NCBI RefSeq assembly: GCF_026968045.1
Contig: NZ_JAPVBQ010000001.1
Coordinates: 757,238 to 821,237, forward strand
Source: Modestobacter sp. VKM Ac-2977
Lineage (GTDB): Bacteria > Actinomycetota > Actinomycetes > Mycobacteriales > Geodermatophilaceae
DNA length: 64,000 bases
Direction of reading: 5' to 3'
Shown: positions 1-64,000 of the stretch, one piece after another
Numbering within the stretch: position 1 is the stretch's first letter
How the letters are laid out: each line of letters begins with the position of its first letter
The notes under the pieces: generated by a model
Database searches by the model: none
Told to the model about the DNA's origin: nothing
What the model saw: only the letters and a program-made list of their open reading frames with translations
Translations under genes and position numbers: made by a program

Positions 1-1428
1 GTCCACGACGGCGGCCACCGCCACCGCCACGACGACCCCGCCGAACAGCGAGACGACGTCGTCGACCTGGCTGACGGTGAGCCGGCCGGTGGGGGCGGTG
101 AAGAACCAGTTGGCCACCAGCCCGCCGGCGACCGCGGCGGCCAGCGCCGGCCACAGCCCGCCGACGATCGCGACCGCCATGACCAGCAGGACGAAGAGCA
201 GGAGCACGCTGGCCAGGGACAGCGCCGCCTGGGCCGCGACGCAGGTGACGGCGAGGACCGGGACGCCGACCGCGGCCAGCAGCAGCCCCAGCCAGCGGCG
301 CCGGGCGGTGAGCGCGCCCTGGCTGCGGGGCAGCCGCCACCCCTGGGACCCGGCGGCGGAGTGGGTGACGATGTGCACGTCGATCTCGCCGGAGCCGGCG
401 ATCACCCGCCCGCCGATGCCACCGCGCAGGGCCCGGGCCCACCGGGTGCGCCGGCTGGTGCCGATCACGAGCTGGGTGGCGTCGACCCCGCGGGCGAACT
501 CCAGCAACGCCTCGGCGACGTCGTCCCCGACCACCTGGTGCCAGCTGCCGCCCAGGTTCTCCAGCAGGGCGCGCTGGGTGCGCAGCGCCTCGGGGGAGGC
601 GCCGGTCAGGCCGTCGGGGCTGAGCACGTGCACGGCCAGCAGCACGCCGTTGCCGGTGCGGCGGGCGACCCGGGCCGCCCGGCGGATCAGCGTCTCGCCC
701 TCCGGGTCGCCGGTCAGCGCGACGACGACCCGCTCGCGGGCCTCCCAGACGTGGTCGATGGCGTGGTCGGAGCGGTAGCGGCGCAGCCCCTCGTCGACCC
801 GGTCGGCCAGCCAGAGCAGCGCCAGCTCGCGCAGCGCGGTCAGGTTGCCGACCCGGAAGTAGTTCCCCATCGCCGCGTCGACCCGCTCGGCCGGGTAGAC
901 GTTGCCGTGCGCCATCCGGCGGCGCAGCGCCTCGGGCGACATGTCGACCAGCTCGACCTGGTCCGCCCGGCGCACCACCTCGTCGGGCACCGTCTCCTGC
1001 TGCTCGACGCCGGTGATCTGCTCGACGACGTCGGTGAGGCTCTCCAGGTGCTGCACGTTGACCGTGCTGAGCACGCTGATCCCGGCGGCGAGCAGCTCCT
1101 CGACGTCCTGCCAGCGCTTGGGGTTCCGGGAGTCGGGGGCGTTGGTGTGCGCCAGTTCGTCGACGACGACGACCTCCGGGCGGCGGGCGAGGACGCCGTC
1201 CAGGTCGAGCTCGGTGAGGGTGACCCCGCGGTGGGTGACCTCCGCGTGCGGCAGCACCTCCAGGCCGTCGAGGGCAGCGGCGGTGCGCGGCCGGCCGTGC
1301 GTCTCCACCAGCCCGACGACGACGTCGCAGCCCCGCTCCGCCCGGCGGCGCGCCTCACCGAGGACGGCGAAGGTCTTCCCGACGCCGGGGGCGGCGCCCA
1401 GGTAGATGCGCAGCGTGCCGCGGGCCAT
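1..1428 (-). CDS. kdpD: KdpD potassium sensor histidine kinase, N-terminal part (cut by window edge)
   Basis: This frame is open from an ATG at 1428 down to base 1 (476 codons) and runs out of the window, so the kinase core is not seen. The N-terminus has the KdpD-specific P-loop segment (MARGTLRIYLGAAPGVGKT at residues 1-19) and the motif VVVDELAHTNAP. A Usp-like domain follows at roughly residues 245-370 (GTSRRTRW near its end), then the start of the DUF4118 membrane region with several hydrophobic helices. KdpD senses low K+ or osmotic stress and phosphorylates KdpE, which switches on kdpFABC. No kdpE is visible; it would be expected beyond the left edge. The gene points away from the AraC/VOC pair and kdpFABC. 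Confidence 0.95.
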   Translation of the reverse strand, partial: MARGTLRIYLGAAPGVGKTFAVLGEARRRAERGCDVVVGLVETHGRPRTAAALDGLEVLPHAEVTHRGVTLTELDLDGVLARRPEVVVVDELAHTNAPDSRNPKRWQDVEELLAAGISVLSTVNVQHLESLTDVVEQITGVEQQETVPDEVVRRADQVELVDMSPEALRRRMAHGNVYPAERVDAAMGNYFRVGNLTALRELALLWLADRVDEGLRRYRSDHAIDHVWEARERVVVALTGDPEGETLIRRAARVARRTGNGVLLAVHVLSPDGLTGASPEALRTQRALLENLGGSWHQVVGDDVAEALLEFARGVDATQLVIGTSRRTRWARALRGGIGGRVIAGSGEIDVHIVTHSAAGSQGWRLPRSQGALTARRRWLGLLLAAVGVPVLAVTCVAAQAALSLASVLLLFVLLVMAVAIVGGLWPALAAAVAGGLVANWFFTAPTGRLTVSQVDDVVSLFGGVVVAVAVAAVVD

Positions 1429-1472
1429 GCCCCCATGATCGGCCCGCGCCGCCGCCGATCGCCGCAGCCGGG

Positions 1473-1490
1473 CGTCAGGATCGCGTCAAG
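1473..1490. promoter_or_regulatory. Two 11-bp-phased CGTCARG half-sites, candidate KdpE operator
   Basis: CGTCAGG starts at 1473 and CGTCAAG at 1484, exactly 11 bp apart, in the gap between divergent kdpD and the AraC-type gene. The same heptamers with the same phasing recur upstream of kdpFABC. OmpR-family regulators such as KdpE bind direct repeats on one face of the helix. The assignment to KdpE is inference from the shared location. Confidence 0.5.
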
Positions 1491-1509
1491 ACCACCCGGA
1501 GTGGGTGCC

Positions 1510-1956
1510 ATGATCGCGGTCGTGAGCCGGGCGAGCGAGGACTCGAACCGGCGGATGCTGCGGGCCCGGGACGCGATGGACCGCTCGTACGCCGAGCCGC
1601 TCGACGTCCCGACCCTGGCCCGGGTCGCCTGCGTCTCCGAGGCGCACTTCATCCGCACCTTCCGAGCCACCTTCGGGGAGACGCCGCACCGCTACCTGCA
1701 GCGGCGCCGGGTGGAGCGGGCGATGTGGCTGTTGCGCAGCACCGAGGAGACGGTCACCGACATCTGCATGGCCGTCGGCTTCTCCAGCCTCGGCACGTTC
1801 AGCCGGGTGTTCACCGAGATCGTCGGGGAGCCGCCGAGCGTCTACCGCCGGCGCGGGCCGCTGGCGCCGGTGCCCAGCTGCTTCGGCATGCGCTGGCTGC
1901 GGCCCAGCACGGACACCGCAGTTTCGGAGAAGCCCGGGGACGACGCCCGCCCCTAG
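1510..1956 (+). CDS. AraC-family transcriptional regulator (DNA-binding domain only)
   Basis: The 148-residue product is essentially one AraC/XylS DNA-binding domain. A first helix-turn-helix lies near residues 34-57 (LARVACVSEAHFIRTFRATF). The second part carries the family signature around VTDICMAVGFSSLGTFSRVF, with EPPSVYRRR after it. There is no effector-binding domain, so it may respond to a partner or act constitutively. The ATG at 1510 was chosen because it precedes the conserved domain closely; in-frame GTGs nearby are alternatives. The VOC gene starts 10 bases after its stop, so the two are probably co-transcribed. AraC-plus-VOC pairs are common in actinobacteria, and the regulator is likely to control the enzyme. 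Confidence 0.85.
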   Translation: MIAVVSRASEDSNRRMLRARDAMDRSYAEPLDVPTLARVACVSEAHFIRTFRATFGETPHRYLQRRRVERAMWLLRSTEETVTDICMAVGFSSLGTFSRVFTEIVGEPPSVYRRRGPLAPVPSCFGMRWLRPSTDTAVSEKPGDDARP

Positions 1957-1966
1957 CGTCCTGACC

Positions 1967-2389
1967 ATGTTGAACACCATCACGATCAGCCAGGTCTTCG
2001 TCCCCGACCAGGACGCCGCGCTCGACTTCTACGTCGGCAAGCTCGGCTTCGAGGTGCAGACGGACATGCAGTTCGGCCCGATGCGCTTCCTCACCGTCGC
2101 GCTGCCCACCGACCCCGGGCACGCCGTCCTGCTGGAGCGGCCGGGCCCGCCCGGCTACAGCGAGGAGATCGCCGCCCAGGTGCGCGACCTCATCTCCAAG
2201 GGCGCCGCCGGCGGGCACCTGTTCTTCAGCACCGACGACGCGCACAAGACCCACGCCGAGCTCAAGGAGCGGGGCGTGGAGATCCCCGAGGAGCCGGTCG
2301 TGCAGCCCTACGGCATCGACTTCGGCTTCCGCGACCCGTTCGGCAACCACGTCCGCGTCGCCCAGCTGACCCCGCCGCCGTCCGCCTGA
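1967..2389 (+). CDS. VOC-family protein (glyoxalase/dioxygenase-like)
   Basis: The 140-residue protein has the paired beta-alpha-beta-beta-beta modules of the vicinal oxygen chelate fold. It opens with a module containing DAALDFYVGKLGFEV and ends with FGFRDPFGNHVRVAQL, the typical closing strand with its metal-binding or equivalent acidic position. An inserted stretch near residues 55-80 (SEEIAAQVRDLISKGAAGG) resembles the DUF1338-free actinobacterial VOC proteins that sit next to AraC regulators. The substrate cannot be told from sequence; members include glyoxalases, dioxygenases and antibiotic-binding proteins. It lies 10 bases behind the AraC gene and is followed by a very strong hairpin. 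Confidence 0.82.
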   Translation: MLNTITISQVFVPDQDAALDFYVGKLGFEVQTDMQFGPMRFLTVALPTDPGHAVLLERPGPPGYSEEIAAQVRDLISKGAAGGHLFFSTDDAHKTHAELKERGVEIPEEPVVQPYGIDFGFRDPFGNHVRVAQLTPPPSA

Positions 2390-2393
2390 CGTC

Positions 2394-2452
2394 GCCGATG
2401 TGCGCTGACTGCGGGTTCCGCGGGTCGGGACCCGCAGTCAGCGCACATCGGC
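2394..2452 (+). terminator. 23-bp perfect inverted repeat after the VOC gene
   Basis: Arms 2394-2416 and 2430-2452 are perfectly complementary over 23 bases (left arm begins GCCGATGTGCGCTGACTGCG), around a 13-base loop. It begins 5 bases after the VOC stop, which suits a GC-rich actinobacterial terminator without a T-tract. It also separates the AraC/VOC unit from the kdp promoter region. Its length and perfection are unusual. Confidence 0.75.
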
Positions 2453-2468
2453 GGCTGCTCCCGGCCCT

Positions 2469-2530
2469 CGTCAGGACGGCGTCAAGGTCGCCGCCCGCCA
2501 CCGTCAAGGACTCGTCAAGACACCCGTCAG
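2469..2530 (+). promoter_or_regulatory. Array of 11-bp-phased CGTCARG repeats upstream of kdpFABC
   Basis: CGTCAGG starts at 2469, CGTCAAG at 2480, 2502 and 2513, and CGTCAGC at 2525. Steps are therefore 11, 22, 11 and 12 bp, so all but one helical turn is occupied. The array lies 85-150 bases before the first small ORF of the potassium-ATPase operon. I propose it as the KdpE binding region; the same half-sites occur beside kdpD. Confidence 0.6.
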
Positions 2531-2614
2531 CACCCCGGAGCGCTCCTAGCGTCCCCGCTCGGACGTGGACGACGACCGGTCGTCCGCCCGGATCGGGATG
2601 AAGGTGCTCACGAC

Positions 2615-2698
2615 GTGACCGACGTGGTCTACGTGCTGCTCACGCTGGCGGTCTTCGGGCTGCTGGCCCTCGCGGTGCGGGGGGTGGAACGGCTGTGA
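2615..2698 (+). CDS. 27-residue membrane peptide leading the kdp operon
   Basis: This GTG-started ORF encodes a single hydrophobic helix ending in [10 protein letters not shown]. Its GTG at 2615 follows a weak purine stretch, and its stop codon overlaps the GTG of kdpF (GTGA). Small ORFs of this type, with an RGVE(R/K)L ending, are common just upstream of kdpF in actinobacteria and usually go unannotated. The function is unknown. A role as an accessory peptide of the Kdp complex, or as a translational-coupling leader, is inference. Confidence 0.6.
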
Positions 2699-2775
2699 CC
2701 TGGGTTGCGCTCGCCGTGGCCGCCGGCCTGGTGCTCTACCTGCTGGGCAGCCTGCTGTTCCCGGAGCGGTTCTGA
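2695..2775 (+). CDS. kdpF: KdpF, small stabilising subunit of K+-transporting ATPase
   Basis: The 26-residue product is one transmembrane helix ending in LLFPERF, which matches the typical KdpF C-terminus. It starts at a GTG overlapping the previous stop (GTGA), and its own TGA overlaps the kdpA ATG. KdpF is a lipid-like stabilising peptide of the KdpABC complex in the cytoplasmic membrane. It is too short to be found by length-filtered gene calling. Confidence 0.85.
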
Positions 2776-4472
2776 TGAGCGCCGCTGCCGCCGGCTGGCT
2801 GCAGGCCGGCCTGCTCGTGCTCGCCCTGGCTCTCGTGCACCGCCCCCTGGGCGACTGGATGGCCCGCGCCTTCACCACCGACCCCGCCGAGGGGCCAAAA
2901 TCGCGCTTTTGGCCCCAGGGGCACTGGCGGGTGGAGCGGCTGGTCTACCGGGCGGTGGGGGTGGACGCCGACGCCGAGCAGCGCTGGCCGACCTACCTGC
3001 GCAGCGTGCTGGCGTTCTCGCTGGTGTCGGTGCTGTTCCTCTACGGCCTGCAGCGGTTGCAGTCGCTGCTCCCGTTGGACAACGGCATGGCCGGGGTGGA
3101 GCCGGGCTCGGCCTGGAACACCGCGGTCAGCTTCGTGACCAACACGAACTGGCAGGGCTACAGCGGCGAGTCGACGATGGGCCACCTGGTCCAGATGGCC
3201 GGGCTGGCGGTGCAGAACTTCGTGTCGGCCGCCGTCGGCATCGCGGTGGCGGTCGCGCTGGTGCGCGGGTTCGCCCGCAGCGGCACCGACCGGCTGGGCA
3301 ACTTCTGGGTCGACGTGACCCGGGCGATCACCCGGGTGCTGCTGCCGCTGGCCACCGTGGCCGCCGTCGTCCTGGTGCTCGGTGGCGTGGTGCAGAACCT
3401 GTCGTCCGGCACCGAGGCGACGACGCTGGCCGGGGCGACCCAGTTCCTGCCCGGCGGGCCGGTGGCCTCGCAGGAGGCCATCAAGGAGCTGGGCACCAAC
3501 GGCGGCGGCTTCTACAACGCCAACTCCGCGCACCCGTTCGAGGGGCCGAGCGCCTGGGTCTCGCTGTTCCAGGTGTTCCTGCTGCTGGTCATCCCGTTCT
3601 CGCTGCCGCGCACCTTCGGCCGGATGGTCGGTGACCGCCGGCAGGGTCTGGCGATCGTCGGGGTGATGGCCGGCCTGGCCACCGCGTCACTGGCGCTGAC
3701 CAACTGGGCGCAGGCCCGGGCCGGGGGAGCGGCGCTGCAGCTCGCGGGTGCCGCGACCGAGGGCCAGGAGGTCCGCTTCGGCGGGCCGCTGTCGGCCCTG
3801 TTCGGGACGGCGACGACGCTGACCTCCACCGGCGCGGTCAACTCGATGCACGACAGCTACACGCCCACCGGCGGCCTGCTGGTGATGGCGAACATGATGC
3901 TCGGCGAGGTCGCGCCCGGCGGGGTCGGCTCCGGGCTCTACGGGATGCTCGTGCTCGCCGTCGTCGCGGTGTTCGTCGCCGGGCTGATGGTCGGGCGCAC
4001 CCCGGAGTACCTGGGCAAGAAGCTCGGCCGCCGGGAGATGACGCTCGCCTCGCTGTACGTGCTGGTCACCCCGGTGCTCGTGCTCACCGGGACGGCGGTC
4101 GCGGTCACCACCGACACCGGGCTCGGCTCGCTGCTGAACAGCGGGTCGCACGGGCTGTCGGAGGTGCTCTACGCCTTCACCTCGGCGTCGAACAACAACG
4201 GCTCGGCGTTCGCCGGGCTGAGCGCGAACACGCCGTTCTACAACACCGCCCTGGGCCTGGCGATGGCTTTCGGCCGCTTCCTGCCCATGGTGCTGGTGGT
4301 CGCGCTCGCCGGCCGGCTCGCGGCACAGGGCAGGGCGCCGGTGACCGCCGGGACGCTGCCCACCCACCAGCCGCTGTTCGTCGGCCTGCTGGGCGCCGTC
4401 GTCCTCGTCGTCGTCGGCCTCACGTACTTCCCGGCGCTCGCCCTGGGCCCGCTCGCCGAGGCCCTCGCATGA
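2775..4472 (+). CDS. kdpA: KdpA, potassium-binding channel-like subunit
   Basis: The 565-residue, multi-spanning membrane protein contains the four selectivity-filter-like loops of the superfamily of K+ transporters. They are seen as [14 protein letters not shown] near residue 117, [16 protein letters not shown] near 240, [11 protein letters not shown] near 350 and [12 protein letters not shown] near 466. It takes up K+ and passes it to KdpB. Residues about 39-48 ([10 protein letters not shown]) are encoded by a 26-nt palindrome that also occurs before kdpB, and this loop is absent from typical KdpA as I know it. The ATG overlaps the kdpF stop, and a 61-base gap with the second palindrome separates it from kdpB. 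Confidence 0.97.
2891..2916. repeat. 26-nt palindromic repeat, copy 1, inside kdpA
   Basis: Arms GGGGCCAAAA (2891-2900) and TTTTGGCCCC (2907-2916) flank TCGCGC. The element lies inside the kdpA frame and is translated as a short cytoplasmic-side loop. A near-identical copy lies at 4486-4511. Two copies 1.6 kb apart suggest a mobile REP-like or regulatory palindrome. Confidence 0.75.
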
Positions 4473-4485
4473 CCGCTCCCCTCCC

Positions 4486-4511
4486 GGGGCCAAAGTCGCG
4501 ATTTTGGCCCC
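4486..4511. repeat. 26-nt palindromic repeat, copy 2, between kdpA and kdpB
   Basis: GGGGCCAAAG and TTTTGGCCCC flank TCGCGA in the kdpA-kdpB gap, 23 bases before the kdpB start. It differs from the kdpA copy at 2 of 26 positions. As RNA it would form a hairpin just upstream of the kdpB ribosome-binding site, so it could also act as an intercistronic stabiliser or translational control element. Confidence 0.75.
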
Positions 4512-4533
4512 TCCTCTCGACAGAAGGACTGTC

Positions 4534-6588
4534 ATGACAACGGCGCTCGATCGTCGTCCCGTCTCCGCTGCACCCACCGAGCCGCGTCCCAGCGCGTCCA
4601 TCGAGTGGGGCCCGGCTATGGCCGGCGCCGTCCGCAAGCTCGACCCGCGCGGGCTGGTGCGCCAGCCGGTGGTGTTCGTGGTGTGGGTCGGCTCGGTGTT
4701 CTCCACCGTGCTGGCGATCACCGACCCGTCGGTGTTCGGCTGGCTGATCGCCGGCTGGCTGTGGCTGACCGTGCTGTCCGCCAACGCCGCCGAGGCGGTG
4801 GCCGAGGGGCGGGGCAAGGCGCAGGCCGACACCCTGCGCAAGGCCCGGCAGACCACCGTGGCGTACCTGCTCGACGGATCCGAGGTGCCGGCCGCGGACC
4901 TGCGGCCGGGCATGCGGGTGGTCGTCGTCGCCGGGCAGGTGATCCCGGGGGACGGCGAGGTCGTCGAGGGGATCGCCAGCGTCGACGAGTCGGCGATCAC
5001 GGGGGAGTCGGCGCCGGTGATCCGCGAGTCCGGCGGTGACCGCTCGGCGGTCACCGGGGGGACGACGGTGCTGAGCGACCGGATCGTCGTGGAGATCACC
5101 AGCAAGCCGGGGGAGACCTTCGTCGACCGGATGATCGCCCTGGTCGAGGGCGCCTCCCGGCAGCGGACGCCGAACGAGATCGCGCTGAACATCCTGCTCA
5201 GCTCGTTGACCATCGTGTTCCTGGTCGTGGTCATCACGCTGCAGCCGCTGGCGATCTACTCGGGTGCGGAGCAGTCGCTGACCACGCTGATCGCGCTGGT
5301 GGTCTGCCTGATCCCGACCACGATCGGCGCGCTGCTGTCGGCGATCGGCATCGCCGGCATGGACCGGCTGGTGCAGCGCAACGTGCTGGCGATGAGCGGC
5401 CGCGCGGTCGAGGCGGCCGGCGACGTGAACACCCTGCTGCTGGACAAGACCGGCACCATCACCCTCGGCAACCGGCAGGCGTCGGAGTTCGTCGCCGTCG
5501 GCGATTACTCGGACGACGAGGTCGCCGACGCCGCGCAGCTGGCCTCACTGGCGGACGAGACGCCGGAGGGCCGCAGCATCGTCGTCCTGGCCAAGGAGCG
5601 CTACGGCTTGCGCGGCCGGGACGACCTGCCCGGTGCGGAGTTTGTGCCGTTCACCGCGCAGACCCGGATGAGCGGCGTCGACCTGCCCGACGGCCGGCAG
5701 CTGCGCAAGGGCGCCGCGGGCGCGGTGCTCGCATGGGTGCGGTCGCTCGGCGGCTCGGTGCCGCCGGAGGTCGGGGACGTCGTCGACGGCATCTCCGCCG
5801 CCGGCGGGACGCCGCTGCTTTTGGCCTCCGCGTCGGCGGACGGTGCCCGGGTGCTCGGCGTCATCCACCTGAAGGACGTCGTCAAGGCGGGCATGGCCGA
5901 GCGCTTCGCCGAGCTGCGCCGGATGGGGATCCGCACGGTGATGATCACCGGCGACAACGAGCGGACGGCGCGGGCGATCGCCGCAGAGGCCGGCATTGAC
6001 GACGTGCTGGCCGAGGCGACGCCGGAGGACAAGCTGGCGCTGATCCAGCGTGAGCAGTCCGGCGGCCGGCTGGTGGCGATGACCGGCGACGGGACGAACG
6101 ACGCCCCGGCGCTGGCGCAGGCCGACGTCGGGGTGGCGATGAACACCGGGACGACCGCGGCCAAGGAGGCCGGCAACATGGTCGACCTGGACTCCGATCC
6201 GACGAAGCTGATCGAGATCGTGGAGATCGGCAAGCAGCTGCTGATCACGCGGGGGTCGCTGACCACGTTCTCCATCGCCAACGACCTGGCGAAGTACTTC
6301 GCGATCCTGCCGGCCATGTTCGCGGGTGTCTTCCCAGGGCTGGACGCGCTGAACGTGATGCGGCTGAGCTCGCCGGAGTCGGCGATCCTCTCGGCGGTCG
6401 TGTTCAACGCGCTGATCATCGTGGCGCTGGTGCCGCTGGCGCTGCGCGGCGTGAAGTACCGGCCGGCGTCCGCGTCGGCGATGTTGCGCCGCAACTTGGC
6501 TGTCTACGGCGTCGGCGGCGTGGTGTTGCCGTTCGTCGGGATCAAGCTCATCGACCTGCTCGTCTCTCTCATCCCCGGGATCGCGTGA
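4534..6588 (+). CDS. kdpB: KdpB, P-type ATPase subunit of the potassium pump
   Basis: The 684-residue protein has the P-type ATPase landmarks. They are [10 protein letters not shown] in the actuator domain, DKTGT with the phosphorylated Asp at about residue 304, and [22 protein letters not shown] in the hinge region (given here in parts: [17 protein letters not shown]). The KdpB-specific segment [13 protein letters not shown] follows. It hydrolyses ATP to drive K+ into the cell together with KdpA. I start it at the ATG at 4534, which has AGAAGGA 6-12 bases upstream, rather than at an upstream codon at 4504 that would run through the palindrome. Its TGA overlaps the kdpC ATG. Confidence 0.97.
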
Positions 6589-7196
6589 TGTCCGCTCTGC
6601 GCTCGGGCCGCCAACTGGTGGCCGCTGTTCGTGCCCTGCTCGTCGCCACCGTGGTGCTCGGGCTGGCGTACCCGCTGGTGATGACGGGCGTCGCCCAGGT
6701 GATCGCGCCGGCTCGCGCCGACGGGTCGCTGGTGTCGGTGGACGGCTCCGTGGTCGGGTCGTCGTTGATCGGCCAGACGTTCACCGACGAGGACGGCGCC
6801 CCGCTGCCGGAGTACTTCCAGTCGCGGCCGTCGGCGTCGGACTACGACGGGGCGGCGTCGGGCGGGTCGAACCTGGGGCCGAACTCCGAGGAGCTGGTCG
6901 CCGCGGTGGGGGAGCGGCGGGCTGACGTGGCCGCCTTTAACGGGGTTCCGGAGTCCGAGGTGCCGGCCGACGCGGTGACGGCGTCCGGGTCGGGGCTCGA
7001 CCCGGACATCTCACCGGAGTACGCGGCTGTGCAGGTGCGCCGGGTGGCCGAGGCGTGCGGAGTGCCGGTGGACGACGTTCAGGCGCTGGTGGACGAGCAC
7101 ACGGACCGGCGGGACCTAGGCTTCATTGGGGCGCCGCACGTGCGGGTCCTCGAGCTCAACCTGGCCCTCGACGAGCGCTTCGGCGACGAGGGCTGA
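6588..7196 (+). CDS. kdpC: KdpC subunit of the potassium-transporting ATPase
   Basis: The 202-residue protein has one N-terminal membrane helix (about residues 15-40) followed by the extracytoplasmic KdpC domain. Recognisable signatures include GSSLIGQTF, YFQSRPSA and GLDPDISPEYA, and NLALD lies near the end. KdpC is essential for assembly and activity of the pump. The ATG at 6588 overlaps the kdpB stop by one base; an in-frame GTG at 6585 is the alternative start. A hairpin terminator follows 6 bases after the stop, closing the operon. Confidence 0.95.
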   Translation: MSALRSGRQLVAAVRALLVATVVLGLAYPLVMTGVAQVIAPARADGSLVSVDGSVVGSSLIGQTFTDEDGAPLPEYFQSRPSASDYDGAASGGSNLGPNSEELVAAVGERRADVAAFNGVPESEVPADAVTASGSGLDPDISPEYAAVQVRRVAEACGVPVDDVQALVDEHTDRRDLGFIGAPHVRVLELNLALDERFGDEG

Positions 7197-7201
7197 GAGC
7201 T

Positions 7202-7240
7202 GTCCACCAGCACTGGACACGACACCCAGTGCTGGTGGAC
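7202..7240 (+). terminator. Hairpin terminator of the kdp operon
   Basis: Arms GTCCACCAGCACTGG (7202-7216) and CCAGTGCTGGTGGAC (7226-7240) pair perfectly over 15 bp around a 9-base loop, starting 6 bases after the kdpC stop. There is no U-tract, as usual in high-GC actinobacteria. Confidence 0.8.
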
Positions 7241-7312
7241 CCCCTCACCGAGACCCCTTCGGTGGGCATGTATCGTTCTCCACGGCTCGGACACACCAGA
7301 CCGGGTCGGCAA

Positions 7313-7385
7313 GGGGCTGTGGCGCAGCTGGTAGCGCACCACACTGGCAGTGTGGGGGTCAGGGGTTCGAGTCCCCTCAGCTCCA
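7313..7385 (+). tRNA. tRNA-Ala (anticodon GGC)
   Basis: The 73-base cloverleaf is complete. The acceptor stem GGGGCTG pairs with CAGCTCC (one G-U), followed by discriminator A. The anticodon stem CCACA/TGTGG encloses loop CTGGCAG with anticodon GGC. The T-arm is AGGGG-TTCGAGT-CCCCT. CCA is not encoded. The accessory island begins directly downstream, but I could not find a second copy of the tRNA 3' end. Confidence 0.95.
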
Positions 7386-7566
7386 CCCGGAAGCGACGAA
7401 GGGCCCGACAGCGACTGCTGTTGGGTCCTTTGTCTGTTTGCTTTACGGATGCCGGAGTAAGCCGTCGCGCCGGCCCTACTGACCGACACGCGGCAGGGTG
7501 ATCGAGCTGCCGATCACAGCCTGAAGCAGACGTTCCGCCAGCCCGCAGGTAGGCGGGACCGAAGGA

Positions 7567-8143
7567 CTAGGGAGCCTCGCCAGTTCCAGCAGCAGCGGGG
7601 TGGTCGAGCAGCTTGAGCTCGCTCATCCCGAGGTCCTGGCGGACAGCGTTCCGGTACCGGTGTACAGCCTCCTGCGGGTAGTTCGGCACGGGCAGCGGGG
7701 ACGCCTCGACCATCGCCACCCGGTGCACGTCCTAGTAGACGTGCACGATTTGGAATCCAGGCGTCGTTGAACGGCTCCAGCACCTCTGGGGGGCGAACAG
7801 CCAGACAACCTGGTAGGCGCGGCGGGCCTCGTGGTAGGCCGGGCTGGTCAGTTTCAACGCTTCGCTGGCAGCTCCGGCAGCGCGGGCGACGGCGAATGCC
7901 AACTGTGTGTTCGTCTCCGGCAAGGGGTCGTGGGCTCGGCGGTTGTTGGCGGCGACCGCGTCAAGCAGCAGCCGGAAGAAGTCGTCCAGCGCGGTGAAGC
8001 ATGGTGACGTAGTGATCGCGGCGGGTGTCATCGTGCCGGTTCCGGTGGTCGAGTCGGTAGGAGATGTAGCCGCACATCGCGTTGATCACCGCGCGACCAA
8101 GCGCGGAGCCGACGAGTGCGGCCCAGAACGGCGTGGTCGTCAC
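7567..8143 (-). pseudogene. Broken hypothetical gene with frameshifts
   Basis: A GTG at 8143 overlaps the stop of the upstream DUF4238 gene (GTGA), so this was once the second gene of an operon. The first frame gives a membrane-like start (MTTTPFWAALVGSALGRA) and a charged stretch RNRHDDTRRDHYVTML. Coding then continues in another frame with ALDDFFRLLLDAVAANN and AFAVARAAGAASEALKL up to about 7790. It shifts again to give AVHRYRNAVRQDLGMSELK and a TAG at 7569. No single frame spans the region, so I call a pseudogene with at least two frameshifts. I do not recognise the family. A related scrap appears near 12990-13030. Confidence 0.55.
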
Positions 8144-9147
8144 TCTGGCTCGGCGACAGGGCGGGGCAGCCCAGAAGGCCGCCCCTGCTGCTTGGCGTGC
8201 GCCTCGATCAAGGCATCGATGTGTGACGGGCTAACGCGGATCTCGGGACCCGATGGCGCTGGCAGCGTGAAACCTGCCAGCGGGTCGTCGTCCGGGTGAT
8301 GAAGCAACATCTGTCGGGCGTTGCGGATGGTGATGTCGTTGTAGAGCTGTGCCGCGTCACCAGTGCCGACCCGTACGCCCTCCTCGATGCCCAGCGGGTT
8401 GCCGAGCTGACCAAGCATGAGCGCGACTCGGCGTGAGAGCGGGATGAAGATGTGCTCCGCCGACCCGAAGCCGACGCCGTCCCGAGCGGCGTGCGGGCCG
8501 GGCACCAGGGCGACCGGGGTATCGCTGGTAGCGAGCGCCTGGTCCTCGAATCGTGTGACCGTCCACGGGCGGCCGAGGGCCAGATTGGTCATGTCAACGA
8601 GGTTGGCCGCGATGCTCGTCAGATGGCCCTGTGGGTCGACGGCGAAGCTATCGGCGGTCGCCAGCATCTCGGCCCGGAGTCCTTCGACCTCCGCGTCGGA
8701 CGTTGTGGGAGGGAGCCCCAATCGGCTCCGGATCTGGGCTGTGGTGGACGTTCCAACCGCGAGTCGCTCGGTCGCCCGGACGATGTCCTCCCACGCCCGA
8801 CGAGCGGCCTGCGTCCGGAGGGTCTGTGCCGCGATCCACTGGCAGATCAGGACCCGGTCCTCGTCGGTCGGGACGAGCCCTTGGTCGACTACCCGCTTGA
8901 AGGCCCCTTCGGAGTCGCCTTCAAGCTGAGAGAGGGCGTTCTCGTAAGCGTCTTCTTCCAGGTCAGGCAGTTCCGTGCTGTAGAAGTGCTTCTGCACCGT
9001 GGCGTCGTTGAGAGAGATCAGGTGGCGCTGTTCCGTCAAGCGGACGCAGGCGAGCTGCTCGTCCTTGGCGAACCGGCGCAGATACGCCTTGTTGACCAGG
9101 TGGTGACGGGCCGGGGGCTTCTGAGGCACGCGTTCATCGTGACCCAC
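8140..9147 (-). CDS. DUF4238 domain-containing protein
   Basis: The 335-residue soluble protein begins with the DUF4238 hallmark: basic/His residues followed by HHLVNKAYLRRFA. It continues with the conserved KHFYST and the central WIAAQTLRTQAARRAW. The second half carries WTVTRFEDQALATSDTPVAL and HIFIPLSRRVALML, also typical of the family, where a conserved pattern around SDxPV and PLs is seen. Its biochemical role is unknown; it occurs sporadically in accessory islands. The GTG at 9147 is used, and a GTG at 9129 is equally possible. The gene is translationally coupled to the broken gene downstream. Confidence 0.8.
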   Translation of the reverse strand: MGHDERVPQKPPARHHLVNKAYLRRFAKDEQLACVRLTEQRHLISLNDATVQKHFYSTELPDLEEDAYENALSQLEGDSEGAFKRVVDQGLVPTDEDRVLICQWIAAQTLRTQAARRAWEDIVRATERLAVGTSTTAQIRSRLGLPPTTSDAEVEGLRAEMLATADSFAVDPQGHLTSIAANLVDMTNLALGRPWTVTRFEDQALATSDTPVALVPGPHAARDGVGFGSAEHIFIPLSRRVALMLGQLGNPLGIEEGVRVGTGDAAQLYNDITIRNARQMLLHHPDDDPLAGFTLPAPSGPEIRVSPSHIDALIEAHAKQQGRPSGLPRPVAEPE

Positions 9148-9247
9148 GGCACCGACACTTCCTCGCGGCGGCGGGGCGACGCAGGGACCCGCACCGGCCC
9201 GGCGCCGTGCTGGCCGAGGCGCTAGACGGCCCGGCCGAGGTCATCAC

Positions 9248-10060
9248 CTACGCCTGATACTCCGGGTCGATCCACGGTCGGGCGGCGAGGGCTGCGGCCT
9301 GGTACATGCGGCCCAGCTCGGAGAACAGCAGGTCGCGGCCCTTGTGGTCGCGGAACACGATGGCGAGTGGCCAGTTGAGCTTGACCTGGAACAGGTTGGG
9401 GACGGGGCCGAGGAAGCGGTACCGGGTGGCCTCGTCTCCGGGAGCGAGCAGCGTGCTCCGAGGAGGTGTCCAGACGATCTCCGCCTGCGTGGTCGCGGGG
9501 ATGACCTCCAGGATCTCCTGGTCGGCATCCGGGGCGGTGTAGGCGATCGAGGCGTGGAGCATTTGGTGCTTGTCGGCGTTGTTCACCCGGGCCACCAGGG
9601 CGAGCGGATGGCGAGCAGGATCGTCGGCGTGGAACGGCTGGACATCGCGGATCAGGTCGAAGTCCTCGCGCTTGATGTGGGCCAGCGGGCCCCCCTCTGG
9701 CCAGGGCGCGGCGACTGAGCTTGCCCACTGGTTGGCGTGCGGGCTGTACGGGAACTTGTGGTCGCTCGTGAGGGTGCCGTTGTTGCGCATGACCAACACG
9801 GTGATGAGGTTGTCCAACGCGCTCCTGGCGTTGTGCGCGAACTCGCCGAGCATGATGCTCATCGCGGGGTGCGGCTCCGCCGTCGGCCAGTAGTAGGACG
9901 AGAACGTGCCGTCAGCGTTGGCCACGGGGCGGCCCTCGGTCGGGGAGGTCAGGACTCGCTCGATCTCCGCCAGCAATCCCTCATAGAGCACCCGGGCCCG
10001 GACGAGCTTGTGGGCCACGCCCAGGAGGACGTCGTCGGGGTCGATCCTGTGCGTCGTCAC
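9248..10060 (-). CDS. Conserved hypothetical protein of the accessory island
   Basis: I do not recognise a named family for this 270-residue soluble protein. It has a helical N-terminus with a segment MLGEFAHNARSALDNLITVL. A central RVNNADKHQML motif follows, then a beta-rich C-terminal half ending near RPWIDPEYQA. The combination 'HNxRSALDxL ... NxxKHxxL' recurs in many uncharacterised bacterial proteins found in accessory regions. It starts at a GTG, has no membrane helix, and lies 100 bases from the DUF4238 gene on the same strand. That leaves the possibility of a shared operon with a role in defence or mobile-element biology, which is inference. Confidence 0.65.
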   Translation of the reverse strand: MTTHRIDPDDVLLGVAHKLVRARVLYEGLLAEIERVLTSPTEGRPVANADGTFSSYYWPTAEPHPAMSIMLGEFAHNARSALDNLITVLVMRNNGTLTSDHKFPYSPHANQWASSVAAPWPEGGPLAHIKREDFDLIRDVQPFHADDPARHPLALVARVNNADKHQMLHASIAYTAPDADQEILEVIPATTQAEIVWTPPRSTLLAPGDEATRYRFLGPVPNLFQVKLNWPLAIVFRDHKGRDLLFSELGRMYQAAALAARPWIDPEYQA

Positions 10061-10126
10061 GTACCGACCATCCTGGCCACCCGGGCAGGAGGGCCGGAGG
10101 CTCGCCGGTGAGCGCTAGACGGGGCT

Positions 10127-10190
10127 TCAGGCCTTGAGCGCGGCGACCTGGGCGTCCAGGTTGGCGGACTCGAGGGCGCTGGCCATCCTC
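10127..10190 (-). pseudogene. Gene-end scrap sharing a tail with 11064-11192
   Basis: The minus strand reads ALESANLDAQVAALKA before a TGA at 10129-10127. The tail LDAQ and the 12-base string CTGGGCGTCCAG are shared with the fragment at 11064-11192. It looks like the remains of a homologous protein end. There is no start codon or full domain. Confidence 0.25.
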
Positions 10191-10268
10191 GACGGGTGCC
10201 TCGTACCCTCGGGCCTTCGGCCGTCAGGTGACTTCCGCCGGCGGCGGTTGCAGCCAGGAGGATGACGC

Positions 10269-11026
10269 GTGGCTCGGCTGAAGACCGAGTGGGCGTTGGG
10301 TCAGCTAGAGAGGTTCCTGACTCTCGCTACGCTGCGGCGGCCCCCGTCGAGGCCCGGCGTCGTGAACCTCTCGCCGCGCATGTACACCCAAGGCCCGGAG
10401 GCGCCGATCTTCGAGCAGGCCGAGGTGGTGGAGGCGATTCTTGACCTGGTCATGCCTGACTGGCGGACCGGGGTGCCGTCTGAGGACAACGCCACCATCA
10501 ACCGGGTGGTGGATGAAGCACCGAGAGGCCGCGCAGCGAGCCCAAGGCATCCTTCCGCCGTCAAGAGGAGGTGCGGGCCAACCTGGGCGACGACGCCCCG
10601 GACCTGTTGGCCGCGAGCATGCACTCCTGGGTCAGGGATGGGGCACGTTCTCTGTGGAGCACCGCGCACCACCGGGACGCCGTCGGCGCGGCGGCTCGGC
10701 GAGTCAACGCCGAGGTGCAGAACGCCGAGGTGCAGAACAAGGTGGCGCGGCGGGACCTCTCCGAGGGCAAGCTCTTCCAGTCGGTCTTCTCACCTAACCC
10801 GGGCAGCGCGACCGAGCCCCGGCTCCGCATCATCGCCGACGACGGCGGGGCTACTTACAAGAATGTCCACCGTGGTGCGCTGATGATGGCGGACGGCTGG
10901 TTCGCTGCGGTGCGGAACCCGGTGGCCAACGACGTGAGCGAGCTAGGTGAGAACGAGGCCCTGGAGTAGCTCGCTGCACTGAGCATGCTCGCGCGGTGGG
11001 CGGACTCCGCCACGATCGAGCGCTGA
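10269..11026 (+). pseudogene. TIGR02391-family gene broken by two frameshifts and a nonsense codon
   Basis: A GTG at 10269 with AGGAGG at 10256-10261 opens a clear coding frame (MARLKTEWALGQLERFL). It is coherent to about NRVVDE near 10515. Coding then jumps to frame +1 (HREAAQRAQGIL) and again to frame +2 (RQEEVRANLGDDAPDLLAAS). The third segment holds the family core: HHRDAVGAAARRVN, then RRDLSEGKLFQSVFS, ADGWFAAVRNPVAND and EALE. A TAG at 10967-10969 then interrupts; the same frame reads on as LAALSMLARWADSATIER to a TGA at 11026, so a CAG probably became TAG. A 15-base tandem duplication (NAEVQ twice) lies near 10710-10740. TIGR02391 ('Ymh') proteins occur in defence-like islands. Confidence 0.7.
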
Positions 11027-11063
11027 GGAGCGGCTCCCCGCCACTGGGGCGCTACGTGCTGGC

Positions 11064-11192
11064 TCAGACCCTACGTGCGGTGGCCTGGGCGTCCAGTTCG
11101 GCAGTGGTGAGCATCTGGCGGACGGTGGAGGTATGCCAGACGGTCTTGCCCTCGCGGCGCTTGCCGTCCTTGGCGGCGGCTGCGACCAGCTA
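11064..11192 (-). pseudogene. C-terminal scrap, possibly of a recombinase
   Basis: The minus strand encodes LVAAAAKDGKRREG, KTVWHTSTVRQML and a tail LDAQATARRV before TGA at 11064-11066. A TAG bounds it upstream and there is no start codon. The W-H-x-S-T-V-x-x-x-L pattern recalls the C-terminal part of large serine recombinases, but that is a weak resemblance. The tail is homologous to the scrap at 10127-10190. Confidence 0.3.
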
Positions 11193-11210
11193 AGTGAAGG
11201 GGTCCGGTGT

Positions 11211-11361
11211 GGCCAGCATGCGGCCCCAAGTCGTTCGGGTAGGTATGCAGCGACGCAACGATCTTGCGCGGGGACCGTTGACGTTGGCCTCCCGCACCGT
11301 GGCCGCCCACGGGGAGGGAGGCCACGGTGTGGGGACCTGCCTCTACAGGCGCATGCTGGCC
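11211..11361. repeat. Nested inverted repeats in the accessory island
   Basis: The outer arms GGCCAGCATGCG (11211-11222) and CGCATGCTGGCC (11350-11361) are perfect over 12 bp and 127 bases apart. Inside lies a 10-bp hairpin, CACCGTGGCC (11295-11304) and GGCCACGGTG (11320-11329). No ORF of note fills the interval. It fits a residual mobile-element end or a structured non-coding segment; I cannot decide between them. Confidence 0.4.
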
Positions 11362-11375
11362 GCCCGATCTAGCGT

Positions 11376-12206
11376 GTGACCGTGTCAAACAGGAAGCGGC
11401 GCGCGTCGCCGGATGACGACGAGACCATGACAATCCATGCGAGTGAGTGGCGTTCTCTCGCCCTTCCGCAGCCGCTGCGATTCTCTCCGCCCTACGCCGA
11501 TCGAGCAGCCAACCCCCGGGGCTACGCTTATTGGTGGCAACTCTTTCGCCTGGTTTTCGACCTGCCGGACCCGAACCGCTTTCCGCCGCTCGGTGACTTC
11601 GGCGACGAAGAGCGGGCCGTGCTTGAACGCTATGTTGACGTGTGTGAGGAGTTGGCTGAGTCGACAGTGCTTAGCCACGACGGCGGAATCGCCGTCCACG
11701 TCGACCAGGGACAAGAGCGTGTCGAAGTTGATTTCCCGCCAAAGGAATCGATACGAGGGACGGCAGTCTTGTTCCGGCAGCTAGCCAGCGCCGAGGAAGA
11801 AGCGAGTTACAGCAAGGTTCGCAAGGTCATCGGTCGCCACATCTACGAGCTTGATGACGACCGGCGGGACGAGAGGAAAGAGTGGCAAGCCCGGTGGAAC
11901 GGTGCTCACGGTCAGCTGCAGGCTCGTCTCCTGATCGCCATGGCGGATCGTGAGGTGATTCGACGGCAAGGGGGGCACGCGACTGTCCCTGTCGTGGGGG
12001 AAGAGGTCAAGCCGCAGGAAATCTTGTCGCTGTTCCAGTATGGGGACCTGATCCATTGGGGCAAGCACGCAAGTGCTCTGAAGACTCTCGCGGGTGACGA
12101 CTTTGCCTACAACAGGGCGCTGTACGATTACATATCTGTGGTGATTCAGCTAAGTCACTTCTACTTGGGGTACTCGCTCCTCGTGGCGCGCGCTCTTCGA
12201 CGGTAG
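11376..12206 (+). CDS. Hypothetical protein, lower-GC island gene
   Basis: I do not recognise this 276-residue protein. It is acidic and soluble over residues 1-200, with a conserved-looking aromatic segment (YAYWWQLFRLVFDLPDPNRF). A charged central helix (YSKVRKVIGRHIYELDDDRR) follows, and a hydrophobic C-terminus (YISVVIQLSHFYLGYSLLVA) could be a membrane-proximal helix. Codon usage is visibly less G/C-biased than in the flanking chromosome, which supports recent transfer. The GTG at 11376 is the longest start; the ATG at 11427 (MTIHASEW) is a reasonable alternative. It faces the DUF4393 remnant end-to-end. Confidence 0.6.
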   Translation: MTVSNRKRRASPDDDETMTIHASEWRSLALPQPLRFSPPYADRAANPRGYAYWWQLFRLVFDLPDPNRFPPLGDFGDEERAVLERYVDVCEELAESTVLSHDGGIAVHVDQGQERVEVDFPPKESIRGTAVLFRQLASAEEEASYSKVRKVIGRHIYELDDDRRDERKEWQARWNGAHGQLQARLLIAMADREVIRRQGGHATVPVVGEEVKPQEILSLFQYGDLIHWGKHASALKTLAGDDFAYNRALYDYISVVIQLSHFYLGYSLLVARALRR

Positions 12207-12212
12207 CTGTAC

Positions 12213-12434
12213 CTAGGGGGCGACCGTCGCGGCAAAAGCTTTCCCGAACGTCGTGGGGGCGATAATTCCGTTCTCACTAGTCACCTGGACGTCCTCCGTC
12301 TCATGTACCTGCCGCAGCTTCAGCATCTCAGGCCGGCTGTTGACCCAGGCGTACACGTCCGGTGCGGTCATAAACTCCATGTACGACACGGTCACTAGGC
12401 CGAGACGGGTCCAGTTGTCGATGTACGCCGGCAT
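12213..12434 (-). pseudogene. DUF4393 (Abi-alpha-like) C-terminal remnant
   Basis: The 73 codons read YIDNWTRLGLVTVSYMEFM, then a short helical part, and end with NGIIAPTTFGKAFAATV. This matches the closing segment of DUF4393 proteins, which typically end with a 'LvRLGLi ... iyLTpfGkqF' pattern. The usual N-terminal two-thirds is absent: the frame is closed by a TAG about 100 bases upstream, with no likely start before MPAYIDN. I therefore call it a 5'-truncated gene. DUF4393/Abi-alpha proteins are associated with phage abortive infection. Confidence 0.55.
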
Positions 12435-12555
12435 CTGGGGGTCGGGGACAGGCTCGCCGGACGTCCCGTCAAGAGCGAAAGGGCTTAAGGTCGAAACAGA
12501 GCGATGGCACAGGTGGAGGCGAGTCGGAATTGCCTAGCGAGCCAAAGCAGCCAAC

Positions 12556-12801
12556 TTGGCTCCTTACCTTGCAATCCTGGCCTTATTCACGCTCATGTCA
12601 GGCTTCGGCGGGGCCGCAGGCGCCGCAACGGTGATCGACTCCCTCGCCGGTCCGGATGTTCCTGCCGAGTCCTGCCAGAAGTACTGGGATGAGATTTGCG
12701 ACCTGAAGGAGGATGGCTTGAAGGCGTTTGCGCTTCTTCAAGATCCAGACTTGGAGGAGCGATGCGGGGACGCCTCGGACGTCGCGCATAGCTGGGCCTA
12801 G
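12556..12801 (+). CDS. Small putative exported or membrane protein
   Basis: The 81-codon ORF starts at a TTG (12556), or at an ATG at 12595. It shows a hydrophobic N-terminus (YLAILALFTLMSGFGG) followed by an acidic part with three cysteines (SCQKYWDEICDLKEDG, EERCGD). That suggests a secreted small protein with a disulphide. There is no strong ribosome-binding site and I do not recognise a family, so this could be chance coding in the island. Confidence 0.3.
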   Translation: MAPYLAILALFTLMSGFGGAAGAATVIDSLAGPDVPAESCQKYWDEICDLKEDGLKAFALLQDPDLEERCGDASDVAHSWA

Positions 12802-13132
12802 GCGCTCTGACGCAGCCGCTCGACCGCCGGTGTCGCCTAGACGCCTTCGGGGTGCCGCCCACGGTATAGGCCCACCCTTCGGCGGCGGTCAGGAGGGCGC
12901 GCAACGCTGACTGTCGCGAGTAATCGTCGCTCGCACGAAGCGGGCGACGGTGTTGGAGGCGTTCGGCAATCAACTCGCTCGTGCACGGCCTCCTGCGGTA
13001 GCTCGGCGCGGGCATCGGCGGGTGGGCTACTGAGAACGCCGTAGACAGAGCCTGCGTCTGCACGACGCCGAGGCCCCTGCCTGGACGAAACGCTGCTCGG
13101 GACAACCACCACGACAACTGGGGTGTACCGAC
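12802..13132. other. Non-coding edge of the island with a degenerate repeat of the 7.6-kb relic
   Basis: No convincing gene is seen in these 331 bases. On the minus strand near 12985-13030 there is a segment reading AELPQEAVHERV. It resembles NYPQEAVHRYR of the pseudogene at 7567-8143, with about 30 of 38 bases alike (shared CCTCCTGCGG core). The MMPL gene starts at the right end, after ACAACTGGGGTGTACCGAC. Confidence 0.4.
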
Positions 13133-15316
13133 ATGGCAGGTCTGCTCGATCGTCTCGGCCGCTTCTCCTTCCGCCGGCGGTGGTCGGTCGCTGTGCTCTG
13201 GCTGCTCGTCCTCGCCGGGGCGGTGACGGCCGCCGTCACGTCCGAGGGCCCGGTGAACACCCGGGCGACCATCCCGGGCATCGAGTCGCAGGACGCCTTC
13301 GACCTCCTCGCGGAGCGCTTCCCGGACACCCCCTCGGACGGCGCGTCGGCGACCCTCGTCTTCGTCGCCCCGGACGGCGGGTCGCTGGATGCTCCGGCGA
13401 ACCAGGCGGCCGTCGAGGCGGCCCTGGCCACCGTCGCCGACAGCCCGCAGGTGATGCGGATCGTGCCGCCCGCGGCGGGCGCGAGCATCAGCGCCGACGG
13501 CACGACCGGCTTCGCGTCGGTGAGCTACGACGTGCCGTCGGCCGAGGTGACCGACGAGTCGCGCGCCCTGCTGGAAGAAGCAGTGGAGCAGGCGCGGGAC
13601 GACGGGCTGACCGCGGAGATGCGCGGCTCGGCGCTGAAGAGCCCCACCAGCATGAGCGCCACCGAGCTGATCGGGGTCGCGATCGCGGCCCTGGTCCTGC
13701 TGCTGACCTTCGGGTCGCTGGTGGCCGCGGGGCTGCCGCTGCTCACCGCGATCATCGGGGTGGCCATCTCGTTCCTCGGCGTCTGGGCAGTGGCCGGCCC
13801 GCTGGGCATGGCGATCACGAGCGGGATGCTCGCGCTGATGCTGGGGCTGGCGGTCGGCATCGACTACGCGATGTTCGTCGTCTCCCGGTACCAGGAGGAA
13901 CGGCTCAGCCAGGACGACGCCCAGACGGCGGCCGGTCGCGCGGTCGGCACCGCGGGGTCCGCGGTTGTCTTCGCCGGGACGACGGTGGTGATCGCGCTCG
14001 CCGGGCTGCTCGTGGTCGGCATCCCGTCGCTGACCAAGATGGGGCTGGCCGCCGCCGGCGCCGTCGTCGTGGCCGTGCTGGTCGCGCTGACCCTGGTCCC
14101 CGCGCTGCTGGGCATGTTCCCGAACCGGGTCCGGTCGCGGTCGCAGCGGCGGGGCGGGAGCACGAACCCCCGCGTCCCGGTGGCCCGCACGTGGATGCGG
14201 ATGGTCCGGCGCCGGCCGCTGCTGGTCACGGTGGCCGGGGTCGCGGTGCTCGCCGCGGTCGCCGTCCCGGCGCTGTCGTTGCAGCTGGGCACCCCCGGCG
14301 ACGCCTCGCTGCCGACCACGGCCACCGAGCGCCGGGCCTACGACCTGCGGGCCGAGGCGTTCGGTCCCGGTTCCAACGGTCCGCTGACCGTGGTGGTCGA
14401 CGCCACCGGGGCGAGCGACCCGGAGACCGCGGTGACGGCCGTCGCAGACGACCTCGCAGCGACCGACGGCGTGGCCTCGGTGTCGACCCCGACCTTCAAC
14501 GAGCAGGGGGACACGGCGATCCTCACCACCGTCCCCACCACCGGGCCGACCGACGAGCGCACCGAGGCGCTGGTGGAGTCGCTGCGCGACGCCCGCCCGG
14601 CCGTGGAACGCGACCAGGGCGTGACCTACGAGATCACCGGGACCACGGCGCTGGACATCGACATGGCGCAGAAGACCCAGTCGGCCCTGGTGCCCTACGT
14701 CGCGCTCGTCGTCGGTCTGGCGGTGCTGCTCCTGCTGGTGGTCTTCCGCTCGATCTGGGTGCCCATCAAGGCCGCGGTCGGCTTCCTGCTCTCGCTCTTT
14801 GCCTCGATCGGGGTGATCGTCGCGGTCTTCCAGTGGGGCTGGGCGGGTGATCTGCTCGGTGTCGAGCAGACTGGCCCGGTCATGAGCCTGATGCCGATCC
14901 TGCTGGTGGGGATCGTGTTCGGGCTGGCCATGGACTACGAGGTGTTCCTGGTGTCGCGGATGCGGGAGGCGCACGTGCACGGTGTGCCGGCCCGCCAGGC
15001 GGTCGGCACCGGCTTCGCGCAGAGCTCGAAGGTCGTGGTCGCCGCCGCGGTGATCATGATCGCGGTGTTCGGCGGGTTTGCGGCGGCCTCCGAACCGCTG
15101 ATCAAGATGGTCGGTCTCGGGCTCGCCGCGGCGGTCTTCTTCGACGCCTTCATCGTCCGACTGACGCTGGTGCCCGCCGTCCTGCAGCTCCTCGGGGAGC
15201 GGGCGTGGTGGCTGCCGCGCTGGCTCGACCGGCTGCTGCCGAACGTCGACGTGGAGGGTGCGTCGCTGGCTCACGCACCGGCTCGGACGCCGGACCTGGC
15301 GCTGAGCGGGCGCTGA
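13133..15316 (+). CDS. MMPL-family (RND superfamily) membrane exporter
   Basis: The 727-residue protein has the MMPL architecture. An N-terminal helix (about residues 18-38, SVAVLWLLVLAGAVTAAV) is followed by a large extracytoplasmic loop and five helices around 180-340. A second helix near 370, a second loop and a closing helix bundle at about 520-690 complete it. The motif GLAVGIDYAMFVVSRYQEE carries the Asp-Tyr pair used for proton coupling, and GLAMDYEVFLVSRMREA repeats it in the second half. Such pumps export lipids, surfactants or drugs using the proton gradient. Its stop overlaps the start of the histidine kinase, so the three genes 13133-17138 form one operon in which the two-component system may control or be served by the pump. 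Confidence 0.92.
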   Translation: MAGLLDRLGRFSFRRRWSVAVLWLLVLAGAVTAAVTSEGPVNTRATIPGIESQDAFDLLAERFPDTPSDGASATLVFVAPDGGSLDAPANQAAVEAALATVADSPQVMRIVPPAAGASISADGTTGFASVSYDVPSAEVTDESRALLEEAVEQARDDGLTAEMRGSALKSPTSMSATELIGVAIAALVLLLTFGSLVAAGLPLLTAIIGVAISFLGVWAVAGPLGMAITSGMLALMLGLAVGIDYAMFVVSRYQEERLSQDDAQTAAGRAVGTAGSAVVFAGTTVVIALAGLLVVGIPSLTKMGLAAAGAVVVAVLVALTLVPALLGMFPNRVRSRSQRRGGSTNPRVPVARTWMRMVRRRPLLVTVAGVAVLAAVAVPALSLQLGTPGDASLPTTATERRAYDLRAEAFGPGSNGPLTVVVDATGASDPETAVTAVADDLAATDGVASVSTPTFNEQGDTAILTTVPTTGPTDERTEALVESLRDARPAVERDQGVTYEITGTTALDIDMAQKTQSALVPYVALVVGLAVLLLLVVFRSIWVPIKAAVGFLLSLFASIGVIVAVFQWGWAGDLLGVEQTGPVMSLMPILLVGIVFGLAMDYEVFLVSRMREAHVHGVPARQAVGTGFAQSSKVVVAAAVIMIAVFGGFAAASEPLIKMVGLGLAAAVFFDAFIVRLTLVPAVLQLLGERAWWLPRWLDRLLPNVDVEGASLAHAPARTPDLALSGR

Positions 15317-16479
15317 TGAGCACCGGCCGGATCGGGGTGCGGGATGCGGCGGCCGCGCTCGTCGCGTTCCTCTTCGCCGCCCTCGGTGCCAGCATCGGCA
15401 CCCAGGGGATCGTCGGTCCGGCCGTGCTCGTCCCCGGCGTGCTGCTCAGCCTGGTCGCCAGCGGCGCGCTGTTCACCGCGCCCCGGTGGCCGCGCGCCGC
15501 GACGGCCGTGGCGATCTGCTGCGAGACCGCCGCCTGCGCGCTCGGCTACCTGCCGACGCCGTTGCTGCTGGCCCCGCTGATCGGCTGCCTGTACTGGCTC
15601 GCGGTCGTCGGGTCCGTGCGGGCGGTCGCCTGGTGGACCGGGGCCGCGGTGGCCGCGGTCATCCTCGGCGGCCTGATCGACACCCCCACCGGCGGCTCGC
15701 TGGTGCTGCGCACCGTCGGCGTCGCGCTGTGGCTGCTGCCGGCGGTCTTCGCCGGCCGGACGACGCAGGCCCACCGCTCCTACCTCGACGTCGTCCGGGC
15801 CCGCGCCGAGGACGCCGAGCGCAGCCGGGACGACGAGATCCGGCACCGGGTGGGCGAGGAACGCCTGCGCATCGCCCGCGAACTGCACGACGTCGTCGCC
15901 CACCACCTCACGGTGGCCCACGCGCAGGCCGGCACCGCCGAGCACCTCCTGGACAAGCGTCCCGAGCAGGCACGGGAGCTGCTGGCCGGGCTCAGCGTCT
16001 CCACGTCGGCGGCGCTCCAGGAGCTCAAGGCGACCGTGGCGGTGCTGCGCACTTCCGACGACGACCCGCCGGTGGACGCCGTGCCGGCACCGGGGCTCGA
16101 TCAGCTCGACGAGCTGGTCGAGCCCTGCCGGGCCGCCGGGATCGAGGTCACGGTGCTCCGCGAGGGGTCGATCGAGTGCCTGCCCCGGCTGGTCGACGTC
16201 ACCGCGTACCGGGTCGTCCAGGAGGCGCTGACCAACGTCACCAAGCACGCGGTCCGGCCGTCCGTGACGATCACCGTGCGCCGCACCGAGGACACCTTCT
16301 GCGTCCAGGTGGTGAACACCGGCGTCCGGCCCGGTCCGGTGGGATCGGGCTACGGGCTGATCGGGATGCGCGAGCGCGCGCTCGCCCTGGGCGGGACGGT
16401 GGTGGCCGGCCCGGCGGGGGAGGACCGGTACGCCGTCACCCTCGCCGTCCCGCTGACGCACTGGGAGGGACCCCGATGA
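15316..16479 (+). CDS. NarL-type sensor histidine kinase
   Basis: The 387-residue kinase has about five N-terminal membrane helices (residues 10-150) without a large sensor loop. A coiled linker follows, then a HisKA_3 dimerisation region with ERLRIARELHDVVAHHL; the phospho-His is in ELHD near residue 194. The HATPase domain shows YRVVQEALTNVTKHA and GYGLIGMRERALALGG. It should phosphorylate the regulator encoded next, whose ATG overlaps its stop (ATGA). The ATG at 15316 overlapping the MMPL stop was chosen over an upstream GTG inside the MMPL gene. Confidence 0.93.
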   Translation: MSTGRIGVRDAAAALVAFLFAALGASIGTQGIVGPAVLVPGVLLSLVASGALFTAPRWPRAATAVAICCETAACALGYLPTPLLLAPLIGCLYWLAVVGSVRAVAWWTGAAVAAVILGGLIDTPTGGSLVLRTVGVALWLLPAVFAGRTTQAHRSYLDVVRARAEDAERSRDDEIRHRVGEERLRIARELHDVVAHHLTVAHAQAGTAEHLLDKRPEQARELLAGLSVSTSAALQELKATVAVLRTSDDDPPVDAVPAPGLDQLDELVEPCRAAGIEVTVLREGSIECLPRLVDVTAYRVVQEALTNVTKHAVRPSVTITVRRTEDTFCVQVVNTGVRPGPVGSGYGLIGMRERALALGGTVVAGPAGEDRYAVTLAVPLTHWEGPR

Positions 16480-17138
16480 TCCGGGTGCTGCTGGCCGACG
16501 ACCAGGCGCTGTTGCGCTCGACGTTCCGCATGCTGATCGACTCCGAGGACGACCTGACGGTCGTCGCCGAGGCCGCCAACGGCGCGGAGGCGGTCGAGCT
16601 CGCCCGTGAGCACCGTCCCGACCTGGTGCTGATGGACATCCGGATGCCGGTCCTGGACGGGCTCGCCGCCACCCGAGAGATCTGCGCCGCCCCCGACCTG
16701 ACGGGTACGCGGGTGCTGATCCTGACCACCTTCGAGTCCGACGAGCACGTGGCGCACGCGCTCCGGGCCGGGGCGAGCGGCTTCCTGGGCAAGGACGTCA
16801 CGCCCGCCGAGCTGCTCGCCGGGATCCGGACCGTCGTGGACGGGGAGTCGCTGCTCTCGCCGGTGGCCACCCGGGTGCTGGTGAACCGCTTCCTCGCCAG
16901 CCCGGACGGCATCGGCGACCTGCCGCGCGGACTGCTCCCGCGGCTGACCGACCGCGAGCGCGAGATCACCGGCCTGGCCGCGCACGGCCTGTCCAACCAG
17001 GAGATCGCCGACCGGCTGGTCGTGAGCCCCCTGACCGTGCGCACGCACGTGCACCGGGCCATGACAAAGCTGGGCGCCCGCGACCGGGCCCAGCTCGTCG
17101 TCATCGCCTACCAGGAGGGGCTGGTCCGAGCGCCCTGA
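16476..17138 (+). CDS. NarL/LuxR-family response regulator
   Basis: The 220-residue protein begins MIRVLLADDQALLRSTF. It has the phosphoacceptor Asp in LVLMDIRMPVLDG (near residue 54) and the conserved Lys in FLGKDVTP. The C-terminal LuxR helix-turn-helix reads LTDREREITGLAAHGLSNQE, then IADRLVVSPLTVRTHVHRAM. It is the cognate partner of the kinase with which it overlaps. The target is unknown; autoregulation of the MMPL operon is the simplest guess. Confidence 0.95.
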   Translation: MIRVLLADDQALLRSTFRMLIDSEDDLTVVAEAANGAEAVELAREHRPDLVLMDIRMPVLDGLAATREICAAPDLTGTRVLILTTFESDEHVAHALRAGASGFLGKDVTPAELLAGIRTVVDGESLLSPVATRVLVNRFLASPDGIGDLPRGLLPRLTDREREITGLAAHGLSNQEIADRLVVSPLTVRTHVHRAMTKLGARDRAQLVVIAYQEGLVRAP

Positions 17139-17140
17139 CC

Positions 17141-17164
17141 GGCTTCCGCACCACCGGTGGAGCC
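17141..17164. terminator. Imperfect hairpin between convergent genes
   Basis: GGCTTCC...CCACCGGTGGAGCC can fold into an imperfect GC-rich stem with the palindrome CCACCGGTGG in it. It lies between the response regulator and the convergent MmyB gene. It is weak but well placed for a bidirectional terminator. Confidence 0.35.
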
Positions 17165-17181
17165 GCGCGCCCGGGATCGAG

Positions 17182-18048
17182 TCATGGAGCGTTGTGCAGC
17201 ACTCCGGCCTGGGGTGCCGGCCAGCTGCGGCGGAGCAGGTCCAGGGCTGCGGCGGACGGCGTCCCGGGCGCAGCGGTGTAGAGCAGCACGCGGTGGCCGG
17301 CGTCGTCGGGTGGGGTGAGCACCTCGAATGCCACCTCCAGCTCGCCGACCTCCGGATGCCTCAGCTGCTTGGTGCCGGACACACAGTTCGCCACCGGGTG
17401 CCGGGCCCACAGCTGGGCGAACTCCGCGCTCTGCACGGTCAGCTCGCCCACCAGCCGGGTCAGCTCCTCGTCGTCCGGCGACCTTCCGGCGAGCACCCGC
17501 AGCGACGACACCGCCCGCTGCGCCTCGTCGTCCCACCGCTCGTACAGCTCGCGGGTGTGCGCGTCGAGGAACAGCAGCCGGGTCATGTTCGGCCGCTCGG
17601 CCGGGCGGTGCGGTGAGTCGAACGGCAGGTGCCCGGCCACCAGCCGGTGCCCGAGTGGGTTCCAGCCGAGCACCTCGCTGCGCCGGCCCAGGACCACCGC
17701 CGGGGTGTCCGGCATCGACTCGATCAGCCGCAGCATCCCGGGGCGGATCGCGTCCGGGCGCGTCCGGGCACGGCGGCGCGTGGGGGTGCGGGCCAGGGTG
17801 CGCAGGTGTGCCTGCTCGTCGGGCGTCAGCTCCAGCGCCCGGGCCAGCGCGTCGAGCACCGCCTCCGACGCGTTGGCGCTGAGCCCCTGCTCCAACCGCG
17901 CGTAGTACGTGGCGCTCACCCCGGCCAGCATGGCCAGCTCCTCGCGCCGCAGCCCGGGCACCCGCCGCGCGCCGTAGCCGCGCAGTCCGACGTCCGCCGG
18001 CTGCAACGCCGCCCGGCGCACGCGCAGGAACTCCCCGAGCTCGGTCAT
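17182..18048 (-). CDS. XRE-family regulator with MmyB-like ligand domain
   Basis: The 288-residue protein has an N-terminal HTH_31/XRE domain. Its segments are FLRVRRAALQPADVGL, RRVPGLRREELAMLAGVSAT and YYARLEQGL, the classic MmyB-family opening. It is followed by the PAS-like MmyB C-terminal domain (about residues 105-285, with VLGWNPLGHRLVAG and ELYERWDDEAQRAVSSLR). Members bind small hydrophobic ligands and usually control a neighbouring oxidoreductase or transporter. It is divergent from the MFS gene, which is the likely target. I start it at the ATG at 18048 because upstream in-frame sequence is not conserved coding. Confidence 0.9.
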   Translation of the reverse strand: MTELGEFLRVRRAALQPADVGLRGYGARRVPGLRREELAMLAGVSATYYARLEQGLSANASEAVLDALARALELTPDEQAHLRTLARTPTRRRARTRPDAIRPGMLRLIESMPDTPAVVLGRRSEVLGWNPLGHRLVAGHLPFDSPHRPAERPNMTRLLFLDAHTRELYERWDDEAQRAVSSLRVLAGRSPDDEELTRLVGELTVQSAEFAQLWARHPVANCVSGTKQLRHPEVGELEVAFEVLTPPDDAGHRVLLYTAAPGTPSAAALDLLRRSWPAPQAGVLHNAP

Positions 18049-18080
18049 GGGCTCATCCTGCCGCCGGCCGCAACGCCCAG

Positions 18081-18101
18081 CCTGTCCCTGCCAGTGACAG
18101 G
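18081..18101. promoter_or_regulatory. Palindromic site in the MmyB//MFS divergent region
   Basis: CCTGTC (18081-18086) and GACAGG (18096-18101) are inverted around 9 bases, within the 101-bp gap between the two divergent starts. The overlapping CTGCC/GGCAG adds symmetry. It is a plausible operator for the MmyB regulator. Confidence 0.4.
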
Positions 18102-18149
18102 CAGACGGGGGTGTGGTTGCCGGGCGGGTGTCAGCGCAGCGTCGCCGGG

Positions 18150-19538
18150 GTGACCACCATCGCCCCACCGACCCGGCAGCGCGCCGCCCTCGCCGTGCTG
18201 CTCACCGCGAGCTTCACCCTCGCCGTCGACTTCTCCATCCTCAACGTCGCCCTGCCCACCATCGGCGCGGACGTCGGCTTCCGCCTCGCCGACCTGCAGT
18301 GGATCGCCACCGCCTTCGCGCTCTGCGCCGCCGGGCTCACCCTGCTCATGGGCCGGGTCGCCGACCTCGCCGGACGGCGGCGGATGTTCCTGCTCGGCAT
18401 GGCCCTGCTCGGCGCCGGCTCCCTGCTCGGCGGGCTGGCGACCACACCGGCGGTGCTGCTCACCGCCCGGGTCGCCCAGGGCGTCGCCACCGCGATCGTC
18501 GTCCCGGCCGCGCTGGCGCTGCTGCTCGGCACGTTCCCCGAAGGCCCGGCTCGCGACCGGGCGCTCGGGCTCAACGGTGCGCTGATGGCCGCCGGGTTCA
18601 CCAGCGGCGCCGTCCTCGGCGGGCTGCTGACCGACCTGCTCAGCTGGCGGTGGGCCTTCTTCCTCAACGTCCCGGTCGCCGTGGTCGTGCTGATCGTCGC
18701 GCCGCGGGTTCTCGCCGAGCGTCCGGCCGAACAGCGGACCCGGCTCGACGTGCCCGGTGCGGCGACCGTGACGCTCGGGCTGCTCGCGCTGGTCTTCGGG
18801 CTGACCCGCGCCGCGTCGCACGGCTGGACCGACGGCCTGACGCTGCTCGCCTTCGCCGTTGCAGTGGTGCTGCTGGTCGCCTTCGTCGCCGTCGAGCGGG
18901 GGACGGCGTTCCCCCTGGTGCCGCTGTCGGTGCTCCGCCGGCGCAGCGTCGCCATCGGCAACGTGGCCGGTGCGCTCGCCTTCGTCACCGAGACGTCGCT
19001 GGTCTTCCTGCTCACCCTGTACCTGCAGGAGGTGCTCGGCTACAGCCCGCTCGGCGCCGGGCTGTCCTTCGCCGTCCTCGGGCTCGGCACCGTGGCCGGC
19101 GGGCTGCTCGGGCCCCGGGTGATCGGCCGGTTCGGCAACCGGACGGCGATCGTCGGCGGCTTCGTCGTCCAGGCCGTGGCGACGCTGTCGCTGGTGTTCG
19201 TCTCCGCGGACGCGGATTCGATCTGGCTGGTGCTGGCCGCCACCTTCGTCGGTGGAGTCGCCAACCTCGTCGTCATCGTCGGGTTCATGGTCACCGCGAC
19301 GTCGGGGCTGCCGGAGACCGAGCAGGGCCTGGCCACCGGGCTGACCACGATGAGCCAGCAGATCGGCATCACCCTCGGGACGCCGGTCATGAGCGCCGTC
19401 GTCACCGCGGTGGTGCTCGGTGGTTCCGGGGTGCTCGACGGCGTGACGACGGCGATCGCGGTCAACGGCGCGCTGTGCCTGCTCGGCGCGGCGGTCGTGG
19501 CGGCGCGCCTCGGCGGGCGGTCGGCGCCTCGCCGGTGA
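18150..19538 (+). CDS. MFS drug-efflux-type transporter (DHA2 family)
   Basis: The 462-residue protein has about 14 membrane helices. It carries the family motifs FTLAVDFSILNVALPTIG in helix 1, LLMGRVADLAGRRRMFL (motif A) and VAQGVATAIVVPAALALLL. A proton-driven exporter of drugs or metabolites is likely. I use the GTG at 18150 (MTTIAPPTRQ) because the longer reading from 18111 would run through the putative operator. It is divergent from an MmyB regulator and ends before a 15-bp hairpin. Confidence 0.9.
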   Translation: MTTIAPPTRQRAALAVLLTASFTLAVDFSILNVALPTIGADVGFRLADLQWIATAFALCAAGLTLLMGRVADLAGRRRMFLLGMALLGAGSLLGGLATTPAVLLTARVAQGVATAIVVPAALALLLGTFPEGPARDRALGLNGALMAAGFTSGAVLGGLLTDLLSWRWAFFLNVPVAVVVLIVAPRVLAERPAEQRTRLDVPGAATVTLGLLALVFGLTRAASHGWTDGLTLLAFAVAVVLLVAFVAVERGTAFPLVPLSVLRRRSVAIGNVAGALAFVTETSLVFLLTLYLQEVLGYSPLGAGLSFAVLGLGTVAGGLLGPRVIGRFGNRTAIVGGFVVQAVATLSLVFVSADADSIWLVLAATFVGGVANLVVIVGFMVTATSGLPETEQGLATGLTTMSQQIGITLGTPVMSAVVTAVVLGGSGVLDGVTTAIAVNGALCLLGAAVVAARLGGRSAPRR

Positions 19539-19605
19539 CCACTACCTGGGCGATGGCGTGGCGTGCGGGCGGCATCGGCGTGAGGCATGTGTCCTTGCGG
19601 GGACG

Positions 19606-19639
19606 GAAGGGGGTCAGCCGCACACGGCTGACCCCCTTC
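19606..19639. terminator. Bidirectional hairpin terminator
   Basis: Arms GAAGGGGGTCAGCCG (19606-19620) and CGGCTGACCCCCTTC (19625-19639) are perfect over 15 bp with a 4-base loop. It lies between the convergent MFS and alpha/beta-hydrolase genes. Confidence 0.85.
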
Positions 19640-19654
19640 GAGGAAGCTCGCGCT

Positions 19655-20395
19655 TCAGCTGACCCGGGAAGCTGCAGAGTGGATCGCGTTCGCGAGGTCG
19701 CGAGGTCGGCTCCACATGGGCCAGTGCCCGGTGGGGAGGTCGATGACGTCGAGCTGCTCGAGGTTGGCGACCTCGGCGAACATGGGGTGTCCTGCGCGGG
19801 CCAGCTCCAGCAGCTGCGCGCTCGGGATCGAGCAGCACACGATCGTGGTCGCGACACTCAGGCGTGCATCGTTCGTGAGCTCCACGGGCTGACGGAGCAC
19901 GGGACCGGGCTCAGGGACAGCCCTGGCCCGAAAGCGCTCGAGGACCTCCGGGCTCAGGCCCTCGAGGCTGGCCTGCTCCCCGAGGACGTCGAAGGGCGGC
20001 AGTGGCAGCTCTTGCAGTGCTTCCGGCACGTCCGGAGCGAAGACACCCCCTGGAACCACCGGCCCGGAGTCGACCCACACCACCCGGTGGACGAGCTCAG
20101 GGTGCCGGTCCAGCACGAGACTGACCGGGGCGTTGGCCCCACTGTGAGCGACCAGAACCGCCGGCTGGTCCTCGCAGACCCCGGCCCGGGCCATGGTCTG
20201 CTCGATCGCCGCTGCTTGATCGTCGAGGGTCTTGGACGAACGCTCGGGGTCCTGCTCGTCCAGCCCGGGGAGCGTCATCGGGATCGCATGCCAGTTGTCG
20301 GCTGTCAGGTGTTCCAGCACCTCATCCCATGCCCAGGCGCCCAGCCAGTGGCCGGCGATCAGGATGGTGGTCGGGCTGCTCGTCGTTGTCGCCAT
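19655..20395 (-). CDS. Alpha/beta hydrolase
   Basis: The 246-residue protein has the oxyanion-hole region ILIAGHWLGAWAWDEVLEHL. Its nucleophile elbow is AVLVAHSGANAP (Ser near residue 86), the acid residue probably lies near PEL/HRVVWVDSG, and the C-terminal His is in LPTGHWPMWSRP. It resembles small EstC/salicylate-esterase-like hydrolases; the substrate is unknown. The gene is divergent from a WYL-domain regulator with a short control region between them, so it is the regulator's likely target. Confidence 0.85.
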   Translation of the reverse strand: MATTTSSPTTILIAGHWLGAWAWDEVLEHLTADNWHAIPMTLPGLDEQDPERSSKTLDDQAAAIEQTMARAGVCEDQPAVLVAHSGANAPVSLVLDRHPELVHRVVWVDSGPVVPGGVFAPDVPEALQELPLPPFDVLGEQASLEGLSPEVLERFRARAVPEPGPVLRQPVELTNDARLSVATTIVCCSIPSAQLLELARAGHPMFAEVANLEQLDVIDLPTGHWPMWSRPRDLANAIHSAASRVS

Positions 20396-20427
20396 GCCCC
20401 GATGCTCCTAGGCCGTCTGGACAGCTG

Positions 20428-20446
20428 TATGTCACGATTTATGTCA
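20428..20446. promoter_or_regulatory. Direct repeat TATGTCA in the hydrolase//WYL gap
   Basis: TATGTCA occurs at 20428-20434 and again at 20440-20446, 12 bp start to start, in the 73-bp gap between the divergent genes. The AT-rich sequence stands out locally and could hold the promoters and the WYL-regulator binding site. Confidence 0.45.
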
Positions 20447-20468
20447 TGAATGCCGCCGAGTTCGGACA

Positions 20469-21167
20469 GTGAAGCGAGCGGAACGGCTCCACGCACTGTC
20501 CGAGATGCTGCGCCGCAACGGCGCGCGAGGATGCACCGCCGAGCGGCTGGCGACCGAGTTCGACGTGTCCGTGCGAACGGTCAAGAGAGACCTCGCTGCG
20601 CTGGAGAACAGCGGCGCGCCGATCTGGTCACGTCCCGGACCCGGCGGTGGCTACGGACTGACCACAGGCGGGTCCCTGCCGCCCGTCAGTCTCTCTCCGG
20701 CCCAGGCGGTGGCGCTCCTGGCGGCTGTCTCCGCTGCACCCGACGCCCCCTACGGCGATCTGGCCTCAGCTGCGGTCCAGAAGATCGTGGATGTCCTCGA
20801 CCCCAGGACCCGAGCGAAGGCCGACGAGCTGGCACGCCGCGTCTGGGTCAACGCGCCACCATCCAGATCGCGCGCTGTCACGTCAGCGCTCGAGGCGGCG
20901 ATGGCCGAGCAACGAGTGATCCGGATCCGCTACACCTCGAGCGACGGCACCACGACCACCCGCGATGTCGAACCCGTGTTGTTCGCCTCCACGAACGGCC
21001 AGTGGCACCTGATCGGCTGGTGCCGGCTGCGCAACGCCATGCGGTGGTTCACCGTGTCCCGCATCGAGCAGGCCAGCACAACCACGATCGCCTGCGGCAG
21101 CCACACGATCGACGAGGTCGGGACACCCCCAGCGAACGCCAGACCCGTACACGGCCCCAGCGACTGA
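20469..21167 (+). CDS. YafY/WYL-domain transcriptional regulator
   Basis: The 232-residue protein opens with an HTH_11 domain (MKRAERLHALSEMLRRNG, then AERLATEFDVSVRTVKRDL and GAPIWSRPGPGGGYGL). It carries a WYL domain from about residue 135. That domain shows AMAEQRVIRIRYTSSDG and WHLIGWCRLRNAMRWFTVSR, where the usual W-Y-L triplet region reads WHLIGW. WYL domains sense nucleotides or other ligands. Typical family members run about 230-330 residues, so this is a short form. The GTG at 20469 was taken as start. Confidence 0.9.
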   Translation: MKRAERLHALSEMLRRNGARGCTAERLATEFDVSVRTVKRDLAALENSGAPIWSRPGPGGGYGLTTGGSLPPVSLSPAQAVALLAAVSAAPDAPYGDLASAAVQKIVDVLDPRTRAKADELARRVWVNAPPSRSRAVTSALEAAMAEQRVIRIRYTSSDGTTTTRDVEPVLFASTNGQWHLIGWCRLRNAMRWFTVSRIEQASTTTIACGSHTIDEVGTPPANARPVHGPSD

Positions 21168-21211
21168 TCTGTTCGATCAACGTGTCCGGTCAGGACGACT
21201 AGCGTGCCGGC

Positions 21212-22000
21212 ATGGACAGCCAGGTCGACGGGATCTCGGTCCACCACGTCGAGCACGGGACCGGCCCGCCACTCGTCGCGCTGCACGGTGCCGGTGTCGA
21301 CCACCGCGAGATCGAGGCGGCGGTCGAGGCCGTCGTCCCGGATGTCGGGCTGCGTCGCCTGTACCCGGACCTGCCCGGGATGGGGCGCTCGACGGCCGAC
21401 GGGCTGACGAGCAACGACGACGTCGTCACGCTGCTCGCCGGCTTCATCGAACGGCTGGCCGGCGAGCCGGTGTTGCTGCTCGGGCACTCCTACGGCGCCT
21501 ACCTGGCCCGGGGTCTGACGGCCCGCCGTCCGGACCTCGTGCGCGGCCTCGCGCTGGTGTGCCCGCTCGGCGAGCGGACCGGACAGGTCCCCGAGCACGA
21601 GGTGGTCCGTCAGGACGACGACGCCCATGACCAGCTGGCGCCGGAGCAGCGGGCGGGGTTCGACGAGTACTTCGTGGTCAGGACCCGGACGACCGCTCGC
21701 CGCTACCGCGACCACGTCGTCCCCGGCACGACGCTGGTCGACGAAGCCGCGTTGGAGCGGGTCTTCGCGGGGTGGTCGATCGACCTGGGCGCGGGCGGCT
21801 ACGACGGGCCCACGCTCATCGTCGCCGGCCGCCGCGACTCCACGGTCGGGTGTGCGGACGCGGTCGGCCTGCTCGGCCAGCACCCGAACGCCACCCTCGC
21901 GGTCGTCGAGGGCGCCGGCCACGCGCTGGTGCACGAGCGGCCCGAGGTGTTCGGCGCACTGCTCCGCGAGTGGATCAACCGCGCCCGCCTCAGTCCCTGA
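21212..22000 (+). CDS. Alpha/beta hydrolase
   Basis: The 262-residue protein has PPLVALHGAGVDHREIE (oxyanion region), DLPGMGRS, and the nucleophile elbow VLLLGHSYGAYLARGL with Ser at about residue 92. The acid lies in LIVAGRRDSTVG and the C-terminal His in VEGAGHALVHERPEVFG. All catalytic residues are present. It fits the haloperoxidase/prolyl-aminopeptidase-like group; the substrate is unknown. It ends overlapping by 11 bases with the convergent VOC gene. Confidence 0.9.
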   Translation: MDSQVDGISVHHVEHGTGPPLVALHGAGVDHREIEAAVEAVVPDVGLRRLYPDLPGMGRSTADGLTSNDDVVTLLAGFIERLAGEPVLLLGHSYGAYLARGLTARRPDLVRGLALVCPLGERTGQVPEHEVVRQDDDAHDQLAPEQRAGFDEYFVVRTRTTARRYRDHVVPGTTLVDEAALERVFAGWSIDLGAGGYDGPTLIVAGRRDSTVGCADAVGLLGQHPNATLAVVEGAGHALVHERPEVFGALLREWINRARLSP

Positions 22001-22358
22001 TGGGGCACTGCAGGTTGATCGGGTTGCCGTCCGGGTCGCTCACGTGGGCCACCCGCATGCCCCACGCCATGTCCGTCGGCCCCCCGGTGACCGCGCCGCC
22101 GTGCGAGCGCACGGAGTCCAGGAGCGCGTCGACGTCGGGGACGTCGATCCCCAGCAGGGTCCGGTTGCCGGCGGGCGGCTCGGCTTCACGGACGAGCCCC
22201 AACACCGAGTCACCGATGCGCAGGCTGAGGAAGAACGGCGGGTCGCCGTCGTCCTCCGGTGGGGTCCGCTCGACCACCTGCGCGCCCAGGGCGCCGACGT
22301 AGAAGTCCCTCAGGCTCTCCGGGTCGGCGGTGAGGATCATGGGCAGGATCGTGGGCAT
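21990..22358 (-). CDS. VOC-family protein
   Basis: The 122-residue protein carries a single VOC chain: ESLRDFYVGALGAQVVER at the start, LLGIDVPDVDALLDSVRSHG in the middle and VAHVSDPDGNPINLQCP at the end. The ATG at 22358 has a good GGAG site 6-9 bases upstream. It lies 71 bases downstream of the ECF42 sigma gene on the same strand, so it is probably the third gene of the YCII-sigma-VOC unit. Substrate unknown. Confidence 0.88.
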   Translation of the reverse strand: MPTILPMILTADPESLRDFYVGALGAQVVERTPPEDDGDPPFFLSLRIGDSVLGLVREAEPPAGNRTLLGIDVPDVDALLDSVRSHGGAVTGGPTDMAWGMRVAHVSDPDGNPINLQCPIRD

Positions 22359-22429
22359 GGGGTCTCCTACGGGGTCGGTCGCCTCGCAGCACTGACTCCG
22401 GGACGACGGGGAAGTCATCGGCTCGGCCG

Positions 22430-23578
22430 TCAGCGGGAGTTGAGCCGGGCCGCCTGGCGGGTCAGGTGGTCGCGCTCGGCCGCGTTGCCCGCCATCCCGG
22501 CCGCCTCGGCGTAGAGCCGCGCCGCCGTCGTCCGGTCGCCGTCCTTCTCGTGCAGGTACGCGGCCACGGCACGGTGGCGGGGGAGTACGTCGTCCACCGC
22601 GGCGAGCGCTGCCAGGCCGGCGCGCGGACCGTCCGCCTCGCCGACGGCGACCGCGCGGTTGAGCTGCACCACCGGGCTGCCGGTCAGCCGGACCAGCTCG
22701 TCGTACCACTCCACGATCTGCACCCAGTCGGTCTCCGCGGCCGACCTCGCGTCGGCGTGCAGCGCCGCGATCGCGGCCTGGGCCTGGTACTCGCCCAGCC
22801 GGTCGCGGCCCAGGACCGCCTGCAGCACCTGGACTCCCTCGCTGATCAGCGCGGTGTCCCACCGGCGACGGTCCTGCTCGGCGAGCGGCACCAGGCTGCC
22901 GTCGGGCGCGGTACGGGCGGCGCGCCGGGCGTGGTGGAGCAGCATCAGGGCGAGCAGTCCCGCCACCTCCGGGTGGTCGACGGCGGCTGCGAGCTGACGG
23001 GTGAGCCGGATCGCCTCCGCGGCCAGGTCGACGTCCCCGGAGTAGCCCTCGTTGAACACCAGGTACAGCACGCGCAGCACGGTGGCGACGTCGCCGGGCT
23101 CGGTGAAGCGGACGTCGGACACGGTGCGCTTCGCACGGCTGATCCGCTGGGCCATCGTCGCCTCGGGCACCAGGTAGGCCGCGGCGATCTGCCGGGTGGT
23201 CAGCCCGCCGACGGCGCGCAGCGTGAGCGCCACCCCCGACGCGGGCGTCAACGACGGGTGGGCGCAGAGGAAGTACAGCCGCAGCGTGTCGTCCGCCGAG
23301 GGCGCCGGCCCGGACGGCGGCTCGTCGGCGACGGTCTCCTCCCGGCGGCGGCGGGTGGTCTCCGCCCGGGTCACGTCGAGGAACCGGCGCCAGGCCACGG
23401 TGACCAGCCAGCCCGTCGGGTCCCGCGGCGGGGCGGTCGGCCAGCTGCGGACCGCATCGACCAGCGCCTCCTGGACGGCGTCCTCGGCCGCCGCGAAGTC
23501 GGCTCCGCGGCGGACGAGGACGCCGAGCACGCCCGGCACCAGGCTGCGCACCAGGACGTCGTCCACCGGTGCGGTCAC
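22430..23578 (-). CDS. ECF42-type RNA polymerase sigma factor (DUF6596)
   Basis: The 382-residue protein has an N-terminal sigma-70 region 2 (DFAAAEDAVQEALVDAVRSW, PTGWLVTVAWRRFLD). Region 4 follows (LTLRAVGGLTTRQIAAAYLV, PEATMAQRISRAKR), then the long helical C-terminal DUF6596/TPR-like extension (LYLVFNEGYSG, VGEADGPRAGLAALAAVDDV). This is the ECF42 arrangement, where sigma genes sit beside DGPF/YCII proteins. Its GTG at 23578 overlaps the YCII stop (GTGA). The C-terminal extension, not an anti-sigma factor, is thought to control activity in this group. Confidence 0.92.
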   Translation of the reverse strand: MTAPVDDVLVRSLVPGVLGVLVRRGADFAAAEDAVQEALVDAVRSWPTAPPRDPTGWLVTVAWRRFLDVTRAETTRRRREETVADEPPSGPAPSADDTLRLYFLCAHPSLTPASGVALTLRAVGGLTTRQIAAAYLVPEATMAQRISRAKRTVSDVRFTEPGDVATVLRVLYLVFNEGYSGDVDLAAEAIRLTRQLAAAVDHPEVAGLLALMLLHHARRAARTAPDGSLVPLAEQDRRRWDTALISEGVQVLQAVLGRDRLGEYQAQAAIAALHADARSAAETDWVQIVEWYDELVRLTGSPVVQLNRAVAVGEADGPRAGLAALAAVDDVLPRHRAVAAYLHEKDGDRTTAARLYAEAAGMAGNAAERDHLTRQAARLNSR

Positions 23579-23982
23579 TCGGTGATGGTGGGGGGCGCGC
23601 CCAGGAACGGGCGCAGCTCGAGCCACTCGTGGATCGGTCGGCCGCCCGCTCCCGGCGCCGCCGACAGCTCGCCGGCCAGTTCGACGGCGCGCTGGTGGGT
23701 GTCGACGTCGATGACCATCCAGCCGGCGATGAGGTCCTTCGTCTCCGCGAACGGACCGTCGGTGACCGGCGGGCGGCCCTCGCCGTCGTACCGGACCCAC
23801 GAGCCCTCCGGGGCCAGCGCCTGACCGTCGACGAACTCGCCGGTCTCCTCGAGCTTCGCCGCGAAGTCCTGCATGTACTGGATGTGGGTGGAGACCTCGT
23901 CGGGGGTCCACTGGTCCATCGGGACGTCGTTCACCGCAGCCGGCGCGCCGCGGTAGTGCTTGAGCAGCAGGTACTTGGCCAT
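23575..23982 (-). CDS. YCII-related (DGPF) protein, ECF42 partner
   Basis: The 135-residue protein reads MAKYLLLKHYRGAPAAVND at the start and has the DGPF-family core PPVTDGPFAETKDLIAGWMV. Family members are often co-transcribed with ECF42 sigma factors and may be small enzymes or ligand sensors; the biochemical role is not settled. I start at the ATG at 23982 since longer readings run into the promoter described at 24034-24060. The stop overlaps the sigma-factor start. Confidence 0.92.
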   Translation of the reverse strand: MAKYLLLKHYRGAPAAVNDVPMDQWTPDEVSTHIQYMQDFAAKLEETGEFVDGQALAPEGSWVRYDGEGRPPVTDGPFAETKDLIAGWMVIDVDTHQRAVELAGELSAAPGAGGRPIHEWLELRPFLGAPPTITE

Positions 23983-24033
23983 CGTGGTTCTCCTCGCTGG
24001 TGGTGCGGCCATCGTGGCCGCGGACACCCGGGA

Positions 24034-24060
24034 GACGGAACCGGTCGCGGGTTCTCGACA
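24034..24060 (-). promoter_or_regulatory. ECF42-type promoter of the YCII-sigma-VOC operon
   Basis: On the minus strand a -35 element TGTCGA (24060-24055) and a -10 element CGTC (24037-24034) are separated by 17 bases, upstream of the YCII start at 23982. ECF42 promoters are described as TGTCGA with CG(A/T)C. Self-activation of the operon follows if this is right. Confidence 0.6.
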
Positions 24061-24210
24061 TCGGACGTCGCTCAATGCCGGTGCTCTTGCCGTCGGCCGC
24101 TCATCGGGCATCTCGGCACCGCTCTCCGGCGGCGTGTCAAGGTGCCTCGGACATCTGTGGACAAGCGTCTGACCTGGGAATTCGGGTTGAGCGGCATCCG
24201 CTTTCGCGAT

Positions 24211-24236
24211 AGCATTCGTACACACGTTCGAATGCT
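24211..24236 (+). promoter_or_regulatory. LexA-box-like palindrome upstream of the HNH gene
   Basis: AGCATTCG (24211-24218) and CGAATGCT (24229-24236) are perfect inverted arms. Inside lies GTAC-ACAC-GTTC, one base away from the actinobacterial SOS consensus GAAC-N4-GTTC. It ends 12 bases before the HNH start codon. DUF222/13E12-type genes elsewhere in actinobacteria are often SOS-controlled. Confidence 0.55.
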
Positions 24237-24248
24237 GCGGGAGGTGTC

Positions 24249-25451
24249 GTGAGCGAGTTGATGTCGGCTCTCGACGCCTTGGCGGTCGAGGAACTGCACG
24301 GGCTGACGGAAGGCGGCTTGCTCGACCGGATCGCGGAGTTGGTGGCCGTGCATAACCGGATCGCCGCGGAGCTGACCCGTACCGTGCGCCGCGCGGACAC
24401 CACCCAGGCCGCCGAGCACGACGGGTTGAAGTCGATGCGGTCGTGGCTGATCGGGCACACGCGGCTGGCGCCGGCCGACGCCTCGCGCATCCTGCGGTCG
24501 GGCCGGGCGTTGGAGCACTTCCCGGCGCTGGCCGCCGGGTTCGCTGAAGGTGCGGTGACGGCGGCGCAGATGGACGTGGTCGCTGCCGCGGTGGGGGAGC
24601 GTGAGCGGGCTCAAGCCGAGGAGCAGGGGATCGATCTCGCCGCGTTCGATCAGGCGTGGGCGCAGGTAGCGGCGGAGTCGCCGCACCAGTCGTTGGTGGC
24701 CGCGATGCAGGCGTTCGAGGACGCCCTCGACCCGGACGGCCCGGAGCCTGATCCGACGGAGGGTCGCCGGCTGACGATCGCCAAGCACTCCGATGGCAGC
24801 GTCACCGGCCGGTTCGACCTGGACGCGGTCGGTGGGGAGAAGGTGCAGGCGGCGATCGAGTCGATCGTGCAGGCCGACCGCCCCCGGGGCGATGAGCGGA
24901 CCCGAGCCCAGCAGAACGCCGACGCGCTCGTCCAGCTCTGCGACAACCAGCTGGCCTCGGGCAGCCTGCCGATCCTGCGCACTGTCAAGCCGCACGTGGT
25001 GGTCGGCATCGACCTCGACGACCTGGTCGACCCCGCGACCGGCGCGGGTGCGGCGGAGATGGGCTTCGGGGCGACGATCTCCGCGGCACGGGCCCGCTAC
25101 CTGGCCTGTGACGGCAGCATCTCCCGGATCGTGATGGGTCCCGACGGGGTCCCGCTGGACCTGGGCCGGGACCACCGGGTGGTCACCCCCGGGCTGCGCA
25201 AGGCAGTTGAGCGGCGGGACAAGTCCTGCGTGTTCGCCGGCTGCGGCGCCCCGACCCACTGGTGCGACGTCCACCACCTGGTCCACTGGCTGCACGGCGG
25301 CGAGACCAACCTGCAGAACTCAGCGCTGTTGTGCGAACGCCACCACACCAAGGTCCACCACGGGTTCCGGGTCGAACGACAACCGGACGGGCGATGGCGC
25401 ACCTGGCGCCCCGACGGGACCGAGATCTTGATCGGCCCCCTGCTGCACTGA
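24249..25451 (+). CDS. DUF222 HNH endonuclease (13E12-repeat family)
   Basis: The 400-residue protein has an N-terminal DUF222 domain (LVAVHNRIAAELTRTVRRAD, SWLIGHTRLAPADASRIL, AGFAEGAVTAAQMDVV). A C-terminal HNH nuclease motif follows: CVFAGCGAPTHWCDVHHLVHW, then NLQNSALLCERHHTKVH with the zinc ligands and catalytic His. Such genes are multicopy in Geodermatophilaceae and mycobacteria, and their role is unknown. The GTG at 24249 has GGGAGGT upstream. The SOS-like box just before it suggests DNA-damage induction. Confidence 0.92.
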   Translation: MSELMSALDALAVEELHGLTEGGLLDRIAELVAVHNRIAAELTRTVRRADTTQAAEHDGLKSMRSWLIGHTRLAPADASRILRSGRALEHFPALAAGFAEGAVTAAQMDVVAAAVGERERAQAEEQGIDLAAFDQAWAQVAAESPHQSLVAAMQAFEDALDPDGPEPDPTEGRRLTIAKHSDGSVTGRFDLDAVGGEKVQAAIESIVQADRPRGDERTRAQQNADALVQLCDNQLASGSLPILRTVKPHVVVGIDLDDLVDPATGAGAAEMGFGATISAARARYLACDGSISRIVMGPDGVPLDLGRDHRVVTPGLRKAVERRDKSCVFAGCGAPTHWCDVHHLVHWLHGGETNLQNSALLCERHHTKVHHGFRVERQPDGRWRTWRPDGTEILIGPLLH

Positions 25452-25461
25452 CTGCCCGACC

Positions 25462-25500
25462 CCGGTAGCCGGCCACAGTTCGACCGTGGCCGGCTACCGG
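25462..25500 (+). terminator. Hairpin terminator after the HNH gene
   Basis: CCGGTAGCCGGCCAC (25462-25476) and GTGGCCGGCTACCGG (25486-25500) pair perfectly over 15 bp around a 9-base loop. It lies between the HNH gene and the convergent Ltp-repeat gene. Confidence 0.85.
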
Positions 25501-25538
25501 TGCGCGCCGTGCGCCGTGCGACGTCCCGCCGCGCGACG

Positions 25539-26234
25539 TCAGAGGCCTGTCTGGCTGACGCCGTACTCGGCCTGCTCGGGGGTGTACCCCTCGTACTCCA
25601 GTTGGTCGACGAGGCCGGACCGGGAGAAGGAGCTGTACTCGAGATAGTCCTGCGCGGTCCGGGCCGCCTGCTCGTTCCAGTTCGCACCCGTGTTGTCGAC
25701 AGCCCACGTCGCGTCCGCGGTCGAGTAGCCCTCGTACTCCAACTGCTCGATGAGACCGGAGCGAGAGAACGCCGAGAACTCGAGGTAGTCGTTGGCGGAC
25801 TCGAGAGCGTTCTCCTGCCCGACCGTCTGCCCGGGCGCACGAGCCGGTGCGGGTGCCGGTGCCGGTGCGGGCACGGGCTGCGGGGCTCTGGCTGTAGCGG
25901 CGGGAGCAGCAGCGGCAGACGCCGTCACGGTCACCGTCTCGGTCACGGTCGCTGCGGCCGGCGCGGGTGGGGTGGCCGTGACCGTCGTGGTCGCCCGTGC
26001 CGTCGCGGTGACCGGCGCAGCGTCGGCCACCGCAACGGTCGAGGTGCTGCTGCCCGCACTCCCGATCCCGACGCCGACCAGCAGCACCGCGACGCCGGCC
26101 GCTGCGAGGAACCAGGTCCGCCGGTAGAACGGCTGCCCGGGCTCCGGTGAGACCTCAGCAGGCGCGGGGTCGCCGCCCGGCCCGAAGGCCGGCCCCCACT
26201 GCGAGGGCGGCTGATGGAAAGGCGGCTGGCTCAT
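25539..26234 (-). CDS. Membrane-anchored protein with two Ltp (host cell surface lipoprotein) repeats
   Basis: The 231-residue protein has a proline-rich cytoplasmic start (MSQPPFHQPPSQWGPAF) and one membrane helix at about 42-62. A Thr/Val/Ala/Pro-rich extracellular stalk ([26 protein letters not shown]) leads to two Ltp repeats of about 45 residues. The repeats are ALESANDYLEFSAFSRSGLI and TAQDYLEYSSFSRSGLVDQL. Ltp repeats are known from the TP-J34 phage lipoprotein that blocks superinfection by binding the phage tape-measure protein. They are also common in actinobacterial surface proteins. A host role or an anti-phage role is open. There is no lipobox; it is a single-pass protein. Confidence 0.88.
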   Translation of the reverse strand: MSQPPFHQPPSQWGPAFGPGGDPAPAEVSPEPGQPFYRRTWFLAAAGVAVLLVGVGIGSAGSSTSTVAVADAAPVTATARATTTVTATPPAPAAATVTETVTVTASAAAAPAATARAPQPVPAPAPAPAPARAPGQTVGQENALESANDYLEFSAFSRSGLIEQLEYEGYSTADATWAVDNTGANWNEQAARTAQDYLEYSSFSRSGLVDQLEYEGYTPEQAEYGVSQTGL

Positions 26235-26378
26235 GCTGTTCCCCGTCTGTGCGCTCGCAGTGGACGCCGCACAGTAGGGCAGCCCGGAGCGGAAATGGAA
26301 CGGCCGTGACCGGATCGTGGGTCAGCCGAGCCCACGGTCGTGGCTGCCAGCCACCCCGGGCCCTGAGCAGGGCGAACG

Positions 26379-27074
26379 TCACCAGGCGACGGCGCCGTGC
26401 CGGTCGGTGAAGGTGCCGGTCGGGCCGTCCGCGCCGATCGACGCCATCGCGACGATCGCGTCCGTGCCCTCGGTGACGGTCTGCGGGCCGGCGTGGCCGT
26501 TGAAGTCGGTGGCCGTGTAGCCCGGGTCCACCGTGTTGATCCGCAGCTCCGGGAGGAACTGGGCGTAGACCGAGGTGAGCATGTTGACCGCCGCCTTGCT
26601 GGCCGAGTACCCGAGCGAGGGGACCGAGTGCTCGATCCGGGACTCGTCGGAGCGCACGGCGAACGAGCCGAGCCCGCTGGTCACGTTCACGATCACCGGC
26701 GCCGCCGACTCGCGCAGCAACGGCAGGAAGGCGTGCGTCGTCCGGACGATCCCCACCGCGTTGGTGTCCAGCACCGCCATCAGGTCGGCGGCGGTGTAGT
26801 CCTCCACCGCGCCGATCGGCCCGGAGATGCCGGCGTTGTTGACCAGCACGTCCAGCGCGCCGAACCGCTCGCGCACCTCCTTCGCCGCCGAGGCCACCGA
26901 CTCGTCGGAGGTCACGTCGATGCGCACCCACTCCACGCCCAGCTCCTCCGCCGCGCGCTGACCGCGCTCCGGGTCGCGGGCGCCGATGACCACCCGGTGC
27001 CCGAGGTCCTTCAGTCGCCGGGCCGCCTCGAAGCCGAGGCTCTTGTTGCCGCCAGTGATCAATGTCGTCGTCAT
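26379..27074 (-). CDS. Short-chain dehydrogenase/reductase
   Basis: The 231-residue protein is a classical SDR. The cofactor loop reads LITGGNKSLGFEAARRL (TGxxxGxG type with LG), followed by VLVNNAGISGPIG (NNAG) and VNVTSGLGS. The catalytic YSASK is preceded by the family Ser. An Arg in VVIGARDPERGQ favours NADPH. It resembles SDRs annotated as carbonyl or quinone reductases. It is divergent from an MmyB regulator that begins about 100 bases away, a recurrent pairing in actinobacteria, so it is the likely target gene. Confidence 0.92.
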   Translation of the reverse strand: MTTTLITGGNKSLGFEAARRLKDLGHRVVIGARDPERGQRAAEELGVEWVRIDVTSDESVASAAKEVRERFGALDVLVNNAGISGPIGAVEDYTAADLMAVLDTNAVGIVRTTHAFLPLLRESAAPVIVNVTSGLGSFAVRSDESRIEHSVPSLGYSASKAAVNMLTSVYAQFLPELRINTVDPGYTATDFNGHAGPQTVTEGTDAIVAMASIGADGPTGTFTDRHGAVAW

Positions 27075-27175
27075 GCCACCGACGGTGCCCCCGATCGGGC
27101 GGCGTCCGGTGGTCCCGTCCGACCGTATGACTGGCAGTACCACCCATCCCGGCCGTGGTGGACGACGATGAGCCC

Positions 27176-28009
27176 ATGACCGACCGAGGGGACTTCGCGG
27201 CGCTGCTGCGCGCATGGCGGGAACGCCTCCAGCCGGCCGCGGTCGGGTTCCCCACCGGGCAGCGCCGCACCAAGGGGCTGCGCCGGGAGGAGGTCGCCCT
27301 GCTGGCCGGCGTCTCGGTCGACTACCTCGTGCGGCTGGAACAGGGCCGCGCCGACCGCCCCTCGGCTCAGGTCGTCGCCTCGCTCGCCCGGGTGCTGCAG
27401 CTGTCCGACCTCGAACGCGACCAGCTGTACCTCGCCGCCGGCCTGCCCGCCCCGCTGCCCAGCGCCGTCCCCACGCACATCCCGGCCAGCGTGCAGCGGC
27501 TGCTGGCCCGGCTCCCGGACGTCGCGATCGGCGTGTGGACGGCGCACTGGACCCTGCTGACCGCCAACGCGGCCTGGCGCGCACTGCTGGGGGACATGCC
27601 GGCCGGCCTCAACCTGGTCGCCGCGGAGTTCGCCGGCCGGGCCCCGCAGGTCGTGTGGAGCGACGGTGACCTGGAACGCCACCAGCGGGCCCTCGTCTCC
27701 GACCTGCGCAGCGCCCAGATCCGCTACCCGGACGATCCGTCCGTGCGGGCGCTGCTCGCCGACCTGCAGCCCGACCCACGCTTCGCGCAGCTGTGGGCCG
27801 AGGGCACCGTCGTCGAGCACCGTTTCCAGGCGAAGACCTTCGTGCACCCGCGTGTCGGCCGGGTGACGGTCGACTGTGACGTCCTCACCGTGATCGGCAC
27901 CGACCTGCGCATCGTCACCTACACCGCCGAGCCGGGCACCGAGGACGCCTCCCGGTTCGACCTGATCCGCACCCTCGGGTTGGCGGAGGTCGTCGGACCG
28001 TCCGCCTGA
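27176..28009 (+). CDS. XRE-family regulator with MmyB-like ligand domain
   Basis: The 277-residue protein has the same layout as the one at 17182-18048. The HTH segments are FAALLRAWRERLQPAAVG, QRRTKGLRREEVALLAGV and SVDYLVRLEQG. The MmyB C-terminal domain has WTLLTANAAWRALLGD, YPDDPSVRALLADLQ and KTFVHPRVGRVTVDCDVL. I start at the ATG at 27176; an in-frame GTG at 27155 is possible. It diverges from the SDR gene and probably controls it. It shares its 3' region closely (7 bases) with the convergent ECF41 gene. Confidence 0.9.
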   Translation: MTDRGDFAALLRAWRERLQPAAVGFPTGQRRTKGLRREEVALLAGVSVDYLVRLEQGRADRPSAQVVASLARVLQLSDLERDQLYLAAGLPAPLPSAVPTHIPASVQRLLARLPDVAIGVWTAHWTLLTANAAWRALLGDMPAGLNLVAAEFAGRAPQVVWSDGDLERHQRALVSDLRSAQIRYPDDPSVRALLADLQPDPRFAQLWAEGTVVEHRFQAKTFVHPRVGRVTVDCDVLTVIGTDLRIVTYTAEPGTEDASRFDLIRTLGLAEVVGPSA

Positions 28010-28016
28010 CGGCCGG

Positions 28017-28886
28017 TCAGCGCCGGAGCTCCGCCACCTCGTCGAGCCGGCCCAGCTTGTGCGGGTTGCGCACCGCGTACATCCGGGAGATCCGGCCGTC
28101 CGCCACGACGAACGTGATCGCCGTGTCGAACTCGCCGCCCGGGTCGATCCGCGCCGCGACCCCGCCGTTGATCAGCGGCGTGGTGATCAGCACCCCGGGC
28201 GCGAACGCGGCGAACCGGGACAGCGCCCCGGCCACCCGCTCCCGGCCGGCGAACGGGCGCCGGGCAGCGGGCGCCAGGCCGCCGCCGTCCGCGACCACCA
28301 CGACGTCCGGCGCGAGCACGTCCAGCAGCGCCTGCACGTCGCCGCCGGTGAGCGCGGCCAGGAACCGGTCCACCACCAGCTGCTGCTCGGCCGGGTCGAC
28401 CACCATCCGCGGACGGCGGGCGGCCACGTGCTCCCGCGCCCGGTGCGCGATCTGCCGGACGGCGGCGCCCGACTTGCCCACCGCCTCGGCGATCTCCTCG
28501 TACGGCACGTCGAAGACCTCGTGCAGCACCAGCACCGCACGCTCGGTCGGCCCCAGCGTCTCCAGCACGGTCAGCATCGCCAGCGAGACGCTCTCCGCGA
28601 GCTCGACGTCCTCGGCGACGTCCGGGCTGGTCAGCAGCGGCTCGGGCAGCCACTCACCGACGTAGTCCTCCCGGCGGCGGGCCACGGTGCGCAGCCGGTT
28701 CAGCGCCTGCCGGGTGACGACCCGGACCAGGTACGCCCGCGGGTCACGCACCTCCGCGCGGTCCGCCTCGGCCCACCGCAGCCACGTCTCCTGCACGACG
28801 TCGTCGGCGTCGGCGGCCGAGCCGAGCATCTCGTAGGCGACGGTGAACAGCAGGCTGCGGTGGGCCAGGAACGGGTCGTCGGTCAT
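28017..28886 (-). CDS. sigJ: ECF41-type sigma factor (SigJ-like) with SnoaL-like C-terminus
   Basis: The 289-residue protein has sigma region 2 (FTVAYEMLGSAADADDVVQE, WLRWAEADRAEVRDPRAYLV) and region 4 (LGPTERAVLVLHEVFDVPYE, EIAEAVGKSGAAVRQIAHRA). A C-terminal SnoaL/NTF2-like domain of about 120 residues follows, ending in ISRMYAVRNPHKLGRL. The extension regulates these factors in place of an anti-sigma factor. ECF41 genes are typically linked to carboxymuconolactone decarboxylase, oxidoreductase or epimerase genes. Here the CMD gene precedes it with an ATGA overlap. The symbol follows the mycobacterial SigJ resemblance and is tentative. Confidence 0.92.
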   Translation of the reverse strand: MTDDPFLAHRSLLFTVAYEMLGSAADADDVVQETWLRWAEADRAEVRDPRAYLVRVVTRQALNRLRTVARRREDYVGEWLPEPLLTSPDVAEDVELAESVSLAMLTVLETLGPTERAVLVLHEVFDVPYEEIAEAVGKSGAAVRQIAHRAREHVAARRPRMVVDPAEQQLVVDRFLAALTGGDVQALLDVLAPDVVVVADGGGLAPAARRPFAGRERVAGALSRFAAFAPGVLITTPLINGGVAARIDPGGEFDTAITFVVADGRISRMYAVRNPHKLGRLDEVAELRR

Positions 28887-29476
28887 GCCGAGGCGGCGTC
28901 GGTCCGCGACGGGGCAGCCAGCGGCGGTAGGCCGCAGGACGCCGAGAACTCCGCGGACCGGATGCCGAGCGCGACGTTGGCCCGGGCGGTGAGGTTCATC
29001 GCGCCGATCCTGGCAGTCAGCTCCACCAGCGCCGGCGCCCCGAGCTCGGCGAGCAGGGCGGCCGACAGCTCGTCGGTCACCGCCGGCGGCGTCTGGCTCA
29101 TCGCCTCGGCGTACTCCATCACCCGGCGCTCCAGGGGCGTGAAGACGTCGGACTCCCGCCACCGCGGCACCTCCCGCGCCCGGGCCTCGTCGAGCCCGCG
29201 GTCGTGGGTCAGGAAGTGGTGCAGGTCCAGGCAGAAGCTGCAGCCGATCGTGCTGGCCGCGGCCATGGATGCGAACGACGCCAGGTCGCGGTCCAGTCGG
29301 TCCCAGGACTCGGACCTCCGGCCGAGCCCCATCAGGGCCTTGAACACCGGCGGGTGGTGCCACATCACGCCGATCGACTCCGGCACCGTGCCGAACATCC
29401 GTCGGGTCATCGCCGTGACCAGGGCTCCGTAGACGCCGGTGACCTCGGTCGCCGGGACGCGGGTGCTGCCCGTCAT
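28883..29476 (-). CDS. Carboxymuconolactone decarboxylase/AhpD-family protein
   Basis: The 197-residue protein carries the AhpD-like redox motif C79-S-F-C82-L-D-L-H86. The helical CMD core surrounds it (ASMAAASTIGCSFC, FTPLERRVMEYAEAMSQTPP). Family members are peroxidase-like or decarboxylase-like enzymes; the intact CxxC with following His favours a peroxidase/disulphide reductase role. The ATG at 29476 has GGAGGAG upstream. It is the first gene of the CMD-ECF41 operon, with an ECF41-type promoter 34-60 bases before the start codon. Confidence 0.9.
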   Translation of the reverse strand: MTGSTRVPATEVTGVYGALVTAMTRRMFGTVPESIGVMWHHPPVFKALMGLGRRSESWDRLDRDLASFASMAAASTIGCSFCLDLHHFLTHDRGLDEARAREVPRWRESDVFTPLERRVMEYAEAMSQTPPAVTDELSAALLAELGAPALVELTARIGAMNLTARANVALGIRSAEFSASCGLPPLAAPSRTDAASA

Positions 29477-29509
29477 GTCTCCTCCAGGTGTGTGGTGGGT
29501 CGACATGGA

Positions 29510-29536
29510 GACACCGGCCGCGAGCCGGGTGTGACA
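29510..29536 (-). promoter_or_regulatory. ECF41-type promoter of the CMD-sigma operon
   Basis: On the minus strand TGTCACA (29536-29530) is followed after 16 bases by TGTC (29513-29510). The published ECF41 consensus is TGTCACA-N16-CGTC, so only one base differs. It sits directly upstream of the CMD gene, implying autoregulation. It also explains why the divergent FAD gene should start at 29558, not 29531. Confidence 0.65.
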
Positions 29537-29557
29537 CCTCTCCGGGAGACTGCGGGG

Positions 29558-30673
29558 GTGCGGAGTGGAGGCAGTGGCCAGATCCGAGCCGTCGTCCTCG
29601 GCGGTGGGGTGCTCGGGACCTCGACGGCGACGCAGCTGGCCGCCCGGGGTGCCCGGGTCACGCTCGTGACGGACGGCGAGCCGGCCAGCGGCGCGTCGGG
29701 ACGGTCGCTGGCCTGGCTGAACTCGGCCGGCGACTTCCCACCGGAGTACCACCGGCTCCGCATGCTCGGCCTCGAGCGGTACCGGGCCTTCGCCGCCCGC
29801 CCCGACTCGACGGCGCACATCGCCTTCGACGGCGGCCTCCGTTGGGGCGACGGCGTCCGCTCCTCGTTCGAGCACCAGCGCGCGATCGGCTACCCGGCCG
29901 AGTGGCTGAGCAGCGCGGACGTCGCCGCGCGGCTCCCCGGGGTGGACGCCGGCGCGGTCCCGGACGACGGCGCGCTGCTCAACCCGGACGAGGGCTGGGT
30001 CGACCTGCCGTCGCTCATCGCGCAGCTGGTGTGGGACCTGCGGGCCGCCGGGGGAGCGGTGCACACCTCGGCCGGCGCCTGCCGGGCGGTCGTGCAGGGC
30101 GGCCGGGTCGTCGGCGTGCGGACCGGCACCGGTGAGGTGCTCGATGCCGACGCCGTCGTGCTGGCCACGGGCGCCGACGTCCCGCGCACCCTCGCCGGTC
30201 TCGGTGTACACCTGCCCGACGCCACCTCGAGCGCGCTGCTCGTGCGCACCCCGCCGTTCGCGCACCGGCTCCGCGCCGTGCTGAACACGCCGCGGGTGGC
30301 CCTCCGGCCCGCCCCGGGCGGCGGGATCGTCCTGGACGCCGGCTGGTCGGAGGAGGAGGTGGTGCGTCGGGACGACGGGACGTTCGGCGTCCGCCACTCC
30401 ACCGTGCAGGGGCTGCTGTCCGAGGCGGCGCAGGTGCTGGCCGGTCAGCCGGTGCTGTCCTGCGCGTCCTACGGCGTCGGGCGCAAGCCGATCCCCGGCG
30501 ACGGGCACCCGGTGCTCGGCGCCGTCCCCGGCATCGACGGCCTCACCGTCGCCTTCACCCACAGCGGCGCGACGCTCGGCCTCATCGCCGGCGAACTGCT
30601 CGCCGAGGAGGTCCTGGACGGGGAGTCGAGCCCCCTGCTCGCTACGTTCCGGCCCGCCCGTTTCGCGGGGTGA
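29558..30673 (+). CDS. FAD-dependent oxidoreductase (DAO family)
   Basis: The 371-residue protein opens with a dinucleotide-binding motif ([20 protein letters not shown]) and [12 protein letters not shown], the loop expected of D-amino-acid-oxidase-like enzymes. The mid region has [20 protein letters not shown], and the C-terminus has [20 protein letters not shown] and [18 protein letters not shown] closing the FAD site. The substrate is probably an amine or amino acid; sequence does not say which. I prefer the GTG at 29558 because a GGGAG lies 9 bases before it and the upstream GTG at 29531 overlaps the ECF41 promoter. Confidence 0.88.
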
Positions 30674-30776
30674 CCGTCGTACGCCCGCGCGCCGACCACA
30701 GTCGGCTGCCGGGAGTTCACCGAACGGGCATGGCGCAGCCGGGGGGCCCGGTTTACGGTCGTCCTCGTCCGGAGCC

Positions 30777-30794
30777 GGGCATCGTTCGATGCCC
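30777..30794 (+). other. Tetraloop hairpin in the leader of the wall-hydrolase gene
   Basis: GGGCATC and GATGCCC pair over 7 bp around GTTC, inside the 176-base leader between the FAD gene and the transglycosylase. The leader also contains a G-rich segment (GCCGGGGGGCCCGG near 30738-30751). Actinobacterial wall hydrolases are often controlled by a c-di-AMP riboswitch, but I could not match its conserved core here. Confidence 0.3.
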
Positions 30795-30849
30795 GCCCGG
30801 CCGCAGCGGGTTGACGGCCACAGGGGGAACTGGTGCCCGAAGTCATGCC

Positions 30850-32556
30850 ATGCGAGCACGTGCGGGTCCTCGGCTGATGAACCGGGCCCGCCGCGGACGG
30901 CACACGAGGACCCGGTCGAGCCGGGTGCGGGCACCCGGCGTCGTCGCCAGCGCGGGCATCACCACCGCCCTGGTCGCCTTCCTCCCCGCGGCCAGCGCCG
31001 CACCCGGTGCCATCCCGGCGCCATCGCACTCCTCCCGCCTGATGGCCGTCGAGGACGACGCGCTCGTACCGCGCCCGCCGTCCGGTCTGCGGGACGAGTT
31101 CGCGCCACCGCTCGAACCGCTGCTGGAGACCGTGGCGATCGCGACCGACGCCGATCCCAGCAGCGCCCCCGCGACGGCCACCGCCCCGACCGCCGCCGCC
31201 CCGACCGGCGGGGCGTCCCCGCTGGCCGCCAGCGGGATCCCGTCGACCGCACTGACGGCCTATGAGCGCGCCGCCGCGCTCTCCGCCGACTGCGGCATCA
31301 GCTGGACCCTGATCGCCGCCATCGGCCGGGTCGAGTCCAACCACGGCCGCTTCGCCGGCGCCACCCTGCACACCGACGGGCTGTCGAGCCCGCCGATCAT
31401 CGGCATCCCGCTCGACGGCACCAACAACACCGCCCGGATCCTCGACTCCGACGACGGCCTGCTGGACGGCGACACCGTCTACGACCGCGCCGTCGGCCCG
31501 ATGCAGTTCATCCCGACCACGTGGGCGATGTACGACAGCGACGGCAACGGCGACGGCCGTCGCGACCCCTTCAACATCAACGACGCAGCCGTCGCCACCG
31601 GCAGGTACCTCTGCGCCGCGGGTGGGGACCTCTCCACGCCGGAGGGCCAGGCGCGCGCCGTCTTCGCCTACAACCACTCCGACAGCTACGTCGCCACGGT
31701 GCTCGCGCTGTCCGCCACGTACGCCGGGACGACGCCGGAACCGGTGCCCACCCCGGACGGTCCGGCGCCGACCGTGCCACCGGCCGCCCCGGCCCCGCCG
31801 CCCGCGATCGAGCCGCCGCCGGCTGTCGAGCCGCCCGCAGCGCCGGTCGAGCCCCCGCCGCTCCTGGCCGAGCCGGCACCGCCGGTGGCGCCCGCGCCGG
31901 AGCCCGCACCGGTTCCTGCGCCCGCGCCGGAGCCGGAGCCGGAGCCGGAGCCCGTGCCGGTCCCGGCTCCTGCGCCTGCGCCGACGCCCGAGCCCGCGCC
32001 TGAGCCGGAGCCCGTCCCGGCTCCTGAGCCCGAGCCGGAGCCCGTCCCGGCTCCTGAGCCCGAGCCGGAGCCCGTTCCTGCCCCAGCACCGGAGCCCGCG
32101 CCTGAGCCGGAGCCCGCGCCGGTTCCGGCTCCCGAGCCGGAGCCCGTCCCGGCGCCGGAGCCCGCGCCTGCCCCGGCACCGGAGCCGAGCCCGGAGCCGG
32201 CCCTGTGTGGCATCGGGTTCGAGCCGGTCGAGCCGGTCGTCGTCGACGTGCTGGACGGCGCCGGTGACCCGGCCCTGGTCGAGGCGGTGACCCGGGTCCT
32301 CACCGACGCCGGCCTCACCCTCGGCACGGTCAGCAGCGCCGAGGTCACCGACTCGGCGATCGAGCACCTCGACGGTCAGGAGGAGCCGGTGCGGCAGCTG
32401 GTCGAGGCGCTCGGCGTCGTCCCGCTGCTCCGGCCGGCGACGGGGGAGAACCTCACCGTCGTCCTGGGCTCCGCCGACGCGGCTCCGCTGGTCGAGGAGC
32501 TGGCCACGCTCGCCGACGAGCAGTGCGACACCGCCCCCGCCGAGGAGACCGACTGA
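30850..32556 (+). CDS. Secreted lytic transglycosylase with Pro-Glu-Pro linker and LytR-C-like tail
   Basis: The product is 568 residues from the ATG at 30850. A Tat/Sec-like basic start and helix ([20 protein letters not shown]) precede a lytic-transglycosylase catalytic domain at about 130-295. That domain has [19 protein letters not shown] with the catalytic Glu, [17 protein letters not shown] and [15 protein letters not shown] 150-residue linker of PEP/PAP repeats ([18 protein letters not shown] style) spans about 300-455. The C-terminal segment ([30 protein letters not shown]) resembles the LytR_C domain. The enzyme should cleave peptidoglycan, and the linker may span the wall. A second ATG at 30877 (MNRARRGR) is possible. 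The 3' end overlaps the methyltransferase gene by 34 bases. Confidence 0.85.
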
Positions 32557-33152
32557 CCGGCAGCGACACCCAGACGTTCTTCGGCTCCCGGGCCGCCGCC
32601 TGGGAGGAGAGGTTCCCCGACGACGGGCCCCGGTTCGAGCGGGCCGTCGCCGAGCTGGGGGTGCGCACCGGGGACGCCGTCCTCGACGCCGCCTGCGGCA
32701 CCGGGCGCGCCCTGCCGGTGCTGCGGGCCGCCACCGGCCCGGCCGGGTTGCTCGTCGGGCTCGACCTGACCGCCGAGATGCTCGCCGAGGCCCGGCGGCG
32801 CGGTCGCGGGGAGCTGGCGCACCTGGTGCGTGGCGACGTCACCGGGCTGCCGTTCGCGGCGGGGTCGTTCGACGTGCTCTTCGCCTCCGGGCTGGTCTCC
32901 CACCTGCCCGATCCCGAGGCCGGCCTGCGCGAGCTGGCCCGGGTCGCCGCCGACGGCGCACGGCTCGGGCTGTTCCACCCGGTCGGCCGGGCGGCGCTGG
33001 CCCGGCGGCACGGCCGGGAACTGACCCGGGACGACGTGCGGAGCGAGCCGCGGATCCGGGAGCTGCTCGCCGGCACCGGCTGGCGCGTCACCGAGGTCGA
33101 CGACGCCGAGGACCGCTGGTTGGTGGTGGCTGTCCGGCGCGAGCGCACGTAG
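32523..33152 (+). CDS. Class I SAM-dependent methyltransferase
   Basis: The 209-residue protein has the Methyltransf_11 signature. Motif I is [20 protein letters not shown], followed by [14 protein letters not shown] with the acidic ribose-binding Asp, [20 protein letters not shown], and [19 protein letters not shown]. The closing part matches small actinobacterial methyltransferases of unknown substrate. The annotated GTG at 32523 lies inside the previous gene; the conserved part begins at about residue 13 ([19 protein letters not shown]), so a non-standard start nearer 32557 is conceivable. It is probably co-transcribed with the transglycosylase. Confidence 0.85.
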
Positions 33153-33182
33153 CCGACCGCCTCGCGCCTGCCCGGCGGAGCG

Positions 33183-33932
33183 GTGTCCGCGTGTCACCCT
33201 GTGCGGCGTGCTGCACCGGACCCCGCCCCGCCTGACGTGAGCGCTCTGCTCGCCGCCGTGGTCGCCGGGTTCGGCGGAGCCGTCACCGGCCGCGTCGTCG
33301 ACTCGCTGGCGCTGGTCGCCCCGCGTCGGGTCGAGGCCGGCGACGGGGCGGTCGCAGTCCGCGTCGACCGGCGGGCCCGCGCGATCGGGGCCCCGTGGCC
33401 GGAACTGACCGGGGCGCTCTGCGCCGTCGCGGTCACCCTCCGGTTCGGCTGGACGGCGCAGCTGCCCGCCTGGCTGTGGTTCGTCGCCGTCGGCCTGCTG
33501 CTCACGGTCGTCGACCTGCGCGAGCAGCTGCTGCCCAACCGGGTGTTGCTGCCGGGCCTGCTCGGCGGCCTCGCCCTGCTGGCCGTCGCCGCCGGGACCG
33601 ACGGCGACTGGTCGAGCCTGGCGCGCGCCGCACTGGCCGGGGGAGCCGCCTTCGCGGTGCTGCTGGTGATGGCGCTGGCCGCCCCGAGCGGACTGGGGAT
33701 GGGCGACGTCAAGCTGGCCGGGCTGCTCGGCCTCTACCTGGGCTGGCTCGGCTGGCCGGTCGTGGTGGTCGGGTTCTTCCTCGGCTTCCTGCTGCAGGCC
33801 GTGGTCGGGCTGGCGCTGCTCGCCGCCCGGCGGGTGGGGCGCCGGACCGGGCTGCCGTTCGGGCCGGCACTGCTCGGCGGTGCCCTGGTCGCGGCCCTGC
33901 TGACCGAGGACTGGGTCCTGCTCCTGCCGTGA
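33183..33932 (+). CDS. A24-family prepilin peptidase (TadV/CpaA-like)
   Basis: The 249-residue membrane protein has about six helices and both catalytic aspartates of the GXGD peptidases: VVDLREQLLPNRVL and GLGMGDVKLAGLLGLY. It cleaves the leader of the Flp pilin encoded just downstream and may methylate the mature N-terminus. The GTG at 33183 is used, but an in-frame GTG at 33237 (MSALLAAVVAG) fits the topology as well; neither has a strong ribosome-binding site. It lacks the N-terminal methylase extension, as usual for TadV. Confidence 0.88.
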   Translation: MSACHPVRRAAPDPAPPDVSALLAAVVAGFGGAVTGRVVDSLALVAPRRVEAGDGAVAVRVDRRARAIGAPWPELTGALCAVAVTLRFGWTAQLPAWLWFVAVGLLLTVVDLREQLLPNRVLLPGLLGGLALLAVAAGTDGDWSSLARAALAGGAAFAVLLVMALAAPSGLGMGDVKLAGLLGLYLGWLGWPVVVVGFFLGFLLQAVVGLALLAARRVGRRTGLPFGPALLGGALVAALLTEDWVLLLP

Positions 33933-34078
33933 CGCGCGGACAGGTCGTTCACCCGTCCGGGTGAGCCGCACCGCTCTGGGCTGTGCTGCTGGTCCTGTGC
34001 GCCCGAACAACGGGGGGAAGACCGCGACCCGGGTCACCCGACCCGATCAGCCGACGGTCGGTTCCCCAGGAGCTCACG

Positions 34079-34324
34079 TTGGTCAGCCTGTTCCAGACGC
34101 TGCACACCCTGTCCTACGTCACCGCCGACCGTGTCGCGGACCGGTTGAAGACGGTCAAGGAGGAGAAGGGCGCCTCCGCCGTGGAGTACGCGATCCTCGT
34201 CGGCGCCATCGCCCTGGCCGTCGCGGCGGCCGTCCTCGTCTTCGGCGGGAAGCTCGAGGCCCTCTTCAACGGCATCTCACTGGGCGGCACCCCGGCTTCC
34301 ACGCCCGCTGCGCCGAAGAGCTGA
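34079..34324 (+). CDS. flp: Flp-type IVb pilin
   Basis: The 81-residue protein has a basic N-terminus with KTVKEEKG followed by the Flp processing motif G|ASAVEYAILVGAIALAVA. The Glu-5 and Tyr pair of Flp pilins (EY) starts the hydrophobic helix. A short Ala/Pro/Ser tail ends it. It is the structural subunit of the Tad pilus, processed by the prepilin peptidase upstream. I use the TTG at 34079, with AGGAG 7-11 bases upstream, instead of a far-upstream codon that would add an unrelated 32 residues. Confidence 0.88.
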   Translation: MVSLFQTLHTLSYVTADRVADRLKTVKEEKGASAVEYAILVGAIALAVAAAVLVFGGKLEALFNGISLGGTPASTPAAPKS

Positions 34325-34392
34325 CCGGCGGTCCCTGACCACCGGGGACGTCGTCCCCGCCGCCTTCCCGACCCCACGACAGGAGCAGCTCC

Positions 34393-34806
34393 GTGTCCGG
34401 CAGCCCTGCCCGGCCCCGTCCCCGCCCCGCTCGCCGGCTCCTCGGCGAGCGGGGCGGGGCGGCGGTCGAGTTCGCGCTGGTCATCCCGGTCCTGCTGCTC
34501 CTGCTGCTGGGGATCATGGAGGTCAGTGCGGCCTTCAACACCCAGGCGACGCTGTCCGCGGCGGCCCGGGAGGGCGCCCGCTCCATGGTCACCTCCGGCA
34601 CCGTGGCGTCGGCGCGGTCGGCGGTGCAGGCTGCGGCCGGCCCGCTGGCGGTGTCCTCGGTCAGCATCAGCCCGGTCACCTGTGTGGGCGCGGCGGCCGG
34701 CACCACGGTGACGGTGACCGTCACCGCCCGCCGCACGTTCGTCGCCGGAGTCCTCGGGTCGACCGGCGTGGACCTGACCGGGACGGCGGCCATGCGATGC
34801 GGCTGA
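34393..34806 (+). CDS. tadE: TadE-family pseudopilin
   Basis: The 137-residue protein has a basic start and the TadE/TadE-like signature GERGGAAVEFALVIPVLLLL, followed by NTQATLSAAAREGARSM, with a beta-rich tail. TadE is a pseudopilin required for Tad pilus assembly. The GTG at 34393 follows GGAGCAG. The 3' end overlaps tadG by 10 bases in another frame. Confidence 0.88.
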   Translation: MSGSPARPRPRPARRLLGERGGAAVEFALVIPVLLLLLLGIMEVSAAFNTQATLSAAAREGARSMVTSGTVASARSAVQAAAGPLAVSSVSISPVTCVGAAAGTTVTVTVTARRTFVAGVLGSTGVDLTGTAAMRCG

Positions 34807-35768
34807 CCTCCCGGCTGCTGCGCCGGCTCGGCCCGCGGCGACTGGCCGACGAGCGCGGCGCCGTGGCCGTGCTGGTCGCGATCATGCTCGTGCCGTTGCT
34901 CGGCTTCGCCGCCATCGCGGTGGACGTCGCCTCGCTCTACGCCGACCGCGAGCAACTGCGCAACGCCGCCGACGCCGCGGCGCTGGCCGTCGCGACCGAC
35001 TGCGCGCAGGGCGCCTGCGGCAACCCCGTCGCGACGGCCGTCTCCGCGCTGACCGCGAACGCCGGCGCTGCCGACGCGGCCGGCGCCACCCTGCGCACGC
35101 CCGACGTCTCGGTCGGTGGGCAGACGGTCACCGTCACGGTGAGCGCCGACCAGGCGCACTGGTTCGCCCCGGTGCTCGGCATCGACTCCACCCGGGTCAC
35201 CGCGACCGCCACGGCCACCTGGAAGGCCATGTCGCACGGCGTGGCCCAGCTGCCCCTGGCCATCTCCTGGTGCGAGTACGAGCGGCAGATCGCCAAGTAC
35301 CCGCTGACCAGCACGGTGTCTCGCCGACTGGACTGGGATCTGAGCTGGCTGTCGCGATGCACCGGGCCGAAGGGCGGGACCACGCTGGGCGGGCATGCGC
35401 TCACCGGCACGGACTCCGCGTCCGTCTGCCGGGCGACGTCGTCGGTGGGCCAGTACATCGACATCAGCATCTGGAGCAGCTGGCTGCCCAACCGGTGCTC
35501 GGCGTCGCACCTGGACAGCCTCATCGGCAGCGACCTGCAGATCCCGGTCTGGGACGACGTCGACGGGTGGCTGTTCGGTGGCTACCGCGCCCACGTCTAC
35601 GGCTATGCCCTCTTCCACCTCACCGGCTACCAGCTGACCTACGGCGAGCCGGCCTTCTACGGCTACTTCACCCGCGCGGTGGTCCCGGCCTCCGCGACCA
35701 GCACCACCGGCAGCACTCCGGCGGCCAACCTCGGCGCCACCTCCATCAGCCTCTCTCCTCAGGGATGA
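34797..35768 (+). CDS. tadG: TadG-like pilus assembly protein
   Basis: The 323-residue protein has the TadG N-terminal domain: DERGAVAVLVAIMLVPLLGF and AIAVDVASLYADREQLRNAA with DAAALA. A long, Cys-containing extracytoplasmic region (CRATSSVGQYIDISIWSSWL, DDVDGWLFGGYRAHVYGYAL) follows. It is probably a minor pilus-associated protein displayed outside the membrane. The C-terminal part does not look like the von Willebrand domain seen in some TadG proteins. The stop overlaps the cpaB start (ATGA). Confidence 0.85.
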   Translation: MRLTSRLLRRLGPRRLADERGAVAVLVAIMLVPLLGFAAIAVDVASLYADREQLRNAADAAALAVATDCAQGACGNPVATAVSALTANAGAADAAGATLRTPDVSVGGQTVTVTVSADQAHWFAPVLGIDSTRVTATATATWKAMSHGVAQLPLAISWCEYERQIAKYPLTSTVSRRLDWDLSWLSRCTGPKGGTTLGGHALTGTDSASVCRATSSVGQYIDISIWSSWLPNRCSASHLDSLIGSDLQIPVWDDVDGWLFGGYRAHVYGYALFHLTGYQLTYGEPAFYGYFTRAVVPASATSTTGSTPAANLGATSISLSPQG

Positions 35769-36481
35769 CCACCATGCGTCGCGTCCTCGCCGCTCTCGCG
35801 GCCCTTGCCCTGGCAGCGTTCGGCGCCGTCGTCCTGATCAGCTACGTCCGGGGCGCCGATGCCCGCGCCGAGGCCGGGGCCGTCCTGGTCCCGGTGCTCG
35901 TCGTCGACCAGGAGGTGCCGGCCGGCACCCCGGCCGCCGAGCTCACCGACCTGGTGCGGACCGCGGAGGTGCCCAGCCGCCTGGTCGTCCCGGGTTCCGT
36001 CGAGGACCTCGCCGACGTGGCCGGCCTCACCACGACCACGTCCCTGGTGCCCGGCGAGCAGGTGGTGTTCGCGCGGTTCGCCGACCCGTCCGTGCAGGCG
36101 GCCGCCGCTGGGGTGGTCGAGCGCACGCCGGGCACCGAGGAGGTGAGCCTCACCCTGGAACCGCAGCGGGCCGTGGGCGGGGCACTGGCCGCCGGCGACC
36201 GGATCGGCGTCTTCATCAGCCAGGGCGACCCGACCACGACCGACCTCGCCGTCGGCGAGGTGCTGGTGACCCGGGTGACCGGTGGCGCCGACGACCAGAC
36301 GGCGGCGCTGACCGGTGCCGCGCAGACGGTGACCGTGACGCTGGCCCTCACCCCGGAGGACGCCGCCGTGGTCATCGCCGGGATGGAGCAGGGCGCCGTG
36401 TGGCTGTCGCTCCAGGAGTCGGTCGATCCTGCCGACACCTCCCTGGACAGCACGATCACGACCACAGGAGCAGACCAGTGA
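35765..36481 (+). CDS. cpaB: CpaB/RcpC-family pilus assembly protein
   Basis: The 238-residue protein has an N-terminal helix (RRVLAALAALALAAFGAVV), an SAF-like domain (VLVVDQEVPAGTPAAELTD, LVPGEQVVFARFADP) and the RcpC part (VSLTLEPQRAVGGALAAGDR, VTVTLALTPEDAAVVIAGM). It is a membrane-anchored component of Flp/Tad machines. Its ATG overlaps the tadG stop and its TGA overlaps the tadZ GTG. Confidence 0.88.
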   Translation: MTTMRRVLAALAALALAAFGAVVLISYVRGADARAEAGAVLVPVLVVDQEVPAGTPAAELTDLVRTAEVPSRLVVPGSVEDLADVAGLTTTTSLVPGEQVVFARFADPSVQAAAAGVVERTPGTEEVSLTLEPQRAVGGALAAGDRIGVFISQGDPTTTDLAVGEVLVTRVTGGADDQTAALTGAAQTVTVTLALTPEDAAVVIAGMEQGAVWLSLQESVDPADTSLDSTITTTGADQ

Positions 36482-37656
36482 GCACGGTCCTGACCATCGG
36501 TGCCGACGCCGACCTCGTCGCGCGGTTCACCGAGGCCGGCAGCAGCGACGTCGTCGCCCTCGGGGTGGACGCGCTGGCGGAGGGGGTCCTGCTCCGCCAC
36601 CTCGCCGGACCGGACGCCCCGGACCTGGTGGTGCTGGGGGCCGAGGTCGCGCTGGCCGACTCCTTCGCCCTCGCCGGGCAGCTCGACGGCGCGGCACCGG
36701 GCACCAGCGTCGTCGTCGTCGCCTTCACCGATCCCGAGCTGTGGCTCGAGGCGATGCGCGCCGGCGTCCGCGACGTCCTCTCCCCGCACGCCTCCACCGC
36801 CGACGTCACCGCCGTCCTCGAGCGGGCGGACGCCCGCGCCGAGGCCCGCCGGGCTGCGTCGGCGACGGTGCCGCAGGCGCCCACCCGGCGGGTGGTGGTC
36901 GTCGCCTCGCCCAAGGGCGGGGTCGGCAAGACCACCGTCGCCACGAACGTGGCCCTCGGTCTGGCCGTGGCCGAGCCCGGGTCCACCGTGCTGGTCGACC
37001 TGGACGTGCAGTTCGGGGACGTCGCCAGCGCACTGGCGCTGGTCCCCGAGCACACGCTCCCGGACACCGTGCGCGGCGCCGCCAGCAACGACCCGCTCGT
37101 GCTCAAGACCTACCTCACCCGGCACTCGTCCGGCCTGCACGTGGTCGCCGGCAGTGACTCCCCGGCAGCAGGGGACGCCGTCACCCCGGACGAGGTCGCG
37201 CGGCTGGTCGACATGCTCAGCGCGGAGTTCCGGTACGTCGTGGTCGACACCGCCCCGGGGCTGACCGACCACACCCTCACCGCCCTGGAGCGGGCCACCG
37301 ACCTGGTGCTGATCGGCAGCATGGACGTGCCCGGGGTGCGCGGGCTGCGCAAGGAGCTCGACGTGCTCGGCGAGCTGCAGCTCGTGCCGGCCGGCCGCCA
37401 CCTGGTGCTCAACGGCGCCGGCTCGGCCGGTGGCCTCGCCCTGGCCGACGTCGAGCGGACCGTCGGTGCCCCGCTGGACCTGGTGCTCCCGCGGCACGAC
37501 GCCGTCCCGCTGTCGACGAACACCGGCGTCCCGCTGCTGATGAAGGGCGGCAAGGACCCGGTCACCCGTGGGCTCCAGACGCTGGTCGGCCGGCTCGCAC
37601 CTGCCGCGGCGGCCGGCCAGGGCCGGCGCGGACGCCGGCGGGTCGGTGCCCGATGA
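36478..37656 (+). CDS. tadZ: TadZ/CpaE-like ParA-family ATPase
   Basis: The 392-residue protein has an atypical receiver-like N-terminal domain (residues 1-120). A MinD/ParA-type ATPase follows with a deviant Walker A (ASPKGGVGKTTVATNVALGL, Lys near residues 146 and 151) and LVDLDVQFGDVASAL. VVVDTAPGLTDHTLTALE and LVLIGSMDVPGVRGL complete it. TadZ/CpaE positions the pilus machine at the membrane. The GTG at 36478 overlaps the cpaB stop, with ACAGGAG upstream. Confidence 0.9.
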   Translation: MSTVLTIGADADLVARFTEAGSSDVVALGVDALAEGVLLRHLAGPDAPDLVVLGAEVALADSFALAGQLDGAAPGTSVVVVAFTDPELWLEAMRAGVRDVLSPHASTADVTAVLERADARAEARRAASATVPQAPTRRVVVVASPKGGVGKTTVATNVALGLAVAEPGSTVLVDLDVQFGDVASALALVPEHTLPDTVRGAASNDPLVLKTYLTRHSSGLHVVAGSDSPAAGDAVTPDEVARLVDMLSAEFRYVVVDTAPGLTDHTLTALERATDLVLIGSMDVPGVRGLRKELDVLGELQLVPAGRHLVLNGAGSAGGLALADVERTVGAPLDLVLPRHDAVPLSTNTGVPLLMKGGKDPVTRGLQTLVGRLAPAAAAGQGRRGRRRVGAR

Positions 37657-39146
37657 GCCTCAGCGACCGTCTCGCCCAGACCCGTGGCCAGGCAGCCGGT
37701 CCCGTGCCGCTCCCGCCGGCCCCGGGTGAAGAGCCCGTGGTCCGGGTCGTGGGACGCCCCGCGCCGCCGCCCACCGGCCTCGCGTCCCGGGTGGCCGGGA
37801 GGGTCGGCGCCGGCTCCATCGACCCGGCCGCCCGTCCGGCGGCCGGCCCGGACACCCTCACCCAGCTCAAGGAGCGGGCCAGCCGCGCCCTGTTCGAGCG
37901 GCTGGGCGGCAAGCTCTCCGACGCCGACATCCCCGACGAGCAGCTGCACGCCCTGGTGCGGGCGGACCTGCAGCGCGTCATCGCGCACGAGCCGACCCCG
38001 CTGTCCGAGGGGGACCGGCGGCGGCTCATCACCGAGCTCACCGACGAGGTGCTCGGCTACGGCCCGCTGCAGCCGCTGCTGGACGACCCGGACGTCACCG
38101 AGGTGATGGTCAACGGGCCGGACACCGTCTACGTGGAGCGCGGCGGCCGCATCGTCCGCACCTCCGCCGGGTTCGCCGACGAGCAGCACCTGCGCCGGGT
38201 GATCGAGCGCATCGTGTCCCGGGTCGGCCGACGGATCGACGAGTCCTCGCCGCTGGTCGACGCCCGGCTGCCCGACGGCTCCCGGGTCAACGCGATCATC
38301 CCGCCGCTGGCCTTCAGTGGCTCGTCGCTGACCATCCGCAAGTTCGCCCGCCGGCCGCTGCAGATCGCCGACCTGATCGAGGGCGGCACGCTCAGCCCCG
38401 ACATGGCCGAGCTGCTGCGCGCCTGCGTGGCGGCCCGGCTCAACGTCATCGTCTCCGGCGGCACCGGCACCGGGAAGACGACGCTGCTCAACGTGCTCTC
38501 CTCGTTCATCCCGGAGGGCGAGCGGATCATCACCATCGAGGACGCCGTCGAGCTCCAGCTCCAGCAGGAGCACGTCGTCCGGCTGGAGTCCCGCCCGGCC
38601 AACATCGAGGGCAAGGGCGCGATCAGCATCCGCGACCTGGTCCGCAACTCCCTGCGCATGCGCCCGGACCGGATCATCATCGGCGAGGTCCGCGGCGGGG
38701 AGAGCCTGGACATGCTGCAGGCGATGAACACCGGCCACGACGGCTCGCTGTCCACCGTGCACGCCAACTCCCCGCGGGACGCCGTCGCCCGGCTGGAGAC
38801 GCTGGTTCTGATGGCCGGCATGGACCTGCCGCTGCGCGCGGTGCGGGAGCAGGTCACCTCCGCCGTCGACGTGATCATCCAGGTCTCCCGGCTGCGCGAC
38901 GGCAGCCGCCGGGTCACCCACGTCACCGAGGTGCTGGGCCTGGAGGGCGACACCGTGACGCTGCAGGACGCCTTCCTCTTCGACCACTCCGCCGGCAGTG
39001 ACCGCGACGGCCGGCTGCTCGGCCGCGCGGTGCCCACCGGCATCCGGCCGCGGTTCCTGGAACGGTTCGCCGAGCGCGGGGTCACGGTCGCACCGCGGGT
39101 GCTGGGGGTGCCGCACCTGGCGCCGGTCGGAGGTGGGGGCCGATGA
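37653..39146 (+). CDS. tadA: TadA/CpaF secretion ATPase
   Basis: The 497-residue hexameric ATPase has the CpaF N-terminal region (GYGPLQPLLDDPDVTEVMVN, GPDTVYVERGG). Walker A is IVSGGTGTGKTTLLNVL, the Asp box lies at RIITIEDAVELQLQ, Walker B at RPDRIIIGEVRGGE, and the His box at STVHANSPRDAVARLETL. It powers extension and retraction of the Flp pilus. It overlaps both its neighbours by 4 bases. Confidence 0.95.
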   Translation: MSLSDRLAQTRGQAAGPVPLPPAPGEEPVVRVVGRPAPPPTGLASRVAGRVGAGSIDPAARPAAGPDTLTQLKERASRALFERLGGKLSDADIPDEQLHALVRADLQRVIAHEPTPLSEGDRRRLITELTDEVLGYGPLQPLLDDPDVTEVMVNGPDTVYVERGGRIVRTSAGFADEQHLRRVIERIVSRVGRRIDESSPLVDARLPDGSRVNAIIPPLAFSGSSLTIRKFARRPLQIADLIEGGTLSPDMAELLRACVAARLNVIVSGGTGTGKTTLLNVLSSFIPEGERIITIEDAVELQLQQEHVVRLESRPANIEGKGAISIRDLVRNSLRMRPDRIIIGEVRGGESLDMLQAMNTGHDGSLSTVHANSPRDAVARLETLVLMAGMDLPLRAVREQVTSAVDVIIQVSRLRDGSRRVTHVTEVLGLEGDTVTLQDAFLFDHSAGSDRDGRLLGRAVPTGIRPRFLERFAERGVTVAPRVLGVPHLAPVGGGGR

Positions 39147-40081
39147 GCCCGCTCGTCTGGGCCGGCGTCGCTGCCTGCGCACTCGCACTTGCGCTCCTGG
39201 TCGGGCTGCTCGTCGTCCCGCGGCGTCCCCGGGTGGAGATCACCCGGCTGGACCCGACCGCGGCGCCGGCGCCGCGGGGGCGGTCGGCGGTGGCCGCCGC
39301 GACGAGCCGGCTCGGTGACCGGGCGCTCCGGCGGCTGGGCCGCCGCGACGCGCTCGTGGCGTCGCTGGAACGTGCCGGGGTCCACCGGTCACCGGCACAG
39401 GTCTTCGGCGGGACGGTCGCCGGTGCGCTGCTGGGCGACCTCGTCGGCGGCCTGCTCTGGGGCCTGCTCGGCGGGCTGGTGCTGGCGCTGGCCGTCCCGC
39501 TCACCGTCCTGGTGACCCTGGAGGTGCGCAGCCGCCGCCGGCGCTCCGCCTTCGCCGAGCAGCTCGACGACACGCTGCGGCTGATGGCCAGCAGCCTCCG
39601 GGCCGGGCACAGCGTGCTGCGGGCGCTGGAGGCCGTCTCCCACGACGGCGCCGCGCCCACCGCCGAGGAGTTCTCCCGGGTGCTCAACGAGGTCCGGGTG
39701 GGGCGCGACGTCGTCCTGGCCATGGAGGAGGTCGCCGAGCGGATGCGCAGCGACGACTTCGGCTGGATCGCCCAGGCCGTCGCGATCCACCGTGAGGTCG
39801 GCGGCAACCTGGCGGAGGTGCTCGACCGCGTCGGCGCCACCATCCGGGACCGCAGCCAGCTGCGGCGTCAGGCGCAGGCGCTCTCGGCGGAAGGCCGTGC
39901 CTCGGCCGCCGTGCTGCTGGCGCTGCCGGTCGTCGTCGGTGGGGCGATGCACCTGGTCTCGCCGACCTACATCGGCCGGCTCCTGGACGGTGCCACCGGT
40001 CTGGTCATGCTGGCGACGGCCGGGGTCCTGATGGTCGTCGGCGCGATCTGGGTGCGCCGCGTCGTGACGGTGACGTTCTGA
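39143..40081 (+). CDS. tadB: TadB inner-membrane platform protein
   Basis: The 312-residue protein has an N-terminal helix, a helix pair near 90-115 and the T2SSF domain (EQLDDTLRLMASSLRAGHSV, LRALEAVSHDGAAP, GGNLAEVLDRVGATIRDR). Two C-terminal helices (VLLALPVVVGGAMHLVSP) close it. It forms the platform for the TadA motor together with TadC. The ATG overlaps the tadA stop and its TGA overlaps the tadC ATG. Confidence 0.92.
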   Translation: MSPLVWAGVAACALALALLVGLLVVPRRPRVEITRLDPTAAPAPRGRSAVAAATSRLGDRALRRLGRRDALVASLERAGVHRSPAQVFGGTVAGALLGDLVGGLLWGLLGGLVLALAVPLTVLVTLEVRSRRRRSAFAEQLDDTLRLMASSLRAGHSVLRALEAVSHDGAAPTAEEFSRVLNEVRVGRDVVLAMEEVAERMRSDDFGWIAQAVAIHREVGGNLAEVLDRVGATIRDRSQLRRQAQALSAEGRASAAVLLALPVVVGGAMHLVSPTYIGRLLDGATGLVMLATAGVLMVVGAIWVRRVVTVTF

Positions 40082-40968
40082 TGCCCACGATCGTGTGGGT
40101 CGGCGTCGCCGCCGTCGTCCTCCCGCTCGCCGTCCTGGCCCAGGTCACGCTGGCCCGGTCCGGGAAGGCGCTGGTCGTCGCCCGGCAGAACCTCACCCGC
40201 GGCCTGGTCACGCCCGCCTTCGAGGTGGGCACGCTGGAGGCCCGGGGCACCGGCGCCGGCGCCGTCCTCCGCGCGCTGACGCCCGAGTCGGCGGCCCGCC
40301 GGATCCGGCGCATGATCGACGTCGCCGGCCGCCCGGCCACCCTCACGATGACCCGCGTGCTGTGGGCCAAGCTCGTGCTCGCCGCCGGCGCGGCGCTGCT
40401 CGGCACCCTGTTCGTGGCGGAGGCGCCCGGCGTCCCGGCCGGGCTCGTCGCGGTGGTCGCGGTGGTCGCGGCCTACCACCTGCCCGAAGCAGCGCTGTGG
40501 GGCCGCGGCCAGGAGCGGCGGCAGGTGATCGCGCGCCAGCTGCCCGACGTCCTGGACCAGATGACCATCGCCGTGGAGGCCGGGCTGGGCTTCGAGGCCG
40601 CGCTGTCCCGCGCGGCCACCACGGGCCGGGGTGCGCTGGCCGAGGAGCTGGTGCGCACCCAGCACGACATCGCCGCCGGCCGGCCGCGGCGCGCCGCCTA
40701 CGACGCCCTGGCCGCCCGCACCCAGGTGGCGGACCTGCGTCGGTTCGTCGGGGCGGTCAACCAGGCCGACGTCTACGGCATCCCGCTCGCCGACGTGCTG
40801 CGGGTGCAGGCCGACGAGATGCGCGTCAAGCGTCGGCAGCGCGCCGAGGAGCAGGCGATGAAGGTGCCGGTCAAGGTCACCTTCCCGCTGATGGTCTGCA
40901 TCCTGCCGGCGCTGATGATCGTGGTCGTCGGCCCGGCGGTCCTGGGGCTGCTGGAGTCCCTGGGCTGA
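40081..40968 (+). CDS. tadC: TadC inner-membrane platform protein
   Basis: The 295-residue protein is a T2SSF-domain membrane protein. It has RQLPDVLDQMTIAVEAGLGF, EELVRTQHDIAAGRPRRAAY and AVNQADVYGIPLADVLRVQA, ending in a helix (KVTFPLMVCILPALMIVVVG). It is the partner of TadB and the last gene of the pilus cluster. No TadD lipoprotein or secretin is present, as expected for an actinobacterial Tad locus. Confidence 0.92.
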   Translation: MPTIVWVGVAAVVLPLAVLAQVTLARSGKALVVARQNLTRGLVTPAFEVGTLEARGTGAGAVLRALTPESAARRIRRMIDVAGRPATLTMTRVLWAKLVLAAGAALLGTLFVAEAPGVPAGLVAVVAVVAAYHLPEAALWGRGQERRQVIARQLPDVLDQMTIAVEAGLGFEAALSRAATTGRGALAEELVRTQHDIAAGRPRRAAYDALAARTQVADLRRFVGAVNQADVYGIPLADVLRVQADEMRVKRRQRAEEQAMKVPVKVTFPLMVCILPALMIVVVGPAVLGLLESLG

Positions 40969-40986
40969 GCCCCGCCCGCTGCCGGA

Positions 40987-42255
40987 TCAGGCCGGGGCGT
41001 CGATCGGCAGGCCGACGTAGAGCATGCCGACCAGCGCACCGGCGGCGGAGTGCACGCCGGTGTAGGCGGTGAAGTAGGGCTTCCCCGCGACCGTGGCCGG
41101 GCCGGTGTAGACCTGCCCGCCGAGCACCGCGGCGAGCACCGGGTTGCGGCTGCCGTCGGCGCCGGTGGGGGAGAGGCAGGTGCCGATGTTCCGCCGGCCC
41201 TGCGGGTTCACCACCGTGGTCGCCACCCGGACCATGCCACCGGCGTCGTCGAGCCGCTGGAACAGCGTGCACGTGCCGCCGACCTGGGCCACCACGTCGT
41301 CGACCAGCGCCGAGCGGTGCCGCGGGTCGTCGTCCCAGCTCAGCACCTCCCCGCCGAGCAGCAGCTCGGGCAGCCCGACGGAGCGCGTCGCCGAGGTCGC
41401 CTGGTCGGTCACGGTCACCGTCCGCTGCCCGCTGCCCAGGTCGATGCCGCCGGCCTCGTCCAGCAGGTCCTCGGCCAGGGTCAGTGCGCGGCGGACGTAG
41501 ACCAGCCGCTGGCTGTCGGCCAGCTCGGCCACCGCCTGGGTGATCCGGGCCGACCCGCTGGCCGCCCGGTCGACGTTGTCCACCACCCGGTCGGTGGCGG
41601 CGCGCTGCTGCTCGACGGCGGCGGCGATGGCGTCCTGCGCATCGGCGATCGAGCCCAGCGTGCCGGTGATCCGGCCGATCGCGGTGACCGCCTGCCGGGT
41701 CTCGGACTGCACCGCCTCGATCTGCGCGCCGATGTCCTCGGCGGCCTGGGCGGTGCGGCTGGCCAGCTCCTTGACCTCGTCGGCCACCACGGCGAAGCCG
41801 CGGCCCACGTCGCCGGCGCGCGCCGCCTCGACGTAGGCGTTGAGCGCCAGGAACCGGCTCTGCTGGCTGATCGCCGAGATCAACCGCACCATCTGGGTGA
41901 TCGACTCGCTGGCGTCCTGCAGCGCGGCGATCCGCTCGTCCACCGCGCGGGCGTCCCGCACGGCCTCCTCCGCGACCGCCGAGGCCTGCGTGGTGCTCGA
42001 GGAGATGTCCGCGATCGCCGCGCGCAGTTCGGTCAGCGACTCGGCGGCCTGCTGGGAGGTGTCGGACACCTCGCGGCTGGCCGAGGAGAGCACGCCGGCC
42101 TGCTGGGCGGCCGTCGCCATGCTGTCGTCCTGCTCGGGCTTGCGGCGGGTACGCGCGGGCGCCGCCGGACGCGGGGCGACGACCGCCGGCTCGTCGGCCG
42201 GGGGCACGACGGCGCCGGGCACCGCTGCGGTACCCCGCGGGGACGGGAAGCGCAC
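40987..42255 (-). CDS. Soluble chemoreceptor-like protein, signalling domain before Cache domain
   Basis: The 422-residue protein has no membrane helix. Residues about 45-245 form a methyl-accepting-type signalling coil with the conserved tip [20 protein letters not shown] and [11 protein letters not shown]. Residues about 265-420 form a Cache3/Cache2-like sensor ([69 protein letters not shown]). In canonical receptors the Cache domain comes first and lies outside the cell, so here the order is reversed and sensing would be cytoplasmic. The GTG at 42255 has GAGGAG upstream. Confidence 0.88.
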
Positions 42256-42408
42256 GACTCGACTCCTCTCGGACGCGGACCCGTGCCCGCCTCGCGCGGT
42301 CAGCCTAGGGGCCGCCGAGGTCGGGAACGCGCTGGTGAGAGCGGCGCGTCGGGAGTCGAGTCGGACGGGAACGATTGCACGGCCGGGTCGGCGCCGCGCG
42401 GCGTCAGG

Positions 42409-43368
42409 TCAGCGCAGCAGCGTGGTCAACCGCACGGTCAACCCGCCGGGCCCGTCGACGACGTCCACGTGGTCGCACAGCTGCCGGGCCAGCCACAGCC
42501 CCATGCCGCCGTGCGAGAGGTCGTCGCCGTGCGCGGGGCCGTAGCCGGCGAACGGGTCGTCCATCCCCGTGCCGCCGTCGCTGATCGTGCAGACCACCCG
42601 GTCGGCCGACGCCCACAACCGCAGCCGGACCGGCGGGCCACCGTGCCGCACCGCGTTCGCGCTCATCTCGTCGACCGCCAGGTGCAGGTCCTCGAGGGCA
42701 TCCCGGGACCCGCTCAGCTGGGCCAGTTGACCGCCGACCGCGTGCCGCAGCCCGGCGAAGTCCCGCACGTCGTCGACCCGCAGCAGCGGGGCGGTGGCCT
42801 CGAGCGGTTCGTCCGGGACGGGAAGGGCGCGCAGGTAGTCGGCCGGCTCGGTGTAGTCCGGGTTGGGCCGGCGCCCGTCGGTGCCGACCAGATGGGTGTG
42901 CGTGCGCAGCCCGCAGCCGACGAGCTCATCGGGGAGCTTGGCGACGTCGTAGGCGCACAGCCCCCAGGTCGGCCAAGAGCGCATCGCCTCGTTGAGCACG
43001 GCCTCGTAGCGCTGCCACTCCAGCCACTCCCGCGGCGTCCTCCCGAAGTCGGTCTCCCCGACCACCCGCAGCCGGGTGTGGCCGCGACCGGTCACCCGCT
43101 CGGCGAGCCGCTGGAAGGCGGTGATCGCCGCGGGCGTACGCGCCTGGTACACCTCCTGCTGCGGCAGCACGTGCACGTGCTCGTCGCCCAGCGCGTCCCG
43201 CAGCATCGTGGCCGAGGGCTCGCTCGTGGTGATCACGGCCGCGTCGCCGGCCTCCAGGCCCGCGCGCAGGAAGGGGACCGCGACGGCGGCCAGCTCCTCT
43301 GCGGAGCTGTGCAGGACCAGGTCGTGCCGGAACGTGGCCGGACCCAGCTGGGCCGGTGGTGCGTGCAC
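42409..43368 (-). CDS. MEDS-domain/HATPase regulator (anti-sigma RsbA-like)
   Basis: The 319-residue protein has an N-terminal MEDS domain (FRHDLVLHSSAEELAAVAV, FLRAGLEAGDAAVITTSEPS, GHTRLRVVGETDFGRTPREW), then a four-helix segment. A GHKL ATPase of the anti-sigma type closes it (LHLAVDEMSANAVRHGGPP, ISDGGTGMDDPFAGYG, HGGMGLWLARQLCDHVDVV). Such proteins act in partner-switching control of stress sigma factors. I prefer the GTG at 43368, preceded by GGAAGGA, over the longer GTG at 43422. It lies downstream of the PP2C phosphatase gene on the same strand, a natural partner. Confidence 0.85.
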   Translation of the reverse strand: MHAPPAQLGPATFRHDLVLHSSAEELAAVAVPFLRAGLEAGDAAVITTSEPSATMLRDALGDEHVHVLPQQEVYQARTPAAITAFQRLAERVTGRGHTRLRVVGETDFGRTPREWLEWQRYEAVLNEAMRSWPTWGLCAYDVAKLPDELVGCGLRTHTHLVGTDGRRPNPDYTEPADYLRALPVPDEPLEATAPLLRVDDVRDFAGLRHAVGGQLAQLSGSRDALEDLHLAVDEMSANAVRHGGPPVRLRLWASADRVVCTISDGGTGMDDPFAGYGPAHGDDLSHGGMGLWLARQLCDHVDVVDGPGGLTVRLTTLLR

Positions 43369-43484
43369 GTGGTGGGTCCTTCCGTTCGTCGGAGCCGGGC
43401 TGGGCTGGGGCGTGGGGCCCACGGTATGCCGATCTCAGCCCGGTGGTCGCGCGCAGGCCCCGCGGGACGTCCTGGAGACCGCCC

Positions 43485-45596
43485 TCACCGGCTCGCCGGG
43501 TCGTCCGGGACGACGTCGGGCACCACGTTCGGACCGGCCTCCACCGGACGCGGGCGGTCCTGCCGGTGCAGTCGCACGGCGACCAGGGCGACGTCGTCCT
43601 CGGGCTTGCCGTCGACCAGCCGCTCGATCAGCTCGTCCAGCAGCTGGCCCAACGGGAGGTCGGCCAGCTCGGTCAGGTGGGTCCGCAGCCGGAGGAGACC
43701 GGTGTCCAGGTCGGCGTCCCGGCGTTCGATCAGCCCGTCGGTGTAGAGCAGCACCGTCGACCCGCGGTCCAGGGTGACCACCGACTCGGTCCGCTCGACC
43801 GTGGCGTCGACGCCGAGGAGCAGGTCGGCCTTCCAGTCGGCGAGCACCGCGACGCTGCCGTCGGGGTTGAGCGCCAGCGGCGGCAGGTGCCCGGCGTTGG
43901 CCCAGATCATCCGGGTCACCCCGCGCTCCAGCTCGTCGGCGGTCTGCTCGAACCGGGCCACCGCGGCGGTGGCCAGGGTGTCCAGCTGGAGCAGCGTCAT
44001 CGCCGAGTCCAGCCCGCGGAGCACCTCCACCGGCCCGGCGTCGCTGTAGGCGGCGATGCCGCGCAGCAGGCTGCGCACCTGGCCCATGGCCGCGGCTGCC
44101 GCCGTGTCGTGGCCGACGACGTCCCCGATGACCACCATCGTCGAGCCGCTGGGCTGCAGGAAGGCGTCGTACCAGTCGCCGCCCACCCGGGCGGCCTCGG
44201 CCGCGGGCAGGTAGCGCACCACGATCTCGGCGTGGTCGGGCGCCGGCGGATCGGTGAGCAGGCTGCGCTGCAGCACCTCGGCCATCTGCTGCTGCTGGTC
44301 GAACAGGCGCGCGTTGTCCAGCGCCAGACCGGCCCGGTCGGCGACGTCCTGGGCCACCGCGACGTCCGCCTCGGTGGCCGAGTGCCCGTCGGCGTAGGCC
44401 AGCGTCAGCAGCCCCAGCGTCCGGCCGCGCGCCCGGAGCGGGAGCGCCACCTCCGCCCGTGGGGCGAGCGCCGTCAGCAGGTCCCGGGCCTGCCCGGGCG
44501 GCAGCAGGTCGAGCACCTCGGAACCGGCGAAGGTCACCGCCTCGTCGGCGTGCAGCGCCCGGCCCACCGGCGCGGTGATCGGCATGGCGTCCAGCCGCAC
44601 CTCGGCATACCGCTCCAGCGTCGCCCGCTGCGCGGGGTCGACGTGCCAGCTGCCGACGTCGCGGGGCTGGCCGTCGGCGTCGATGACCGTGACGATGCAC
44701 CAGTCGGCCAGCGCGGGCACGACCAGCCGGGGCAGCCGGGCGGTCGCCGACTGCACGTCCAGCGTGCCGGCGAGCTCGGCGCTGACCTGGGCCAGCAGCG
44801 CCAGCCGACGGGCGGACCGCTCGGCCTGCTCCTGCGCCTGCCGGCGGGCGGTGACCTCGATGGCGTAGACCGACAGCCCGTCCGGCGTCGGCCAGGCGCG
44901 CACCTCGTACCAGCCGTTGAGCGGGGCGGGGTAGTGCGCGTCGAACGCGGCAGGTTCCCCGGTGGCGACGGCCCGGCGGTAGCTCTCCTCGAAGAGGCTG
45001 CCGACCGCAGCCGGGAAGGCCTCCCAGATGACCCGTCCCAGCAGCTCGTCCCGGCTGCTCCCGAGCAGCCGCTCGGCCTCGGCGTTGACGTGCACGAAGC
45101 GCCACTCGGGGTCCAGGGAGTAGAAACCGGCCGGCATCGCCTCGAGCACGCGGACCACCCGGGCCTCGGCGGCGAGCTCGTCGGTCGCGTCGTAGGCGAC
45201 CCCGACCAGCCGGGCCGCCGACCCGTCGGTGCCGGCGACCGCCTGGCCGCGGGCCGACACCCACCGGGTGTGCCCACCCGGCAGGACGATCCGGAACTCG
45301 GCCTCGTACTCCCCGCAGCTGTCGATGGCCGCCTGCAGGGCGTCGGTCACCCGGGGCAGGTCGTCGGGGTGCAGGCGCGCGTTGAACGCCTCGATGCTCT
45401 GCTCGAAGGTCGTCCGGTCGTAGCCGAACATCTCGATCAGCCGGGCGTCCCAGACGAGCCGTCCGCTCCGGAGGTCCCAGTCGAACGTCCCGATCCGCGC
45501 GGCGTCGATGGCCAGCTGCGCCCGGAGGCGGTCACCCTCGACGTCGCCCTCGAGGTCACCGACGTGTGTGGGCTCTGCCACTGACACCCACTCCAC
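43485..45596 (-). CDS. PAS-PAS-GAF-PP2C serine phosphatase
   Basis: The 703-residue protein carries a PAS fold at about 30-140 (IGTFDWDLRSGRLVWDARLI) and a second PAS at 150-255 (MPAGFYSLDPEWRFVHVNAE). A GAF domain lies at 275-445 (LPRLVVPALADWCIVTVIDA), and a SpoIIE/PP2C phosphatase at 470-685. Its metal-binding acidic residues lie in ARVGGDWYDAFLQPSGSTMV, IGDVVGHDTAAAAAMGQVR, LYTDGLIERRDADLD and KPEDDVALVAVR. It is cytoplasmic, RsbP/RsbU-like, and would dephosphorylate an anti-sigma antagonist in answer to signals. The MEDS regulator follows 117 bases downstream. Confidence 0.9.
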   Translation of the reverse strand: MEWVSVAEPTHVGDLEGDVEGDRLRAQLAIDAARIGTFDWDLRSGRLVWDARLIEMFGYDRTTFEQSIEAFNARLHPDDLPRVTDALQAAIDSCGEYEAEFRIVLPGGHTRWVSARGQAVAGTDGSAARLVGVAYDATDELAAEARVVRVLEAMPAGFYSLDPEWRFVHVNAEAERLLGSSRDELLGRVIWEAFPAAVGSLFEESYRRAVATGEPAAFDAHYPAPLNGWYEVRAWPTPDGLSVYAIEVTARRQAQEQAERSARRLALLAQVSAELAGTLDVQSATARLPRLVVPALADWCIVTVIDADGQPRDVGSWHVDPAQRATLERYAEVRLDAMPITAPVGRALHADEAVTFAGSEVLDLLPPGQARDLLTALAPRAEVALPLRARGRTLGLLTLAYADGHSATEADVAVAQDVADRAGLALDNARLFDQQQQMAEVLQRSLLTDPPAPDHAEIVVRYLPAAEAARVGGDWYDAFLQPSGSTMVVIGDVVGHDTAAAAAMGQVRSLLRGIAAYSDAGPVEVLRGLDSAMTLLQLDTLATAAVARFEQTADELERGVTRMIWANAGHLPPLALNPDGSVAVLADWKADLLLGVDATVERTESVVTLDRGSTVLLYTDGLIERRDADLDTGLLRLRTHLTELADLPLGQLLDELIERLVDGKPEDDVALVAVRLHRQDRPRPVEAGPNVVPDVVPDDPASR

Positions 45597-45782
45597 CTCG
45601 TCGCCCGACGTCCGGGCCGGGAGCCTCGTCGCTCACTGTTGAGCTGCAGGAGTTATGTCACGCGCCACCGAGTTGAGGCAAGCGCCTCGACGCAGATCAC
45701 GTCGCCGGACCGGGCACCGGGTGTCCGGTCCGGAGCCCGGCTGTGCGATAACACCAGCCATGGACACGCGCACGGCTCCGGC

Positions 45783-47372
45783 ATGACCAGCTCGTCCCCG
45801 GCGCCGCTCGCGCCGCCCCGCGTCGAGGGCGCAGCCGTCGACAAGGGCCTCAAGACCGGCGCTCTGGGCTTGGTCTCCTCGATCGTCCTGGCCGTCTCCT
45901 CGACCGCACCGGCCTACGCGCTGGCCGCGACGCTGGGGTTCGTCGTCATCGTCGTCGGTGTGCAGGCCCCGGCGATCATGCTGCTGGCGTTCGTGCCGAT
46001 GTGGCTGATCGCGGTCGCCTACTCGGAGCTCAACAAGCGCGAGCCCGACTGCGGGACGACGTTCACCTGGGCCGCCCGGGCCTTCGGACCACGTGCCGGC
46101 TGGATGGGCGGCTGGGGGATCATCGCCGCCGACGTCATCGTGATGGCGAACCTCGCCCAGATCGCCGGCTCCTACGGCTACCGGCTGGTCGGGCTCGACG
46201 GGCTGGCGGAGAGCGCCGTCTGGACGACGGTGGCCGGCGTCGCCTGGATCGCCGTGATGACCTGGGTCTGCTACCGCGGCATCGAGCCGACCGCGCGCCT
46301 GCAACAGGTGCTGCTGTCCGTCGAGGGCGTCGTGCTGGTGGCCTTCGCGGTGTACGCCCTGGTCAAGGTGTACGCGGGGACGGCGCCCGAGGGCTCGCTC
46401 ACCCCGTCGCCGTCCTGGCTGTGGCCCTCCGGGATCGGCTGGCCCGCGCTCACCGAGGCGGTGCTGCTGGCGATCTTCATCTACTGGGGCTGGGACTCCG
46501 CCGTGGCCGTCAACGAGGAGACCGCCAACCCGACCCGGTCGCCCGGGCGGGCCGCGATCATCTCCACGGTGCTGCTGGTCGGCATCTACACGGTGGTCTC
46601 CGTGGCGACCGTGGCCTTCGCCGGCGTCGGGACCGAGGGCATCGGGCTGGGCAACGAGGCCAACGCCGAGGACGTGTTCGTCGCCCTGGGGGCGACGGTC
46701 TTCGGGGACGACGTCCTCGGGCGGGCCTTCGAGGCGCTGCTGATCATCTCCGTGCTCACCTCGGCGGCGGCGTGCACGCAGACCACGATCCTGCCCACCG
46801 CCCGCGGCACGCTGGCGATGGCCGCCTACGGCGCGCTGCCCCGGTCCTTCGCCCGGATCCACCCGCGGTACCTCACGCCCACGGTCTCCACGGTCTGGAT
46901 GGGGATCGTCTCGATCGCCTTCTACGTGGGCCTGACGATCGTCAGCGAGAACGTGCTGATCGACTCGATCACCGCCACCGGCATGCTGATCGCCTTCTAC
47001 TACGGGCTCACCGGCTTCGCCTGTGCCTGGCAGTTCCGCCGAGCGCTGCGCGGCCCGCGCGACGTCCTCATGCGCCTGGTGCTCCCGCTGCTCGGCGGGC
47101 TGTTCATGCTCGCCGTCTTCGTGCTGGCCTGCGTCGAGTACGCCGACCCCGGCTACGGCGAGACGGTGATCGGCGGCGTCGGCGGGGTGTTCGTGGTCGG
47201 CGTCGGCGCCCTGCTGCTGGGGCTGGTGCTGATGGTGGTCTACAGCCGGGTCGCGCCGGCGTTCTTCCGCGGCGAGACGATGCTCGACGGCGGTGACCTG
47301 GTGCTCCGGGACGGCGTCCCGACCGTCTCCCCGTCCGACCGGTCCGAGGAGGGTCCCCCTCCCGTCACCTGA
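45783..47372 (+). CDS. APC-family amino-acid permease
   Basis: The 529-residue protein has about 12 helices. The APC start is KGLKTGALGLVSSIVLAVSS with TAPAYALAATLGFV, and REPDCGTTFTWAARAFGP and GWDSAVAVNEETANPTRSPG are typical of this group. I start at the ATG at 45783 because the longer reading from 45639 crosses the promoter region and gives an unlikely hydrophilic leader. The substrate is not certain; related actinobacterial proteins are annotated as amino-acid or polyamine transporters. Its 3' end overlaps the convergent MFS gene by 8 bases. Confidence 0.9.
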   Translation: MTSSSPAPLAPPRVEGAAVDKGLKTGALGLVSSIVLAVSSTAPAYALAATLGFVVIVVGVQAPAIMLLAFVPMWLIAVAYSELNKREPDCGTTFTWAARAFGPRAGWMGGWGIIAADVIVMANLAQIAGSYGYRLVGLDGLAESAVWTTVAGVAWIAVMTWVCYRGIEPTARLQQVLLSVEGVVLVAFAVYALVKVYAGTAPEGSLTPSPSWLWPSGIGWPALTEAVLLAIFIYWGWDSAVAVNEETANPTRSPGRAAIISTVLLVGIYTVVSVATVAFAGVGTEGIGLGNEANAEDVFVALGATVFGDDVLGRAFEALLIISVLTSAAACTQTTILPTARGTLAMAAYGALPRSFARIHPRYLTPTVSTVWMGIVSIAFYVGLTIVSENVLIDSITATGMLIAFYYGLTGFACAWQFRRALRGPRDVLMRLVLPLLGGLFMLAVFVLACVEYADPGYGETVIGGVGGVFVVGVGALLLGLVLMVVYSRVAPAFFRGETMLDGGDLVLRDGVPTVSPSDRSEEGPPPVT

Positions 47373-48918
47373 CCACTGCTGAGCGCTCGGGGGTCGGCTC
47401 GGGCTCGGCGGCCCGGTGCTGGGCCGGCAGGAACGCCAGGACGACGACCGCCCCGATCGCGCTGGCCGCGGCGCACACCCACGACCCGGCGACGACGCCG
47501 TCCAGGAACGACTGCTGCACCGCCGTCATCGCCTCGGCCGGCAGCTGCCCCGCCACCGCGAGCCCGGCGAACACCGAGTCCGCCGCGCTGTCCGCCGCCG
47601 GGGCGGGCGCGCCGGCCGACGTGAGCCCGTCGACCACCGCCGGGGCGTAGACGGTGCTGAGCACCGATCCCACGACGGCGACGCCGAGGGTGCCGCCGAC
47701 CTCGCGCACGGTGTCGTTCACCGCCGAGCCCGCTCCGGCCTGGTCGCCACGCAGTGCACCCATCACCGCCTCGGTCGCCGGGCTCGTGACCAGCCCGAGG
47801 CCGGCGGCCATGAGCACCATCGAGATCACGATCCGCCCCCAGTAGTCCGACTCCAGGGTGGTGCCGGCGGCGACGGCGAAGCCGGCGGCCATGGTCAGCA
47901 GCCCGGCTGCGACCACCAGCTTGGTGCCGACCGCCCGCATCGCGACGATCGCCAGCGGGGCGGTGACCCCGATGACGGTGGCGAACGGGAGGGTGGCGAG
48001 GCCGGCGGTCAGGGTGCCGTAGCCGCGGACCGACTGGAAGTACTGGGTGATCATGAAGATGAACCCGAACAGGCTGAAGAAGGCCAGTGCGATCGCTCCG
48101 CTGCCGACCGACACCCGGGGGTCACGGAACAGCCGGACGTCCAGCAGCGGCTCCGCGGTGCGCAGCTCGTGGACGACGAAGCCGCCGATCGCCAGTGCCG
48201 CGACGGCGTAGCTGCCCAGGGTGGTCGCCGAGCCCCAGCCGTGCCCGGGAGCCTCGATCGTGGTCCAGACCAGGAGACCGATGCCCAGCACCGAGGCGGC
48301 GGCGCCGGTCAGGTCGAAGCGGTGCACTCGTGCTCCGCGCGACTCGGGCACCAGCAGTCGGCCGGCCACCAGGGCGACCGCCGCGATCGGCAGGTTGACC
48401 AGGAACACCGAGCTCCAGGAGAAGTGCTCGAGCAGCAGGCCGCCGGTGACCGGGCCGATCGCCACCGACAGGCCGGTGACGGCGGACCAGACGCCCAGTG
48501 CGGTCGCCCGCTCCCGGCGGTCGGTGAAGACGGTGACCAGCAACGCCAGGGTCGCCGGGTAGACGGCGGCAGCGGCCACGCCCATCGCGGCCCGGCCAGC
48601 GATGAGCTGCTCGGTGCTGGTGGCCAGCGAGGCCAGTGCCGAGGTGAGGGCGAAGGCGACCAGCCCGGCCTGGAGCAGCCGCCGCCGGCCGAACCGGTCA
48701 CCGAGTGCGCCGCCGAGCAACAGCAGGGCGGCGAAGACCAGCGTGTAGCCGTCGACGACCCACTGCAGGTCGCTGGTGCTGGCCGACAGCTCACGGCTGA
48801 TGGTCGGCAGCGCCACGTTGACGATCGTGTTGTCGATGCTGACCAACAGCACGGACAGGCAGAGCACGGCGAGCACCCACCACCGACGGGTGGCGGGGGC
48901 GGGCAGGGGAGTGGTCAT
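47365..48918 (-). CDS. MFS drug-efflux transporter (EmrB/QacA type, DHA2)
   Basis: The 517-residue protein has 14 predicted helices. Helix 1 carries LCLSVLLVSIDNTIVNVALP, motif A reads GGALGDRFGRRRLLQAGLV, and motif C lies in the fifth helix (GLSVAIGPVTGGLLLEH). It is probably a proton-coupled multidrug exporter. It is divergent from the TetR gene at 49009, with a palindromic operator overlapping the gap, so expression is likely to be relieved by a drug-like inducer. Confidence 0.93.
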   Translation of the reverse strand: MTTPLPAPATRRWWVLAVLCLSVLLVSIDNTIVNVALPTISRELSASTSDLQWVVDGYTLVFAALLLLGGALGDRFGRRRLLQAGLVAFALTSALASLATSTEQLIAGRAAMGVAAAAVYPATLALLVTVFTDRRERATALGVWSAVTGLSVAIGPVTGGLLLEHFSWSSVFLVNLPIAAVALVAGRLLVPESRGARVHRFDLTGAAASVLGIGLLVWTTIEAPGHGWGSATTLGSYAVAALAIGGFVVHELRTAEPLLDVRLFRDPRVSVGSGAIALAFFSLFGFIFMITQYFQSVRGYGTLTAGLATLPFATVIGVTAPLAIVAMRAVGTKLVVAAGLLTMAAGFAVAAGTTLESDYWGRIVISMVLMAAGLGLVTSPATEAVMGALRGDQAGAGSAVNDTVREVGGTLGVAVVGSVLSTVYAPAVVDGLTSAGAPAPAADSAADSVFAGLAVAGQLPAEAMTAVQQSFLDGVVAGSWVCAAASAIGAVVVLAFLPAQHRAAEPEPTPERSAVVR

Positions 48919-48933
48919 CGCGGCCTTCGATTA

Positions 48934-48971
48934 GTAGAACGATGTTCCAGAACAGTAGGACGTCGTTCTAC
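48934..48971. promoter_or_regulatory. Nested palindromic TetR operator
   Basis: The outer arms GTAGAACGA (48934-48942) and TCGTTCTAC (48963-48971) are perfect. Inside them the dyad TGTTC-CA-GAACA (48943-48954) forms a second, offset palindrome. The site starts 16 bases from the MFS start codon and is the best operator candidate for the divergent TetR repressor. Confidence 0.75.
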
Positions 48972-49008
48972 GCCAGGGCAAGGGTGATCGGTGCAGGAGG
49001 ATGAGGTC

Positions 49009-49617
49009 GTGACAGATGTCAGGCCCGGCGCCGGGCGCACCCCGAGCCGAGCGGTCGAACAGGCGCTGGTCGACGCAGCTGAACGGGTGCTCGTGCGGGA
49101 CGGGCTGAGCGCGGTGACCGTGCGGGCCGTCGCCACCGAGGCCGGGGTCGCGCCGATGGGCGTCTACAACCGCTTCGGCAGCAAGGACGGGCTGATCGCC
49201 GCCGTGCTGGTGCGCGGCTTCGACGGGCTGCGGGCCGCGGTCACCGCGGACGCCGACCCCGACCCGGTGGCCCGGTTGCTGGCGAGTGGGCGCAACTACC
49301 GGCGCTTCGCACTGGACCAGCCGCAGCACTACGGGGCGATGTTCGGCGGGCGGCCGCTGCCCACCGAGGGCGCGGACGAGCTGGTCGAGCACGCCACGGC
49401 CGCCTTCGAGGCGCTGGTCGACCACGTCCGGTACGCGATGGCCCGCGGTGCCCTGCGTGAGGAGGACCCGACCGAGACCGCCCAGCTGATCTGGAGCTCG
49501 GTGCACGGCGCGGTGAGCCTCGAGCTCGGCGGGGCGGTGCTCACCCCCGACCCGGCGGCCACCTACGAGTCGCTGCTGCAGTTGATCGTCGACGGGCTGC
49601 GCCGACCACCCCCCTGA
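49009..49617 (+). CDS. TetR-family repressor
   Basis: The 202-residue protein has the N-terminal TetR helix-turn-helix (VEQALVDAAERVLVRDGLSA, VTVRAVATEAGVAPMGVYNR, FGSKDGLIAAVL) and a WHG/TetR_C-type ligand domain. I use the GTG at 49009, which has AGGAGG 9-14 bases upstream, in place of the GTG at 48991 that precedes that site. It is divergent from the MFS exporter and most likely represses it through the palindrome at 48934-48971. Confidence 0.92.
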   Translation: MTDVRPGAGRTPSRAVEQALVDAAERVLVRDGLSAVTVRAVATEAGVAPMGVYNRFGSKDGLIAAVLVRGFDGLRAAVTADADPDPVARLLASGRNYRRFALDQPQHYGAMFGGRPLPTEGADELVEHATAAFEALVDHVRYAMARGALREEDPTETAQLIWSSVHGAVSLELGGAVLTPDPAATYESLLQLIVDGLRRPPP

Positions 49618-49703
49618 GGGTGAGGTGCAGCGCCGATCCCCGGGACGACGCTCCAGCGCTCCTCCGTCACTGCCGACACCAGCAGAGACGAGAGGAGCCG
49701 GTC

Positions 49704-49886
49704 ATGTTGACTCTGGCGTGCAGTGCAGTGGCCCAGGCGGGGATGGCAGCGACGACGGCGTCGCTGGACGACACACCCGCGGACTCGCTGATGTTCGTGG
49801 CCGGGTGGCTCACCACGGCCACCGACCTCACCGCGCAGGCGATGCTGATCCGCGACCTCGGCGCGAGCTTCGACGTCCTGATCTGA
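49704..49886 (+). CDS. 60-residue peptide of unknown function
   Basis: The ATG at 49704 is preceded by AGAGGAG at good spacing. The product starts hydrophobic (MLTLACSAVAQAGMAATTAS), is acidic in the middle (LDDTPADSLMF) and ends LIRDLGASFDVLI. It resembles no family I know, and there is no gene in the same operon besides TetR 87 bases upstream. A bidirectional terminator follows within 10 bases. The ribosome-binding site and terminator argue for a real small protein. The N-terminus is amphipathic rather than a clear signal peptide. Confidence 0.5.
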   Translation: MLTLACSAVAQAGMAATTASLDDTPADSLMFVAGWLTTATDLTAQAMLIRDLGASFDVLI

Positions 49887-49893
49887 GGAAGGA

Positions 49894-49944
49894 CCCCCTT
49901 CCTCCCCGCCCTTCGCGCGCTCGGGGCGGGCCCCTGGAAGGGGG
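49894..49944. terminator. Bidirectional terminator region
   Basis: CCCCCTTCC (49894-49902) and GGAAGGGGG (49936-49944) pair perfectly, and the interval contains a second GC-rich stem (CCCGCCC with GGGCGGG). It separates the convergent 60-codon gene and the DUF2786 gene. Confidence 0.7.
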
Positions 49945-49950
49945 CCGGGC

Positions 49951-51168
49951 TCAGCGGGTGCTGGGCAGGGAGCGGCGGCCGGAGCCGAGGTCGGCGTCGT
50001 CGGCGGCGCGCCGACCGGCGTGCCAGCCGGCCGGGTCGACCGTGCTCCCGCCGCGGCGGCGCAGCGACGGGAACAGCTCCTCCACCGCCCGGTCGACCGC
50101 GGCTGACCGTTCGGCCAGCACCGGCGCCAGCTCGGCGCCGTAGTCGGCCCGGGCCTCGGCGGTCGCCTGCTCGCGGGCCTGGGTGAGCCGCTCCTCCAGC
50201 CGCTGGGCGAAGGAGTAGAGGAAGCCCCGGCGGAACGGCGTCGACCGCGCCCGGGCCCCGCCGCTGGCGGCTGCGTCGGCCAGCGCCCGCGCCGCCTGCA
50301 GCAGCAGCGAGGTGACCAGCAGCTCCACCAGGTCCACGTCGTCCCGGAAGCCGACGAGCGTGGCGATGCCGAAGCTCGGCAACAGCACCACCCGGACACC
50401 GTTGGCGGTGCCCACGGCCTGCACGACCGCCGCCTTCGCCTCGGTGTGCGGGTCGTCCAGGTGCAGCCGCCGGGCGACCACGCCGGCCGGGGAGCCGTTC
50501 CCGCGCTGCGCCAGCACGGCGGTGTCGATGGCGTGCCGGGCCATCAGCGACTGCGCCTTGGCGGTGAGCGCCTCGGCCTCCTCGGCGAACTCGGTGGACT
50601 CCGCCTTGGCCAGCAACGACCGGATCCGGTGCAGCACCTTGTCGTCGGTCCCGCTGCCCGACGCCTCGACCGGCCACAGCGCAGCCGACCAGCCGCTGGG
50701 CGGGGGGAGGAGCTGCTCCAGCCGCGGCAGCGCCCGGAACAGCCCGATCACCCGCAGCACGTCGCGCCAGGCCGCGGCCGGCTCGATCCGCTCTCCCCGC
50801 CACCAGTCGGTGACCGACCGGTGGCTCGTGGGCAGGGCCGCCAGCTGGGCGGCCCAGGCCTCCGGCGGCGCACCGGCCGACGCCCCGGCCGCCGCCTCCG
50901 CGGCGACCACCGCGGCCACCAGCCGGGCCCCGCGCTGGCTCACCCGCCGGCGCGTGACGTGGACGACGTCGGTCGGCTGCCAGCCGCCCTCCCACAGTCG
51001 CGGCAGCGCGCCGGTGAGCAGCTGCTGGGCCTGGCCGTCGGTGTCGACGCCGGCGTCCCGGCGGACCAGCCGGGCGACGACCGGGTCGAGCTCGGCGGCC
51101 TGGACCCCGGGCTCGGCGGCGAGCCGGCCGCCGGCCTGCAGCAGCATCAGCACCTCGTCGGCGGTCAT
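49951..51168 (-). CDS. DUF2786 domain-containing protein
   Basis: The 405-residue protein is soluble. Its central DUF2786 domain (about residues 190-230) reads KVLHRIRSLLAKAESTEFAE and ALTAKAQSLMARHAID, the hallmark of the family. Before it is a helical region with a conserved WWRGERI segment, and after it a beta/alpha part with LVGFRDDVDLVELLVTSLL. The function is unknown; DUF2786 is widespread in actinobacteria and phages. The ATG at 51168 follows GGAGAGGACC. Confidence 0.88.
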   Translation of the reverse strand: MTADEVLMLLQAGGRLAAEPGVQAAELDPVVARLVRRDAGVDTDGQAQQLLTGALPRLWEGGWQPTDVVHVTRRRVSQRGARLVAAVVAAEAAAGASAGAPPEAWAAQLAALPTSHRSVTDWWRGERIEPAAAWRDVLRVIGLFRALPRLEQLLPPPSGWSAALWPVEASGSGTDDKVLHRIRSLLAKAESTEFAEEAEALTAKAQSLMARHAIDTAVLAQRGNGSPAGVVARRLHLDDPHTEAKAAVVQAVGTANGVRVVLLPSFGIATLVGFRDDVDLVELLVTSLLLQAARALADAAASGGARARSTPFRRGFLYSFAQRLEERLTQAREQATAEARADYGAELAPVLAERSAAVDRAVEELFPSLRRRGGSTVDPAGWHAGRRAADDADLGSGRRSLPSTR

Positions 51169-51286
51169 CGGTGGTGGTCCTCTCCTCGTGCGTGCGTCGG
51201 ACCAGCGTGGCGGCGGGTGGGCCGTGCCGGGGGACGGTCCGGGCGGTTGTGGACCCGGTCTCCCGGTGTGGACGGCGGCGGGCGGC

Positions 51287-52477
51287 TCAGCCGCGGGGGT
51301 GCACCCGGGACGCCGCCTCGCGGGCGGTGGCCCGGGCGGCGTCGACGTCCTCGGCGCGGGCCAGCGCCACGCCCATCCGCCGCCGGGCGAAGCTCTCCGG
51401 CTTGCCGAACAGCCGCAGCTCCACACCGGGCAGCGCCAGCGCTTCGTCGACCCCGTCGAAGGTGACCCCGACTGCCTCGACGCCGCCGTAGACCACCGCC
51501 GAGGCGCCCGGGTTGCGCAGTGCGGTGTCCACCGGCAGCCCCAGCAGGGCGCGGGCGTGCAGCTCGAACTCGTTCTGCCACTGCGTCGTCATCGTCACCA
51601 TGCCGGTGTCGTGCGGCCGCGGGCTGACCTCGGAGAACCACACGTCGTCCCCGCGCACGAACAGCTCGACGCCGAAGACGCCCAGCCCACCCAGCTCGGC
51701 CGTCACCGCCGCCGAGATCGCCTGCGCCCGGTCCAGCGCCACCGCCGACAGCGGCTGCGGCTGCCAGCTCTCCACGTAGTCGCCGGCCTCCTGGCGGTGG
51801 CCGATCGGCGCGCAGAAGCCGGTGACCGTTCCCCCGTCGCGCAGCGAGCGCACGGTCAGCAGGGTGATCTCGTAGTCGAAGTCGACGAAGCCCTCGACGA
51901 TGACCCGGGTGCCGGCGACCCGGCCGCCGGCCATCGCGTGGTCCCACGCGGGCTCGACGTCGTCCGGGCCGTCGAGCTTGCTCTGGCCCTTGCCGGAGCT
52001 CGACATCACCGGCTTCACCACGCACGGGAAGCCGACCTCGGTGGTCGCGGCGCGCAGCTCGTCGAGGGAGTCGCAGAACCGGTAGTCGCTGGTGGGCAGG
52101 GCGAGGTCCTCGGCGGCCAGCCGGCGGATGCCCTCGCGGTCCATGGTGAGCCGGGCGGCCCGCGCGGTCGGGACGACGCGCACCCCCTCGGCCTCCAGCT
52201 CGACCAGCGTCTGGGTGGCGATCGCCTCGATCTCCGGGACGACGACGTCGGGCCGCTCGGCCTCGATCAGGGACCGCAGCTGCGCCGGGTCGCTCATCGT
52301 CAGCGTCCGGGCGTGGTGGGCGACCTGGTGGCCGGGGGCGTGGTCGTACCGGTCGGCGGCGATGGTCTCCACCCCGAGCCGCTGCAGCGCGATCACCACC
52401 TCCTTGGCCAGTTCCCCGCTGCCCAGCAGCAGCACGCGGGTGGCCGAGGGAGACAGCGGAGTGCCCAGGGAGACCAT
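51287..52477 (-). CDS. purT: Formate-dependent phosphoribosylglycinamide formyltransferase
   Basis: The 396-residue ATP-grasp enzyme starts with the pre-ATP-grasp fold ([40 protein letters not shown]). It holds the ATP-grasp core ([40 protein letters not shown]) and ends with the PurT-specific GPHDTGMVT-like segment ([19 protein letters not shown]). It makes formyl-GAR from GAR, formate and ATP in purine synthesis, bypassing folate. Length agrees with the family (about 390). It is monocistronic with its ATG at 52477. Confidence 0.95.
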
Positions 52478-52600
52478 GCGGACAGGCTAGAGAGGGGCGC
52501 GGCGACCGTTCCGCACCGAACGGCGGCGACCCGGGCGCCCGGTCACCGTCACGGCCGGAAACCGCCGGTCAGCCGGCCGTTCCGTCGCTACCTTGCCCTG

Positions 52601-53383
52601 GTGACCGATCTCGCCAGCCGCGCCCGCACCCTCCTCGACCTGCACCGCGCCCCGGAGCTCCTGGTGCTGGCCAACGTCTGGGACGTCGTCTCGGCCCGGG
52701 TCGTCGCCGCCACCCCCGGCGTCCGTGCGCTGGCCACCGCCAGCCATGCGATCGCGGCGACGTTCGGCTACGAGGACGGCGAGCAGATCCCGCTCGACCT
52801 GCACCTGGACATGGTCGGCCGGATCGCCGCCGCCGTGGACCTGCCGGTGTCGATGGACCTGGAGGCCTGCTACGGCGACCCGGGGGAGACCGCCCGCCGG
52901 GCGATCGGGCTGGGCGTCGTCGGCGGCAACCTGGAGGACCGGATGCGACCGCTGGAGGAGGCGGTCGCCGCCGTCGAGGCGGTGCTGCGCGCCGGCCGGG
53001 ACGCCGGCATCGAGTTCGTCCTCAACGCCCGCACCGACGCCTTCCTGCTGGCCGAGCCCGGGGCCGACCGGGGCGCGCTGCTCGCCGAGGCCGTGCGGCG
53101 GGGACAGGCCTACCTGGCGGCGGGCGCACCGGTGGTCTTCGTGCCCGGCGTCGTCTCCCGGGAGGAGATCGCGGGCCTCGTGGCCGGCCTCGGCCGCGGG
53201 CAGGTGTCGCTGATGGCCGTCCCCGGGGCCTCGCCGTCGGGCCGGGAGCTGGCCGACCTCGGCGTCACCCGGGTCTCCACCGGACCGTTCACCCAGCGGG
53301 TGGCGCTGACCGCACTGCAGGACGCCGTCGTCGAGCTGGTCGCCGGCGGCACCCTGCCAGCCACCACCCGCGCCCTGAGCTGA
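52601..53383 (+). CDS. Isocitrate lyase/PEP mutase-like enzyme
   Basis: The 260-residue TIM-barrel protein has LLVLANVWDVVSARVVAATP, ATASHAIAATFGYEDG and the metal-binding LPVSMDLEACYGDP region. It continues with GVVGGNLEDR and FVLNARTDAFLL. The Cys loop (KxCGH) of true isocitrate lyase is absent, so it belongs to the PEP_mutase/2-methylisocitrate-lyase-like branch (PF13714) with unknown C-C or P-C lyase activity. The GTG at 52601 gives the family start (MTDLASRARTLLDLH). A hairpin lies 19 bases after the stop. Confidence 0.88.
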   Translation: MTDLASRARTLLDLHRAPELLVLANVWDVVSARVVAATPGVRALATASHAIAATFGYEDGEQIPLDLHLDMVGRIAAAVDLPVSMDLEACYGDPGETARRAIGLGVVGGNLEDRMRPLEEAVAAVEAVLRAGRDAGIEFVLNARTDAFLLAEPGADRGALLAEAVRRGQAYLAAGAPVVFVPGVVSREEIAGLVAGLGRGQVSLMAVPGASPSGRELADLGVTRVSTGPFTQRVALTALQDAVVELVAGGTLPATTRALS

Positions 53384-53401
53384 CCGCAGGCTGCTCGTCG
53401 A

Positions 53402-53451
53402 GTGACAGTTCAGCGGGCCTCCCGAGCCAGGGAAGCCCGCTGAGCTGTCAC
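53402..53451 (+). terminator. Hairpin terminator
   Basis: GTGACAGTTCAGCGGGCCTCCC (53402-53423, 22 bases) pairs with 53430-53451 at 20 of 22 positions, the exceptions being G-T wobble pairs. The loop is 6 bases. It closes the PEP-mutase-like gene before the acyl-CoA dehydrogenase. Confidence 0.8.
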
Positions 53452-53565
53452 TGGGTGATGCCGTCAGGGGTGAGCTGGGACACGCTCGGTGGCTGCCTCG
53501 GCGGTTCCGGCGGAGCATCGGGGGCAGGACGTCGAGGACGACGAGAGAGAGAAGGCACCGCCGCC

Positions 53566-54744
53566 ATGACCGATCTGCTCCTGCCCGCCGACTTCTTCGG
53601 TTTCCAGACGCTGCTGTCCGACGACGAGCAGAAGGAACTGCTCGCCCTCCGGGAGTTCCTGGAGTCGGAGATCAAGCCGCACGTCAACGCCGCCTGGGCG
53701 TCGGCGGAGTTCCCGCACGACCTGATCCCCAAGTTCGCCGAGGCCGACATCGTGGGCCGCTCCTACGACTGGGAGGGCCGCCCGCGCGCCTCCCGGCTGT
53801 ACACCGGCTTCCAGGCGATGGAGCTGTCCCGGGTCGACCCGTCGATGGCCACCTTCCTGGGCGTGCACAACGGCCTGGCGATGGGCTCGATCATGATCCT
53901 CGGCTCGGAGGAGCAGCGGCAGCGCTGGATCCCCTCGATGATGCAGATGCAGACCATCGGCGCCTTCGGGCTGACCGAGCCCGAAGGTGGTTCCGACGTC
54001 GCCCGCGGCATGCGCACCACCGCCCGGCGGGACGGCGACTCGTGGGTGCTCAACGGCGCCAAGCGCTGGATCGGCAACGGCACCTTCGCTGACGTGGTCG
54101 TGGTCTTCGCCCGCGACGAGGCCGACGACCAGGTGAAGACCTTCGTGGTGGAGAAGGGCACCCCCGGCTTCACGGCCACCAAGATCGAGGACAAGTTCGC
54201 GCTGCGCACGGTGCAGAACGCCGACCTCACCTTCACCGACTGCCGCATCCCCGCGGAGAACAAGCTCGAGGACGGCAACACCTTCAAGGACGTCAACAAG
54301 GTGCTCAAGGTGACCCGGGGCGGGGTCGCCTGGAGCGGCGTCGGGTGCCAGCTGGGCGCCTACGAGGTGGCGGTGGCCTACGCCAAGGAGCGTCACCAGT
54401 TCGGCAAGGCGATCGGCTCCTTCCAGCTGATCCAGGACCTGCTCGCCCGGATGCTGGGCAACGTCACCGCCAGCCTGGGGATGACCGTCCGGCTGTCCCA
54501 GCTGCAGGAGACCGACGACCTGCGCGACGACCAGGCCGCGCTGGCCAAGAGCTACGTGACCGCCCGGGGCCGGGAGACCGTCGGCTGGGCCCGGGAGCTG
54601 TTCGGCGGGAACGGGATCGTGCTGGACTTCGACGTCGTCCGGTACTTCAACGACGCCGAGGCGCTGTACTCCTACGAGGGCACCCGCGAGATGAACACCC
54701 TCATCGTCGGCCGCTCGATCACCGGGATGAGCGCCTTCGTGTAG
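53566..54744 (+). CDS. Acyl-CoA dehydrogenase (glutaryl-CoA dehydrogenase-like)
   Basis: The 392-residue flavoenzyme has the family stretches IGAFGLTEPEGGSDVARGM, DSWVLNGAKRWIGNGTFADV and KDVNKVLKVTRGGVAWSGVG, which is near-identical in style to glutaryl-CoA dehydrogenases. FGKAIGSFQLIQDLLARML and ELFGGNGIVLDFDVVRYFND follow. The catalytic Glu is expected in YSYEGTREMNTLIVGR. It oxidises an acyl- or glutaryl-type CoA ester with FAD. The ATG at 53566 was chosen since the longer reading from 53455 starts in the terminator region. Confidence 0.93.
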   Translation: MTDLLLPADFFGFQTLLSDDEQKELLALREFLESEIKPHVNAAWASAEFPHDLIPKFAEADIVGRSYDWEGRPRASRLYTGFQAMELSRVDPSMATFLGVHNGLAMGSIMILGSEEQRQRWIPSMMQMQTIGAFGLTEPEGGSDVARGMRTTARRDGDSWVLNGAKRWIGNGTFADVVVVFARDEADDQVKTFVVEKGTPGFTATKIEDKFALRTVQNADLTFTDCRIPAENKLEDGNTFKDVNKVLKVTRGGVAWSGVGCQLGAYEVAVAYAKERHQFGKAIGSFQLIQDLLARMLGNVTASLGMTVRLSQLQETDDLRDDQAALAKSYVTARGRETVGWARELFGGNGIVLDFDVVRYFNDAEALYSYEGTREMNTLIVGRSITGMSAFV

Positions 54745-54805
54745 CTCACCCCTTCGGGGCGGGCGACTCCGGCTGGGGTGCAGAGCCGACCGCCCCGGGA
54801 CGATC

Positions 54806-54840
54806 ACCAGCAGGGACGCCGGAGTGGCGTCCCTGCTGGT
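54806..54840 (+). terminator. Hairpin terminator after the acyl-CoA dehydrogenase
   Basis: ACCAGCAGGGACGCC (54806-54820) and GGCGTCCCTGCTGGT (54826-54840) are perfect 15-bp arms with a 5-base loop. It ends 22 bases before the response-regulator start, which rules out the longer regulator reading from 54824. Confidence 0.85.
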
Positions 54841-54862
54841 CATCAGTCGTGGGGGAGGGGTC

Positions 54863-55567
54863 GTGCCGGGTCAGTCCGTGCTCGTGGTCGAGGACACCGA
54901 CGAGATCCGTGAGCTCGTCGTCACGGTGCTCCGCCGGGCCGGGATGGACGTCCGCGAGGCCACCACCGGTGCCTCCTGCCTGGCCGAGGTGCGCCGCGAG
55001 GCGCCCGACGTCGTCGTCCTGGACCTCGGTCTGCCCGACGCCGACGGCACCGAGGTGTGCCGGCAGCTGCGCGCCGAGACCGACTGCTACGTCCTGATGC
55101 TGACCGCGCGGGCGGAGGAGGTCGACCTGCTGATCGGCCTCGCCGTCGGGGCGGACGGCTACATGGCCAAGCCGTTCTCCCCGCGGGAGCTGGTGGCCCG
55201 CGTGCAGACGATGCTGCGCCGGCCGCGCACCGCGGCGATCCCGGAGCCACGCGCCTCCGTGGAGGACCCCGTCCGGCGGCTGGCCGACCTCGAGGTCGAC
55301 CCGGACAGCCGCGAGGTCCGGGTGGACGGCGCTGCCGTCGACCTGACCCGCACCGAGTTCGACCTGCTCGCCGCGCTGGTCTCCCGGCCCGGTCGGGTCC
55401 TGCAGCGGGAGACGCTGCTGCGCGAGGTCTGGCAGACCGACTGGGAGGGCAACCTCCGGCTGGTCGAGGCCCACATGTCCAACCTGCGGCGCAAGCTCAC
55501 GGCCGCAGGGTTGAGCCACCCCGAGATCAAGACCGTCCGGGGGGTCGGGTACCGCTTGGTGGCCTGA
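54863..55567 (+). CDS. OmpR/PhoB-family response regulator
   Basis: The 234-residue protein starts SVLVVEDTDEIRELVVTVLR. It has the acceptor Asp in VVVLDLGLPDADG, the conserved Lys in MAKPFSPRELVARV, and a winged-helix C-terminal domain (LTRTEFDLLAALVSRPGRVL, LVEAHMSNLRRKL, IKTVRGVGYRLV). No kinase is adjacent on this strand. The histidine kinase at 58330 is the nearest candidate, and its regulated site may be the phased repeats at 58274-58313. The GTG at 54863 follows GGGGGAGGGG. Confidence 0.92.
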   Translation: MPGQSVLVVEDTDEIRELVVTVLRRAGMDVREATTGASCLAEVRREAPDVVVLDLGLPDADGTEVCRQLRAETDCYVLMLTARAEEVDLLIGLAVGADGYMAKPFSPRELVARVQTMLRRPRTAAIPEPRASVEDPVRRLADLEVDPDSREVRVDGAAVDLTRTEFDLLAALVSRPGRVLQRETLLREVWQTDWEGNLRLVEAHMSNLRRKLTAAGLSHPEIKTVRGVGYRLVA

Positions 55568-55574
55568 GGAAGGG

Positions 55575-55650
55575 CCAGGACCGGACCCGGTCCTGGGCAG
55601 GACAGCTGCATCCGACGACGAGGCCCGGCCCCGGTGGGGACCGGGCCTCG
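55575..55650. terminator. Two hairpins between convergent regulators
   Basis: First, CCAGGACC (55575-55582) pairs with GGTCCTGG (55589-55596) just after the OmpR-type gene. Second, CGAGGCCCGGCCCC (55619-55632) pairs with GGGACCGGGCCTCG (55637-55650) with one bulge, just before the stop of the convergent Hpt gene. Together they can terminate both directions. Confidence 0.75.
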
Positions 55651-55657
55651 TTGTCGT

Positions 55658-56482
55658 TCAGGCGGCCAGGCCGCGCCGCCGGGCGGCCGTCCGGGCGACC
55701 GCGGCGTCGACGACGTGCACCAGCCCGGCGAGGTCGTGGCGTCCGGTGGTCGCGTCGGCGGCGGAGGCGAGCTCCCCACGGCGGCGGGCGTCGTCCCGGC
55801 GGTCAGCCGGGCCGGTCAGGCCGGTCAGCTGGGCGAGCCGCTGGTGGGCCAGGATCCCGCGGCGGGCGTCGGCGGCGATCGCCTGGCACACGCCGGCGAC
55901 CTCGGGGTGGCCGAGCTGACCGGACGTGCCGGCGAGCGTGTGCGCCGCGGCCGCGACGGCGCGGGGGTCCCCGGCGCGGACGCTGCGGGAGATGGCGGAC
56001 AGCCGGGTGGGCAGTGCGTCGGCGTACATGGCCTGCAGCCGGTCCTGCAGGTCGGCGTCCAGGTCGGCGTCGTGCAGGTCCTCCACGTCGACCAGGTCGT
56101 GGGCGCCGGCATGGTCGGCCGGGGCGGCGGTGCGGCTGCGCACCAGGTCCACCAGCAACCGGGCGTCGACGGGCGCGGCCAGGCAGGCGAGGGCGCCGGC
56201 GGCGACTGCTGCGGCGCGGACCTCATCGGTGGGGTCGGGGGTGACCACCAGGAAGTGGGCGGTGCTGCCGGCGCGGCGCAGCTCGGTGAGCAGCCCGGGG
56301 CCGTCGGCGGCGCCGGGCACCGTGGCGGAGGTGACCACCAGGTCCAGGGCGACCGCGCTGCTGAGCCAGCGGGCGTCTGCGGCGTCGGCGGCCTCGTGGA
56401 CGCCCCAGCCGGCCAGCTCGAGCAGGCCGGTGACCTGCTGCCGGGCGGCGGGGGAGGCGTCGATCACGAGGGCGGTCAGCAT
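55658..56482 (-). CDS. Pseudo-receiver/Hpt phosphotransfer protein
   Basis: The 274-residue protein has an N-terminal receiver-like fold (MLTALVIDASPAARQQVTGL to about residue 115) followed by an Hpt domain at about 140-225. The Hpt shows VAAAAHTLAGTSGQLGHPEV with the phospho-His at 181. In the receiver the usual acceptor Asp is a Ser (position 52, in LVVTSATVP) and the conserved Lys is an Ala (in CLAAPVD). It is therefore probably not phosphorylated there. The Hpt could relay phosphate between the nearby kinase/receiver and the OmpR-type regulator. It overlaps the FN3-protein gene by 7 bases, so it is part of the SipW operon. Confidence 0.85.
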   Translation of the reverse strand: MLTALVIDASPAARQQVTGLLELAGWGVHEAADAADARWLSSAVALDLVVTSATVPGAADGPGLLTELRRAGSTAHFLVVTPDPTDEVRAAAVAAGALACLAAPVDARLLVDLVRSRTAAPADHAGAHDLVDVEDLHDADLDADLQDRLQAMYADALPTRLSAISRSVRAGDPRAVAAAAHTLAGTSGQLGHPEVAGVCQAIAADARRGILAHQRLAQLTGLTGPADRRDDARRRGELASAADATTGRHDLAGLVHVVDAAVARTAARRRGLAA

Positions 56483-56892
56483 CGGACGGTTCCTGTCTGT
56501 GGGGACACCGCGGTCCAGCCGTAGCGGGTCAGCGCGGTGACGGTGAAGGTGTAGCTGCGGTTCGTCTGCCATCCGGAGACCGAGGCGCTCGTGATCGTGG
56601 CGCCGGTCTCGGCCACGACGGTGGAGCCGCCGCCGGCGGTCTGCGCGGTGACCCGGTAGCCGATCACGTCGGGCGAGGTGCTCGGGGTCCAGCTGACCCG
56701 GGTGCTGAACCAGAACAGGCACCAGGTGTCGCCGGTGGTGACCTTCGTCGGCGGTGCGACGGTGGCGGTGCCGACGGAGGCGCTCAGGGACGCCGAGTCG
56801 TCGAACGCGGCCTGGGCGGCGGTCGCGGTGACCCCCAGCACGGTGGCGACCACGACGGCGATCAGCAGGACCCCGCGGCGGAGGCGGGTCAC
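56476..56892 (-). CDS. Small exported protein with fibronectin-III-like domain
   Basis: The 138-residue protein begins RLRRGVLLIAVVVATVLGVT as signal helix, then TAAQAAFDDSASLSASVGTA. That resembles the region after SipW-type signal peptides. An FN3-like beta fold follows (RVSWTPSTSPDVIGYRV, RSYTFTVTALTRYGWTAVSP), plus three cysteines. The GTG at 56892 overlaps the stop of the signal-peptidase gene (GTGA), so the two are translationally coupled. It is probably displayed on the cell surface together with the product at 57587-58204. No exact family is recognised. Confidence 0.75.
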   Translation of the reverse strand: MTRLRRGVLLIAVVVATVLGVTATAAQAAFDDSASLSASVGTATVAPPTKVTTGDTWCLFWFSTRVSWTPSTSPDVIGYRVTAQTAGGGSTVVAETGATITSASVSGWQTNRSYTFTVTALTRYGWTAVSPQTGTVRC

Positions 56893-57539
56893 GGCTGGAC
56901 CTCGATCTCGTCGTCCTGCCGGACCTCGGTGGCCGGGCGCCAGATCGACAGCAGCAGCCAGCCGGCCAGCAGGGCGGGGGCGCCGTACACGAGGGCCTGG
57001 CTGACCACCGGGGTGCGCAGGGCCTGGATCGCGTGACCGAGCTCGGGGACGACGGCCCGGACCTGGTAGGCGGTGTCGCCCTGCAGGACGGCCTGCCACG
57101 GGTCGACCGCCTCGTTGGCGTCGCCCTTGGTCTCGACGGTGACCGCCCCGTCGGCGCCGTGCTCCACGGAGACGACGCGGTGGCTGACGAGGTGGTGGTC
57201 GTCGATCGGGATGTGGTAGGCGATGATCATGCCCTCGGTGACCTCGCTGACCGGCAGCGGCGTCACGATCGTGACGTCACCCGGGTCGATGGCCGGGGAC
57301 ATGCTGGCGGTGAGCATCGTCATCGTCCGGTAGTCCAGGACGTGCGGCCCGACGGCCAGCAGGCCGAAGGCCAGGACGGCGACGGTGACCAGCAGCCGGA
57401 GGGACCAGCGGAACGTCAGGCCGGCCACGCGCTTCCCGAGGCCGGCGGTGCAGCCCGGTCGGGTGGACTGCTGCGCCGGACGCCGGGCGATCGCGGTGTC
57501 CGTGAGGAGTGCGGGGGCTGCGAGCAGGGCGGTGGTCAT
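56889..57539 (-). CDS. SipW-type (ER-like) signal peptidase I
   Basis: The 216-residue protein has an N-terminal helix (LLVTVAVLAFGLLAVGPHV). It carries the Ser-His-Asp arrangement of SipW/ER-type signal peptidases: TMLTASMSPAIDPGD with Ser79, LVSHRVV with His120, KGDANEAVDPW with Asp140. A C-terminal helix (ALVYGAPALLAGWLLLSI) follows. Such enzymes process a few dedicated substrates, such as TasA and camelysin. Both genes next to it encode proteins with SipW-like leaders, so they are its likely substrates. It starts 47 bases after the TasA-like gene. Confidence 0.88.
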   Translation of the reverse strand: MTTALLAAPALLTDTAIARRPAQQSTRPGCTAGLGKRVAGLTFRWSLRLLVTVAVLAFGLLAVGPHVLDYRTMTMLTASMSPAIDPGDVTIVTPLPVSEVTEGMIIAYHIPIDDHHLVSHRVVSVEHGADGAVTVETKGDANEAVDPWQAVLQGDTAYQVRAVVPELGHAIQALRTPVVSQALVYGAPALLAGWLLLSIWRPATEVRQDDEIEVQP

Positions 57540-57586
57540 GGCGGTTCCTCCGGGGCGGGGTCAGCGGGTGGGCAGGGGCAACCGCG

Positions 57587-58204
57587 TCAGCGGTTGGTGC
57601 CGGTCTGCTGGGTGCCGGTGAAGCGGAGGTCCAGGGTGGAGGTCTTGCCCTGGAAGGTGTTGTCGGCCGTCTCCGGCAGGGTCAGGGTGACGACGAGGTG
57701 GTCGGTGCCCTTCGGGGCGAGGCTCGCGGCGTTGAGGAAGCCGACGTTGGTCACGGCCGGGCCGGTGGCCACCGGGGTCTTGGCGCCGCTGCAGGTGTAG
57801 GTGGCGACGCCGTTGACGACCGACTCGGTCCAGGTCACCGAGCAGGAGGTGACGCTCAGCTGCAGGCCGTTGGCCTTGTCGGTGTCCAGCACGCTGGAGA
57901 CGGTGGCGCTCGAGGTGAGCTGGATGCCGGCGAAGCCGAGGTTCCCGGTGTTGACCAGGTCGACCGAGCGGCTGATCGAGTCCCCGGGGACGAAGCCGGC
58001 GGCGTTCATCGGCAGCGTGGCGGTGCTGTTGACCGAGTTGAGGTCCAGCGACAGGGTGCCCGAGGCGACCGAGGCGTTCAGCGGGGCGGTGCTGTCGGTG
58101 AACGTGCCGAAGGTGCCCATGCCGGCGACGGCGGCAGCGGCGCCGACGATGCCGAGCGAGCCGATGACCTTGCGGGCGGTCCGGGTGCGGGTGGTGGCGG
58201 TCAT
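57587..58204 (-). CDS. TasA/camelysin-like exported protein with SipW-dependent leader
   Basis: The 205-residue protein has a SipW-type leader (ARKVIGSLGIVGAAAAVAGM, then GTFGTFTDSTAPLNAS). A beta-rich domain with SISRSVDLVNTGNLGFAGIQ and HLVVTLTLPETADNTFQGKT follows, as in TasA/CalY-type fibre proteins. It has two cysteines in VTSCSVTW and YTCSG. The likely role is a surface or matrix fibre subunit. The ATG at 58204 has GGGAGAC upstream; phased repeats at 58274-58313 lie in its promoter region. First gene of the operon 58204 to 55658. Confidence 0.8.
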   Translation of the reverse strand: MTATTRTRTARKVIGSLGIVGAAAAVAGMGTFGTFTDSTAPLNASVASGTLSLDLNSVNSTATLPMNAAGFVPGDSISRSVDLVNTGNLGFAGIQLTSSATVSSVLDTDKANGLQLSVTSCSVTWTESVVNGVATYTCSGAKTPVATGPAVTNVGFLNAASLAPKGTDHLVVTLTLPETADNTFQGKTSTLDLRFTGTQQTGTNR

Positions 58205-58273
58205 GTCTGCGTCTCCCTGGTCTGGCCGTGTCGGCGGGTGCTCCCGGCGACAGACACGACTCTGGAGGGCCAT

Positions 58274-58313
58274 CCGCAGGGCTCCCACCAGCGATCCGCA
58301 AGAGAACCGCAAG
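58274..58313 (-). promoter_or_regulatory. 11-bp-phased CCGCARG repeats upstream of the SipW operon
   Basis: CCGCAGG starts at 58274, CCGCAAG at 58296 and again at 58307, giving steps of 22 and 11 bp. They lie 70-110 bases before the TasA-like start, between it and the histidine-kinase gene. The spacing is that of OmpR-family operators; the regulator at 54863 is the proposed binder. Confidence 0.55.
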
Positions 58314-58329
58314 ATGCGGCGGGGGTCCC

Positions 58330-59775
58330 TCAGGCCGGGAGGGGCAGCGCGAGGGCGAACGTCGTCCCGCGTCCTTCGGCGCTCACCACGTCCAGGGTGC
58401 CGCCGTGCGCGGTGGTGATCGCCTTGGTGATGGTCAGGCCCAGCCCCACTCCCGGGACGGCGTTGCGCCGGGCGGTCGAGGCGCGGAAGAAGCTGGTGAA
58501 CAGCCTCCCCTGTTCACTGTTCGGGATGCCGACGCCGGTGTCGCTGACCGACAGCAGCGCCACCGGCGTCGCGCCGGCAGTGGGGACGTCGACGAGCGCA
58601 CCGTCCGCGTTCCGCCAGGCCGTCTGCAGCCGCAGGGCGACCCGGCCGCCGGCGGGGGTGAACTTGACGGCGTTGGACACCAGGTTGTCGCAGGCCTGCC
58701 CCAGGCGGAGCGCGTCACCGGAGACGACCAGCCCGCCGTCCGGGACGTCGACGGACATCGCCACCCCGCGCGCCGTGGCGGTGACCCGGGCGGTCTCCTC
58801 GGCGGACCGGACGATGCCGGCCAGGTCGACCTGCGCGGGCTGCAGCGTGAACCGGCCCGCGTCGACCTGGGCGGTGAACAGCAGGTCGCCGACCAGCCGC
58901 AGCAGGCGCTGCGCGTTGCGTTCGACGGTGCCCAGGTACTGCCGCTGTTCCCCGGTCAGCGGCTGCTCCGGATCGTCCAGGACGAGTTCCAGGTACCCCA
59001 GGATCGAGCTGAGCGGGGTGCGCAGCTCGTGGGAGATCAGGCTGACGAACTGGTCCTTGAGCCGTTCGGTGGCGCGCACCTCGGTCATGTCGGTGCCGAC
59101 GAAGTTCCAGCCGGTCTGCTCGCCGTCGTCGTCGGTGCGCGGGGTGATCGCCACCGACACGGTGAGCCGCCGTCCGTCGGCGGTCAGGTAGGTCCAGTCC
59201 CGGACGTCGCTGCCCTGCTCCCGGGCCACGCGCACCAGGGTGGCGAACGGGGTGCCGCCCCCGGCGTCCGGCTCCTCGGCGTCCAGTTCCTCCGTGTCCA
59301 GCTCCTCGGGGGCATGGAAGTCGATGATCGACCGGGTGCGGACGACGTCGGCCCGGGGGAGCCCGAGCATCCGTTCGGCCCCGGGGTTCCACACCCGGAC
59401 GAGACCGTCCCGGTCGGTGCCGATGATCGACTGCTCGGTGACCGCGTCGATGACGCTCGTCATGGTCTCCGCTCGCGCGCGCAGCATCCGGGTGGCGACC
59501 TCCAGCTCGTCCGCGGTCGTCTGACGCTGCGAGAAGAGGTCCAGGCGCTGGGCCTCCAGGACCCGGGCGGCGGTCTGCTGCCGGTGCAGTCGCCACGTCA
59601 GGTCGGCGACGGCGAGCAGCACGACGGAGCCGGCCAGCAGGACCAGGGGGAGGGCGGGACGGACGACGAGCACCAGGACGCCGGCTGCGCCCACGGCGGC
59701 GGCTCCCAGCCCGGCCACGCCGGTGCGGTGCGCCGGCCCGGAGGAGCGGGCGACGGGATCGGCGATCGCGGTCAC
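58330..59775 (-). CDS. PAS-containing sensor histidine kinase
   Basis: The 481-residue kinase has two N-terminal helices (residues about 20-65), a coiled segment and a PAS domain at about 100-215 (TSVIDAVTEQSIIGTDRDGL, VRVWNPGAERMLG). HisKA follows (QFVSLISHELRTPLSSILGY), then HATPase (ACDNLVSNAVKFTPAGGRVA, LLSVSDTGVGIP, GVGLGLTITKAITTAHGG). It starts at the GTG at 59775, which overlaps the stop of the receiver gene. With that receiver, the Hpt protein and the OmpR-type regulator it can form a phosphorelay. Confidence 0.93.
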   Translation of the reverse strand: MTAIADPVARSSGPAHRTGVAGLGAAAVGAAGVLVLVVRPALPLVLLAGSVVLLAVADLTWRLHRQQTAARVLEAQRLDLFSQRQTTADELEVATRMLRARAETMTSVIDAVTEQSIIGTDRDGLVRVWNPGAERMLGLPRADVVRTRSIIDFHAPEELDTEELDAEEPDAGGGTPFATLVRVAREQGSDVRDWTYLTADGRRLTVSVAITPRTDDDGEQTGWNFVGTDMTEVRATERLKDQFVSLISHELRTPLSSILGYLELVLDDPEQPLTGEQRQYLGTVERNAQRLLRLVGDLLFTAQVDAGRFTLQPAQVDLAGIVRSAEETARVTATARGVAMSVDVPDGGLVVSGDALRLGQACDNLVSNAVKFTPAGGRVALRLQTAWRNADGALVDVPTAGATPVALLSVSDTGVGIPNSEQGRLFTSFFRASTARRNAVPGVGLGLTITKAITTAHGGTLDVVSAEGRGTTFALALPLPA

Positions 59776-60158
59776 CCGGGGTGCTCCGCGGTCAGCAGCT
59801 GGATCTGCCGGACCAGGCCGGCGACGGTGAAGGGCTTGGGCAGGTAGGCGTCCGCACCTGTGGCCAGACCGCGGGCCACGTCGTCGGGGGAGGCGCCGGC
59901 CGACAGCAGCAGTACGCGGCAGTCGTCGGTGGCGGGGTCGGCGCGCAGTGCCAGGCAGACCTCCAGGCCGGTCGCCTCCGGCATGGAGACGTCGAGCACG
60001 AGAAGGTCGGGGCGCTCGGCGCGTGCCACGGTGAGGGCCTGGGCGCCGTCGGCCACCGCGGCCACGACGGTGCAGCCGGCCTTGCCGACCGCGAGGGCGA
60101 CGAGGTGCCGGATGTCCTCCTCGTCGTCGGCCACCAGCACGCGTGCGGGTGCGTCCAC
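59772..60158 (-). CDS. Stand-alone CheY-like receiver
   Basis: The 128-residue protein is one complete receiver. RVLVADDEEDIRHLVALAVG carries the acidic pair, LLVLDVSMPEATGLEV the acceptor Asp, LLLSAGASP the Ser, and DAYLPKPFTVAGLVRQI the Lys. There is no output domain. The GTG at 60158 has GGAG 8-11 bases upstream, and the longer GTG at 60233 is possible. It overlaps the kinase gene, so it is the immediate phospho-acceptor and can pass phosphate to the Hpt protein. Confidence 0.88.
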   Translation of the reverse strand: MDAPARVLVADDEEDIRHLVALAVGKAGCTVVAAVADGAQALTVARAERPDLLVLDVSMPEATGLEVCLALRADPATDDCRVLLLSAGASPDDVARGLATGADAYLPKPFTVAGLVRQIQLLTAEHPG

Positions 60159-60308
60159 CGCGGTCGCTCCGTCCTCTCGGCCGGCTCCGCCCCGAGCCGG
60201 GGACGCAGTCCGTCCTGTCGGGGAACGGCGCACGCCGGGCCGGGCTGGAGTTCCCCGGTGGGGGTGCTCACCCGATCAGGGGGCGCCCTCACCGGGCCCG
60301 AGACGCAC

Positions 60309-60342
60309 GACGGGCCCCGGTGCAGCTGCACCGGGGCCCGTC
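60309..60342 (-). terminator. 16-bp perfect hairpin terminator
   Basis: GACGGGCCCCGGTGCA (60309-60324) and TGCACCGGGGCCCGTC (60327-60342) pair perfectly with a 2-base loop. It lies 17 bases beyond the stop of the DUF3618 gene and so ends the stress operon transcribed from 62.7 kb. Confidence 0.85.
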
Positions 60343-60358
60343 GGGGAGTTGCCGTGGA

Positions 60359-61036
60359 TCAGGAGGAGGACTTCTCCTGGACCTTCTGCTTGGAGTCCTG
60401 GGCCTGGCCCTTGACGTCCTTCGCGGCGTGCTGGCCCTCGTCCTTGACCTCCTTGGCGCCCTCGGCAGCCGTGGAGAGGACCGAACCCGCAGCGCTCACA
60501 GCGGCCGGCTTCAGGTTGCCGCCGATCTCCTGGGCCACGTTCTTGGCCTGCTGCATCGCCTGCTCCTTGAGCGGCTCCGAGTGCTCCTTGAGCGCCGACT
60601 CGGCCTGCGAGGCGAGCTGCTTCTCCTTCTCGCTGGTCGGCATCAGGGAGGAGATCAGCCAGCCCGCACCGAAGGCGATGAGGCCCGCGGCGAGCGGGTT
60701 GCCCTGCGCCTGGCGCTGGAGGTTCTCGGGGGCCTGCTGGACGGTGTCCATGGCGCTGTGCGCGGCGTCCTGGACGTTGCCCGCAGCATTGTGGGCCGCA
60801 CCCTGGGCCTGGCCCTGCGCCTGGGAGGCGCGGCCGCCGGCCTGGTCACGGGCGTCGTGTGCGGCACCGAAGACCTTGTCCTTCAGGCCGGACATGCCGC
60901 TCTTGGCCTTGCCCACGCGACGGTCGACGACCCGCGTGGGGTTGACCTTCTCGTTGAGGGCGTCCACGTCGTAGCTGAGGTTGGCGCGGGTGTCCTCGAT
61001 CTGGCGCCGGATCTGATCCGGGTCACTGCTGGTCAT
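60359..61036 (-). CDS. DUF3618 domain-containing protein
   Basis: The 225-residue protein opens with the DUF3618 signature: PDQIRRQIEDTRANLSYDVD and LNEKVNPTRVV. It continues as an Ala/Gln-rich helix (AGGRASQAQGQAQGAAHNAA, GNVQDAAHSAMDTV) with one membrane helix near residues 118-135 (NPLAAGLIAFGAGWLISSLM). A long charged coiled tail ends in KVQEKSSS. DUF3618 proteins are cell-envelope proteins usually encoded next to phage-holin-family proteins, as here. The role is unknown and probably stress-related. It starts 35 bases after the holin-family gene. Confidence 0.88.
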   Translation of the reverse strand: MTSSDPDQIRRQIEDTRANLSYDVDALNEKVNPTRVVDRRVGKAKSGMSGLKDKVFGAAHDARDQAGGRASQAQGQAQGAAHNAAGNVQDAAHSAMDTVQQAPENLQRQAQGNPLAAGLIAFGAGWLISSLMPTSEKEKQLASQAESALKEHSEPLKEQAMQQAKNVAQEIGGNLKPAAVSAAGSVLSTAAEGAKEVKDEGQHAAKDVKGQAQDSKQKVQEKSSS

Positions 61037-61071
61037 GTCGTTCTCCTCTGCGGAGTAGCTGTGGGGGGAAG

Positions 61072-61728
61072 TCAGTGGGGCTTGACGGCGCCGGGGACCT
61101 GCTTGAGCGTGTCCACGGTCTGCTCGGGCTTGGGGTTCAGCGACTTGAAGCGGCTGAGGTCCACCTGGGTGACCCGCTTGGGGTCGACCTGCTTGAGCTT
61201 CTTCCGGCCCATCGCGGCCAGGACGGCCGCGGCGATGCCCCAGAGGACGGCGACGACGAGCGTGGCCCAGCCGAGGCTGTCGAACAGGTCGGCGAGAGCC
61301 CACATCAGGGCCAGGCTCAGGAACAGCACCAGCATGAAGCCGGCGAAGGCGGCGCCACCGAGCATCCCGGCGCCCTTGCCGGCCTTGGCCGCCTCTTCCT
61401 TGGCGATGCCGCTGGCCTTGTTCGCCTCTTCCTTGGCGATGACCGTGGCCTCGGTCGCCTCCTGGCGGAGCTCCGCCTTGGCGAGCTCGAGCTCCTGGCG
61501 CATCAGCGTCGACAGGTCCCTGCTCACCTCGCCGAGCAGCGTGCCGACCGAGACGTCCTCGACCTCGGGGTGACCCTCGTCGGTCATCGGCTGCGCCGTG
61601 TTGCCGACGTGCTGGGCCTCGTAGTCACCGGGGACGGGCGGGGCCGCGTAACCGGTGGCCCCGCTCTGTGCGTACCCGGTGCCGGGCTGGCCGTACGGCT
61701 GCGCGCCCGGAGCGGTCGGCTGGCTCAT
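61072..61728 (-). CDS. Phage-holin-superfamily (DUF1469) membrane protein
   Basis: The 218-residue protein has a Gly/Tyr/Gln-rich leader (GAQPYGQPGTGYAQSG). The family segment follows (VGTLLGEVSRDLSTLMRQEL, ELAKAELRQEA), then a coiled region and two membrane helices (AGFMLVLFLSLALMWALADL, SLGWATLVVAVLWGIAAAVL). The family is named after holins but acts in envelope stability in many bacteria. Its ATG overlaps the stop of the preceding gene (61725). Confidence 0.9.
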   Translation of the reverse strand: MSQPTAPGAQPYGQPGTGYAQSGATGYAAPPVPGDYEAQHVGNTAQPMTDEGHPEVEDVSVGTLLGEVSRDLSTLMRQELELAKAELRQEATEATVIAKEEANKASGIAKEEAAKAGKGAGMLGGAAFAGFMLVLFLSLALMWALADLFDSLGWATLVVAVLWGIAAAVLAAMGRKKLKQVDPKRVTQVDLSRFKSLNPKPEQTVDTLKQVPGAVKPH

Positions 61729-62513
61729 CGCCGACCCTCGCCGGGGGTGCGGGCCGGGTCGTCCCAGCCGGCTGCGGTGGTCGGGGGCACTGCAGCGCCC
61801 TCCGGGGGGACCGTGCCGTACGGCGGCGGCGGGACCGTACCGGTGGTGCCGGTGGTCGCGTAACCGGCGGCCGGGGTGCCGGCGACGTAGTTGGTGCCAG
61901 CCGCCTCGGTCGCGTAGGTGTCCGGGGAGCCGGAGCCGACCCGCTGCTGCTGGCCGCCGTTGCCCGAGGAGCTCTCGCTCTTGTGGGACGCGACGACGCC
62001 GGTGGTCAGCCGACCCGCGAGGACGCCGGCCAGGGCCGCGCCGAGCATGAAGGCGCCCGGCTTGCGGCGGGCGAAGCTGCGCACCTCGGCGACGAGGTCG
62101 CCGGGCTCCCGGTCCTGCAGCCAGCCGGCCAGCTCCTCGACCTTGTCCCCGGCCTGGCGGACGAGGTCGGCGGCCGGGCCGGACGGGGTCTGGTCACTGC
62201 CGTCGACCATGATGCGCAGCTGCTGCGCGATGTCGCTCAGGCCCTGGCCGGCCTTCTGCGTGCCGCCGCGGACCTGGTCCTGGAGCTGCGAGACGCCCTG
62301 CTGCACGAGGTCCTGTGCCTGCTGCTTGGTCTCCTGAGCGACCTGCTTGGCCTGCTCCGACGCGGTGCCGGCGACGTCGCTGCCGGCCTGCTGGGCGGTC
62401 TTGCCCACGTCGCGTGCCTGGTCCTTGGCGACGTCGGACTTCTTGGGCGCGCCGGAAGCGTCTGATGCGCCGCTGGTGCCGGACTGCCTCGGTGTGTCGA
62501 TGGAGTGGGTCAT
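61725..62513 (-). CDS. Ala/Gln-rich helical protein with one membrane helix
   Basis: The 262-residue protein has a long amphipathic stretch of heptad-like repeats at 25-100 (ARDVGKTAQQAGSDVAGTAS, QQAQDLVQQGVSQLQDQVRG). A conserved-looking helix segment (AGDKVEELAGWLQDREPGDL, VAEVRSFARRKPGAFMLGAA) leads into a membrane helix, then a Ser/Gly/Pro/Tyr tail. LEA-like or envelope-coat proteins look similar; no exact family is known to me. The ATG at 62513 has AGGAGGA upstream. First gene of the three-gene stress operon. Confidence 0.75.
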   Translation of the reverse strand: MTHSIDTPRQSGTSGASDASGAPKKSDVAKDQARDVGKTAQQAGSDVAGTASEQAKQVAQETKQQAQDLVQQGVSQLQDQVRGGTQKAGQGLSDIAQQLRIMVDGSDQTPSGPAADLVRQAGDKVEELAGWLQDREPGDLVAEVRSFARRKPGAFMLGAALAGVLAGRLTTGVVASHKSESSSGNGGQQQRVGSGSPDTYATEAAGTNYVAGTPAAGYATTGTTGTVPPPPYGTVPPEGAAVPPTTAAGWDDPARTPGEGRR

Positions 62514-62737
62514 CGTTCCTCCTCGTCCTGCATGGGCTGTTCGTGGTCTGTCGTCGATGCCTGGGCATCCGTGCCCGTCGACCACGCCCGCTCCAGCGCA
62601 CGGTCCATCACCGGCCCACGGGGTCGGGTGGTCGTGCGGAGTGGCGGGGCGGCGTGTGAGCACTCGCGTGCCCTGGTCGAAAACGCTCGGTGGGTCCCAC
62701 CGTGGCCTCGGTGGGGCGCCGTTCCGCTGGACACCTG
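62514..62737 (-). other. Long 5' leader of the stress operon, no gene seen
   Basis: About 220 bases lie between the sigma-B-like promoter and the start at 62513. No ORF with a credible start was found. The segment contains scattered GC-rich short repeats and could carry regulatory structure; nothing specific is recognised. Confidence 0.4.
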
Positions 62738-62764
62738 ATACCCCTGCGAGGGAGGCGCACAAAC
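62738..62764 (-). promoter_or_regulatory. Sigma-B-type stress promoter
   Basis: On the minus strand GTTTGT (62764-62759) and GGGTAT (62743-62738) are separated by 15 bases, matching the GTTT-N14-16-GGGTA pattern of general-stress sigma factors. It drives toward 62513 and suggests stress control of the three envelope genes. Confidence 0.6.
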
Positions 62765-62839
62765 GGGCATTTCCGTATTTCGCCGATCTTGCGAACAGGG
62801 GTCGGAGCTGCGGTCGTGGCGCCGCGTAGGGTGCCGACC

Positions 62840-62858
62840 GGAGGCAAGGCAAGCCTTC
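62840..62858 (+). promoter_or_regulatory. IdeR/DtxR-like iron box
   Basis: The 19-base segment GGAGGCAAGGCAAGCCTTC matches the IdeR consensus TTAGGTTAGGCTAACCTAA at 11 of 19 positions, including the AGG...GCC dyad core. It lies 20-40 bases before the siderophore-interacting gene, where repression by iron would be expected. Confidence 0.5.
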
Positions 62859-62878
62859 CCTGACCAGAGGAGGCCGTG

Positions 62879-63742
62879 GTGACCAGTGCGACGAGGAACG
62901 AGCGGGTCCGCCGTCCCCGGGTGGCCCGGGTGGGCGAGGTGCTGCGCACCTCGCGCCTGACCCCGCACATGATCCGGGTGGTCCTGGGCGGCGAGGGCCT
63001 GGCCGGCTTCCCGGCCGGTGAGTACACCGACCACTACGTGAAGCTGCTCTTCCCACCGGCCGGTGCGCCCTACGGCGTCCCCTTCGACCCGGATCGGGTG
63101 CGCGCCGAGCTGCCCGCCGAGGTCTGGCCGGTCACCCGCACGTACACGGTGCGCTCCTGGGACCCGGCCGCCGGCGAGCTGACGATCGACTTCGTGCACC
63201 ACGGCGACACCGGCCTGGCCGGGCCGTGGGCGGCGAACGCGCAGCCCGGCGACCGGATCCAGCTGCTCGGTCCCGGTGGCGCCTACACCCCGAGCCCGGA
63301 CGCCGACTGGCACCTGCTGGTGGGGGACGAGAGCGCACTGCCGGCGATCGCTGCCGCCCTGCCCCGGCTGCCGGCAGGCGTGCCGGCGTTCGTCTTCCTG
63401 GAGGTCGCCGGGCCCGCGGAGCAGCAGGCGGACCTGGCGCTCGGCGACGGGGTCACCGTCGTGTGGGTGCACCGCGAGGGCAGGGCACCGGGGGAGGCCC
63501 TGGTGACCGCGGTCAAGGCGGTCCAGCTGCCGGCCGGTACCGGCCACGTCTTCGTGCACGGTGAGGCGGGCCTGGTCAAGGAGCTCCGGCTGCACCTGCG
63601 CACCGAACGCGGCCTCGACCCGGCGTTCACCTCCATCTCCGGCTACTGGCGGCAGGGCCGCACCGAGGACCGCTGGCAGGCCGAGAAGCCGGAGTGGAAC
63701 GCCGAGGTCGAGGCGGCCGAGCAGGCGCTCGCCGCCGGCTGA
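62879..63742 (+). CDS. Siderophore-interacting flavoprotein (SIP family)
   Basis: The 287-residue protein (from the GTG at 62879, an adjacent GTG at 62876 is equivalent) has the FAD-binding part of the family (RTYTVRSWDPAAGELTIDFV, HHGDTGLAGPWAANAQPGDR). The C-terminal SIP domain closes with FVHGEAGLVKELRLHLRTER and ISGYWRQGRTEDRWQAEKP. It is cytoplasmic and reduces ferric siderophores to release iron, using NAD(P)H. It is monocistronic here, with an IdeR-like box upstream. Confidence 0.92.
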   Translation: MTSATRNERVRRPRVARVGEVLRTSRLTPHMIRVVLGGEGLAGFPAGEYTDHYVKLLFPPAGAPYGVPFDPDRVRAELPAEVWPVTRTYTVRSWDPAAGELTIDFVHHGDTGLAGPWAANAQPGDRIQLLGPGGAYTPSPDADWHLLVGDESALPAIAAALPRLPAGVPAFVFLEVAGPAEQQADLALGDGVTVVWVHREGRAPGEALVTAVKAVQLPAGTGHVFVHGEAGLVKELRLHLRTERGLDPAFTSISGYWRQGRTEDRWQAEKPEWNAEVEAAEQALAAG

Positions 63743-63821
63743 GCGGTCCTCCCGTTCAGCCGAGGTCGTCGGTGTCGGAGGCGTCGCACTGCGCCGGGTC
63801 CCCGGGACCTAGGGTCGGGTC

Positions 63822-64000
63822 ATGCCCGTCGAAGGTGAGTACGAGCCGAGTCCGGAGAAGTGGGTCCGCGACCAGGTGGAGGTGTACGAGCGCACCGGCG
63901 GCAGGGAGGGCAACACCCTGCCCGGCCGCACCGAGCCGGTCGTCGTCTTCACCACCCGCGGCGCCAAGAGCGGCAAGGTCCGCAAGAACCCGCTGATGAA
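63822..64000 (+). CDS. Deazaflavin-dependent nitroreductase (Ddn-like), 5' part
   Basis: The ATG at 63822 opens a frame reaching the window end (59 codons). It reads EGEYEPSPEKWVRDQVEVYE, TGGREGNTLPGRTEPVVV and TTRGAKSGKVRKNPLMK. This is the opening of the Ddn/F420H2-dependent family, whose N-terminal W and the TRGxKSGKxRxxPL motif are seen. It is cut by the window edge, so the rest of the fold is not visible. An F420-dependent reductase activity is likely. Confidence 0.85.
   Translation, partial: MPVEGEYEPSPEKWVRDQVEVYERTGGREGNTLPGRTEPVVVFTTRGAKSGKVRKNPLM

Follow-up and report, generated by a model that had tools for sequence, protein, structure and literature searches.

In Bacillus subtilis, the matrix operon tapA-sipW-tasA is under SinR/SlrR control. 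The closest known system to the locus described here is the sipW-bsa locus of Clostridium perfringens with BsaRS, a SipW operon that has its own two-component system, in which BsaR was reported to bind the sipW promoter and which is associated with a pellicle matrix (PMC7395162). The gene cluster that we analysed in Modestobacter sp. VKM Ac-2977, contained in a window of 64,000 nucleotides (the whole stretch of DNA examined), resembles that system in combining a SipW-type peptidase and a predicted polymer-forming secreted protein with a kinase and a regulator of its own, a likeness of gene content and arrangement. It differs in that a histidine kinase and a stand-alone receiver (REC) lie upstream while the OmpR-type regulator is convergent and outside the operon, that a REC-Hpt protein and an FN3 protein are added, that the host is an actinobacterium, and that a four-repeat promoter box is conserved, also at unlinked genes. 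In common with the B. subtilis operon (PMC10151520, PMC10269814), the cluster has a TasA-fold subunit, a peptidase of the SipW type, another small exported protein and an aromatic residue at P2', whereas an FN3 protein takes the place of TapA and a dedicated two-component system is adjacent. The first-pass annotation had held that no such combination was known in actinobacteria; the open-access literature (main texts) likewise yielded no such system in actinobacteria, and no mention of SipW together with Geodermatophilaceae, but the C. perfringens operon is an analogue. For adhesion, a genotype-phenotype study of Geodermatophilaceae names Tad pili (PMC9686282); the open-access match for TasA with Geodermatophilus is a single other paper.

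The cluster comprises seven genes, with REC, the PAS histidine kinase (HK), the TasA-like protein, the SipW-like peptidase, the FN3 protein and REC-Hpt following one another on the minus strand and the OmpR-type regulator facing them (Table 1). All seven lie where they had been annotated, and their Pfam and NCBIfam identities agree, the scores of HK, REC and OmpR being far over the cut-offs; the start codon of REC is uncertain (60158 or upstream). Overlaps of 4 nt join REC to HK and SipW to FN3, and one of 7 nt joins FN3 to REC-Hpt. The conserved synteny by which the annotation proposed to check its reading was found: the gene order recurs, with variants, in 60 Geodermatophilaceae regions (61 loci including the window; profiles trimmed to the window proteins), and since these span several genera, the arrangement is not due to chance.

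Table 1. Features of the predicted fibre locus, in window coordinates.
Feature	Coordinates	Strand	Basis and remarks
Stand-alone REC	59772..60158	-	PF00072, 88.1 bits; phospho-Asp D56 intact
PAS histidine kinase (HK)	58330..59775	-	HisKA, HATPase_c, PAS; N-terminal hydrophobic region
Predicted fibre-promoter box, four 11-bp direct repeats	58270..58314	-	Promoter alignment and own-genome model match
-10-like CAGAGT	58259..58264	-	9 bp past fourth repeat
TasA/camelysin-like exported fibre subunit (predicted)	57587..58204	-	PF12389, 49.4 bits (gathering score 22.5)
SipW/archaeal-type signal peptidase	56889..57539	-	TIGR02228 (archaeal-type signal peptidase I), 55.2 bits (cut-off 51.85); Ser79-His120-Asp140
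Small exported FN3 protein	56476..56892	-	PF00041, 34.5 bits (cut-off 25); SipW-type leader
REC-(pseudo)Hpt	55658..56482	-	PF00072, 39.8 bits (cut-off 30.2); PF01627, 35.4 bits (cut-off 24.6)
OmpR-type response regulator, convergent	54863..55567	+	PF00072 and PF00486

Our preferred reading, to which we assign a probability of roughly 0.77, is that HK-OmpR switches on a regulon of TasA-type surface fibre proteins that the SipW-like enzyme processes, with REC-Hpt as an accessory modulator. HK would activate OmpR, and phosphorylated OmpR would bind the four repeats just upstream of the -10-like element, where they would stand in for a -35 element, just as repeats replace the -35 in Pho-box promoters. 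Transcription of tasA-sipW-fn3-recHpt would then start, the SipW-like enzyme would cut the leaders of the TasA-like and FN3 proteins, and TasA would form polymers to which the FN3 protein would contribute as starter or minor component. The last gene of the operon encodes REC-Hpt, which would not be an obligatory phosphotransfer step but would modulate the kinase or regulator in an accessory or feedback role. This model connects features read from the sequence (gene order, residues, and a box that accompanies OmpR and precedes TasA-family genes) through steps that we infer: that OmpR binds the box, that HK phosphorylates OmpR directly, that the leaders are cleaved and the subunits polymerise, and what REC-Hpt does. 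It retains the signal-controlled, SipW-dependent fibre of the first-pass annotation, to which gene order, the TasA fold match and the OmpR/PhoB-like box all point, and gives up its four-step relay. If correct, it would provide Geodermatophilaceae, actinobacteria of soil and stone, with a regulated TasA-type matrix fibre and a defined promoter code predicting the fibre regulon across the family, and would offer a natural pseudo-phosphotransfer series for asking what function an Hpt fold has once the His is gone.

The two-component pair is intact and its genes are linked. HK retains His249, Glu250, the N-box Asn, the G1 Asp and the G2 Gly in 56/56 orthologues, and OmpR retains Asp54 in 57/57. 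Describing OmpR as lacking a partner kinase was misleading, since in the Klenkia-type loci L070 and L071 the orthologous HK is its direct, co-directional neighbour, 35 and 50 nt away. Every one of the 81 family genomes (out of 112) with HK at E<=1e-60 also has OmpR at E<=1e-80, which is present in 84; these values, like the residue counts, are raw numbers of genomes or copies that ignore kinship. In the preferred reading, HK would pass its phosphate straight to OmpR.

A longer route, from HK through the stand-alone REC and His181 of the Hpt domain to OmpR as controller of the fibre operon, is permitted by the residues of the window's own species, in which HK His249, REC Asp56, Hpt His181 and OmpR Asp54 are all present and the four module types sit together. 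The acceptors of REC-Hpt are kept outside the core genera as well, in Pseudonocardia L214 (His, Asp and Lys, as read from the alignment) and in L071. As a conserved mechanism, however, the relay is not supported. The Hpt His occurs in only 13/53 family copies (13/47 of those with a TLAG-like motif), relatives carrying Gln, Phe or Tyr in its place, and 11/53 have neither acceptor; the single copy with a gap in the His column (1/53, L048) was counted under Asp only. The stand-alone REC, which keeps its Asp in 40/40 orthologues scored, is clearly present upstream of HK in 41/57 HK loci and not clearly so in 16, three of which (L060, L067 and L071) have a weak REC-like match there. Genome G104 (= L083 = L205) has no Hpt gene yet keeps the box, the fibre genes, HK and OmpR, and L070 has HK beside OmpR with no REC-Hpt. 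We regard control of the operon by such a relay as unlikely.

REC-Hpt itself had been called a pseudo-receiver, a term that fits the window, where His181 is present and the REC Asp is replaced by Ser52, but not the family, where 38/53 copies have the Asp and it is mostly the Hpt half that has lost its residue. The state of the Hpt His changes at least five times on the HK tree (a quick tree, 14/44 inner branches open). Although an Hpt Pfam match was found in 45/46 copies, a PDB fold search with the AF2 model (pLDDT 84.3, pTM 0.46) returned receivers and full-length regulators and no separate Hpt match among the best 50 of 1599; we therefore assign the Hpt fold from Pfam and predicted helices. 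A class-wide search for REC-Hpt, insensitive in that six candidates were scored per genome, found it in 2/393 genomes, both Geodermatophilaceae; because it is also present in Pseudonocardia L214, the protein is not strictly limited to the family. We tentatively suggest, at somewhat less than even odds, that REC-Hpt once served in phosphotransfer and lost its acceptors on several occasions, yet is retained as a box-driven member of the fibre regulon, also at loci that no longer have the fibre genes, and that it acts as a non-catalytic modulator of HK or OmpR, for example in feedback from fibre output to signalling.

For the exported proteins, a PDB fold search with the TasA-like model (pLDDT 73.9) ranked the TasA fibre structure 8aur first (E 5.9e-5), the sole match at E<=0.001. 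The rows below it include monomers of TasA as well as a bundling pilus from an archaeon, the TasA chain 5of1 standing at rank 4 and 5of2 at rank 14; TM-scores to TasA are modest (0.39–0.47), and arrestin and viral capsid chains are interspersed among the TasA chains. Residues 1–49 are modelled with low confidence, compatible with a leader and a free donor strand. These results bear on the possibility that the exported proteins form a camelysin-like surface set with a function other than fibre formation, such as proteolysis or single-protein adhesion: PF12389 bears the name camelysin metallo-endopeptidase, and the link to TasA is one of sequence and predicted fold, but the TasA fibre as the sole match at this threshold and the compatibility of residues 1–49 with leader and donor strand argue against it, and we consider it quite improbable. 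The TasA-like protein scores under the curated cut-off of the Bacillus TasA equivalog NF046066 (24.2 vs 450 bits), and the SipW-like peptidase under that of the Bacillus SipW equivalog NF046067 (45.2 vs 190 bits). The Ser, His and Asp of the SipW-like peptidase, which we take to be catalytic, are at the positions first assigned to them and invariant in 51/51 relatives scored. A G-x-F-x-[DSEAN]-[ST] leader motif is found in 59/60 family TasA proteins (shuffles: mean 1.7, maximum 6), and AxA-x-[FYW] in 46/46 leaders of the gene after sipW, chosen for a hydrophobic N-terminus (shuffles: mean 4.5, maximum 10); the FN3 leader has its aromatic residue two positions past the presumed cleavage site. 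Export with SipW-type leaders is shared with the NCBIfam SipW-dependent-type signal peptide families TIGR04088 and TIGR04089; of the 57 TasA proteins from Geodermatophilaceae, 9 match the former and 3 the latter, and the window protein matches neither at E<=0.01.

The four-repeat fibre-promoter box is a new element, beyond the first-pass annotation. Its direct repeats, YTGCGG-N5, start 108 nt before tasA, with unit 3 mostly KGGCGG; in the window the units read TTGCGG, TTGCGG, TGGTGG and CTGCGG, each followed by N5. In 57/57 TasA promoters from the 61 loci, the best match has at most one mismatch over the 12 fixed positions of units 1–2, which were partly selected for during promoter collection, while unit 4, not selected for, is CTGCGG in 52/60 distinct promoters. 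The -10-like element appears as conserved columns among the 60 distinct 80-mers, and CAGAGT may serve as the -10. The core pattern matches 54 times in the 688,218 bases of the 61 loci, 53 of these at operon promoters. When the spacing was varied, N5 gave the maximum (54 matches, 0–16 at other spacings), and the reversed pattern gives 1 match at N5 and 0–24 elsewhere, ruling out a chance origin.

Direct repeats phased at 11 bp, as seen in the promoter alignment and the spacing scan, are a feature of OmpR/PhoB-type binding sites, whose repeat architecture fits a tandem dimer. As in Pho-box promoters, the repeats end just before the -10-like element; unlike the Pho box, the half-site is YTGCGG, there are four units and the predicted regulon is one of fibres. 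The box is likely the binding site of the OmpR-type regulator. For genome searches, RECHpt promoters of L053, L054, L057 and L063 (4–5 mismatches) were excluded, the 62 promoters kept gave 59 references plus the window after duplicate removal, and the model was built from 58 plus the window, omitting L050, whose second unit is out of register. It has one full match in its own genome (E 8.6e-12); secondary matches are weak and partial (best E 0.086), and only one, next to a frame of 37 aa, has relatives and keeps its units in phase. A plasmid search with the box gave no match.

Across 112 genomes, raw counts give 78 with both OmpR and box, 6 with OmpR only, 1 with the box only and 27 with neither, in a table that leaves out five genomes with box E 0.002–0.01 (G045, G064, G065, G066 and G071) and in which a weak SipW match in G076 is not counted. 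In the single box-only genome, G083, OmpR is represented only by three pieces that lie in different reading frames. That the box belongs to another regulator, with OmpR and HK as mere neighbours of the operon, is the least probable of the readings: OmpR-positive genomes with no box at E<=1e-3 (G041, G042, G046, G047, G056 and the incomplete G098), five of the six at least 90% complete, speak for it, but the otherwise tight co-occurrence, the suitability of 11-bp repeats for a tandem dimer and the adjacency of OmpR to the operon across genera speak against it. A different regulator reading the box is conceivable in principle.

Among the matches listed, at least 98/131 TasA-family genes, unlinked genes included, have a box 110–147 nt upstream, where 0.003 genes would be expected for randomly placed boxes. 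The other 33/131 have none among the matches listed (to about E 1e-5), some of them because Klenkia-type boxes are weaker than this or because contigs end; the rest, unlinked paralogues included, fall under neither case. Automatic classification of the 65 unlinked or contig-edge box regions gave TasA 27, TasA weak 5, secreted 12, small 5 and none 16. On reading, four regions left the none class: L126 and L234 were reassigned to exported, L252 to small and L246 to response regulator. In the secreted class, L148, L153 and L247 were recast as leader-only stubs; in the TasA weak class, L143 and L256 were judged to be stubs and L130, L152 and L255 to be broken genes; L250 is doubtful. In 12/65 regions the box runs into no recognisable gene. 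At the fibre-less loci L058–L061 and L066, the box precedes recHpt. Arthrobacter L221 was considered as an adjacent orthologous HK-OmpR pair and dropped, its gap being 594 nt and its kinase match partial; there, OmpR-like (246 bits) and kinase-like (203 bits) matches lie on the same strand beside tasA-sipW.

The tasA gene is preceded by four direct repeats of 11 bp (YTGCGG-N5, with unit 3 mostly KGGCGG), termed here the box. In all 57 TasA promoters, from 61 loci, the best box match had at most one mismatch at the 12 fixed positions of units 1–2. Among 60 distinct promoter 80-mers, unit 1 read TTGCGG in 48 and unit 2 in 56, while units 3 and 4, which played no part in selecting the 80-mers by units 1–2, read TGGCGG or GGGCGG in 41 and CTGCGG in 52, respectively. 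Scanning 688,218 bases with the core pattern gave 54 matches at N5 against 0 to 16 at other spacings, and the reversed control matched once at N5 and 0 to 24 times at the remaining spacings; 53 of the 54 lay in intergenic sequence, ahead of a co-oriented operon gene. The window holds one match (0.10 expected); across its whole genome the core pattern alone showed no specificity, with 8 matches versus 21 for the reversed control. A sequence-only model of all 45 bases found a single full site in that genome (E 8.6e-12), which is the fibre promoter.

Position of the promoter box and of the low-complexity genes in the window
Feature	Position	Strand	Description
Box	58314-58270	minus	TTGCGG / TTGCGG / TGGTGG / CTGCGG, four 11-bp direct repeats upstream of tasA; last unit 9 bp from CAGAGT
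Low-complexity genes	60359-61728	same as REC	two genes upstream of REC

The box model matched 84 of 112 Geodermatophilaceae genomes at E ≤ 0.01. At E ≤ 1e-3, raw counts that ignore kinship placed box and OmpR together in 78 genomes, while 6 had OmpR without the box, 1 had the box without OmpR and 27 had neither. A separate search yielded 131 TasA-family genes in 73 of the 112 genomes, and among the matches listed at least 98 of these have a same-strand box 110–147 nt upstream, where randomly placed boxes would give 0.003. The matches listed (to about E 1e-5) comprise at least 150 boxes: 60 in the regions from which the model was built, and therefore not independent, 66 in 65 further regions fetched as unlinked or contig-edge boxes, and 24 unfetched. 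In those 65 regions, by automatic classes revised in part by hand, the targets were clear TasA-family genes (27), disrupted TasA genes or ~64-aa stubs with a leader only (8), other exported proteins (10), a small acidic protein (6, 37 aa in four), a response regulator (1), one doubtful case and nothing recognisable (12).

The stubs (L143, L148, L153, L247, L256) are each a TasA-like leader followed by a short tail. A 37-aa frame (MDIETAYALL...), probably leaderless, starts 61–63 nt past the box start in L093 (G000:C1:686211-686227) and L120–L124, reaching 63 aa in L124, with relatives in five regions of window-genus genomes; its box in the window's own genome, at L093, is weak (E 0.086) and without the CAGNGT element. 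The L246 box stands before a response regulator with a receiver domain, a hint of a regulatory cascade.

The first-pass annotation had described seven genes and proposed that the kinase, receiver, Hpt and DNA-binding regulator among them form a four-step phosphorelay controlling a SipW-dependent surface-fibre operon. Genes, strands, overlaps and catalytic residues are all present as claimed, and the order REC, PAS kinase (HK), tasA, sipW, fn3, recHpt with convergent ompR recurs, with variants, in Modestobacter, Blastococcus and related genera (112 family genomes searched, 60 regions fetched). The relay fared differently. In family alignments, the acceptor residues of HK (His, 56/56), stand-alone REC (Asp, 40/40) and OmpR (Asp, 57/57) are invariant, but the Hpt His is kept in only 13 of 53 REC-Hpt copies, a set that includes degenerate second copies, with one further copy gapped at that column. 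Ala, Gln, Tyr, Phe and others replace it, within a motif that is otherwise kept (Leu183 52/53, Ser187 51/53, Gly191 51/53). The REC-domain Asp is present in 38 of the 53; both acceptors occur in 9 copies, Asp only in 29 (including the gapped copy), His only in 4 and neither in 11. Among the 47 copies with a TLAG-like motif the His count is again 13, and its state changed at least five times on the HK tree (47 rows; a quick method, with many branches open). Moreover, one Modestobacter genome, G104, retains HK, OmpR, TasA, SipW, FN3 and the box despite missing a REC-Hpt orthologue (best match E 3.7e-6). On these two grounds we reject the view that the conserved mechanism is an Hpt relay; the window's own species retains His181, so that a relay is possible there.

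Direct signalling from HK to OmpR, which would act at the box repeats, needs the fewest steps to explain the gene order, the residues and the regulon. To the reading in which HK and OmpR activate a regulon of SipW-processed TasA-type fibre proteins, with REC-Hpt as an accessory modulator, we give a probability of roughly three in four; OmpR binding, phosphotransfer and fibre formation are what we infer from these sequences. REC-Hpt could then be an output of the pathway with a feedback effect on it, which fits the box lying upstream of recHpt even at loci without fibre genes (L058–L061, L066). Compared with the Clostridium perfringens sipW-bsa operon and its BsaRS two-component system, the present system belongs to another phylum and has another layout, with REC-Hpt, the FN3 protein and a repeat-coded regulon as its own features.

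For the predicted model of the TasA-like protein, the TasA fibre 8aur was the sole PDB match at E ≤ 0.001. The leaders are of SipW type: the motif G-x-F-x-[DSEAN]-[ST] occurs in 59 of 60 TasA leaders (shuffle mean 1.7), and all 46 leaders taken from the gene that follows sipW carry AxA-x-aromatic (shuffle mean 4.5), a count favoured by their selection for a hydrophobic N-terminus. TapA is described as giving its N-terminal strand to TasA (PMC10151520); by analogy, and speculatively, the role of fibre starter might fall to the FN3 protein or to the leader-only stubs.

Several variants of the locus were observed. HK and OmpR occur without TasA and SipW in 10 of the 60 regions (L053, L054, L056–L061, L063, L066), nine of which have REC-Hpt between the two. 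Seven loci (L038, L062, L067, L068, L075, L088, L089) carry a second TasA gene, each with its own box, and some Blastococcus loci a tandem second REC-Hpt. In L042, L043, L045–L047, L049 and L051 the first REC-Hpt gene is followed in tandem by another, more degenerate one. In the Klenkia-type L070 and L071, HK adjoins OmpR co-directionally (gaps of 35 and 50 nt); the named record of L071 is L209, titled Modestobacter sp. Leaf380. In L072 (G083) the OmpR-type gene appears split into three pieces in different frames, with tasA, sipW, fn3 and box retained. Seven window-genus genomes at least 99% complete (G085, G087, G088, G093, G101, G102, G103) lack SipW, OmpR, HK, TasA and box at the thresholds used, which suggests loss or transfer of the whole system as a unit.

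In the SipW scan, which possibly excluded the window's own record, the closest named relative is Modestobacter caceresii (95% identity). Beyond the family, sipW, fn3 and recHpt occur with a convergent ompR in Pseudonocardia bannensis (L214). In Arthrobacter L221, tasA and sipW face an OmpR-like gene and, 594 nt beyond it, a kinase-like gene that may or may not be orthologous to HK; given that gap and the partial kinase match, we do not count this locus as an adjacent HK-OmpR pair. Records titled Vibrio cholerae 35D (L213) and Bacillus sp. AZ43 (L165) hold TasA/SipW loci of actinobacterial look, and these titles look misassigned. The low-complexity genes upstream of REC are presumably YtxH-like, and the profile of one of them has matches in some fetched regions.
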